DNA from: a virus
Virus record (IMG/VR): IMGVR_UViG_3300037507_000278
Location: 1 to 35,256 of that record
Reading direction: 5' to 3' (one strand)
Length of the DNA: 35,256 nucleotides
Below the pieces are notes generated by a model, which saw nothing but the letters and a program-made list of their open reading frames with translations, was not told the DNA's origin and did not search any database. The position numbers and the translations under genes were made by a program. Below, in pieces: positions 1 to 35,256 of the stretch (position 1 is the first letter of the stretch; each line of letters begins with the position of its first letter).

Positions 1-684
1 TACCTAAACCACATGGGCGATGACTTAACAGTTGTCAATGCTGCTCGTGTTAGCTTCGATAAAGAGTCAGAGGCTACTGATTGGTTTGACACAGAGCAAA
101 GTAACCATTACTTCCCTTTACCTGTGTTAGATCCTAAAGATGTCAAGCTGATTAAGTATCTAGCTAAACATAACCATTGGAGTCCCTTCAGTCATTGCTT
201 TATCCAGTTCAGGGTTAAAGCACCTATATTCGTAGCTAGGCAGTTGATGAAGCATACGGTAGGGTTAGCCTGGAATGAAGTCAGTAGACGCTATGTTGAT
301 AGCTCACCAGAGTTCTATCAGCCTACTTATTTCAGACGTAAAGCACCCAATGTCAAGCAAGGTAGTTCATCAGAGCCTGTACAAAGTTTCACAGACTGGA
401 ATGAAACAGTTGACAAGTACACTGCTTATATGGTAACATTGTATGAGCTGATGCTTAAGGAAGGTATTTGCCCTGAGCAAGCTAGGATGATTCTCCCCCA
501 ATCCATGATGACTGAATGGTATTGGAGTGGGAGCCTTTACGCCTTTGCTAGAGTATGTCAATTAAGGTTAGCAAAGGAAGCCCAAGCAGAGACAAGGATC
601 GTTGCAGAGAACATCTGCCGAGTCTGCTCTGAAGTATTCCCTAATGCCTGGGATGCCCTAATGAATGGAGATGAAGATGAGTGA
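1..684 (+). CDS. thyX: FAD-dependent thymidylate synthase ThyX, 5' partial
   Basis: ThyX makes dTMP from dUMP using methylene-tetrahydrofolate, with FAD and NADPH, and supplies thymidylate for phage DNA synthesis. The reading frame is open from base 1 (Y-L-N-H before the first ATG at 13), so the start lies outside the window; the ATG at 13 is in the conserved MGDDLTVVNAARVSF block and is not the real start. Family signatures seen, numbered from that ATG: NHWSPFSH (54-61), the substrate-binding region RQLMKHTVGLAWNEVSRRY (76-94), and C-terminal ARMILPQSMMTEWYWSGSL followed by RLAKEAQAETR. The canonical RHR triplet reads KHT here with one extra residue before NEVSRRY, a variant I recall from marine phage ThyX. 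It overlaps the next gene by 8 bases and sits in a nucleotide-metabolism cluster with ribonucleotide reductase. Confidence 0.93.
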   Translation, partial: YLNHMGDDLTVVNAARVSFDKESEATDWFDTEQSNHYFPLPVLDPKDVKLIKYLAKHNHWSPFSHCFIQFRVKAPIFVARQLMKHTVGLAWNEVSRRYVDSSPEFYQPTYFRRKAPNVKQGSSSEPVQSFTDWNETVDKYTAYMVTLYELMLKEGICPEQARMILPQSMMTEWYWSGSLYAFARVCQLRLAKEAQAETRIVAENICRVCSEVFPNAWDALMNGDEDE

Positions 685-985
685 TAGTAAAATTAGTTTT
701 CATGTGTCGCTAATGGCAGTAGATAACGAAGAAGTACAGCAGTACCATGCTGATTATGGTTTCCCATTAGACCACATGGTTGATATCAATGTTACCTTTG
801 ATAGTGGTATTGCTTGGCCTAAGTTGTTAGAGACAGCTTGTGAAGCTATCGGTGCTTACTACGGTTACGATGTCAAAAAGAAAGTATTCGTTAAGCAGTT
901 TGACAAGATCGTTAACATCTTCGGACACGATGATCCTACAAACTACGAAACAGACTCAGACGCTGATGAGAATCCTTCTACTTGA
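677..985 (+). CDS. Hypothetical acidic early protein, 102 aa
   Basis: Family not recognised. Three in-frame ATGs occur (665, 671, 677). I choose 677 because GGAG at 667-670 stands 6 bases before it, giving MSDSKISFHVSL. The protein looks like a compact alpha/beta domain (FHVSLMAVDNEE, then HMVDINVTFDSG) with an acidic tail rich in Asp, Glu and Asn. It overlaps thyX by 8 bases and the downstream exonuclease by 20, so it is translated from the same mRNA. The position between two nucleotide-metabolism genes suggests an early replication or metabolism accessory, but that is context only. Confidence 0.7.
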   Translation: MSDSKISFHVSLMAVDNEEVQQYHADYGFPLDHMVDINVTFDSGIAWPKLLETACEAIGAYYGYDVKKKVFVKQFDKIVNIFGHDDPTNYETDSDADENPST

Positions 986-1700
986 TATTGAATCAGCACC
1001 GAACACTGCTTATGTCTGGGGATTGTTTAAGCAAAACATCAGCATCAGTCAAATCGTAGACAGCAGTAGTGTTTTGTGTTGGGCAGCTAAGTGGTATGGT
1101 GGTGATCATGTGATGTTCAGTAGCATCTTAAACGGTAAGAAGACGATGCTAAAGAAGATCCATAGTTTACTTGATGAGTGTGATGCAGTGATACATTACA
1201 ACGGTACTAGGTTTGATATACCGACACTCAACAAGGAGTTCTTAGAGGCAGAGATGTCTCCACCAGCACCTTATCATCAGATTGACCTGTTAAAGACTGC
1301 TAGAAAGGAGTTTAGGTTTCCTAGTAACAAGTTAGACTATGTTGCTAGAGCTTTAGGGCTAGGTCAGAAGACTAAGCATGAAGGCTTTGAACTTTGGATC
1401 AAGTGTATGAACAAAGACAAAGAAGCCTGGGCAGTGATGGAGCAGTACAACAAACAGGATGTTATCCTACTGGAAAAGGTCTATGAGCGATTTCTTCCCT
1501 GGATTCGAACCCACCCAAACGTCAGTATATGTAACGACTACACAGGCTGCACACGGTGCGGGAGTTACCATCTACAGCGGAGGGGGTACAGCACTACCGC
1601 CACGGGAAAGTACCAGCGATACCAGTGCCAAGACTGTGGTGGTTGGCAGCAACAACGTAGAGGAGAAAAACTTGCTACCGAAATACTCAAGCCAAGCTAA
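966..1700 (+). CDS. DEDDy 3'-5' exonuclease (DnaQ-like) with C-terminal zinc ribbon
   Basis: A 244-aa predicted RNase H-fold exonuclease. Exo I is LLLDIES (D7, E9), Exo II is HYNGTRFDIPTLN (D84), and Exo III is the YxxxD form at Y161-D165 (YNKQD), so the DEDDy acidic set is present. The C-terminus carries two CxxC pairs, CTRCGS (C195, C198) and CQDCGG (C221, C224), around a GKYQRYQC stretch: a four-cysteine zinc ribbon of the transposase/InsA type. It may proofread or trim DNA, or degrade host DNA; the substrate cannot be told. The start at 966 is chosen because LLLDIE must lie at the N-terminus; upstream frame is a shadow of the previous gene. No strong ribosome site is seen, so translational coupling is likely. 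The 3' end overlaps the next gene by 29 bases. Confidence 0.82.
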   Translation: MRILLLDIESAPNTAYVWGLFKQNISISQIVDSSSVLCWAAKWYGGDHVMFSSILNGKKTMLKKIHSLLDECDAVIHYNGTRFDIPTLNKEFLEAEMSPPAPYHQIDLLKTARKEFRFPSNKLDYVARALGLGQKTKHEGFELWIKCMNKDKEAWAVMEQYNKQDVILLEKVYERFLPWIRTHPNVSICNDYTGCTRCGSYHLQRRGYSTTATGKYQRYQCQDCGGWQQQRRGEKLATEILKPS

Positions 1701-1914
1701 ACAAGTTGGGGGTGATCACTATAAGCAGACAACATTACAGCCTTGGGATGTTGTGAGCGCTTGGTCTTTAGATCCTTGGTCCGCTAATGTTGTTAAATAC
1801 ATTCAAAGGTTTCACCGTAAGAATGGTAAAGAGGATCTACAGAAAGCATTACACTACTTGGAGTATTTGATTGATAACTACGATACCGTAAAGAAAAAGT
1901 ACTACAAGGAGTAA
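1672..1914 (+). CDS. DUF3310 protein, probable TTG start
   Basis: The protein (80 aa from the TTG) is a nearly pure DUF3310 domain: KQVGGDHYKQTTLQPWDVV, then NVVKYIQRFHRKNGKEDLQKALHYLEYLID. This small domain is widespread in phages and is often annotated as a nucleotide kinase-like protein; biochemical function is unproven. An upstream in-frame extension to 1459 only mirrors the exonuclease in another frame and lacks family similarity. The TTG at 1672 has AGAGGAG at 1659-1665 with a 6-base gap, the best ribosome site nearby, and puts the domain at the N-terminus as in relatives. The start lies inside the exonuclease zinc-ribbon gene, so the two overlap by 29 bases. Confidence 0.83.
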   Translation: MLPKYSSQAKQVGGDHYKQTTLQPWDVVSAWSLDPWSANVVKYIQRFHRKNGKEDLQKALHYLEYLIDNYDTVKKKYYKE

Positions 1915-1916
1915 CT

Positions 1917-2090
1917 ATGGCGCTAACGATTCTGGACTTATTTGATAAACTAAAAAGATTAGATGAAATATCTCTACTTGAGATACTGAACATAACAGCA
2001 GAAGACTTGGTTGATAGGTTTGAGGACAGAATCGAAGCCATGTTTGATGAATTAGTTGACGAACTAGACGATACACAAGAGGAAGAGTAA
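1917..2090 (+). CDS. Small acidic hypothetical protein, 57 aa
   Basis: Begins MALTILDLFDKLKRLDEI and ends in an Asp/Glu-rich tail (DELDDTQEEE). AAGGAG ends at 1911, 5 bases before the ATG. The stop overlaps the reductase start by one base (TAATG), so it is almost certainly translationally coupled. The sequence is predicted to be helical with Leu/Ile periodicity and no cysteines or membrane segment. No family recognised. Tight packing between DUF3310 and the reductase is the main evidence that it is real. Confidence 0.72.
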   Translation: MALTILDLFDKLKRLDEISLLEILNITAEDLVDRFEDRIEAMFDELVDELDDTQEEE

Positions 2091-3988
2091 TGAAGTTGAA
2101 TAACTACCAAGCATTTATCCACAAGAGCCGCTACAGTAGGTTTCTTGACGAACAAGGGCGTAGAGAGAACTGGGGTGAGACTGTAGATCGCTACATGGCT
2201 TTTATGCAAAAGCAGTTGCTTAAGAAGCATAAGTATGAGATTCCTCAGCATATCTACAAGACTGTACACAAGGCTATTCTGAACCTTGATGTCATGCCTT
2301 CGATGCGTTGTATGATGACTGCTGGTGAGGCTCTGGAACGTCAGAACATTGCAGGATATAATTGTTCGTATCTACCTATCGATGATCCTAAGTCATTCGA
2401 TGAGGCTATGTACATCCTTCTATGTGGCACTGGTGTCGGTTTCTCTGTAGAGTCTAAGTATGTCAATCAATTACCTGAAGTCCCTGATCAGTTATTCGAT
2501 AGTAAAACTACTATCGTGGTATCCGACAGCAAAGAAGGCTGGGCTAAAGCACTACGACAACTTATTGCTTTACTCTATGCTGGAGAGATTGCAAAATGGG
2601 ATGTCTCCAAAGTTAGACCTGCTGGGACAAGACTTAAGACCTTTGGAGGAAGAGCTTCTGGTCCAGAACCCCTCGTTGAACTATTCAAGTTTGTTATTAG
2701 GAAGTTCCAAGCGGCCAAAAATCGTCGTCTCTCGTCCATTGAATGCCATGATATTCTGTGCAAGATCGGGGAGGTTGTTGTTGTGGGTGGTGTGCGACGA
2801 TCTGCAATGATATCTTTAAGCGATCTAAGTGATGATCGTATGGCACACGCTAAAGCCGGTGCTTGGTGGGAACAACAAGGACAACGTAGCCTAGCGAACA
2901 ATTCTGCTGTGTATGATACAAAGCCTTCAGTAGGTCAATTCATGCGTGAATGGTGCTCAGTCTATGAGAGTCATTCAGGTGAGCGTGGTATCTTCAACAG
3001 AGAAGCATCACAGAAACAAGCTGCTATCAATGGTCGTAGAGATCCTAATCATGACTTTGGTACGAATCCCTGCAGTGAGATCATCCTACGTCCTTACCAA
3101 TTCTGTAACCTCACTGAGGTCATTGTCAGGGCTACAGATACCATTGAGGATCTACGCTACAAAGTACGTGTAGCATCGATTCTAGGCACTTGGCAGAGCA
3201 CAATGACTGACTTCCCTTACCTGCGTAAGATCTGGGAAAAGAACACCGCTGAAGAACGTCTATTGGGTGTATCGCTGACAGGTATCTACGACAATCCATT
3301 GTTGAATGACCCTAATGATAATCAATTACCATTAAGACTACAGGATCTTAAGCATGAAGCAGTCACTGCGAATGAAGTTACAGCGAGTGCTCTGGGCATT
3401 CCCGTCTCTGCTGCGATCACTTGCGTTAAGCCTTCTGGTACTGTGTCTCAGTTGTGTGGCACTGCTAGTGGAATTCACCCACAACATGCTTCGTATTACA
3501 TTAGACGTGTTAGATCGGATAAAAAAGATCCTCTCACAGCGTTTATGATCAGCCAGGGTATCCCTAATGAGCCTTGTGTGATGAGACCAGAAAGTACAAC
3601 AGTGTTCTCATTTCCTATGAAGGCTCCAGAGTCAGCAGTGACTAGGGATGATGTATCTTCTATTGCACACTTAAACCTATGGAAAGTGTATCAACTTAAC
3701 TGGTGCGAACATAAACCTTCAGTGACTATCTCAGTGAACGAAGAAGATTGGCCTACTGTAGGGGCTTGGGTGTACAGGAACTTTGATATCTGTACTGGTG
3801 TATCGTTCTTGCCTATGGATGGTGGTACGTATCGACAGGCTCCTTATGAGACATGTACTGAACAAGAGTACAATGAACTCTTAGCTAAGATGCCTGTGAA
3901 TATCAATTGGGATGATCTTAAGGAGGTGGATGATAACGTCGAAGGTGCACAGCAACTTGCCTGTGTTGCCGGAGTGTGTGAGATCTAG
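2090..3988 (+). CDS. nrdJ: Adenosylcobalamin-dependent (class II) ribonucleotide reductase, monomeric type
   Basis: Reduces ribonucleotides to deoxyribonucleotides with a radical made from adenosylcobalamin, so it depends on B12 from the host or environment. In the 632 aa I see the first active-site cysteine in YNCSY (C92), the radical loop TNPCSEI (N326, C328, E330), the partner cysteine in FCNLTEV (C339), and a C-terminal redox pair CVAGVC (C625, C630). This arrangement fits the single-chain RTPR-like class II enzymes; it is shorter than the Lactobacillus enzyme (about 740 aa). No NrdB or activase gene is near, consistent with class II. It is the last long plus-strand gene before the convergent late operon. 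With ThyX it would feed dNTP supply during replication. Confidence 0.9.
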   Translation: MKLNNYQAFIHKSRYSRFLDEQGRRENWGETVDRYMAFMQKQLLKKHKYEIPQHIYKTVHKAILNLDVMPSMRCMMTAGEALERQNIAGYNCSYLPIDDPKSFDEAMYILLCGTGVGFSVESKYVNQLPEVPDQLFDSKTTIVVSDSKEGWAKALRQLIALLYAGEIAKWDVSKVRPAGTRLKTFGGRASGPEPLVELFKFVIRKFQAAKNRRLSSIECHDILCKIGEVVVVGGVRRSAMISLSDLSDDRMAHAKAGAWWEQQGQRSLANNSAVYDTKPSVGQFMREWCSVYESHSGERGIFNREASQKQAAINGRRDPNHDFGTNPCSEIILRPYQFCNLTEVIVRATDTIEDLRYKVRVASILGTWQSTMTDFPYLRKIWEKNTAEERLLGVSLTGIYDNPLLNDPNDNQLPLRLQDLKHEAVTANEVTASALGIPVSAAITCVKPSGTVSQLCGTASGIHPQHASYYIRRVRSDKKDPLTAFMISQGIPNEPCVMRPESTTVFSFPMKAPESAVTRDDVSSIAHLNLWKVYQLNWCEHKPSVTISVNEEDWPTVGAWVYRNFDICTGVSFLPMDGGTYRQAPYETCTEQEYNELLAKMPVNINWDDLKEVDDNVEGAQQLACVAGVCEI

Positions 3989-3990
3989 AT

Positions 3991-4017
3991 AAAAAAAGCC
4001 CTCCATCAAAGGAGGGC
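3991..4017 (-). terminator. Rho-independent terminator of the late operon
   Basis: Read on the minus strand, a perfect 7-bp stem GCCCTCC/GGAGGGC with a 6-base loop is followed by seven T residues. It lies 52 bases past the endolysin stop and just outside the 3' end of the reductase gene. In the plus direction the A-tract precedes the stem and no T-tract follows, so it should stop only the leftward late transcript. Confidence 0.9.
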
Positions 4018-4038
4018 GAACGGTCACTAAGGAAAACT

Positions 4039-4212
4039 ATGCCAAATATATGGGGTTGGTCGTTTCTGTCAGGGTTTATGTTGGGTATCTGCTATTCTGA
4101 TGATTTTGTCGTAACTGACGAGGACGGAGACGAGGCTTTTCTCGAAGGGTTCTTCGTCTTTATTAACATTGCTATCTTTAGCTTTGTTGTTGGATGGGCT
4201 AAGGAAGAGTGA
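4039..4212 (+). CDS. Possible small two-segment membrane protein, antisense to endolysin tail
   Basis: An ATG with AAGGA at 4029-4033 (5-base gap) opens a 57-aa frame, MPNIWGWSFLSGFMLG... It has two hydrophobic stretches (residues 4-19 and 37-53) separated by an acidic loop (TDEDGDEAF) and ends WAKEE. It follows the reductase by 50 bases. From 4069 on it is read opposite the minus-strand endolysin gene, covering exactly the extra tail after the lysozyme domain. Good ribosome site and clear membrane pattern argue for a gene; full antisense overlap with another reading frame argues for caution. No family recognised. Confidence 0.5.
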   Translation: MPNIWGWSFLSGFMLGICYSDDFVVTDEDGDEAFLEGFFVFINIAIFSFVVGWAKEE

Positions 4213-4650
4213 TGCCTCAGCTTCACGACGAAGAATCAAGCCTCTGGTTACTTTACCTGCTGCAAGATTCCAACGCTTTAGTTCTTGAGCAGCTTCCTCC
4301 CATCGTTCTTGGTTTATTCTTGTTCGCATCGTGGATGACCTCAACCTAGCTGGTCCTAGATTATAAGTCCAACTAAGGATCGCAGCAGCTTTATTATCGT
4401 GTTTCGTCAACACTGGACAGGCTTTATAGACTTGAAGTAGGAACCTCTCTGCATCAAGTTCAAATAAGGCTTGTCCTCTTTCTTTTGTGATCTCAGGATC
4501 ATCTAAGGTAACCTTATCTCCATTCTCGTACATCGTAGATCCCCAACCTATGGTGGGTACGTTAGCACTACAGAGATAAGGTTTACTTCTCCATCCTTCG
4601 AATCTCTTAATCAATGGTTCAGCGATTGAGATTACTTCTTTGATTCCCAT
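4069..4650 (-). CDS. Endolysin, T4-lysozyme-like muramidase (GH24)
   Basis: Cleaves the MurNAc-GlcNAc bond of peptidoglycan for host lysis. Residues 17-40 hold the GH24 active site: FEGW with E18, C27 in YLCSA and T33 in PTIGWGST, which is the family E-8aa-(D/C)-5aa-T spacing. The helical C-lobe follows with ILSWTYNLGP (91-100) and ends RRREAEASLFL-like at about residue 150. A further 43-46 residues, Lys/Asn/Glu-rich and not part of the usual domain, run to 193 and overlap the plus-strand frame at 4039-4212. No signal peptide or SAR segment is seen, so export through a holin is expected. It overlaps the upstream membrane-protein gene by 19 bases and is the last late gene before the terminator. 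Confidence 0.9.
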   Translation of the reverse strand: MGIKEVISIAEPLIKRFEGWRSKPYLCSANVPTIGWGSTMYENGDKVTLDDPEITKERGQALFELDAERFLLQVYKACPVLTKHDNKAAAILSWTYNLGPARLRSSTMRTRINQERWEEAAQELKRWNLAAGKVTRGLILRREAEASLFLSPSNNKAKDSNVNKDEEPFEKSLVSVLVSYDKIIRIADTQHKP

Positions 4651-5096
4651 ACCCTACCAACAAAATAAAACGAAAGTATCATAGCAAGCATTCCCTCATC
4701 GAAATCAGTCCAGCCTGTAACGAGTACAGAAGTCCAACTACCGTCTTGTAAGAAAGCTAAGTAAAGTCCTGCAATCTTTACTGCTGAGTAAAAGAAAACA
4801 AACCAGTAAGTCACTGCTGGTCTAACCAGTGCTGACAGCGATGCTACCCACTTCCAAGCTTTACCATCAGACTCTGCTTGTTGTTTGAATGCTTCACCGA
4901 TAGCATCTAATTCATGCTCTTGTAGACGCTGATGTCCCTGCTGTAGAGCAAACTCTGCTTGCATCTTAGCGATAGAGACTTCAACATCTAATTTCTTTAG
5001 TTCATGTTCTCTTTCAAACTTCCTATCTAAGATCTTAAGAAGCTCTGGAGCAAGTCTAAAAGCACCACCGATCAGAGCACCAATGAGTTCAAACAT
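4632..5096 (-). CDS. Holin-like membrane protein (3-TM phage holin type)
   Basis: 154 aa. The N-terminus MFELIGALIGGAFRLAPELL is followed by a charged helical segment (KFEREHELKKLDVEVSIAKMQ) and then hydrophobic segments VRPAVTYWFVFFYSAVKIAGLYLAF (about 91-116) and MLAMILSFYFVGR (about 136-149). The pattern resembles the GTA/3-TM holin family, in which a charged helix precedes two or three membrane passes ending near a WxxxR-type motif. Its place directly before the endolysin with overlapping ends supports a lysis role. A structural membrane protein cannot be excluded, and another holin candidate lies at 14093-14296. Confidence 0.6.
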   Translation of the reverse strand: MFELIGALIGGAFRLAPELLKILDRKFEREHELKKLDVEVSIAKMQAEFALQQGHQRLQEHELDAIGEAFKQQAESDGKAWKWVASLSALVRPAVTYWFVFFYSAVKIAGLYLAFLQDGSWTSVLVTGWTDFDEGMLAMILSFYFVGRVWESKK

Positions 5097-7104
5097 TGAT
5101 GAAGTCTCCTAAAACATCACGAACAACACTACTTTGTTTCATAGGTTGCTTGGTAGGTTGGGCATGAGGCTCTAACAATTGCTGGAGTTCTTTCATTTGA
5201 TCAGGTGACAAACCTTGCTGTGGTTGATCTTGAGTAGCTGCTTCAGGAGCACCAAAGTCTGATGTTGTTACACGAGCATCATTGTATATCTTTGCTAATT
5301 TAGCAGCAGCAGCACCTGTCATACCTGCTTTACTAATGTCCTTTTCTAAACCAACTAATTGACTAGCTGCTTTTGGATTAGTAGCAATCTTAGCAAATAC
5401 TTTAGGTGTTAAAAGAACACCAGCACCTACAGCAGCGCCTAACAGAGGATCTTGAGATAAAGATGCAGCACCAGAACCAGCTAACACAGCGGCTAAAGAG
5501 CTTACAGCATCAGCTTGTTTACCAGTTACAAACAAAGACAGACTCCCTCCTGGTGTTTTAGAACTAAGCTCAGCTGTCTTACTCAAAGCTTTAATGCTGT
5601 TCTGTGCTTCAGGACTAAGTGCTTCTTCAAACGTTCTGCGAAACTTAGAGTCTTTTCTGAGTTTATCACCTATAGTAACAAACTCTTTAAGTGTGTTCTC
5701 AGCACCTTGTTCGCCTAAGAAAGATTCAACATATCCTTTGTTTAATGCTTGTTGAATAGCTTTACTGTCTAAGGCAGGATCAATTGTTTTAGCTTGTGCT
5801 AAAGCATCTTTGATAGCACGAATCTCTGATTGGTTACCAGATTTGTATATTGCTTCTCCAATACGTTCAGGCTCTTTGACAAGTATCTTAAGAACTGTTT
5901 CAGGAAACAACTTCTCTAAAGATTCTCTATAGAATTTTTGTGTGCTGCGGTATTGAGCAAGTAATTCTGGATCCATTTGTTTAGCTGATGTATCCATAGC
6001 ATCGTCAATGCTTTTAACAGCTTTAGACAACTCAGCAACAACAGGACTATTCTTACCTACTTCTACTTTAAGATCACGTAAACGACTATTTAAGATAGAT
6101 CTTAGTTGATGTGCCTCAGCAAAAGACACATCAGCAGATAAATTGCTAATGTCTTTTAATACACGAGAAACAGCATCGCCATAAACAGCAGCAGGGTCCC
6201 CTGTTTCAGTTAATTTCTCAGCTTTTTTCAATGTCTCAAAAGCCTTAGACTTAATAGGGTTAAAATTAACAAGTAAGTTAAAACCCCTAGCAGGTAATTC
6301 TTGCTCGTAAAAAGGAGATACAGTTTCAGACAGTCTAGTATTTGCCGTTTGTATGATATCTCTTACACTTTGACCAGCTTCAATAGCTGGGATAGCCTCA
6401 TCAGAAACAGTATCAAGGATCTTATCTCTTTCTTGACGTAAAGCATTTAAGTTAGTGTTAGCTAAAGCTTCAAAGGTGCTTTGTCCTGAGAAGCCACTAC
6501 GACCAACAGACTCACGTACTTTAGCACCTGTAGTGCCTTTAATTTGATACTCTGTTAGCGAACCACCATACTTTTGTAGAAGTTCTTGAGCAACACGCTT
6601 AGCTTCCTGTGCTGAAGAATCCATAGGAGGTAAAATACCAGCCCTAGTCATTGCATCTTTGGTAACACGGTAACCTTTACCTAGCATGTTAAAGACTGCG
6701 TTACCACCAGCATCTAAAGTCATACTTGTTACTGAGTTAGATAGCATATCTGCTGCTGTCTTTGTCAGCGGTTGAGGCTTACCTAGCGCAGATTTAACAC
6801 CAGACTCTAGAGCTGTACCAGTTGCTGCACCAAGACCAGAACCAATAACACCTCTTACCGCTTGTTGTGCTAACGCCCTACCTGTCATAGCCCCTTGCGG
6901 TGTTCGTGTTGTAGCTGCCCCAATAATACCACCAGCTAAACCACCAACATCAGGTAAGGCTTCTATGGCTAAATCAGTGAATGTTTTTCCAGGTTGTTTA
7001 GCACCCTCCATAACCGATGTTGGTTGTGTAGGTGCTGGTGTTCCTTGTGAACCTAATAAAGATTTAAGTTCATCTAACTCTTGTGGAGAAAGACCTGTTG
7101 CCAT
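5089..7104 (-). CDS. Large internal virion / DNA-ejection-like protein, 671 aa
   Basis: Not matched to a named family; position and composition suggest a podovirus internal core protein. It has an Ala/Gly-rich N-terminal region with weakly hydrophobic stretches (GGLAGGIIGAATT; GVIGSGLGAATGTAL), a long helical charged middle (about 170-500), and a second Ala/Gly-rich membrane-like stretch (SLAAVLAGSGAASL...LLGAAVGAGVLL). Both ends carry the same short helix: GLSPQELDELKSLLG at residues 4-18 and GLSPDQMKELQQLLE at 631-645. No lytic transglycosylase motif was found. It starts right after the 439-aa gene with AGGAT upstream and overlaps the next gene by 8 bases. Proteins in this position in T7-like phages form the ejected channel; that role is inferred. 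Confidence 0.6.
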   Translation of the reverse strand: MATGLSPQELDELKSLLGSQGTPAPTQPTSVMEGAKQPGKTFTDLAIEALPDVGGLAGGIIGAATTRTPQGAMTGRALAQQAVRGVIGSGLGAATGTALESGVKSALGKPQPLTKTAADMLSNSVTSMTLDAGGNAVFNMLGKGYRVTKDAMTRAGILPPMDSSAQEAKRVAQELLQKYGGSLTEYQIKGTTGAKVRESVGRSGFSGQSTFEALANTNLNALRQERDKILDTVSDEAIPAIEAGQSVRDIIQTANTRLSETVSPFYEQELPARGFNLLVNFNPIKSKAFETLKKAEKLTETGDPAAVYGDAVSRVLKDISNLSADVSFAEAHQLRSILNSRLRDLKVEVGKNSPVVAELSKAVKSIDDAMDTSAKQMDPELLAQYRSTQKFYRESLEKLFPETVLKILVKEPERIGEAIYKSGNQSEIRAIKDALAQAKTIDPALDSKAIQQALNKGYVESFLGEQGAENTLKEFVTIGDKLRKDSKFRRTFEEALSPEAQNSIKALSKTAELSSKTPGGSLSLFVTGKQADAVSSLAAVLAGSGAASLSQDPLLGAAVGAGVLLTPKVFAKIATNPKAASQLVGLEKDISKAGMTGAAAAKLAKIYNDARVTTSDFGAPEAATQDQPQQGLSPDQMKELQQLLEPHAQPTKQPMKQSSVVRDVLGDFINV

Positions 7105-7105
7105 G

Positions 7106-8425
7106 TTAGTATCCTAGTTGTCTACGCTGTTCAGGAGTAGCTTTATCTAACAAATCATTTATACGTTGTGCTCTTCTTCTAGCATCTGTTCGTTTAGTGG
7201 CGAAATCGTAATCATTCAAATTACCACCACTACGTTGAAAAGCAAAAGCATCTTTGTAAGCTTCTTTATCAGCAATAGCATCTACACGCATACGATTTAA
7301 CATAGCTTGTAGCGTTTGTCTTGTCATTCCACCAGTTCCAATAGCTTCTCTTAAAAACATTAGTTCCTTTTCAGACAAAGAACCAGGAAGTGTTCGTGCT
7401 TGTCCTTGAGCTAACTTAGCTAGTAATTGATTAAGTTGTTCTGTCTCTGAAGTCCCTGTAACTTGTACACCAAAAGCATTAGCAATTTGACCTGCTTTTA
7501 ATACAGCACCTGAACCAACACCTGTAAATGCATTACCTAACACAGAACTTAAAGCACCTACATTAGAAATAGATGAATCTGCATTAACAGCAGCTTGTTC
7601 AAGTTCATCAAGACGTTTTACCTTAGCTGCGTTTATGCCTTGGCCTTGCTTAATGTCAATGTTAATAGATTGTCTACCCCTAGACGACTCTTCAACAGCC
7701 CTATCAACTTGCTCTTTTTCCTTTTGTGTTAAATCACCAAAAGGTTTACCAAACATTGATTGAGCTTTACGCTCTGCTTCTGCGCCTACTGAAGGAGGTG
7801 TTTTTTCTTTAGCCTCTCTTGTGGTCTTCATTGCAATTGCAGCGTCAATCTCATTAATCTGCTGTTGTAACTCTACTTTCTCTAACTCACTCGTAGAGTT
7901 TTGCATACGAGTACGTAGAGCACTTCTCTCAGCCTGTAACGCACCTAAGTCAGAAGGTTTAGGTTTACCAGCAACTAATGCTTGAGCCTCTGCTTGTTTA
8001 CCTCTTGCAACTGCTTGACCTGTTTGAGCCTCTAACAAACCACGCTTAAGCTCACCCATCGTCTTAGACTCTTCAGCAGCCTTAACCTGTGCAGCAGCCG
8101 CTATAGCCTCTTGTGTTAGTCCTAAACGAGTAGCCTCTCTAGCCATGATCCTGTAAGCTTCTACAGGGTCTTGTCCATCCCACTGAGCACTGATACTATT
8201 CTTTAATTCCTGTCTTGCAGAGGCTTCCTTCAGCCTGGGGTCTTCTACACCGAACAACCCACCAATAGCTCTACCAGCCTGTGTACCAGCCATACCCATA
8301 CCAGCTCTGATACTTTGGTAAGGTGTTAACCTAGCTTGTGCTAACGCATTAGCTTGATCCTGTTGTATCTGTTCTTGTTGAATATCATAGATACTAGGAC
8401 CAAATAAACTTTGTTGCTGTGCCAT
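7106..8425 (-). CDS. Internal virion-like protein, 439 aa
   Basis: A Gln/Ala-rich mostly helical protein. The N-terminus MAQQQSLFGPSIYDIQQEQIQ is followed by a helical region (ARQELKNSISAQWDGQDPVEAYRIMAR split over residues 69-97), a coiled-coil-like segment (ERSALRTRMQNSTSELEKVELQQQINEIDAAI within about 165-200) and a C-terminal part with LSEKELMFLREAIGTGGMT and Arg-rich end. AAGGAT precedes the ATG. No enzymatic motif seen. Its place between the 854-aa and 671-aa proteins matches the three-gene internal core cassette of podoviruses, so I call it by context; direct family recognition is lacking. Confidence 0.58.
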   Translation of the reverse strand: MAQQQSLFGPSIYDIQQEQIQQDQANALAQARLTPYQSIRAGMGMAGTQAGRAIGGLFGVEDPRLKEASARQELKNSISAQWDGQDPVEAYRIMAREATRLGLTQEAIAAAAQVKAAEESKTMGELKRGLLEAQTGQAVARGKQAEAQALVAGKPKPSDLGALQAERSALRTRMQNSTSELEKVELQQQINEIDAAIAMKTTREAKEKTPPSVGAEAERKAQSMFGKPFGDLTQKEKEQVDRAVEESSRGRQSINIDIKQGQGINAAKVKRLDELEQAAVNADSSISNVGALSSVLGNAFTGVGSGAVLKAGQIANAFGVQVTGTSETEQLNQLLAKLAQGQARTLPGSLSEKELMFLREAIGTGGMTRQTLQAMLNRMRVDAIADKEAYKDAFAFQRSGGNLNDYDFATKRTDARRRAQRINDLLDKATPEQRRQLGY

Positions 8426-8434
8426 CTTTAATCC

Positions 8435-10999
8435 TTAGATAAACAATCCGATGTCTTGATTACCATAACCAAGCCCAGTACCAAACCCAGCACTATTAAT
8501 AGCACCAGCGGTATTAGGATTAAGTATATTACCTAATAAGTTTCCAAACAAATTAGATGTACCACTTGTACCTAATACTTGATTAGCTACATTCTGTCTT
8601 GATGACAACAAACCAGCTAAGGCTTCCTGTTGTGCTTGTAGATTACCTGCTAAACCAAGACTTTGAAGATTACCTTGAGCAGTTAAACCAGCCATTGATG
8701 GTTGTAGATAAGCATTAGTTTGTGCTATGTTACCAGCCATTGCTTGCTGTCCTAACTGACCACTAAGCTGTGCCTGAGCAAGCTGTTGCTGTGTTAGATT
8801 CTGGATAGGTTGTAGTGCTGTGACACCCTGTCCAAGTAACGTACCACGCTCACCTAAAGCAGCCTGTCTGGACTGCAACTCACGTTGAAGCTGTTGCTGT
8901 GCAATGGCTTGTTCTTGAGCTAACAATTCAGGAGAAGAACCACCAAAAGAAGACCCACTTACACCTAATCTTCCTTGAGAACGTAACCTAGCTTCTGTAG
9001 CAAGACGCTGACGCTCAATCTCTGGTGCTGACAATGCTGATAGTTTATTGTAGTAATCCCTACTTAACTGATCAACGTTAGTCATGTTCGCAGCCTGTGC
9101 TGACTGCATTGCAGCTACAGCAAAGGGATTATACATTGCTCTAGCATCTTCAGTCAATGCTGTGTTAACTGTATTAGTAGCTGGATTATAGGTTGTACCA
9201 AACAATGAGCCAGTAACACCATAAGGTGTAAAATCACCGACCATGTTAGATGCTGTCGTTGCTAGTGTATTGTACTGACCACCTAAACGATTAGCTAAGT
9301 TAGTGTACTCAGTTTGTGTTAGCTGACCTTGCTGACGTAATTTATCAGCAGCATCCTGAACCATAGCTAAATTAGCACCAGAACTAATCAAACCACCTAA
9401 GACATTCTGAGCACTTGTATTTGTTAAGCCACCAACAACTCCTGTCAATAAAGAACTAATAGTAGAAGGAGTAATACTACTCAGCAGACCACCAGTTGTT
9501 GTTCCTGCTGTAGTGCCTGTTGTTGGAGTTGTACCAACTACAGGTGTTGTTGCTGTGCCTGTGTAGCCATTAGCGCTCATCCAATCTAATGTTGCTTGAT
9601 CAACACCAGCAGCAGTTAAATCAGCAGGAGTAATACCGTTTGTGTTGTACCAACTTATCTTTTGTTGTGGTGTATAGTTATTCCAATCTGATGGTAATGT
9701 TTTACCAGCTACAGAAGTCGGTGTTGAAGTTGTTGTCGTAGTTGTACCACCACCCCCAGTTACAGCTGCACCTGTCAATAAACCACCACCAAGAGCCCCT
9801 AATGTAGTTCCTGTAGTCGTTGTAGGTAATGCAGTAGAAGAAACGATAAGCTGATTTGTACCAGCAAGAGCGCTTCCAGGAGCAGCTGTAGTGCCTCCAG
9901 TAGCGGCTGTAGTACCTCCAGTAGCTGCTGTAGTGCCACCAGCACCACTAAGCAAACCACCTTCAGCGCCTCCTAATGCTGTACCACCAGTGGCTGTTGC
10001 ACCACCAGTAGTAGTAGCACCTCCAGTGGCTGCTGCCTCTCCACCTAATAAACTACTACCTAATAAAGCACCACCAACAATACCTAGAGCCTGTAACCAT
10101 CCTTGCCCTTCTGGTGTATTTGGACTAGCAAGACGAGTACCCATAGGTTGACCATAGGCATCGTACTGCTGAACAACAATCTTATCGCCTTGAACACCAA
10201 TAGCTTTTTCAATAACCCTATCTTCACCAGTACCTAACTGAACAATGTTTTGATTAGTACCTGTTGTAGGGCTTAGTGATCCAGTAAGTAGCGTGCCTTG
10301 TGGTAAACCAGCATTTAAGAAGAATTGATTAACCTGTGAGACAGGTAAACCAGTAAGGCCTGACAAATCCTCAGCAGTTAAACCATAAGTCTTAGCTGTT
10401 TGAGCAATGGTTTGTCCGCTAGTATTTAAGTTATTAACAAGGTTGTTGACAACAGAATCTAACGTATTCTGAGGAACCATGTAGCTATTCATAATCGCCT
10501 GATCAGTCATCAAAGGCGATACACCTAACAAAGAAAACTCTTGAGGTGTTGTATTAGGTGCAATAGCTGAGATAGCACTACGAATCTGTGTTGGTGTTTT
10601 ACCTTGACTAAGCAAGGTATCAATGTAACCTTGTTTAGTACCTAACGATGCTGCTGGATCCCAGGTAAGACCTAATAGATTATAAGTCGTTGGGGCAGGA
10701 GCAGGAGGTGGTGTATAAGGAGCTGGAGCAGGTTCGTAGTACGTAGGTTCTGAATAAACAGGCTCTTGATAAACAGGCTCTGCTACCTGTGTAGTAACGT
10801 TGTTTGTTGATGACTGAATAGGTGCTGGAGCAGCTGGAGGAGCATAACCGTTAGACAACATCCATGAGATATCAGACTGAGGTACACCAGCACCTGCTAA
10901 TTCTTCAACTGTAGTGCCTGCTGCATTAAAAGCAGCGATCTTCTGAGCTGGTGAGTAAGTAGCCCAAGCAGAGGTATAGACTGCTGATGGAATTGCCAT
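8435..10999 (-). CDS. Large repeat-containing internal virion-like protein, 854 aa
   Basis: Contains a duplicated 43-residue module: residues 12-54 (WATYSPAQKIAAFNAAGTTV... to SNGYAP) and 438-480 (DWNNYTPQQKISWYNTNGIT... to SANGYTG). Between them are Pro-rich (55-104) and Gly/Thr/Ala-rich low-complexity linkers (320-430), including a GGTTAAT tandem repeat. The C-terminal part from about 590 is Gln/Ala-rich and helical (RLATEARLRSQGRLGVSG, QEQAIAQQQLQRELQSRQAA) and ends with short Gly/Asn-rich residues. No catalytic motif was found. It directly follows the nozzle and fibre-like small gene, so it is probably a tail or internal core component. No ribosome site is obvious. Confidence 0.6.
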   Translation of the reverse strand: MAIPSAVYTSAWATYSPAQKIAAFNAAGTTVEELAGAGVPQSDISWMLSNGYAPPAAPAPIQSSTNNVTTQVAEPVYQEPVYSEPTYYEPAPAPYTPPPAPAPTTYNLLGLTWDPAASLGTKQGYIDTLLSQGKTPTQIRSAISAIAPNTTPQEFSLLGVSPLMTDQAIMNSYMVPQNTLDSVVNNLVNNLNTSGQTIAQTAKTYGLTAEDLSGLTGLPVSQVNQFFLNAGLPQGTLLTGSLSPTTGTNQNIVQLGTGEDRVIEKAIGVQGDKIVVQQYDAYGQPMGTRLASPNTPEGQGWLQALGIVGGALLGSSLLGGEAAATGGATTTGGATATGGTALGGAEGGLLSGAGGTTAATGGTTAATGGTTAAPGSALAGTNQLIVSSTALPTTTTGTTLGALGGGLLTGAAVTGGGGTTTTTTSTPTSVAGKTLPSDWNNYTPQQKISWYNTNGITPADLTAAGVDQATLDWMSANGYTGTATTPVVGTTPTTGTTAGTTTGGLLSSITPSTISSLLTGVVGGLTNTSAQNVLGGLISSGANLAMVQDAADKLRQQGQLTQTEYTNLANRLGGQYNTLATTASNMVGDFTPYGVTGSLFGTTYNPATNTVNTALTEDARAMYNPFAVAAMQSAQAANMTNVDQLSRDYYNKLSALSAPEIERQRLATEARLRSQGRLGVSGSSFGGSSPELLAQEQAIAQQQLQRELQSRQAALGERGTLLGQGVTALQPIQNLTQQQLAQAQLSGQLGQQAMAGNIAQTNAYLQPSMAGLTAQGNLQSLGLAGNLQAQQEALAGLLSSRQNVANQVLGTSGTSNLFGNLLGNILNPNTAGAINSAGFGTGLGYGNQDIGLFI
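9888..9946. repeat. 21-bp tandem repeat inside a structural gene
   Basis: About 2.8 copies of a 21-bp unit beginning GTAGTGCCTCCAGTAGC run in frame, encoding the minus-strand GGTTAAT repeat of the 854-aa protein. Copies differ by one to three bases, mainly at third codon positions. It is a coding low-complexity repeat that can expand or contract by slippage. Confidence 0.8.
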
Positions 11000-11001
11000 G
11001 A

Positions 11002-11214
11002 TTAGTAAGTCCCGTCATCGTACACAACACCACCCGTAGGAAGCGTCACTGTACCAGTAAAAGTAGGGGAAGCAACATCAGCCTTGGATGTAATAGCACT
11101 GGCGATGTTGTTGTATTCGATATCAATCTCAGTACCTTTGATAATCTTACTAGGATTACCAGACGGTAGTGTATCCTTAGATGCAAAGTTAGTTGTCTTA
11201 GTATAGTTACTCAT
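11002..11214 (-). CDS. Short fibre-like protein, 70 aa
   Basis: MSNYTKTTNFASKDTLPSGN, then IIKGTEIDIEYNNIASAITSKAD and a PTFTGTVTLPTGG beta motif. The same N-terminal pattern is common at the start of phage tail fibres and in stand-alone short proteins beside the nozzle gene. It may be a shortened fibre or an attachment adaptor. The ATG overlaps the stop of the nozzle gene (TAATG), indicating coupled translation. Confidence 0.72.
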   Translation of the reverse strand: MSNYTKTTNFASKDTLPSGNPSKIIKGTEIDIEYNNIASAITSKADVASPTFTGTVTLPTGGVVYDDGTY

Positions 11215-12758
11215 TAGATTGTCCTACCTGCTTTAACAAAAATATCCATTTGTTGAACAGAAAAAGAATCATTACCAATATCAGCTTCGATACCTAACTG
11301 AAACACTCTACCAGCACCACCAATGGTTTGACCATATCCTTGAAACTGTTTAGGTACTGGGTTGATAGTGATACCAGCATTGTATTCAGCAATGTTGTAT
11401 TCAGATACGTTGTACTCAGAGCGAACAACATTAGGGTATGACCATAGAGCACTACGATAGTCTGTACCGTAGTCTACAGTCCACTTTAGGAATACGTTAG
11501 TACCAGCACCACCAACAGTGAGTGTGTTTACTTTCTTAAGTATCTTGATGATAGACGAATCACCAGCATCTAAGTGTGATGTATAGTACAAGAACCTGAA
11601 GCTATTACCATTGTCTCTGTTACCTGCATAGCGACCAATGTAGCCTTCTCGACCTAAATAGAGTTCTCTACTGCGTGTAGAAAGCAATGATTTAGGTGCG
11701 AACATCCACTGAGTTGTTTTACAAGAAGCATCCTGAAGACGTTGCTTCAGATCAAAACAGTATGTAATACCTCTTGTCGGTAATGTCAGAAGATAGAAAC
11801 CTTCACGCTCATGAAAGACAGACTTGATGTTATCATAATCGTTATTTGACAATACGTCAAGTATTAATTGATCTCTGACATTCCTTGAGATATCAAATAA
11901 TGGTGCTGACTTCTCTTGAATAAGTCTACCAAGGCTACGAACACCAGTATCAGACAAGAATAAGATATCTGATCCAACATCCTGTACTGAATCTCTAGCG
12001 GTACACCCAACACCATCAATAACTTCTACAAGCTTAAGATCTGATGTAGGATCGCCATCAGCACCAGAATAGATAATCGTAGTCTTCTTACAGAAGATCA
12101 CTAAGAAGCCATTAAACCCTGCTAGGGCTACGATGCTATCAGTACCGTTGGTTAGTACCTTTTCTATGCTGATGGAGCCACTAGCACCACCAGACCACTT
12201 CATACCTGATAGTGTATCTGACCACCAGATAGTTGTTTTATCAGTGGTTGTGTCCGCTACCCATAAGCGACCATAAGCACCTAAGACTTCATTACCTAAC
12301 TGTACTGTACCTGAATAGCCAGGATGTGCTGACACTAATCCCCAAGTATTAGCAACATGGTCATAGATCAGTGGGTTATGTCCTCGTTGAAAGAAGTAAG
12401 TATTATCATTAAAGTTTACTGCTTTCCAGTACTGAGCAGTCCATGTAGCTGAACCATTGTAGACTTCAGTCAGTGTTGTTGTACCAGTGTAGATCCTGTT
12501 GTTACCGATACTGACAATCTCTGTAGTACCAGCTTTCTTAACAACTTCATGTAATAGTGTTGGCTCTGTGCTGTTGTAGCCAGCAGTGGTATTAACAGTT
12601 ACCCAACCCTTACGAGCAGCTATGCGACCATACTGGTCAATCACTGCATTCTCTGCCCTAAGAGCAAACTCTTTAGGTAACGTGATAGGAGAGTCTTGAG
12701 TGTTTAATCCATAGAAGCCTGGAGCAACAAGACTAACAGGTCTAATAGGAGCAGCCAT
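11214..12758 (-). CDS. Tail nozzle / tail tubular protein B-like
   Basis: 514 aa, rich in beta-strand and Gly/Thr/Tyr, with the N-terminal signature APGFYGLNTQDSPITLPKEF followed by RAENAVIDQYGRIAARKGW, typical of podovirus nozzle (gp12/P22 gp10-type) beta-propeller proteins. It would sit under the adaptor ring and close the tail tube. I start at the ATG at 12758, which overlaps the adaptor stop as TAATG; a 5-codon longer TTG start at 12773 is less likely. It lies directly downstream of the adaptor gene, the conserved order of this module. Confidence 0.78.
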   Translation of the reverse strand: MAAPIRPVSLVAPGFYGLNTQDSPITLPKEFALRAENAVIDQYGRIAARKGWVTVNTTAGYNSTEPTLLHEVVKKAGTTEIVSIGNNRIYTGTTTLTEVYNGSATWTAQYWKAVNFNDNTYFFQRGHNPLIYDHVANTWGLVSAHPGYSGTVQLGNEVLGAYGRLWVADTTTDKTTIWWSDTLSGMKWSGGASGSISIEKVLTNGTDSIVALAGFNGFLVIFCKKTTIIYSGADGDPTSDLKLVEVIDGVGCTARDSVQDVGSDILFLSDTGVRSLGRLIQEKSAPLFDISRNVRDQLILDVLSNNDYDNIKSVFHEREGFYLLTLPTRGITYCFDLKQRLQDASCKTTQWMFAPKSLLSTRSRELYLGREGYIGRYAGNRDNGNSFRFLYYTSHLDAGDSSIIKILKKVNTLTVGGAGTNVFLKWTVDYGTDYRSALWSYPNVVRSEYNVSEYNIAEYNAGITINPVPKQFQGYGQTIGGAGRVFQLGIEADIGNDSFSVQQMDIFVKAGRTI

Positions 12759-13408
12759 TATACCCAGTTCCAAGTTATTTCATCTTCGTACCTAGCTGAT
12801 TCAATAGCAATGTACGTAGCTACAGCTTTCCTATAAAGATCATTCTGTTGATCAGACAATCTACCTTGATCTTCTCCACGTTCATTGATAGCACGTAGAT
12901 AAGCACCTTGTATTACTAACTCTGAAGGTACATAGATAACATCAAGATCATTAACTAAATTAGCTTGTGGTACAACACAGTCAACCTTAACTGCATACGC
13001 TTGATCAGGTATAGGCCATAAATCTAACGTAATCTCATCGCTGGTGTTGCTATTACCTATGGAGAAATACTGAGGACCACCAGTGACTGTACCTTGCATG
13101 TTCACCCAAGCATGCATTTGATCCTGTGACGCTTGCTCAAGATCACGCTTAAGTGTAGGTATGTAGACCTTTAATAGTCTTGTCCGTGATGATGTACCTG
13201 TGATAGCGTAATTCTGAGTACCGTTAACTGTATTGATTGTCTTGGTTGTACGTAAGATAGACCAATTCCAAGCATCTTCGATCTCACGTTTAGTTTCATT
13301 GACCATTGCACCGATAAGGTACGAATAGTCAGACTGTATCACTGTCGATACAGTACTCTCTCGCATACGCAAGAGAACGCCATTAACACAGTCTAAGTAA
13401 GTAGCCAT
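12758..13408 (-). CDS. Head-tail adaptor, tail tubular protein A-like
   Basis: 216 aa from the chosen ATG (MATYLDCVNGVLLRMRE). The helical N-terminus, VNETKREIEDAWNWSILRTT and late EITWNWV are typical of T7 gp11/P22 gp4-type adaptors that form a ring below the portal. The ATG at 13408 overlaps the upstream stop (TAATG) and is 8 bases from AAGGTG; another ATG two codons earlier (13414) is also possible. Next gene is the nozzle. Confidence 0.75.
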   Translation of the reverse strand: MATYLDCVNGVLLRMRESTVSTVIQSDYSYLIGAMVNETKREIEDAWNWSILRTTKTINTVNGTQNYAITGTSSRTRLLKVYIPTLKRDLEQASQDQMHAWVNMQGTVTGGPQYFSIGNSNTSDEITLDLWPIPDQAYAVKVDCVVPQANLVNDLDVIYVPSELVIQGAYLRAINERGEDQGRLSDQQNDLYRKAVATYIAIESARYEDEITWNWV

Positions 13409-13665
13409 TACCATTTCACCTTATCAGCCCAGTATGCAGCGGACATCTTACCTTTAGCGATGTTCTTTGCATGACGAGCCTTAAATGATTTATTCCTAGC
13501 AGAACCTTCTGGAGAGCCTGAAACACCTTGTTGACCAAACCTAATAGTCTTTATCTGATCACCTTCTTTAGCAACAACGACATGACTTTTAGTAGGATGC
13601 GAAGGTGTACGTTTAGGTTTGTTGTAACCAGATACACCAGCTTTTTCTAGCCTAGAATCTTTCAT
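13408..13665 (-). CDS. Basic small protein, 85 aa
   Basis: Lys/Arg/Ser-rich (MKDSRLEKAGVSGYNKPKRT at the start, RHAKNIAKGKMSAAYWADKV at the end) with a GEG-poor beta middle (IKTIRFGQQGVSGSPEGSA). I recall similar proteins beside adaptor genes in aquatic podovirus genomes, with unknown function. Its high charge would suit DNA or nucleoprotein binding. Start overlaps the upstream gene by 4 bases (ATGA). Confidence 0.75.
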   Translation of the reverse strand: MKDSRLEKAGVSGYNKPKRTPSHPTKSHVVVAKEGDQIKTIRFGQQGVSGSPEGSARNKSFKARHAKNIAKGKMSAAYWADKVKW

Positions 13666-13808
13666 TTCTTCTTAGCAGTTTTAGCTGCCTCCTTAAAATC
13701 TTTGCTAGTAGGAGCACCTTTGCTATTAGGCTTCCTCATCTTTTCTTTAGAGCCTTCAGCAATACGCTTTCGTTTAGCGTGAATGTTGGCGTATAGACCT
13801 TGTTTCAT
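13662..13808 (-). CDS. Lys-rich micro-protein, 48 aa
   Basis: MKQGLYANIHAKRKRIAEGS, then a Lys-rich stretch ending AAKTAKKK; about a third of residues are Lys or Arg. The MKQGLYANIHAKRKRI pattern recurs in phage genomes and is the main reason to believe it. It overlaps its neighbours by 4 bases on both sides (ATGA). No function known. Confidence 0.8.
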   Translation of the reverse strand: MKQGLYANIHAKRKRIAEGSKEKMRKPNSKGAPTSKDFKEAAKTAKKK

Positions 13809-13963
13809 TTCTTCTTCTTAGGTTTAGTCATACCAGCTTCGGACAAAGCAATGGCAACTGCTTGCTTACGAGATTTAACAACAGGACCACCTTTACCACT
13901 GTGTAGTGTTCCTTCTTTATACTCTCGCATTACTTTACCAACTTTAGCAGGTTTCTGCTTCAT
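13805..13963 (-). CDS. DUF6496-like Lys-rich small protein, 52 aa
   Basis: MKQKPAKVGKVMREYKEGTL, then HSGKGGPVVKSRKQAVAIAL and SEAGMTKPKKKK. The MREYKEG-LHSG...VVKSRKQAVAIALSEAG core is the DUF6496 pattern found in phages and bacteria; function unknown. Highly basic. Overlaps neighbours by 4 bases on both sides, inside a coupled cassette. Confidence 0.82.
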   Translation of the reverse strand: MKQKPAKVGKVMREYKEGTLHSGKGGPVVKSRKQAVAIALSEAGMTKPKKKK

Positions 13964-14112
13964 GATGGATAACCCATCTTACGCTCTTTAGCCTTCATTG
14001 TTTTTGATTCTTTCTTTTCATGCATCTTCTTTGCTGACTTTGACGCATACTCTTCTGCTGCTTTCTTACCCTTAGCAGTGTAAGGAAACTTTTTATTCCC
14101 GACCATTGGCAT
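13960..14112 (-). CDS. Lys-rich micro-protein, 50 aa
   Basis: MPMVGNKKFPYTAKGKKAAE, then a Lys/Ala helix ending KERKMGYPS. A GGGG-containing ribosome site (AAGGGGAATAGAA) precedes the ATG. It starts inside the 3' end of the holin-like gene (20-base overlap) and ends in an ATGA overlap with the next micro-gene. Similar MPMVGNKKFPYT proteins occur in other podovirus late operons; function unknown. Confidence 0.8.
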   Translation of the reverse strand: MPMVGNKKFPYTAKGKKAAEEYASKSAKKMHEKKESKTMKAKERKMGYPS

Positions 14113-14296
14113 TTCTATTCCCCTTTCTTTTGAACATACACTGTACTGTATCTGTTTCCCATATACGGATAGCAGTCCATAGAATTGTTAGCACAGCGGC
14201 TATAGCAGGTAATAACTCAGCTAACGTACCGACAACAGTAAGGATTGATATAGCATCGCCTAACTGTTTAACTTGCTCATCAGCTTGCAAAGCCAT
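14093..14296 (-). CDS. Small holin candidate, class II-like, 67 aa
   Basis: MALQADEQVKQLGDAISILT leads into a hydrophobic region, ILTVVGTLAELLPAIAAVLT plus ILWTAIRIW (about 18-47), long enough for one or two membrane passes, then a basic tail (KRKGNRNANGRE). Size, order of short amphipathic N-terminus, two membrane stretches and charged tail match small phage holins such as T7 gp17.5. AAAGG precedes the start. It lies far from the endolysin, between appendage and adaptor genes, so a virion membrane peptide is an alternative. Confidence 0.62.
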   Translation of the reverse strand: MALQADEQVKQLGDAISILTVVGTLAELLPAIAAVLTILWTAIRIWETDTVQCMFKRKGNRNANGRE

Positions 14297-14332
14297 TTCA
14301 GATACCTTTCTTTAATTGCCTAACAAGGAGCC

Positions 14333-14992
14333 TCATACGGCTACTTTACGAATGGCTCTTACAACTAAGGATTGATTCTTAGCGTTGTTGAACTGACCTC
14401 CATCTATAAAGTCAATCCTCGTCGCTGTTGTCAAACCTACACCAGTATTGGTAGAAGTCCAAGTTCTTAGTGTTGTTGAAAAGGCTTGAGAACCACCAGA
14501 CTGAAATGCAGCCACAGAGGTCTGTGCAGGCGTTCCTGTTGTGTAGTTAGAGCCTCTGGAAGGCACTGCATAAGAGTTAGTGCCGTAAGACGTAGAATTA
14601 GATGCCGTTGTCGGTTTCAGGTTGTAGTAACAGATCTCTAACTCATACAAAGCAGGCAGATACCAATCTGAGTAGCCGTTGATTGTTAGTGCTGCACACC
14701 ACTGAGCAGCAGGATAAGTAGCTGAATCTAGCTCTGCTGTATTAGTCGCACCGTCATAAGAAGATAAACCTAAAGAGTCTGAGGTTGCAGAGGTCTTGTA
14801 GTTGATAGACGCGTTCTCGCCCGATGACTTAGGCGAGACAAGTAGATAGTAGGTATTGCCACCAAAGGAGATCTGTCCTGCGTAGTAGCCACCTTCCCAG
14901 AACTCACCGATAGCAGACGGTCCAAAGCGATTGCGAGCGCCTGGGCCAAAGCCTCTGACAGAACCGCCTCCTAATGCTTCCAGGACAGGCAT
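14333..14992 (-). CDS. Tail-appendage protein with DUF1566-like domain
   Basis: 219 aa. A glycine-rich start (LEALGGGSVRGFGPGARN) is followed by a domain with WCAALTINGYSDWYLPALYELE and late RTWTST...RAIRKVAV, the W-LP..EL pattern of DUF1566/Lcl C-terminal domains, a lectin-like fold found in phage adhesins and bacterial surface proteins. It may bind the host surface. Start overlaps the previous gene (TAATG). Confidence 0.7.
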   Translation of the reverse strand: MPVLEALGGGSVRGFGPGARNRFGPSAIGEFWEGGYYAGQISFGGNTYYLLVSPKSSGENASINYKTSATSDSLGLSSYDGATNTAELDSATYPAAQWCAALTINGYSDWYLPALYELEICYYNLKPTTASNSTSYGTNSYAVPSRGSNYTTGTPAQTSVAAFQSGGSQAFSTTLRTWTSTNTGVGLTTATRIDFIDGGQFNNAKNQSLVVRAIRKVAV

Positions 14993-15555
14993 TATGCGTA
15001 CCTGGATTGGCTAGCTAAGACAGTGAACGTTGCTGATCCTGTCTTGATGATGGAATAGGAGTACACGTCGATAGAACTAGCATTGCCTGCGGTAGGGGCA
15101 GTACCACCTAGCCATTTAGGTGTAACCGATGAACCATCTACTTGCACCGCAGAGTTGTAGTAAGCAGTGCTTCCATTAGTGACTAAGAAAGCACAGGTTA
15201 AGACCTCTCCGGTTGCCATTGCGGTATTGAGTGACGTACCAGAAGAGGCTCTGAAGTTAACTGTAAAGTTCCCAGAGGCATTGGTTGTGTAGTACAAAAC
15301 ACCTTGGGTTGTCGTGTCAAAGTTGATCGTACCTGTTGCTGCTGTTGCTGAGACTGTGATGGTCTCAACCACACCTTGTAGCTTTGCACCGATCTGAGAT
15401 GAGGTCGACGCTAGTGCTAACTGTTTAGCAAAGGTTGCTGCTTGTGAAGCAGAGATGGTAAGTGCTGTCGTACCTGCTGTCTTGATTTCTAGGATGTCTG
15501 TATTGTCAGACGTAATAGAGGTTCCAGCGGTAGCAGCATTAAGGACGTTAGCCAT
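14992..15555 (-). CDS. Tail-fibre-like appendage protein, 187 aa
   Basis: Thr/Ser/Ala-rich beta protein. The N-terminus MANVLNAATAGTSITSDNTD and repeats such as TLTISASQAATFAKQL resemble phage-fibre shaft segments; the C-terminal half (VLTCAFLVTNGSTAYYNSAVQVDG...) resembles globular fibre domains seen in aquatic phages. GAGG lies before the ATG. Overlaps the upstream gene by 8 bases. Confidence 0.68.
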   Translation of the reverse strand: MANVLNAATAGTSITSDNTDILEIKTAGTTALTISASQAATFAKQLALASTSSQIGAKLQGVVETITVSATAATGTINFDTTTQGVLYYTTNASGNFTVNFRASSGTSLNTAMATGEVLTCAFLVTNGSTAYYNSAVQVDGSSVTPKWLGGTAPTAGNASSIDVYSYSIIKTGSATFTVLASQSRYA

Positions 15556-15910
15556 TATTTACCTCAACCCAGTTAACGGTTGCTTCATCCCAACTGTACA
15601 TCTTTCCGTCTGTAGGCATCGCTACTGGCGCTTCCCACTGTGCATTAGCGTTAAGTAACCAGCTAGCAAAGGGCTTAGGCGGTACGAAAGCGTCTATATC
15701 TTCGCGGTAGGTATATCCAATCCCTGCGTAGTTCTTACGCATGTTGCCGTTGTAGCTTGTCTGCTTCCACGTTCCACCGAGAATCTTCTCTAAGTGTGCA
15801 GCACCAATGTGTTCTTTCTCAACACCGCTAGCGTCTGAAGTGTCCTTGTTATCAACAACGACAACCTGCGTGACGATGTTGTTTTCGTCCAATTTACAAA
15901 AATGAGCCAT
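15548..15910 (-). CDS. Tail-assembly-like structural protein, 120 aa
   Basis: MAHFCKLDENNIVTQVVVVD, GGTWKQTSYNGNMRKNYAGIGYTY (in two parts about 45-68) and W-E-P..P..G near the end. This is a well-recognised small phage protein found beside tail genes in aquatic podo- and myoviruses; exact role is unknown, possibly fibre assembly or decoration. AGAGG precedes the ATG. It follows the HNH gene with a 2-base gap. Confidence 0.72.
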   Translation of the reverse strand: MAHFCKLDENNIVTQVVVVDNKDTSDASGVEKEHIGAAHLEKILGGTWKQTSYNGNMRKNYAGIGYTYREDIDAFVPPKPFASWLLNANAQWEAPVAMPTDGKMYSWDEATVNWVEVNNG

Positions 15911-15912
15911 TA

Positions 15913-16377
15913 TTAACCTCTTGCAAATATTCCGTGGAATTTGTGTCTTGCCTCAATAGCAACCAATTCAGCAAATTCAATGTCTTCAAAATAACCTATC
16001 AATTTGCGTTTTTTATCAACCGTTATTTGGACGCTCCATTTTTTGCATCCTTTGTCAAAATAAACGTTTTTTATTCCTGATTTATTGTTGACATGAACCC
16101 TTCGGTTTAAACAATTTTGGCTTTGCGTAACGTCTCGCAAATTTTCAATTCTATTGTCAGACCGGTCATTGTTTGCATGATCTGTTATTTTGGGGAGATA
16201 TCCGTGGTGGTACAAAAATACAAGCCGATGTAGCGGATAGACTTTCCCATCGACACGCATCCTAATATACCTATGGCCGCCCTTTATAGGCGTAAATTTT
16301 GGTTGATAGCCTTGCTTTGCATACAGAAACCCATCACGATACTCAAACAACTCTTTTAGGCGTTCTTGAGTAACCAT
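15913..16377 (-). CDS. HNH homing endonuclease with AP2 DNA-binding domain
   Basis: 154 aa. The HNH nuclease domain (about 48-90) has H50 in YPLHRLVF, DH at 66-67 in ITDHANN, and NRIENL with N75/N79. An AP2-like DNA-binding domain follows (SGIKNVYFDKGCKKWSVQIT to about residue 150). These free-standing enzymes cut related phage genomes to spread their own gene. It is inserted between the oxygenase (TAATG overlap) and the tail-assembly-like gene; no intron boundary is evident. Base use is AT-rich and unlike its neighbours, fitting recent entry. Confidence 0.88.
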   Translation of the reverse strand: MVTQERLKELFEYRDGFLYAKQGYQPKFTPIKGGHRYIRMRVDGKVYPLHRLVFLYHHGYLPKITDHANNDRSDNRIENLRDVTQSQNCLNRRVHVNNKSGIKNVYFDKGCKKWSVQITVDKKRKLIGYFEDIEFAELVAIEARHKFHGIFARG

Positions 16378-16979
16378 TACGCCTCCAGCCTTAAGCCTGT
16401 TAAATCCATTTCTTCCCCGACAACACCGACAGGAAAGGTATTAAAACTGAGTGAGATTCTTGTGTCCTCGCCCTTTACTTCAGGAACCATGTGCGTCAGC
16501 GACGAAGGAAAGAGAATCAGCCTGCCTGCATAAGCCTCAAACCACCAACTCTCACTGTTGTACGGGTTCCACTGGTCGGGAGGAAACTTGATCTGCTGCC
16601 AGCCATCTTTGTAGAAGTAAATCCTGTCATCAGGATTGGTCTGAACATAGAACACACCTGAGATGTAACTATTAGGATGAGCGTGTTTGTGGTGGTACTG
16701 GCCTTGCTCGCTGTAGTTGCACCAGCTTTGCGTGACTCTAAGGCTTACATTGTGCTTAGGATTGACTGTGGACTTGAAGTATTCCGATACAGCATCCTCA
16801 ATGAACGAACGTAGGTTCGTCAGTACAGGGCTACGCAAGACAAAGTTATCAGTGCTTGTCGTATTTCCCTGATTCGGTCTTGTCTGTAACTCACGGATGA
16901 AGAACAGCTCCTCATCGGACAAGGGGCGACCTAATTCAGCAAAGCCTACAGGTGTCGGAAACAGATTATGCAATTGCAT
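16377..16979 (-). CDS. Putative 2-oxoglutarate/Fe(II) oxygenase
   Basis: 200 aa. MQLHNLFPTPVGFAEL starts a double-stranded beta-helix protein of the phage 2OG-Fe(II) type (TIGR02466-like). Motifs: Fe-ligand region HHKHAHPNSYISGVFYV (96-112), then LILFPSSLTHMV with H163 and RISLSFN with R174 as the likely third ligand and 2OG-binding Arg. Substrate unknown; its place among tail-fibre genes suggests a modified structural protein, but DNA or host targets are possible. The ATG at 16979 has AAGGA 9 bases upstream; a TTG two codons earlier is less likely. Overlaps the 84-aa gene by 14 bases. Confidence 0.78.
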   Translation of the reverse strand: MQLHNLFPTPVGFAELGRPLSDEELFFIRELQTRPNQGNTTSTDNFVLRSPVLTNLRSFIEDAVSEYFKSTVNPKHNVSLRVTQSWCNYSEQGQYHHKHAHPNSYISGVFYVQTNPDDRIYFYKDGWQQIKFPPDQWNPYNSESWWFEAYAGRLILFPSSLTHMVPEVKGEDTRISLSFNTFPVGVVGEEMDLTGLRLEA

Positions 16980-17220
16980 CTTCAATTTCCTTTTGTTTGA
17001 TGCCCATTTCCTCTAACTGTTCAGGTAGCCAAATCGTAGGGATTGAATCTTCAAACTCCTTGATCTTGTCTATCACCCAATAAACTTCTTCAATACTCGG
17101 ACAAGGTCTCGGATCATCCCAGCGTGTGAATACGTTGTTAGAGATTTCCCACTTCGCCCCAGGACGTAGTAGGTGCATAGCTGTGTCTATTCCTAGGAAC
17201 TTATAAACTTTTGTAGTCAT
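16966..17220 (-). CDS. Small appendage-linked hypothetical, 84 aa
   Basis: MTTKVYKFLGIDTAMHLLRP, then GAKWEISNNVFTRWDDPRPC and a helical acidic C-terminus. The FLGIDxAMxLLRPGAxWEI and RWDDPRPCP pattern is familiar from aquatic phage tail regions, with no assigned function. It is packed between the glycine-rich fibre (1-base gap) and the oxygenase (14-base overlap), so it may be a substrate or partner of one of them. Confidence 0.7.
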   Translation of the reverse strand: MTTKVYKFLGIDTAMHLLRPGAKWEISNNVFTRWDDPRPCPSIEEVYWVIDKIKEFEDSIPTIWLPEQLEEMGIKQKEIEDAIA

Positions 17221-17221
17221 G

Positions 17222-19174
17222 TTATTGATTGATTTTGATGATTACGATACCGGAGCCGCCTGCGCCGCCTGTGCCGTCATTAGGCCCATAGCCAGCACCG
17301 CCGCCGCCACCGCCCGTAAATGCCGTTCCAGCGCCGCCAGTAGCATTGTTATTAGTTCCATCTCCCGCACCACCTTTTTGTGAAGAAGGTGTAGAAACTC
17401 CACCACCTAAACCAGCAGTTCCGCCTTGAGAACCTCCGCCACCTCCACCAGCGTAATAAACAGTTGAACCAGAGATTGCAGATGTTGATGCTATACCTCC
17501 TGCCCCACCAACAGCCGGACTAAGTTGACCGTTGGCTCCTGCGCCGCCAGAACCGCCGCCACCTGCGCCACCCCTAGCCGCAGAAGAACCAGCCCCGTTA
17601 CCTCCATCGTATCCTTGCCTTGTGCCACTAATAAATGATGACCCAGAGTAAATTCCTTTTCCTCCCGACCCCCCGTCTGTCGCTCCACCGCCAGACCCAC
17701 CGTTTAAGCCGGGATTAGCAGGCGCTCCGGGTCTGTCATCCCTGCAACCGCCTGCACCGCCACCAAAAGAATTAATACCGCTTAAAGTTCCAGTAATAGT
17801 TGTGCTAGCAACAGTTTGACTTACGTTCACAGTGTAAGTTCCCGCGCCACCTCTTCCAGTTCCATAGCCTGTAATAAGCGTTCCAGTTGTAACACCTGTG
17901 CCAGATAAAGCCATTCCAGCATAAAAAGTGTTAGTGACTGTGCCGCCAACAGTTAGGGTTGTACCTGATATTGATGATGCCGTTCCAGAAGCACTAGATA
18001 TAGACGGATCGTTTGATATTGGAGAACCAGAAAATGATGAATTAGCCCCACTGCTTCCTTGAGATTGGTACGTTCCACCGGAACCGCCGCCACCAACTAC
18101 AATAGTGTAGTCCTGACCGGCTGTAACAGATTGACTTGAAGCCAATCTGACTCCACCGCCACCACCACCACCTCCTAAACCCCCACCACCACCACCACCA
18201 CCTACCACAAGGTAGTCAACAGAGGTCACACCAGTAGGACATTTCCACGTGGTCGTGCCTTTGAATACAAAGACGGTTTGGCTAGCAACGGTGTACTTTA
18301 GGATGACGATACCGGAGCCGCCTGCGCCTGACGGTGGATTAGTTGGAGCAGCATTACCACTACAACCGCCGCCACCAGAACCAGTATTTGTAGCGCCAGC
18401 AGTACCTGTACTCGCTGGGTTAATGCCACCAGCGCCACCACCGCCTATGCCGCCCGTACCTGCTACTGGACCCCACGCACCACCACCGCCGCCACCTGCG
18501 AAATAGTTTCCTGCGCTAGAAGCAGAATCACCGCTTTTGCCATAACCATTAGCGTATGACGGCCCTAAAATACCTAAGCCACCATTACCACCATTAATGT
18601 TTCCTGCGCTTCCAGATGGAGCATTAGTACCAGCAGCAGCGGCTCCACCGCCCCCACCACCAGAACCTGCGCCTCCAGCGGTTTTACCATTTCCTCCGGC
18701 AAATCCTTGACCAGATGGTGTCGTTGATGCGGGTCCGCCAGCTCCATCAGTTGTCCCGCCACCGCCACCGCCGCCAGAACCACCAGAACCACCTGCCGTT
18801 CCAGCGCCACCCAATTGATTCCAACCACCAGAACCGCCACCTTCTGAAGTTATGCTATCAAATACAGAATTGTTCCCTTTGTTTCCTTGTGCTAAAACAG
18901 CACTTGTGCCTCCAGCGCCTACTGTAATAGTGTAATCACCAGCACTTACAGGATGACTTGTTCCTGTTCTATAACCACCAGCGCCACCGCCACCGCCGTG
19001 AGCAGAACCCCCTGACCCACCACCAGCGATTACAAGATAATCAACACTCGTCACCCCAGCAGGGCAAGTCCACGTAGAGGTAGCTGTAAAGGTTTGGATG
19101 ACGGTGTAGCCACCACCGCCGCCTCCTGAACCAGCGAAGGCAGCAGCAATCATTGCACTTAATGCACCAGCCAT
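17222..19174 (-). CDS. Glycine-rich tail adhesin with duplicated module
   Basis: 650 aa, a large part glycine. Two related modules each start with a beta motif and end with a beta strand: first about 24-298 ([20 protein letters not shown] ... SGIVILKYT) and second about 299-650 ([20 protein letters not shown] ... [10 protein letters not shown]). Between these lie long poly-Gly stretches with Ala/Ser/Thr. This resembles glycine-rich phage adhesins (such as S16 gp38) that fold as packed polyglycine type II helices with receptor loops; similarity by pattern only. Likely a receptor-binding tip or side fibre. Codon use is GC-richer than neighbours, as forced by glycine. Confidence 0.72.
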
Positions 19175-19175
19175 A

Positions 19176-19853
19176 TTAGGTCACTCCTGCACCAGAGACA
19201 TACCACGTATCCGTAGCAACCTTAAGTAAGGTAGCCATTCCCTTTGTCGCCACTGTTCTGTTACCCGTAGCACCGTTAGCTAACTGAAAGGTAACACCAG
19301 CACCAGAGATCGTAAGGTTTCCAGAGTTGTTATTAACGACAAGGATCGTTGTACCGACATCAATCGCCGTAGTTGCGTTTGTGTTTACCGTAAGGGTTGC
19401 TGTAGAGCCACCAGTAAAGTAAATATGCTTACCTGCATCGCTTGCAGCCACAGTCGTATTCGTGCTTTGTGGAGCGCCGATATAACCAACCTTGTTAGTA
19501 CCGTCTACCGTACAGTTGCTTAGGGTTCCTGATGTAGGTGTACCCAGAACAGGTGTTACGAGCGTTGGCGATGTGGCAAAAACCAGCGAGCCTGAGCCTG
19601 TCTCATCAGTCACCGCTGCCGCTAGGTTAGAGGATGACGGTGTGGCTAGGAAGGTAGCTACACCAGTTCCTAAGCTAGCAGACGTTACCGCAGAAGCAAA
19701 GGTTAGGTTGCCTGAACCATCAGTCTGTAAAAACTGATTAGCACTACCGTCTGTGCCAGGAAGCGTAAAGGTTGTATTGCTGCTGGTATTGGCAGATTGG
19801 ACGGTTGTTGTCCCTGTCCCAGAAGCGTTACCCTGAATTTTAAGTTTAGACAT
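19176..19853 (-). CDS. Tail-fibre protein, 225 aa
   Basis: Begins [20 protein letters not shown], then repeated shaft-like [20 protein letters not shown] and [20 protein letters not shown] motifs that are standard in phage side fibres. The C-terminal half ([16 protein letters not shown]... [12 protein letters not shown]) resembles a beta-rich fibre tip. Two-base gap to the glycine-rich adhesin and six-base gap to the long fibre, so the three are one appendage group. Confidence 0.75.
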
Positions 19854-19859
19854 ATTGTA

Positions 19860-22220
19860 TCACCCTAATACCATCCAAGATTGTCCGTCTGGGACTGTAA
19901 CTGCAAAACCAGCCGCTACTGTTACAGGGCTGACAGATAGTCCGTTAGTATTACTTGTTAGTGTTACGTTTGAAGAAATAAGTATTTGAGACTCTAGAAT
20001 AGGGCCACCAGCACCGCCTCCAGTAGCTGTCAATGTACCAGCAGAATAGCTTAAGCCAGAGCCAACAGTAACGTTAGCAAAGCCACCAGAGCCATCATTA
20101 GCTAGTAATTGTGCTGCTGTGCCTGTCGTTGAAGAACCACCTGCTGGTGTATCCCAAGCAAAGGCAGTACCATTCCATTTAAGGTAAGTATTCGATGTTG
20201 TAGGTGCTGTAGCAAATGTTGTTGTACCAGAACCACTCTGATACACAATACGATTAGCACCACCACCAGTGATTGCTGCTGTGGTTCCTGAAGAACCAGT
20301 GATATCGATACCCCAAGTACCAGTAGCATTAGTACCTGTAATGGAGGGAGCACCTACTGTATTATAACTGATTGTACGTGCTACAGAACCATCAAAGGTT
20401 ACTGTTGGTGTATCACCACCACTGCTTGAGAATGTTGCTGCATTGGTTGTTGTACCGCCACCACCTGATACAGCAGCCCAACTTAGTACAGAGCCATCCC
20501 ACTTAAGATAAGTATTAGATACTGTAGGAGCTGCTACGAATGTTGTTGTTCCTGATCCACTTTGATAAGGAATACGATTTGCTGCGCCACCAGCTAAGTT
20601 AGTTGCTGTGGTAGCTGTCGTTGCTGATGTAGCAGAGGTTGCTGTAGCAGCGTTACCTGTGATGTCAATAGACCATGTACCTGAAGCATCTCCGCCTGTT
20701 CTTGTAGGTACATTAAGGTTTGCTCTAGCATTTGCTTCAGTGGTTGCGTTAGTACCACCTTTGTTGATAGGTACAGCAGAATCTAATGTAATGTTTGGTG
20801 TTGCACCGCCAGAGGATGCTAAAGGAGCTGAAGCTGTAACAGAACTAACACCACCGCCAGTACCGCTAGTGGCTGCTGTGATACGACCTTGAGCATCAAC
20901 TGTGATGTTAGCGTTGGTGTAAGAACCAGCAGTAACAGCAGTATTTGTAAGACTGATTGAACGATCTGTACTTAGATCACCACCACCTGATAAACCTGTA
21001 CCAGCGCTAAGACTACGTGTTGTCGGTACAGCACCAATACTTGCTGGTGTGATGGATGCGTTTGAAGCTGCTGTAATCCTTCCCTGTGCGTCAACTGTGA
21101 ATGTAGCTACTTGCGAAGTACTACCATAACTGGTAGCAGTAACACCTGTGTTGGTCAGGCTAATCGAACGATCAGAACTAAGATCACCTCCTCCCGTCAG
21201 ACCACTTCCAACTGAGATGGTCCTTGTTGATGGAACAGCGCCAATACCTGAAGCAGTAATGCTTGTATTTGATGCTGATGTCAACCTACCTTGTGCATCT
21301 ACAGTAAAGGTTGCTACTTGAGAACCTGAACCATAAGAACCAGCTGTGACTGCTGTGTTAGCTAATGCTACAGTACCTGATGTTGTTATCGTACCACCGC
21401 TAAGACCTGTACCAGCAGTTATCGATGTAACTGTCCCTGTACCTGTAATGGTAGCATATTCAAGACCTGTACCGCCTGTGTTAACACGAACAACTTGACC
21501 TGCTGTGCCTAAAGCAGTTAATCCAGTACCACCGTTAGCGACAGGCAATGCAGAGCCTGAATAGCTAACAGCTAATGTACCAGAGGAAGTAATAGGAGTA
21601 CCACTAACACTTAAGAAACCAGGGACAGTCATCGCTACAGAGGATACAGTACCCCCTACAGCTTGCCATTTAAGACCTGATGTTTCAGTAGAGTCAGCAG
21701 CTAGTACGTAACCATCCGTACCTTTTGGTAAGCGAACATTGTCACTACCATTGTGAACAATGATATCGCCTTTAGTTGTTGTCGGAGATAAAGCATCAAA
21801 TGCTTCAGTCTTTGTTGTTTGACCAGTACCACCATTAGCGATAGCTACTGTACCGCTTACGTTAGTTGCTGTTGTTGCTGATGTCGCAGTAGCAGCATTA
21901 CCTGTAATAGCAATGTTCCATGTACCGCTAGCGCCTGTGCCAGTAGTAGATGGAACACCTAAATTAGTTCTTGCTGTTGCTGCATCAGAAGCACCAGTAC
22001 CACCGTCTGCTACAGCAAGATCGGTAATACCAGCAATAGAGCCGCCAGTAATCGCTACAGCATTAGCTTCTTGATTCCCTAGAGAACCAACAACCTTTTG
22101 TACCGTTGATCCATCACCAACATAGAGTTTCTTGTCCGTTGTGTTAACGGCTAATTGTCTATTCTCTAGTGAGGTAGGTACTGACCCTGCTGTAGAAGAT
22201 CCTTTGATCTTAACCGCCAT
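19860..22220 (-). CDS. Long tail fibre with tandem phage-fibre repeats, 786 aa
   Basis: N-terminus MAVKIKGSSTAGSVPTSLEN with RQLAVNTTDKKLYVGDGSTV is the common phage-fibre attachment start. The middle (about 250-480) has about three tandem modules of roughly 60 residues, each with SAGTGLSGGGDLS-like, DRSISLTNT and QVATFTVDAQGRITAASN motifs, expected to form a trimeric beta shaft. The end has repeated NAATFSSSGG and AAQLLANDGSGG blocks. AGAGGAC precedes the ATG. It should connect to the smaller fibre proteins for host recognition. Confidence 0.82.
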   Translation of the reverse strand: MAVKIKGSSTAGSVPTSLENRQLAVNTTDKKLYVGDGSTVQKVVGSLGNQEANAVAITGGSIAGITDLAVADGGTGASDAATARTNLGVPSTTGTGASGTWNIAITGNAATATSATTATNVSGTVAIANGGTGQTTKTEAFDALSPTTTKGDIIVHNGSDNVRLPKGTDGYVLAADSTETSGLKWQAVGGTVSSVAMTVPGFLSVSGTPITSSGTLAVSYSGSALPVANGGTGLTALGTAGQVVRVNTGGTGLEYATITGTGTVTSITAGTGLSGGTITTSGTVALANTAVTAGSYGSGSQVATFTVDAQGRLTSASNTSITASGIGAVPSTRTISVGSGLTGGGDLSSDRSISLTNTGVTATSYGSTSQVATFTVDAQGRITAASNASITPASIGAVPTTRSLSAGTGLSGGGDLSTDRSISLTNTAVTAGSYTNANITVDAQGRITAATSGTGGGVSSVTASAPLASSGGATPNITLDSAVPINKGGTNATTEANARANLNVPTRTGGDASGTWSIDITGNAATATSATSATTATTATNLAGGAANRIPYQSGSGTTTFVAAPTVSNTYLKWDGSVLSWAAVSGGGGTTTNAATFSSSGGDTPTVTFDGSVARTISYNTVGAPSITGTNATGTWGIDITGSSGTTAAITGGGANRIVYQSGSGTTTFATAPTTSNTYLKWNGTAFAWDTPAGGSSTTGTAAQLLANDGSGGFANVTVGSGLSYSAGTLTATGGGAGGPILESQILISSNVTLTSNTNGLSVSPVTVAAGFAVTVPDGQSWMVLG

Positions 22221-22222
22221 GT

Positions 22223-22381
22223 CTAGTCCTCTTTAGCGTTTTTAGCGACCTTCTTAGATTCTACTTTTTTCTCTTCTTCTTTTACTTCTTCGTAGTCAGG
22301 ATGGATACGCATTTGTTCAATGTCGTATTCATACTCAACATTCATTAAGTTATTAGACCACTTACAACGAAAAGTAACCAT
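22223..22381 (-). CDS. Small head-region protein, 52 aa
   Basis: MVTFRCKWSNNLMNVEYEYD, then IEQMRIHPDYEEVKEEEKKV and a Lys-rich tail ending AKNAKED. AAGG lies 7 bases before the ATG. It lies between the coat-protein terminator and the long fibre, a place where similar short MxFRC...MRxHPDYxEV proteins occur in other phages. Function unknown; highly charged C-terminus. Confidence 0.78.
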   Translation of the reverse strand: MVTFRCKWSNNLMNVEYEYDIEQMRIHPDYEEVKEEEKKVESKKVAKNAKED

Positions 22382-22395
22382 GATGTGACCTTATG

Positions 22396-22424
22396 AAAAG
22401 AGGACCACCGGAGTAGTCCCCTTT
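22396..22424 (-). terminator. Probable terminator after the coat gene
   Basis: On the minus strand, a 12-bp stem AAAGGGGACTAC / GTGGTCCTCTTT (two G-U wobbles) closes a TCCG loop and ends in TTTTC, starting 11 bases after the coat stop. The T run is short, so it is probably partial, lowering fibre expression relative to coat. T7 has a terminator at the same place after gene 10. Confidence 0.72.
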
Positions 22425-22434
22425 ATTGTAGCTT

Positions 22435-23409
22435 TTAGCCTGGAATGATCAAGGCAACAGCAGCATCGTTACGAAGCTCTGCAACACCGTAGAGGGTGTC
22501 AGCAGTGTACAACGTAGCAAGGTACTCTTGCTTGTACTGAGCTTGCGAACGAACAGCCATTTGCTCTGCAAGAACCATGGAGTCCTTGTGGAACATCAAG
22601 CAAGCACGAGGAGCCGTACCAGACGAGCTATAAGCAGTGTCAGCGTTGCTAGAAACAAACACTTTAACACCGTACACATCACCAATCTGACCATTACGGA
22701 TGGTGTTGTTGTTGCCCTGCTCACCAACGAAAGCCTGCTCAGTAAAGCGAGCAAGACCCATGAGGGTGTTACGTGCAACAGGAGGAATAACCAAGTAACG
22801 GCTATCTTGAGGAACGTTAGCATCATCAAGACGCTGGATCGAACGACGAATTGCTGCGTCAGTCAATGCAGTTGCGTTACCAGCACCAGCACCGCCTACG
22901 AAGGCTGTAGTGCCATCACCGCCGATGAAGGCAGTAGACGTACCGGACACACTGTAGTCGCCAGTAGCGCCAGCAGCGTGAGTACCTTGGAAGAGACGAC
23001 CGATCTGGATAAGATCGCTGTCAACCTGGGTAGCAAGAGCGTAACCAGCATCTTCCGTGTAGAAACGACGAAGCGAAGCAAGCGCCTGAACTTCAACGAT
23101 GTCCTCGATGAGACGTGAGTATTCGTAGTGCTTGTTGATGCTGACCTGTACTTCTGACTCAACGTTAGCCTGAATCGTAACAGCAGTGTTAGCTGCCTTA
23201 GCGAAGGCTGCGCCACGGGTGGGGCTAGGAATATGAAGCGTATCACCTTTCTTACCACGCATCGTCATCTTGTTGACGAGGTTCGCCATAACAAGATTCT
23301 TTTTGTAGGAAGCGATGATTTCGTCTGACCAAATTTCTGGGATAAATTTATCCGCATTGGTCTTGTTAACAATGGAGGAACTACCTCCAGGATAAGCTGC
23401 TGATGCCAT
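22435..23409 (-). CDS. Major capsid protein, HK97-fold
   Basis: 324 aa. MASAAYPGGSSSIVNKTNAD, KFIPEIWSDEIIASYKKNLVMANLV and GDTLHIPSPTRG give the N-arm and E-loop region typical of podovirus coat proteins; the end has AEQMAVRSQAQYKQEYLATLY and GVAELRNDAAVALIIPG. AAGGAC precedes the ATG. The third-position base use is visibly GC-richer than neighbouring genes, as expected for a highly expressed gene. It directly follows the scaffold gene and is followed by a terminator. Confidence 0.9.
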   Translation of the reverse strand: MASAAYPGGSSSIVNKTNADKFIPEIWSDEIIASYKKNLVMANLVNKMTMRGKKGDTLHIPSPTRGAAFAKAANTAVTIQANVESEVQVSINKHYEYSRLIEDIVEVQALASLRRFYTEDAGYALATQVDSDLIQIGRLFQGTHAAGATGDYSVSGTSTAFIGGDGTTAFVGGAGAGNATALTDAAIRRSIQRLDDANVPQDSRYLVIPPVARNTLMGLARFTEQAFVGEQGNNNTIRNGQIGDVYGVKVFVSSNADTAYSSSGTAPRACLMFHKDSMVLAEQMAVRSQAQYKQEYLATLYTADTLYGVAELRNDAAVALIIPG

Positions 23410-23429
23410 TTTAAGTCCTTTAAGTTAAG

Positions 23430-24206
23430 TTATCGGACCCTACCTTCGTTATATGCTGAGATGATGTCATCTTGTAAGGACATATAACGCTCAGGGTCAG
23501 TCATTTGGAGCCGAATAAGATCTGCTCGACGATATATTTTCTTGCTCGTTTCACCAGTAGCGCCATCAACGGCTACGGTAGCTGCTTTTAGTGTTTGATT
23601 ACGTTGATCCTGTAGTTGCTGTGCTGCTTGCTGAACAGTATCCTGTTTAGCTTTCTTCAGTGCTTTGAAGTTAGACAACAACTCATTTGCTGAATCAAAA
23701 TCAAACTGCTTATCTGCTGCTGCGTAGAGTCTCTGACGAACAGGTGACTCATTAACCCAACCAGCAAACTCTGGATCAGCGATCACTTGAGTATAATCTG
23801 GATGTGTTTGAGCTAGCCTGTTTGCTGTTTGCATCCTAGCCATTTGTGCTGCTGCTTGCTGGGCTTGCATCACTGCTGGATGGGAGGAAACCGCTTTATT
23901 TACTGCCTTAACAGGATCGGCAAAGAAGTCAGTATCATCTTCGACGGCTTTAACAGGTTGTTCCTGTGGTGTGATTTGTCTCTTGATGAGTTCATCAGCG
24001 AGTTTACGTACTTCACCAACTTCCTGTGCTTGACGACCAATAAGCTTTTCAGCTTCTTGATGCATCTTAATAATGTCATCCAGTGATTTACCCTTATACT
24101 TCTCAGGGATCGCTGGTTCTTCAGGTGTTGGTGGAGCTTCAGCCTTTACTTCTTCAGCTTGAAACTCGTCTTGTACATCATCAATAGAATCTACAAATTC
24201 AGCCAT
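23430..24206 (-). CDS. Capsid scaffolding protein
   Basis: 258 aa, highly charged and helical: acidic N-terminus (MAEFVDSIDDVQDEFQAEEV), a Pro/Glu segment, LIGRQAQEVGEVRKLADELI coiled-coil-like helix, and Gln/Ala-rich C-terminal helix ending near RMQMTDPERYMSLQDD-like residues. This composition and the location immediately upstream of the coat gene fit a scaffold that is removed at maturation. AGGAG precedes the ATG. Confidence 0.83.
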   Translation of the reverse strand: MAEFVDSIDDVQDEFQAEEVKAEAPPTPEEPAIPEKYKGKSLDDIIKMHQEAEKLIGRQAQEVGEVRKLADELIKRQITPQEQPVKAVEDDTDFFADPVKAVNKAVSSHPAVMQAQQAAAQMARMQTANRLAQTHPDYTQVIADPEFAGWVNESPVRQRLYAAADKQFDFDSANELLSNFKALKKAKQDTVQQAAQQLQDQRNQTLKAATVAVDGATGETSKKIYRRADLIRLQMTDPERYMSLQDDIISAYNEGRVR

Positions 24207-24259
24207 CTGCTTCTCCTAGTCGGGATAACCCAATTGTTAGGAATTAAAAGGAATCTAAG

Positions 24260-24499
24260 CTACCCTTCATAAAAGGACTTAGATCTTGCTACTTTAGTTG
24301 CCTGTTCGTGAACCGTAGCCCATCGACTATAAGCAGTTGGAAAAGCTCCAGTGATACCTTCTAGTTTGCTTCTCGGTGCTGCTAGTTGTCTATAAGCTAG
24401 TTTGTCACAATGTGGGCATTGCACATATTCAACAGAATGATCAACAAAGTGTTCGCTTAGATGTCCATCTTCGCATTGAAAATCATTCATTAATCTCAT
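24260..24499 (-). CDS. FmdB-like zinc-ribbon small protein, 79 aa
   Basis: Starts MRLMNDFQCEDGHLSEHFVD, then EYVQCPHCDKLAYRQL. C9 with the following Gly-His, and the CPHC pair, form a short zinc ribbon of the FmdB type, common in phage head modules; the rest (PRSKLEGITGAFPTAYSRWA) is conserved in relatives as I recall. The ATG at 24499 has AGGA about 9 bases upstream; M4 is an alternative start. It overlaps the preceding gene by 17 bases. Function unknown. Confidence 0.78.
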   Translation of the reverse strand: MRLMNDFQCEDGHLSEHFVDHSVEYVQCPHCDKLAYRQLAAPRSKLEGITGAFPTAYSRWATVHEQATKVARSKSFYEG

Positions 24500-24728
24500 T
24501 CGTTATATCCTCGTAGGCTTTTTCCCAGACTTGTTCCATCGTCAGGAGCCAATCTAAAGCTTTAATTTGACCTTTACGCTCTTGCAATTCATTACCATCA
24601 GAGATGGTTGTAATGTCAGCAACAGCGTTTCTGTATTCTTTAGCGTCTTCCAGAAGTGTTTTCCATCCTGGATGACTCATTAAATCAAATCGTTCTTCGT
24701 AGTACTTTGTAAGTTTTACTTGATCCAT
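24483..24728 (-). CDS. Head-module small protein, 81 aa, possibly leaderless
   Basis: MDQVKLTKYYEERFDLMSHP, then GWKTLLEDAKEYRNAVADIT and QIKALDWLLTMEQVWEKAYE: an all-helical, charged protein of a type often found between portal and scaffold in aquatic podoviruses. No ribosome site precedes the ATG. Instead a consensus promoter ends 7 bases upstream (24736-24764) with predicted transcription start at 24729 or 24728, so its mRNA from that promoter would begin at or next to the AUG. Readthrough mRNA from the late promoter would also cover it. Confidence 0.8.
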   Translation of the reverse strand: MDQVKLTKYYEERFDLMSHPGWKTLLEDAKEYRNAVADITTISDGNELQERKGQIKALDWLLTMEQVWEKAYEDITNEINE

Positions 24729-24735
24729 TGTTGTT

Positions 24736-24764
24736 ATTATACCACACTTTTTTTAATTTGTCAA
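24736..24764 (-). promoter_or_regulatory. Consensus sigma70 promoter inside the late operon
   Basis: On the minus strand, TTGACA (24759-24764) and TATAAT (24736-24741) are both perfect, with a 17-base AT-rich spacer. It fills the gap between the portal stop (24766) and the ATG at 24728. It would give extra scaffold and coat mRNA using host RNA polymerase. Confidence 0.88.
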
Positions 24765-24765
24765 G

Positions 24766-26700
24766 TCAATTCATCATATCTTGTTTACTTTGTTCTTTGA
24801 CAATGTTTAGCTTATTGTCAATGTCTTTTTCTTTAAGTAGTAGTTCAGCAATCTTTACACGTCTTTCAAACTCTCTATTAGGATCATCAATGTTGGTAGA
24901 GGCTGCCTGTACTACATCAACTTTAAGCTTCTCAGGCATCAATTGAGCCTCCATAGCAGCTTTCTGAGCCTCTGCTGTAGCTTTCTGTGCTCTAGCTTGT
25001 TTTTCCTGCACAGAAGCCTGTGCATCCGCTAATTGAAGCTGTGTAGCCTGCATTTGAACCTGTTGTTGCTCAGGATTAGGTTGTGTTAGCTGCTGAAGTT
25101 GCTGTAATAGGCTTTCACGATTAGGTAATGACGAGTATTCAACGATACCTTGCAGCAATAACGGTACAATAGGGCTGTTTGGTCCTAGTGTAGACATCAT
25201 TGCCATCATTTGAGCCTGTTCAAACTCTCTAGCAACCATACCTAGCGTACCTGTTGGGATAAATTCAAAGTCTTTTACAGGATAACGCTCTGGTGCAAAC
25301 TGCATATAGCGCCATGCAGCCTTTTGAACGAACGGAATAAGGAAATCTTCTTGGAAATTAACCAATGAACGCTTGTTTTTCTTGATGATACCGCTAACAG
25401 CCATTGCTAAACCAGCTGCTGCTGCGTCTCCACCACTGACTTGAGCTGGTAAATTAGCTGTGTCAAGGGTTCCTGTAGCCTGTAGCATCATTCTTTCGAA
25501 GATTTGAGCTGTTTCGATGTTAGCTTTGTCTGTAACACCGAACTTAAAGGGCTGTAGGATCTCTTGAGGGTTACCATTGACAAGAATATTCTTACCAGGA
25601 CGTATCTCAAACTTCTGTCCTCGAGGCATTCTAGAGGCATCTATAGCCATCATAGGGGCTGCTGTAAGCCCTAATGAGTCTACATGACTACGAATCTGTG
25701 CATCTACAGCCTTTTGCATGTTGTAGGCCTTCTCAGCCGTTCCACGACCCCAGAAACGACCAGGAACGCTATCAGCTTGGTAGGCAACAACAGGTCTGTC
25801 TTGCATCATGAAAGGGTTTTCTTCACCTTTCAGGAGTACTTCACCGTTAGCAATAACGATAAGAGCCTCTACCATCTCTGAATAGAGTTCATCGTCTGTT
25901 GTTGTACTATCTTCAGGGTTTTCTAATAGCTTCTTAGGTACTAAACCATAGTAACGAAGTAAGAGTACTTTGTCTTGTTGGTAGTATGTTAGATCCTGAT
26001 TAGGCTCTAGATCTGTATCTAAGTAAGCATCACCAATCGCTACTTTCTTATAAACACCATCTTCCATGCCTTTGATAACAGCATGTCTTCCGACATACTC
26101 TTCAATAGCACAACCCATCGCATCATCAATGCTTGTTGCGTTAGGATCAATTAAGAAGTTACGTGGATTGATTGGTTTTAAGTCTACGGACACTCTGTAC
26201 GATGTATTAACACCGATCATCCTCAGTCCAGGCTGTGCTGTGGGCTGTGTTGCTGGTGCTAGGTTCTTCTTTTGTTTGACAATCAATTCACCGATACCAG
26301 TGCCATAGACCTCAGCTAAGGTCATAACTTGACCAATGTTCTTACGTACTTTATCTTTCTTAAAGTCTTCAGACAATAAAGACTTCATGGCTTCAACGTC
26401 TGTCTTGTCTTGATCACTGACATCATCACTGATATCAAAGAACACACCTTTAGCGAACACAGCTTCTTCTAGATCAGCTTGTTTGTTATCTACTGCTTGC
26501 TGCAGTGCTGGTGAAATCAGTTTAGAACGCTCAGTGCCTCTGGTCTTATCTTCATCAGCCCAAAGACCACGCCATAGACGTTCATACTCGTCCCAACGCT
26601 CTAGGAAGTTTTCATCTCTGTAGTTACGCCAATCATTACATCGATCCATAACAAATGCTACAAGAGCATTCTGAGGAGAGATTTCAGATTCAAATTTCAT
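24766..26700 (-). CDS. Portal protein
   Basis: 644 aa from the ATG at 26700 (MKFESEISPQNALVAFVMDR); GTG and TTG codons 2-3 codons upstream overlap the terminase stop and are less likely. Motifs include the RNYRDENFLERWDEYERLWR helix, RSKLISPALQQAVDNKQADL, and YRVSVDLKPINPRNFLIDPN, typical of podovirus portals. The C-terminal ~130 residues are Gln/Ala-rich coiled coil (QLQQLTQPNPEQQQVQMQAT then EKQARAQKATAEAQKAAM), matching the barrel or crown region. It forms the dodecameric DNA gate at one vertex. Follows the large terminase directly. Confidence 0.9.
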   Translation of the reverse strand: MKFESEISPQNALVAFVMDRCNDWRNYRDENFLERWDEYERLWRGLWADEDKTRGTERSKLISPALQQAVDNKQADLEEAVFAKGVFFDISDDVSDQDKTDVEAMKSLLSEDFKKDKVRKNIGQVMTLAEVYGTGIGELIVKQKKNLAPATQPTAQPGLRMIGVNTSYRVSVDLKPINPRNFLIDPNATSIDDAMGCAIEEYVGRHAVIKGMEDGVYKKVAIGDAYLDTDLEPNQDLTYYQQDKVLLLRYYGLVPKKLLENPEDSTTTDDELYSEMVEALIVIANGEVLLKGEENPFMMQDRPVVAYQADSVPGRFWGRGTAEKAYNMQKAVDAQIRSHVDSLGLTAAPMMAIDASRMPRGQKFEIRPGKNILVNGNPQEILQPFKFGVTDKANIETAQIFERMMLQATGTLDTANLPAQVSGGDAAAAGLAMAVSGIIKKNKRSLVNFQEDFLIPFVQKAAWRYMQFAPERYPVKDFEFIPTGTLGMVAREFEQAQMMAMMSTLGPNSPIVPLLLQGIVEYSSLPNRESLLQQLQQLTQPNPEQQQVQMQATQLQLADAQASVQEKQARAQKATAEAQKAAMEAQLMPEKLKVDVVQAASTNIDDPNREFERRVKIAELLLKEKDIDNKLNIVKEQSKQDMMN

Positions 26701-26702
26701 TG

Positions 26703-27959
26703 TCACCAACCTATCGTAGTGTCTAGGACTTCATACTCTTCTTGGTCCAGATTCTGATTCCAATCCGCTACTTGAATCTGGTCAATGTAACTTAACGCAT
26801 CAATTAAGTCATCATGTGTCTTAGGATCAGGGAACTGCATAAGTTGATCTACAAACTTATTATTCCAATCACCTTCATTCAACACAATCCTACCGTGTTC
26901 AAAGCGTCCCTGTAATGACCAAACAATCCTATCTGCTTTCTTCTTATTACCGTGTGTTAGCTCTTCAATGCGAGGATAATAATTTAATCTTCTCATCAAA
27001 TCATTCATATAAGGCATCACTGCATTCTTCAGTGAACCTTTCTCAATCCCTACTGCATTAACTCTGTAGTCCTTTGCAGCCTTTAGAATCCTCACTGCTG
27101 TTTCTCGGACATCCCATCTACCGTGTTGAATGTCAGCAACCCACCAGCCTTTAGTATTGATCTTAACAATAGCTATCGCTGTGTCATCAAGCTTTTTATT
27201 CTTCGTTTGATTCGTCTGAGATGAATCGCTGAAACCACATAGATCCACCGCAATAAAGTAGTTACCTTCTTCCGGCTCTTCTTCACTGATCTTAATCCAT
27301 TCATCTTTGAAGATCTCCGACTGTGCTGCCTCAAACGAAGCCATAAACTCTTGTCTAAAAGCAAAGCTAGACATCGAACCTCTAGCTGCTTCAATCTCTA
27401 AAGGATCTAACAATGGATTATCAAAGCTAGTGAAGTGCCAAGACTTGTAATCTTTATCTTTACCTGAATCACCTACTTTGTACAATTCATAGAAGTGATT
27501 CCTACCCATTGGTGTTCCAATGAACATTGATCTACCCTTCTGATCCGCTAAAGCAGGTCTAAGGATTTGTTCGAACACCTGTGGCTTCATGTCTGCGTAC
27601 TCATCCATCACTAAGTACTTCAAACTAACACCACGCATAGTCTCTGGTCTGTCAGCACCCTTTAGCGATATCATTGCACCGTTGATCAACGTAATCTGCA
27701 TGTTATTGACATGACTATTCTTGATCACTGTATGGCCTAGCTCTAACAGCGTAGACCACATAATATCCCTAGCTTGTCCCTGTGTTGGGGCTACATACCA
27801 GACATGGCCTTTCTCAGTCTGTAGTGCCTCAATAATCAATGTCCAAGCAGCTAACCTTGATTTACCTGTACGTCTACCAGCAGCGATGATCTTAAACCTT
27901 GCTGGATCTTTGAAGACCTCTTGCTGCCAAGGAAGAAGAGATACCGTCAAATTACTCAT
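26703..27959 (-). CDS. terL: Terminase large subunit
   Basis: 418 aa packaging motor. ATPase domain: Walker A AAGRRTGKSRL (K33), Walker B KYLVMDEYAD (D119, E120). Nuclease domain: D239 in YFIAVDL, E306 in VGIEKGS, and D383/D384 with D387 in HDDLIDAL, the RNase H-like metal site that cuts the concatemer. It translocates DNA into the head through the portal. It overlaps the small terminase by 4 bases (ATGA) and precedes the portal by a 2-base gap. Confidence 0.93.
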   Translation of the reverse strand: MSNLTVSLLPWQQEVFKDPARFKIIAAGRRTGKSRLAAWTLIIEALQTEKGHVWYVAPTQGQARDIMWSTLLELGHTVIKNSHVNNMQITLINGAMISLKGADRPETMRGVSLKYLVMDEYADMKPQVFEQILRPALADQKGRSMFIGTPMGRNHFYELYKVGDSGKDKDYKSWHFTSFDNPLLDPLEIEAARGSMSSFAFRQEFMASFEAAQSEIFKDEWIKISEEEPEEGNYFIAVDLCGFSDSSQTNQTKNKKLDDTAIAIVKINTKGWWVADIQHGRWDVRETAVRILKAAKDYRVNAVGIEKGSLKNAVMPYMNDLMRRLNYYPRIEELTHGNKKKADRIVWSLQGRFEHGRIVLNEGDWNNKFVDQLMQFPDPKTHDDLIDALSYIDQIQVADWNQNLDQEEYEVLDTTIGW

Positions 27960-28441
27960 TCTTCTTCTTTATCGTAATCAATTAGTGTAGTCTCAACGTC
28001 TACAGGCTCATGTTCAATCATCTCAACTGGTTTGTCGTTAACACCAGTGATGTTTATAGTGATTGCTTTAGCCCCTGATGCTGTTCCTTTATCCTCAAAG
28101 TAAGATACTGGAAGCATCCGATCCATACACATCTTAAGCGCTGCAATCTGATCCTTATCATTATCATCTAATGCTTTATGTACTATCTTTCTGATAATCG
28201 CATTAGAGTGTGTCAGCAACAGCGAAGCAGTGAACTCTTTAATCCTTGCTGCTTCTCCTGGTGGTCTACCTCTTTTTTCTCTCTTAATGTACTTCTGTAC
28301 TTCTTCCTTCTTAGGACGACCTCTAGATCTCTTCTTTTTCGCAGGCACTTTCTTCTCTTCATTGACTGCCAAGACATCCTGGCTGACCGATGAAGGTAGC
28401 GAACAATCCTCAGTAGGAGAAGTAATTTTAATTTCTGACAT
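27956..28441 (-). CDS. Terminase small subunit-like protein with two AT-hooks
   Basis: 161 aa, first gene of the late operon. A Lys/Arg-rich N-terminal part has two AT-hook-like motifs, SRGRPKKE (about 39-46) and KRGRPPGEA (about 56-64), which bind the minor groove of AT-rich DNA. A helical middle follows (HSNAIIRKIVHKALDD, CMDRMLPVSYFEDKG) and an acidic C-terminus (DVETTLIDYDKEEE) that could contact the large subunit. Position directly upstream of TerL with a 4-base overlap supports the call; sequence of small terminases is poorly conserved. GAGGG precedes the ATG. Confidence 0.75.
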   Translation of the reverse strand: MSEIKITSPTEDCSLPSSVSQDVLAVNEEKKVPAKKKRSRGRPKKEEVQKYIKREKRGRPPGEAARIKEFTASLLLTHSNAIIRKIVHKALDDNDKDQIAALKMCMDRMLPVSYFEDKGTASGAKAITINITGVNDKPVEMIEHEPVDVETTLIDYDKEEE

Positions 28442-28514
28442 CAGATCCCTCTATATAGTTTCTCTGCTGAAAGCAGGACTTTAGGGTGTATATAATTTTA
28501 TGTATCTCTACAAT

Positions 28515-28558
28515 GTAGTCAGTATGAAGTTAGTATGTAGTAAGTATAAAGTAAGTTT
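28515..28558. repeat. 11-bp tandem repeat in the late mRNA leader
   Basis: Four imperfect copies read on the plus strand: GTAGTCAGTAT, GAAGTTAGTAT, GTAGTAAGTAT, AAAGTAAGTTT. They fall 44-87 bases downstream of the predicted late start (28602) and about one helical turn apart. They could bind a regulator or shape the leader RNA; role unknown. Confidence 0.85.
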
Positions 28559-28608
28559 TATTTATTGTTTGTACATCGTCTGTTCATCGTTTCTACATAG
28601 AAGGGTAT

Positions 28609-28637
28609 ATTATAGCATATTTTTTAAGTTTTGTCAA
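28609..28637 (-). promoter_or_regulatory. Late operon promoter, consensus sigma70 with extended -10
   Basis: On the minus strand, TTGACA (28632-28637), a 17-base spacer and TATAAT (28609-28614), both perfect, with TG one base before the -10. Predicted start near 28602, giving a leader of about 160 bases before the small terminase ATG. As the only strong promoter ahead of the late genes it probably drives them with host polymerase. Such a strong site would need repression early; see the operator-like dyads nearby. Confidence 0.88.
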
Positions 28638-28926
28638 GTTGTTTCTTTTTAATCAGCACAGACTGTACTGACACCAGCGCAGATTGCACAGTCTTTAGAG
28701 GCTATGGCGGGACTCCATTTACATGGTGTCAGAGGCTCCGCAGAGGCTTTATTACTAAGCCATTGATTTTATTAGATATTATTAGATAGACTGTTTAGTC
28801 TTTAGAGACTTCCATTTTAGCTTTTTTTAAGGCTAGGTAGCACCACAACATTTACACTACAACACAGACCCCTCCCCCCTATGCTGCACTGCAATGTACA
28901 ATTGAGAATCATTACTGTTTGACAAC

Positions 28927-28972
28927 CACTACATATAGTGTTGAAGTCTTGTTTGACCACTATATCTAGTAG
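28927..28972. promoter_or_regulatory. Pair of operator-like dyads
   Basis: CACTACATATAGTG (28927-28940) has 5-bp arms CACTA/TAGTG. A related imperfect dyad, CACTATATCTAGTAG, begins at 28958, 31 bases away (about three helical turns). Each is preceded by GTTTGAC. Spacing on one face of the helix suggests a dimeric regulator, but none is identified in the window. Confidence 0.4.
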
Positions 28973-29137
28973 CACTGCATAGCCAATTGAGATTTCATAA
29001 TGTGAAATGCTAATGAGAATGCATTACTATTAAGGCTTCACTGTATATCTGTACAGTAGACTGCACTGATCTGCACAGATGAATGTGATGGTGAAGCACC
29101 CTCTAAAGGTACTTCGAAGATACTCCAAAGCCTAGTT

Positions 29138-29153
29138 AGTTCCACGTGAAACA
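29138..29153. promoter_or_regulatory. parS-like ParB-binding site
   Basis: AGTTCCACGTGAAACA matches 15 of 16 bases of the bacterial parS sequence TGTTCCACGTGAAACA; only the first base differs. It is near-palindromic around CACGTG and lies in non-coding DNA. parS sites are loading points for chromosomal ParB. No parA or parB gene is in the window, so if real it would use host ParB or one encoded outside. Confidence 0.55.
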
Positions 29154-29234
29154 ATAACCTAAACTGTTGTGTTCGAACAACGTTACCGTTCATCCTGGAT
29201 TGTCTGCCGTTCGTCGGATACACTGCAAACCCCA

Positions 29235-29263
29235 TTGACAATGCAAAAACACTTGTTTAGTAT
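29235..29263 (+). promoter_or_regulatory. Early promoter, sigma70-like
   Basis: TTGACA (perfect, 29235-29240), 17-base spacer, TAGTAT (4 of 6, 29258-29263). Predicted start near 29270, about 29 bases before the first early gene at 29299. Drives the rightward early genes. Confidence 0.65.
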
Positions 29264-29298
29264 TAACACATCGAAACAAACAACCTGGAGTAAACAAA

Positions 29299-29571
29299 AT
29301 GTGGTGGACTGAATCCCTAGGCCGTATTGAGCTTAAAATGACCCTAAAACAAGCTCAGATGTGCTCGCATCCTGGCCAGTGCGATGCTGATGTATTGTTG
29401 CTGTCTCAAGATCCGAAGATTGCTAATCAGTTAAAGAAATTGGATCCAAAGGTTGTTTCACAGTGTTTGAAAGAGTACGGTGCTTGGAATGATGAAGATT
29501 TGTCCGATCATGGGCAAAACCTTCAGCGCCTTTTGTGGATCGCTGCGTGTGATATTTCCGAGTCTAATTAA
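29299..29571 (+). CDS. First early gene, 90-aa hypothetical
   Basis: MWWTESLGRIELKMTLKQAQ, then MCSHPGQCDADVLLLSQDPK and YGAWNDEDLSDHGQNLQRLL: soluble, helical, with C22 and C28 near HPGQCD. I recall similar proteins as common hypotheticals in aquatic phages. GGAG lies 8 bases before the ATG, and the early promoter starts about 30 bases upstream, so it is the first product after infection from this operon. Its stop is 5 bases before a hammerhead ribozyme that would cut the mRNA 31 bases after the stop. Confidence 0.8.
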   Translation: MWWTESLGRIELKMTLKQAQMCSHPGQCDADVLLLSQDPKIANQLKKLDPKVVSQCLKEYGAWNDEDLSDHGQNLQRLLWIAACDISESN

Positions 29572-29575
29572 CCAA

Positions 29576-29630
29576 GGTCGAAACCCTACCAAGTGTAGGG
29601 TCTATAGTTTAAGACTATACTGATGAGACC
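29576..29630 (+). ncRNA. Hammerhead ribozyme, type II (helix II open)
   Basis: All core parts can be read in order. Helix II 5' arm GGTC (29576-29579); GAA (29580-29582); helix III ACCCTAC/GTAGGGT (29583-29589 with 29595-29601, loop CAAGT), closed by the required A-U pair; cleavage nucleotide C at 29602 in a GTC context; helix I TATAGT/ACTATA (29603-29608 with 29614-29619, loop TTAAG); CTGATGA (29620-29626); helix II 3' arm GACC (29627-29630). All 17 helix pairs are Watson-Crick. Cleavage is expected between 29602 and 29603, separating the mRNA of the 90-aa gene from that of the GP88 gene, whose ribosome site (AAGGA, 29643-29647) stays outside the fold. Hammerheads are known in some phages; activity here is inferred. 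Confidence 0.93.
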
Positions 29631-29654
29631 AACTAACCAACTAAGGAAACAACC

Positions 29655-30299
29655 ATGCTCAAGCTTTCGATTACATCTAAACTAGACGGAATTAGATCTT
29701 GGAGTTTACAGGCCTTAGATACTTGTCCGGGATCTGTTGGCGACAATGGCGAGTTAGTTGCTGCCTGCGCTGGTTGCTATGCCACTACAGGCAATTATTT
29801 ATATCCTAACGTAAAGGCTCCGCGTGAGCATAATAAACAAGACTGGCAGCGGGATAGTTGGGTTGATGACATGGTCCAAGCATTAGACTCCGATCGTTAC
29901 TTTCGCTGGTTCGATTCTGGTGACATGTACACAATCAAGCTTGCAGAGAAAATGCTCGAGGTCATGAAACGTACACCTTGGTGTAAACATTGGTTACCGA
30001 CTAGAATGCACAAGTTTCCTAAGTATCAATCAATCATTGATCAAATGGATGCACTGCCGAATGTTGTTGTTCGTAGGTCATCAGATTCCGTTATCGGCGA
30101 AGTACTTGATGCACCATGGTCGAGCACTATTGCTGAATCCTACAATGACGATAGCATCAGTGTATGCCCAGCATATCAGCAAGGCGGTAAGTGTAAAGGT
30201 TGTCGGAAGTGCTGGGACAAATCAATCCCAGTTATCGGTTATGCTGCCCATGGTCAAAAAATGTCCAAAGTTATCAGACTTAAACTTGCAAAGGCTTAA
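29655..30299 (+). CDS. GP88-family cysteine-rich protein
   Basis: 214 aa. Matches the phage 'gene product 88' pattern: SWSLQALDTCPGS, then CAGCYATTGNYLYPNV, RYFRWFDSGDMYT, THKHWLPTRMHKF-like WLPTRMHKFPKY, and the C-terminal cluster CPAYQQGGKCKGCRKCWD. Seven or more cysteines in CxxC-like groups suggest bound metal, zinc or an iron-sulfur cluster. Biochemical function is unknown. AAGGA is 7 bases before the ATG. The mRNA 5' end is expected to be set by the hammerhead ribozyme upstream, making its expression unusual among the early genes. Confidence 0.8.
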   Translation: MLKLSITSKLDGIRSWSLQALDTCPGSVGDNGELVAACAGCYATTGNYLYPNVKAPREHNKQDWQRDSWVDDMVQALDSDRYFRWFDSGDMYTIKLAEKMLEVMKRTPWCKHWLPTRMHKFPKYQSIIDQMDALPNVVVRRSSDSVIGEVLDAPWSSTIAESYNDDSISVCPAYQQGGKCKGCRKCWDKSIPVIGYAAHGQKMSKVIRLKLAKA

Positions 30300-30301
30300 T
30301 C

Positions 30302-30388
30302 ATGTCAAAGTCTAATGATGTTATCTTAGTCTTAGGTGGTGCACTGTTCGGTGCACTGTATGCTGCAATGATTTTCTTATCACTATGA
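30302..30388 (+). CDS. Single-pass membrane micro-protein, 28 aa
   Basis: MSKSNDVILVLGGALFGALY then AAMIFLSL: a short polar start and one membrane helix of about 20 residues with GxxxG-like small residues. AAAGG lies 8 bases upstream. It fills the gap between the GP88 gene and the next gene. Too short for family assignment; real by packing and hydrophobic pattern, possibly a membrane-active peptide. Confidence 0.5.
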   Translation: MSKSNDVILVLGGALFGALYAAMIFLSL

Positions 30389-30395
30389 GGCTATT

Positions 30396-30563
30396 ATGGA
30401 ATTTAAGATTGTCGGTTACTTGTTAACCTATAGATACCCTGAGTATTCAGGTCTCACACACCTAGATCGATTTGATACACTGGCGAAGGCAGAAGAGTAT
30501 GCTGAGACTTCAGAGCTAACTGAGTACGTTATCAACCCCATTGTGGACCTATCAGGGGATTAG
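30396..30563 (+). CDS. Small early hypothetical, 55 aa
   Basis: MEFKIVGYLLTYRYPEYSGL, then FDTLAKAEEYAETSELTEYV. Predicted alpha/beta, acidic. GAGG lies 6 bases before the ATG. Ends 3 bases before the next ATG, so it belongs to the early operon. Not recognised. Confidence 0.68.
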   Translation: MEFKIVGYLLTYRYPEYSGLTHLDRFDTLAKAEEYAETSELTEYVINPIVDLSGD

Positions 30564-30566
30564 ACC

Positions 30567-30797
30567 ATGACAACCATATTGAAGAAGTCTGAAATACTCT
30601 ATGATTGTACTAAGAGAGAATTAGACTATGCTGTTGCCTCTGTAAAGTTCCCAGAGGTCTATGATGAGATTGTTCGCTTTCTCTCTGAGGGTGGATTCAA
30701 TAACCTATCTGATGTTGAATTAGCAGAGCACTACAGGGAAAACTTTACAGACTTAGACACCATAGAGTTCAGAAAACAATATAGGATTACCAAATGA
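30567..30797 (+). CDS. Small early hypothetical, 76 aa
   Basis: MTTILKKSEILYDCTKRELD, then a helical acidic protein with VYDEIVRFLSEGGFNNLSDV and an end KQYRITK. AGGGGA precedes the start by about 9 bases. Overlaps the next gene by 4 bases (ATGA). No family recognised. Confidence 0.72.
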   Translation: MTTILKKSEILYDCTKRELDYAVASVKFPEVYDEIVRFLSEGGFNNLSDVELAEHYRENFTDLDTIEFRKQYRITK

Positions 30798-30994
30798 GCT
30801 TAACATTCAATGATCAACCATGCGAGATTGTCCAAGGTCCAGACGCTGATGGTCTAGTCTGTATACGCTATGCTGGCGATCCTAGATGGCCATTTCCGTC
30901 TTATACCTGGGTTAGTCCTAAAGTACTGAAGAAAGTTAGTAAAGAGAGGAAAACTAAGGACGATTTAAAGGACGTTCCAGAAGCTCTATTTTGA
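30794..30994 (+). CDS. Small early hypothetical, 66 aa
   Basis: MSLTFNDQPCEIVQGPDADG, then LVCIRYAGDPRWPFPSYTWV and a Lys/Asp-rich tail. Looks like a small beta-barrel (SH3-like) fold by strand pattern, a guess. Coupled to the upstream gene by ATGA. Followed by a 90-base gap that holds only a 10-bp palindrome (AAACGCGTTT, 31049-31058) and the next ribosome site. Confidence 0.7.
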   Translation: MSLTFNDQPCEIVQGPDADGLVCIRYAGDPRWPFPSYTWVSPKVLKKVSKERKTKDDLKDVPEALF

Positions 30995-31084
30995 CAAAGA
31001 TGATATCTGAAAACACCTTTGGATAGAAAATCGATTGTAGGTACCTTAAAACGCGTTTAAATGGCATTGTAGGAGGTTAGGAAG

Positions 31085-31258
31085 ATGACTAAAGAGACTG
31101 TGCAAATGATGTTAGCCTTGATTGAGGCGATGATTGACTCTAGCGTAGCAGCATCATGGGGTCAATGGGAAGAAGTAGAGCATGCTGAGGATGTTAAAGA
31201 GGATCTATACCCTAAACTGATGATGTTGTTGGATAGAATGGAGGATGATGGAAAATGA
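31085..31258 (+). CDS. Small acidic helical protein, 57 aa
   Basis: MTKETVQMMLALIEAMIDSS, then SWGQWEEVEHAEDVKEDLYP, ending RMEDDGK. Strongly acidic, Met-rich and helical; small acidic early proteins often act as inhibitors of host enzymes or DNA mimics, but nothing here identifies a target. AGGAGG and AGGAAG precede the ATG. ATGA overlap with the zinc-finger gene. Confidence 0.68.
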   Translation: MTKETVQMMLALIEAMIDSSVAASWGQWEEVEHAEDVKEDLYPKLMMLLDRMEDDGK

Positions 31259-31449
31259 GATGCCTTTCCTGTAATGAAGTGCTTAGCGACTATGAAGCCT
31301 CTAGGCGTAGTGTTCGAACAAGACAATACTTAGACTTATGCAATGATTGTTTTAAGTATGTCCGAGATGATATCTGCGCTGTAGGCAATGTATCCCTGAT
31401 GCATGATGATGACGAGATTGTTAGCGAACGTAAGAAGTCAGAGGACTAA
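31255..31449 (+). CDS. Small zinc-finger protein, 64 aa
   Basis: MRCLSCNEVLSDYEASRRSV, then QYLDLCNDCFKYVRDD. C3-C6 and C26-region CxxC form one four-cysteine zinc site, a common small phage protein type; could bind nucleic acid or a host protein. The C-terminal part is acidic and ends KKSED. Coupled to the upstream gene by ATGA. Confidence 0.78.
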   Translation: MRCLSCNEVLSDYEASRRSVRTRQYLDLCNDCFKYVRDDICAVGNVSLMHDDDEIVSERKKSED

Positions 31450-31452
31450 GTA

Positions 31453-31481
31453 TTGACAACTTTAGTTTTCTCTGATACCCT
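31453..31481 (+). promoter_or_regulatory. Possible second early promoter
   Basis: TTGACA (31453-31458), 17-base spacer, TACCCT (31476-31481; 3 of 6), with TG one base before the -10 that can compensate as an extended -10. Sits just before the AT-rich inverted repeat and 125 bases before the next gene. Moderate to weak evidence. Confidence 0.42.
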
Positions 31482-31485
31482 AAAT

Positions 31486-31576
31486 CTATATAGGCTATGT
31501 ATACTATGTACTATACTTAGTATATATACTTAGTATAATATTCTATGTATATACTATGTATACATAGCCTATATAG
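31486..31576. repeat. AT-rich inverted repeat, possible origin or RNA stem
   Basis: Two perfect 19-bp arms, CTATATAGGCTATGTATAC (31486-31504) and its complement (31558-31576), flank 53 bases that are almost only A and T, including a direct repeat of TATACTTAGTA and the palindrome AGTATATATACT. It lies in a 156-base gap. It could be a DNA-unwinding or cruciform element of an origin, or the leader hairpin of a transcript from 31453. No T-tract follows it, so it is not a standard terminator. Confidence 0.85.
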
Positions 31577-31605
31577 TAGACAATGTACCCTTAAAGGATA
31601 ATACA

Positions 31606-31797
31606 ATGTACCCTGATGATGAGTTTTTACCTGAAGAAGCCTTTGACTACACTAAAGGCGAGTATGATGATATGCATGAAGATCACAACATCAATGATGT
31701 ACTGAATCGTTTTGTTCGCTTATGTCAAGAGTATGGTTTTTACTTTATGATGCGTCAGTTAACTAAGGCTTTGAATGCTAAGGGGTTCAATGTATGA
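31606..31797 (+). CDS. Small acidic hypothetical, 63 aa
   Basis: MYPDDEFLPEEAFDYTKGEY, then NDVLNRFVRLCQEYGFYFMM. Acidic N-terminus and a helical aromatic C-terminal half. AAGGA lies 8 bases before the ATG. First gene after the inverted repeat; ATGA overlap with the next gene. Not recognised. Confidence 0.7.
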   Translation: MYPDDEFLPEEAFDYTKGEYDDMHEDHNINDVLNRFVRLCQEYGFYFMMRQLTKALNAKGFNV

Positions 31798-32093
31798 AGA
31801 AGAAGATACAACCAAGGAAGCGTAAGCCTTCACCGTATGTGCTATTCATGCACTCTAATGGTGGTACATGCTCTCTAGAGGATCTGATGGCAGCGTTCCC
31901 TGCTAAGGGTAAGAATGCACTACTGAATGCGATGCAGAAGCTTGTTGATAACTACACTGTTGATAGGGATATTTACATCTATGGTGACAGACAGAAGAAG
32001 ATCATCTACACTTTAGGAGGTTATGTCACTAAGGATACAACAGGTATCTGTTGGCATAATCCTTTTAACTTAGGGGTAAAGCATGCAGGATAA
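31794..32093 (+). CDS. Basic, possibly winged-helix DNA-binding protein, 99 aa
   Basis: A Lys/Arg-rich start (MKKKIQPRKRKPSPYVLFMH) leads to a segment whose helix-helix-strand order fits a winged helix: SLEDLMAAFPAKGKNALLNA, then MQKLVDNYTVDR and IYIYGDRQKKIIYTLGGY as a beta wing. This is a pattern-based guess. It lies next to the AT-rich inverted repeat, so could be an early regulator or origin binder. Overlaps the next gene by 11 bases. Confidence 0.65.
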   Translation: MKKKIQPRKRKPSPYVLFMHSNGGTCSLEDLMAAFPAKGKNALLNAMQKLVDNYTVDRDIYIYGDRQKKIIYTLGGYVTKDTTGICWHNPFNLGVKHAG

Positions 32094-32679
32094 ACCTTGT
32101 AAAGACCATCCAGATGCACCGCATGGTTTTGATCGTAACGCTAGCCACAATGCTGACAGGTATGTGTGTGAGTGTGAGAGTTGGGAACCGCCTAAGCGTG
32201 AATGGGTTGGGCTGACGGATGAGGAGATTGACGCCCTGAGCCAAGCACCTTCGTTGACCGATGAATTGATGGACTGCGTTGATCGGTTGGGGTCTGAGGC
32301 TGACACTGTTGATCCGCGTGTTTGGCAGCACTTGTTGGTGTACGCGCCGAAGCCTGAGGAGGAGCCGGTGGCGTGGATGCACAACTTTATTGAGGGTGGC
32401 ATTTCAATAGGGAAGAAACCAACGGACTTAAACCGTCACCCTGACCGATGGACTGCGCTTTACAAAGACCCAACTCCCTGCAAAACGTGCCAAGCACTTG
32501 CTATGGCAGTAATGAATGACCAGACATACCACGAAAAAATAATCCCAAAGCGTAAATGGGTTGGGCTGACGGATGAAGAGGTTAGTTATTGTCGGTATGC
32601 AGCAACTTTCTGTGATGAGCTAGACACGGCGTATATGGCGGAGCTTATTGAGCAAGCCTTGAAGGAGAAGAACACATGA
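32083..32679 (+). CDS. WVGLTDEE-repeat protein, 198 aa
   Basis: Carries two copies of a short motif: KREWVGLTDEEIDAL (about 39-53) and KRKWVGLTDEEVSYC (about 157-171), with the acidic helix after each. It also has an N-terminal Cys/His set (CKDHPDAPHGFD, CECESW) and a central CKTC. WVGLTDEE segments recur in many small phage proteins linked, in my memory, to Burkholderiales hosts; role unknown, probably a linear peptide that binds a shared partner. GC is higher than neighbours, suggesting transfer. Starts inside the previous gene and overlaps the next by 4 bases. Confidence 0.7.
   Translation: MQDKPCKDHPDAPHGFDRNASHNADRYVCECESWEPPKREWVGLTDEEIDALSQAPSLTDELMDCVDRLGSEADTVDPRVWQHLLVYAPKPEEEPVAWMHNFIEGGISIGKKPTDLNRHPDRWTALYKDPTPCKTCQALAMAVMNDQTYHEKIIPKRKWVGLTDEEVSYCRYAATFCDELDTAYMAELIEQALKEKNT
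32201..32576. repeat. 22-bp direct repeat within one gene
   Basis: AATGGGTTGGGCTGACGGAT plus GA occurs identically at 32201-32222 and 32555-32576, encoding the two WVGLTDE motifs. Identity of all 22 bases including third codon positions points to a recent duplication or gene conversion. Confidence 0.88.
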
Positions 32680-32915
32680 GCGAAAACAAAAACGCAAAGA
32701 CACCAGCAGACGGAGAGCCTTTGCCCATAGCAACAAGCGCCATGACGCTAGAGCAAACACGACAGTGGATTGCCGACACATGGAAAAGGTGCCAAGACGA
32801 AGCTTGGCGGGAGCCAACCACTAAGACGGTGGTGTACCTGACTGCTGGTAGCTACAGTCTTGAGACGCTTGAAAATCTGGTTAAGTTACTTAGAAAGGTG
32901 GCCAATGATGACTAG
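32676..32915 (+). CDS. Small hypothetical, 79 aa
   Basis: MSENKNAKTPADGEPLPIAT, then TLEQTRQWIADTWKRCQDEA and a LETLENLVKLLRKVAND end. Soluble and helical. GC-richer base use like its two neighbours. Overlaps both neighbours by a few bases (ATGA at the start), so it is coupled. No family recognised. Confidence 0.7.
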   Translation: MSENKNAKTPADGEPLPIATSAMTLEQTRQWIADTWKRCQDEAWREPTTKTVVYLTAGSYSLETLENLVKLLRKVANDD

Positions 32916-33120
32916 AGAAGAAATCATCCGCATGGCGCGGGAGGCTGGATTGGCTTACGGATCTGACGAAAAACCATTAGGTTCTGTAACACGCTTCGCC
33001 GCCCTTGTCGCTGCTGCCGAGCGTGAGGCGTGTGCGAAGGTGTGTGATGAGCGTGAAAGGGCCAATTTGTATGGCGTTAAAGAATGCGCCGCAGCCATCA
33101 AAGCAAGGGGTGAGCAATGA
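32908..33120 (+). CDS. EIIRMAREAG-type small protein, 70 aa
   Basis: From the chosen ATG, MTREEIIRMAREAGLAYGSD, then FAALVAAAEREACAKVCDER and AIKARGEQ. This M-REEIIRMAREAG...AALVAAAEREACAKVC pattern is a common small protein in phages of betaproteobacteria by my recall; function unknown. ATG at 32905 (one codon longer) is also possible; AAAGG at 32894-32898 serves either. The ORF extends further upstream only as a shadow. ATGA overlap with the helicase gene. Confidence 0.75.
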   Translation: MTREEIIRMAREAGLAYGSDEKPLGSVTRFAALVAAAEREACAKVCDERERANLYGVKECAAAIKARGEQ

Positions 33121-34727
33121 CATACTTAGCAACTCATAAAGGTTGTGATGATTGCGGTAGCTCTGATGCTTTATCAGTGTCAGAGAATGACAAAGGAGAA
33201 ACATGGAGTCACTGCTTTAGCTGTGGTACAAATACCAAATTGTCTACAAATGTTGATAACTTCCAACAAAATGTAACATCTAAGCCTAAAGTTGTACCTA
33301 TGATTCAAGGTCAATATCGTTCGATACCAGTGAGAAACCTTAGTGCTGATGCACTGAAGGCTTACAACGTAGTGCTTACTGATGACTACGAGGTAGTGTT
33401 TCCCTATCATGATGCTGATGGAAAGGTAGCAGCATACAAGGTAAGGCATGAAGCTACGAAGACAGACTGCACCATTAAAGGAGACTGGAGTAAAGCTAAC
33501 ACATTGTTCGGACAACACTTATTTGCTAAAGGAGGTAAGAGCATTACCATCACTGAGGGTGAGTTTGATGCCATTGCTGTCTATCAAATGAATGGTATGA
33601 AGTATCCTTCAGTATCTATCCGTAACGGAGCACAGGCAGCACTAAAGGACTGTAAAGCCAACTATGAATATCTTGATTCTTTTGAAACCATTGTTATCTC
33701 TTTTGATGCTGATGAACCTGGGAAGAAAGCTGCTACGCAGGTAGCTGACCTATTCGGTGCTAAAGCTAAAGTTGTCAAGCATAGAACACCATTCAAGGAT
33801 GCTAACGATTACCTTAAAGAAGGAGCAATAAAGGAGTACATACAAGATTGGTTTGCTGCTGAGACCTATGTACCTGATGGTATTGTCAATGGCTCTAAGC
33901 TGTGGGAAGACATCAATACACCTGCTATTAAGTCTTCATGTAGCTATCCCTTTGATGGTCTTAACAAGCTAACCTATGGCATTAGGAAGGGTGAACTAGT
34001 TACCTTCACTGCTGGATCTGGTCTAGGTAAATCACAGGTGTTGCGTGAGATCGTGTATCATATCTTATGTAAGACAGACGACAACATTGGCTTGATGTTC
34101 CTAGAGGAGTCTACTGTCCGCACTGCCAAAGGCTTGATGTCGATACACGCTAACAAACCTTTACATTTACCAGACACAGCATACACAGATGAGGAGTTTA
34201 GAGATGCCTTTGAGCACACTCTTGGCACTAACAGGGTTTATCTTTTTGATCATTTTGGTAGTACGTCAATTGATAACATACTATCAAGAGTCAGATTCAT
34301 GTCAAAAGGATTGGGATGTAGCTTTGTGGTGTTGGATCATATTAGCATCATCGTCAGTGCTGGTGATGTTGGCGATGAGAGGAAAGCCTTAGATGAGATC
34401 ATGACAAAGCTAAGGATGCTGGTTCAAGAGACTGGTATATCCTTGCTGATTGTCAGTCACCTGAAGAGACCTGATGGTAAAGGACATGAAGAAGGAGCAG
34501 CAACATCACTAGGACAGCTGAGAGGCTCTGGAAGCATTGCACAATTGTCTGACATGGTTATCGGTATGGAAAGGAATGCACAGCATGATGATGAACGTGA
34601 ACGCAATATCACCAGGATTAGGGTACTCAAGAACCGTTTCTCAGGCACGACAGGTCCAGCCTGTAGCGTCTACTACAACCACACAACAGGAAGGTTATCA
34701 GAGGTCATCGAAGATGAAAACTTATGA
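33117..34727 (+). CDS. Primase-helicase, T7 gp4-like
   Basis: 536 aa replicative enzyme that unwinds DNA 5'-3' and primes lagging-strand synthesis. Domains in order: zinc finger C10-x2-C13 and C33-x2-C36; TOPRIM with E147 in TEGEFDA and FDADEPG (D197, D199); linker; RecA-like helicase with Walker A AGSGLGKS (K305), catalytic E330/E331 (FLEES), Walker B VVLDH (D407), IVSH (H448) and RFSG with R507 as likely finger. All key residues appear present. It is the only replication protein in the window; polymerase must lie beyond the right edge. Overlaps neighbours at both ends. Confidence 0.93.
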   Translation: MTYLATHKGCDDCGSSDALSVSENDKGETWSHCFSCGTNTKLSTNVDNFQQNVTSKPKVVPMIQGQYRSIPVRNLSADALKAYNVVLTDDYEVVFPYHDADGKVAAYKVRHEATKTDCTIKGDWSKANTLFGQHLFAKGGKSITITEGEFDAIAVYQMNGMKYPSVSIRNGAQAALKDCKANYEYLDSFETIVISFDADEPGKKAATQVADLFGAKAKVVKHRTPFKDANDYLKEGAIKEYIQDWFAAETYVPDGIVNGSKLWEDINTPAIKSSCSYPFDGLNKLTYGIRKGELVTFTAGSGLGKSQVLREIVYHILCKTDDNIGLMFLEESTVRTAKGLMSIHANKPLHLPDTAYTDEEFRDAFEHTLGTNRVYLFDHFGSTSIDNILSRVRFMSKGLGCSFVVLDHISIIVSAGDVGDERKALDEIMTKLRMLVQETGISLLIVSHLKRPDGKGHEEGAATSLGQLRGSGSIAQLSDMVIGMERNAQHDDERERNITRIRVLKNRFSGTTGPACSVYYNHTTGRLSEVIEDENL

Positions 34728-34884
34728 AGATCTGATGGAACTCACTAAGAAGTTTGCTTTGGAACAACTTCGTACTGGTAGCTCATTAGGAGAAGTCATC
34801 AATGCTTTCAATGATACTGCTAAGGAGATGTCTAGCTTCAGTGATTACATGTATGCTATCCAAGATGCTAACAGGAGGCCATAG
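34714..34884 (+). CDS. Small hypothetical after helicase, 56 aa
   Basis: MKTYEDLMELTKKFALEQLR, then SLGEVINAFNDTAKEMSSFS: helical, amphipathic. ATG at 34714 is inside the helicase 3' end (14-base overlap) with AGAGG upstream; the longer open frame from 34537 is a shadow. Stop overlaps the next GTG start by one base. Confidence 0.7.
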   Translation: MKTYEDLMELTKKFALEQLRTGSSLGEVINAFNDTAKEMSSFSDYMYAIQDANRRP

Positions 34885-35042
34885 TGGCTGAGGTAACTAA
34901 CCTTGTAGAGCATGAAGATGGTTCTGCTACCATTACCTTAGACTTAACTAACGAAGAGTCTAGGATACTGATACAATGGGCTATCAGAGAAGCTATCAAA
35001 GCTGGTATCAAAGCAGAGAAGGAGTTTAAATGGGATTCTTAG
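34884..35042 (+). CDS. Small hypothetical with GTG start, 52 aa
   Basis: AGGAGG stands 5-6 bases before a GTG that opens MAEVTNLVEHEDGSATITLD, then LTNEESRILIQWAIREAIKA. The motif NLVEHEDGSATITLDL...ESRILIQWAI recurs in early regions of T7-like and aquatic phages, as I recall, with unknown function. The GTG overlaps the preceding stop (TAGTG). No ATG start in frame gives the conserved N-terminus. Confidence 0.78.
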   Translation: MAEVTNLVEHEDGSATITLDLTNEESRILIQWAIREAIKAGIKAEKEFKWDS

Positions 35043-35209
35043 TCATGAGTATGAATGAGATTGTTCAGGCAGCATGGGATGCTAAACTCATCAGCGGCTA
35101 CAATGTTGAGTACATCAATATTGATGCATTGATGCGGTTTGCTGAAGAGATCTCTAGGGTTGCTGTTGAAAACTATCAGGAAAGGGTATCTGATGTGGGC
35201 AATGGATAA
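35030..35209 (+). CDS. Small hypothetical, 59 aa
   Basis: MGFLVMSMNEIVQAAWDAKL, then YINIDALMRFAEEISRVAVE: helical protein resembling the short NEIVxxAxxAxL...ALxRFAxxI proteins found in phage early operons. AAGGAG lies 6 bases before the ATG. Overlaps the previous gene by 13 bases and the next by 17. Function unknown. Confidence 0.7.
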   Translation: MGFLVMSMNEIVQAAWDAKLISGYNVEYINIDALMRFAEEISRVAVENYQERVSDVGNG

Positions 35210-35256
35210 GTTGATAGCAGAGCATTCAGACTTAAAGAAGAAGTACGATACACTCT
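35193..35256 (+). CDS. Small early protein, 3' partial
   Basis: MWAMDKLIAEHSDLKKKYDT, then cut by the window end. AAAGGG precedes the ATG by about 8 bases; a second in-frame ATG is at 35202. Helical and charged so far. Overlaps the previous gene. Too little is visible to name it. Confidence 0.55.
   Translation, partial: MWAMDKLIAEHSDLKKKYDTL

Follow-up and report, generated by a model that had tools for sequence, protein, structure and literature searches.

A compact type II hammerhead ribozyme between two phage genes and its proposed role as a gene separator

The element between the 90-aa gene and GP88

A short RNA that appears able to cut itself lies between two genes of a virus, which raises the questions of whether it is a genuine ribozyme and what a phage would use it for. 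The window analysed here is the whole 35,256-base virus record, and the element occupies 55 bases of its + strand (29576-29630). It is recognised as a compact type II hammerhead ribozyme from the sequence, by a strict descriptor and by a covariance model built for this study (R1), while the Rfam model RF02276 scores it below cut-off. Upstream lies a 90-aa gene of unknown function (phrog_14450; 29299-29571, + strand) and downstream the GP88 gene (PF17338, E 1e-28; 29655-30299, + strand), whose ribosome-binding site AAGGA can be read at 29643-29647 (+ strand). A sigma-70-like promoter, TTGACA-17-TAGTAT, precedes the 90-aa gene (29235-29263, + strand; 10/12 consensus match), and from this promoter-like site and the position of the genes we infer that both are early. 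A perfect consensus promoter (TTGACA-17-TATAAT, 12/12) is located at 28609-28637 on the - strand, reading towards the structural genes and divergent from the promoter at 29235.

Every core base and helix of the + strand element can be read directly. The 5′ strand of helix II, GGUC (29576-29579), pairs with GACC (29627-29630); both strands undergo compensatory change in relatives, and the 3′ strand has one mismatch in three recombinant relatives. The core box GAA (G12, A13, A14; 29580-29582) is invariant in the window's family and in the 34 elements used to train R1. The helix III hairpin (29583-29601, loop CAAGU) consists of seven pairs, ACCCUAC/GUAGGGU (29583-29589 and 29595-29601), with A29583-U29601 as closing pair, and is the predicted 3′ end of the upstream message. 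Cleavage is predicted between 29602 and 29603, after C29602 of a GUC; this is position H17 of the hammerhead, a C in 74/78 compact elements. The helix I hairpin (29603-29619, loop UUAAG), with which the GP88 message is predicted to begin, contains six pairs, UAUAGU/ACUAUA (29603-29608 and 29614-29619), with an extra U-G pair possible, and its 17 bases place it in the compact length class. It is followed by the core box CUGAUGA (29620-29626), invariant except at N7. The CUGANGA and GAA boxes and a UH cleavage site are thus all present. Helices I and III are closed by loops and helix II is open in the sequence, the predicted fold and the descriptor alike, and an open helix II with GAA first, then the cleavage site, then CTGATGA identifies type II. 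The original prediction of a complete motif, with helices of 4 (II), 7 (III) and 6 (I) pairs, located between the 90-aa gene and GP88 in coding-strand orientation, is therefore confirmed from the sequence, as is its cut between 29602 and 29603; its GP88 leader of 53 bases is corrected to 52.

Several lines of evidence indicate that this small self-cutting RNA is almost certainly a genuine hammerhead ribozyme. The minimum-energy fold of 29572-29634 contains all three helices (-17.5 kcal/mol), and 2/200 shuffled sequences folded equally well. The strict descriptor matched 29576-29630 as the single site in the whole window and found no second hammerhead there. Across 1.62 Mb it returned 204 matches with the true core versus 0 or 1 with scrambled core boxes, a comparison that measures specificity and not abundance, most loci having been fetched by their core. 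R1, which was built from 34 hammerheads of other viruses with the window's family excluded, gave one match in the window at 61.5 bits (E 3.2e-14). Rfam at its gathering cut-off found no match in the window, and a 301-base search up to E 10 was also empty; in a 71-base search RF02276 scored the element at 27.8 bits (E 2e-4), short of its cut-off of 37 bits. Since the match is visible in the 71-base search only, the missing Rfam match is an effect of filter and cut-off. The covariance-model match above threshold that had been named as a check was thus obtained with R1 but not with Rfam.

In the training set of R1, standard pairs fill 99.8% of pair cells and 12/15 pairs have changed on both sides, although its members had been picked by a descriptor that requires pairing. 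A non-circular test used 108 sites fetched by a pattern blind to helices I and II: both helices were present in 70/108, versus 31/~5000 re-dealt controls. Close relatives of the window's hammerhead occur on about 25 viral contigs, and the compensatory changes in related phages suggested as a further check are seen in helices II and III. Helix II reads GGAC/GTCC in some family members and GGTC/GACC in others, and in one relative (L083) the same core is joined to helices II and III replaced by different pairing sequences. Annotated phage genomes contained no DNA similar to the whole element, just short partial matches, and none at all for three other arrays. We conclude that the window's hammerhead is well supported and belongs to a known kind.

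Compact and pseudoknotted hammerheads in one slot

The less familiar part of the finding is the compact architecture together with its strict placement. The 204 descriptor matches represent 168 distinct elements, whose hairpin I measures 17-18 or 21-24 bases and never 19 or 20. In the long class helix II mostly has 3 pairs and loop I is complementary to the tail 3′ of helix II, a complementarity that corresponds to the published pseudoknot. The compact class (78 distinct elements), a form frequent in other viruses, has a helix II of 4 pairs in 74/78, an A directly 5′ of helix II in 78/78, U as the first base of loop I in 75/78, and scant complementarity between loop I and tail. An alignment of 150 model matches (135 distinct) has the same length gap, with the A before helix II in 77/77 compact elements. 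No locus with both classes was found, although 23 loci have at least three ribozymes. Among the loci tested, RF02276 at its cut-off recovered seven long-class elements and zero compact ones. Where it gave compact elements any score, this was about 28-34 bits versus the required 37. Compact elements thus count as type II hammerheads that miss the Rfam cut-off and do not make up a new ribozyme class; R1 provides a search model that recovers elements dropped by this cut-off.

Compared with described type II hammerheads (RF02276; Perreault 2011, PMC3088659), the window's element shares the core, the circular order with helix II open, the GUC site and the phage or prophage setting, but differs in a hairpin I of 17 instead of 21-24 bases, a helix II of 4 pairs and a loop I-tail pseudoknot that was not found. 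Perreault 2011 (PMC3088659) describes this pseudoknot in a majority of type II motifs and also states that only ~40% of hammerheads likely use it. Because of this figure, the compact form may already be among the elements of that study.

We searched for a pseudoknot of at least 4 pairs joining loop I to the 3′ tail of helix II, but loop UAA and tail AACUAACC, which in the window are as printed for the twins L089/L098, give at most 2 pairs, and the rest of the family reaches at most 3. Pairing of the loop or helix I with tail AACUAACC was also rejected as a conserved pseudoknot, as this tail occurs in ribozyme-free GP88 leaders (L001, L012) and L086 and L092 have a different one. The proposal that the loop pairs with TTAA at 29568-29571 did not hold up either: these bases are part of the final codon and the stop of the 90-aa gene, and they are missing when another gene precedes the ribozyme. 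A candidate contact in place of the pseudoknot is that between A29575, the A before helix II (+ strand) that is invariant in the compact class, and U29609 of loop I. Extended hammerheads of types I and III share the catalytic core, and the A beside helix II with the near-invariant loop I U could resemble their loop I-loop II contact, although the open helix II of the window's element leaves it no loop II.

Both architectures occupy a fixed slot, just past one stop codon and ~24 bases ahead of the next start. In the window, 4 bases separate the 90-aa stop codon from helix II, and 24 bases, AAGGA among them, separate the end of the element from the GP88 start. A stop codon lies within 20 bases 5′ of helix II in 68/78 distinct compact elements, and a Shine-Dalgarno sequence with a start codon 8-45 bases 3′ of the element in 70/78. 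Both features occur together in 61/78 compact elements versus 1.2% of random same-strand positions, which agrees with the earlier suggestion that the element sits where cleavage would separate two messages. The distance from cut to start has a median of 52 bases, also the window's value. Elsewhere, arrays of 3-8 ribozymes run in series between small genes, with a median spacing of 480 bases, or about one or two small genes. In six loci (L111, L131, L150, L153, L177 and L184) the arrays comprise six to eight same-strand pseudoknotted hammerheads among small genes, some of them just 68-70 bases apart.

A search of 84,980 bacterial and archaeal genomes with a narrower pattern yielded no confirmed case of the compact form. 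It is an even call, in our judgement, whether these elements form a distinct, essentially virus-confined compact subclass of type II, in which the A by helix II and the loop I U would replace the pseudoknot and each phage lineage would use one form, never both, as its standard separator of small genes. As a separate observation, a core variant recurs in both length classes: in thirteen type II hammerhead-like elements (L120, L137, L138, L141, L154, L162, L175, L176, L178, L183, L186, L197 and L201; for example CTGATGA-T-GGC with GCC-GAAA), a single additional base, mostly U, separates the CUGANGA box from helix II.

The GP88 border in related phages

Using the GP88 protein as an unbiased entry, we examined the best 80 viral loci carrying it. 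Nine of these have a hammerhead directly upstream of GP88 (L002, L007, L008, L009, L011, L013, L015, L018 and L019), and in L003 it lies one gene further upstream. Among the 19 closest loci (L001-L019), the ribozyme is present in 10/15 that have no promoter directly before GP88. In the other four (L004, L005, L006 and L010) GP88 follows straight after TTGACA-17-TAGTAT or a near copy, nearly identical to the window's promoter at 29235-29263, and the ribozyme is present in 0/4; the chance of 0/4 is ~0.03 (hypergeometric, by hand), which is merely suggestive because the loci are related. The remaining five of the 15 comprise two with a plain GAAA-loop hairpin (L001, and L017 one gene up), L014 with the 3′ half of the ribozyme only, and L012 and L016, at whose GP88 border nothing was recognised. 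The same downstream gene thus occurs with a ribozyme, a plain hairpin, a relic or a promoter instead.

L086 and L092 carry the same ribozyme after the 90-aa gene but a different downstream gene. In the chimeras L002, L003/L093 and L100 a single helix II pair is mismatched, which is what recombination within the ribozyme would be expected to produce. These mismatches and the half element in L014 indicate that the ribozyme is not indispensable. It moves with gene cassettes and is required, if at all, only where a gene precedes GP88. No ribozyme was found near relatives of the flanking genes in five records. In Limnohabitans phage DC33 a promoter-like TTGACA-17-TATAAT (L208, 2600-2630) lies 3′ of the 90-aa homologue, at the position of the window's ribozyme; this phage is filed as Inoviridae despite its 39 kb and looks mislabelled.

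A proposed gene separator and the alternatives

We consider it probable, judging from sequence comparison, that this compact and apparently pseudoknot-free type II hammerhead is self-cleaving and serves the phage as a gene separator. As the polymerase moves on from the 90-aa gene to GP88, the nascent RNA would fold and cut itself between 29602 and 29603, constitutively and co-transcriptionally, and so separate the messages of the two genes. The upstream message would end in the helix III hairpin just past its stop codon, with a 2′,3′-cyclic phosphate, and the GP88 message would begin with a 5′-hydroxyl and the helix I hairpin, 52 bases before its start codon. These hairpin-capped ends would probably shield the two fragments and let them decay independently. 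The model builds on the observed motif, its covariation, its conserved placement and its occurrence in related phages, from which cleavage, end protection and separate half-lives are extrapolated. The fixed slot, the natural GP88 variants and the presence of two architectures in one slot make such a separator directly testable.

In the early region of phage T7, RNase III sites cut the polycistronic early message between genes and leave hairpins at the ends. Those sites are cut by a host enzyme, whereas a hammerhead is cut by the RNA itself. For hammerheads, Perreault 2011 (PMC3088659) documents self-cleavage in vitro, and also in E. coli in the case of A. tumefaciens, describes prophage ribozyme arrays, and proposes that they process long phage transcripts. 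As in those clusters (its Figure 3; the A. tumefaciens ardA locus), where ribozymes flank single genes or small blocks, the window's hammerhead borders genes, but it is one copy at one gene pair, in a virus record and of compact form. HHphage of haloviruses HF1/HF2 likewise closely precedes an early phage gene, with a mapped 5′ end at most 3 bases from the cleavage site (Perreault 2011, PMC3088659), but it has core insertions and stands 13 bases from the start codon. Perreault 2011 calls the functions of phage hammerheads unproven, and a 2017 review (PMC6155905) treats why phages carry them as an open question. In Perreault 2011, 14/18 hammerheads that conformed to the consensus cleaved, so that activity of the window's element is not certain.

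The weak point of the element is its helix II of only 4 pairs. In the computed ensemble, the probability that all 17 pairs form is about 0.6 when the transcript ends by 29700 and 0.001 when it extends to 29760 and GP88 coding sequence competes. The segment 29735-29760, within GP88, is complementary to the ribozyme 3′ tail and abolishes helix II in this ensemble of one sequence. Cleavage might accordingly be tuned instead of constitutive, either by such GP88 pairing or by ribosomes terminating the 90-aa gene, whose stop codon sits 4 bases ahead of helix II. We regard regulation of this kind as unlikely, given that the competing fold was predicted thermodynamically from one sequence and that compact genomes explain the conserved slot equally well.

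The element might also be kept mainly as a recombination joint at gene borders, used for cassette swaps with cleavage incidental. Near-identical ribozymes do stand between differing upstream and downstream genes, the 5′ strand of helix II follows the upstream gene and its 3′ strand the downstream gene, and the chimeras with a mismatched helix II (L002, L003/L093, L100) and the 3′ half in L014 fit such exchange. A linker for recombination would, however, require sequence identity rather than pairing, whereas the core boxes stay invariant while the helices co-change, including the new helices II and III of L083, and unrelated phages share architecture and slot despite different sequence. This makes a primary role in recombination quite improbable, and a self-cleaving separator that travels with its cassettes remains our preferred reading.

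Least probable is that the two hairpins are purely passive structures without self-cleavage (end protection, a weak terminator or an RNase landing site): in some relatives a plain hairpin does occupy this slot (for example AAGGGCGAAAGCCCTT in L001, AAGGGTCGAAAGACCCTT in L020 and L023) and the helix III stem was flagged as terminator-like, but no real U tract lies behind this stem, for which reason a terminator was rejected, and a passive hairpin leaves the invariant GAA, CUGANGA and GUH boxes of >100 elements unexplained. Plain hairpins of 6-7 pairs are found in the leader slot of GP88 or of the preceding gene in nine loci (L001, at about 2955-2975, L017, L020, L023, L034, L036, L039, L042 and L079). 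Among 79 GP88 leaders, 12 have a stem of 6 or more pairs, versus 6% of coding controls, a modest excess. The hairpin loop of L034 is inverted (TTTC), and the GGGCGAAAGCCC-like hairpins of L001 and L017 could be hammerheads that collapsed to a GAAA tetraloop.
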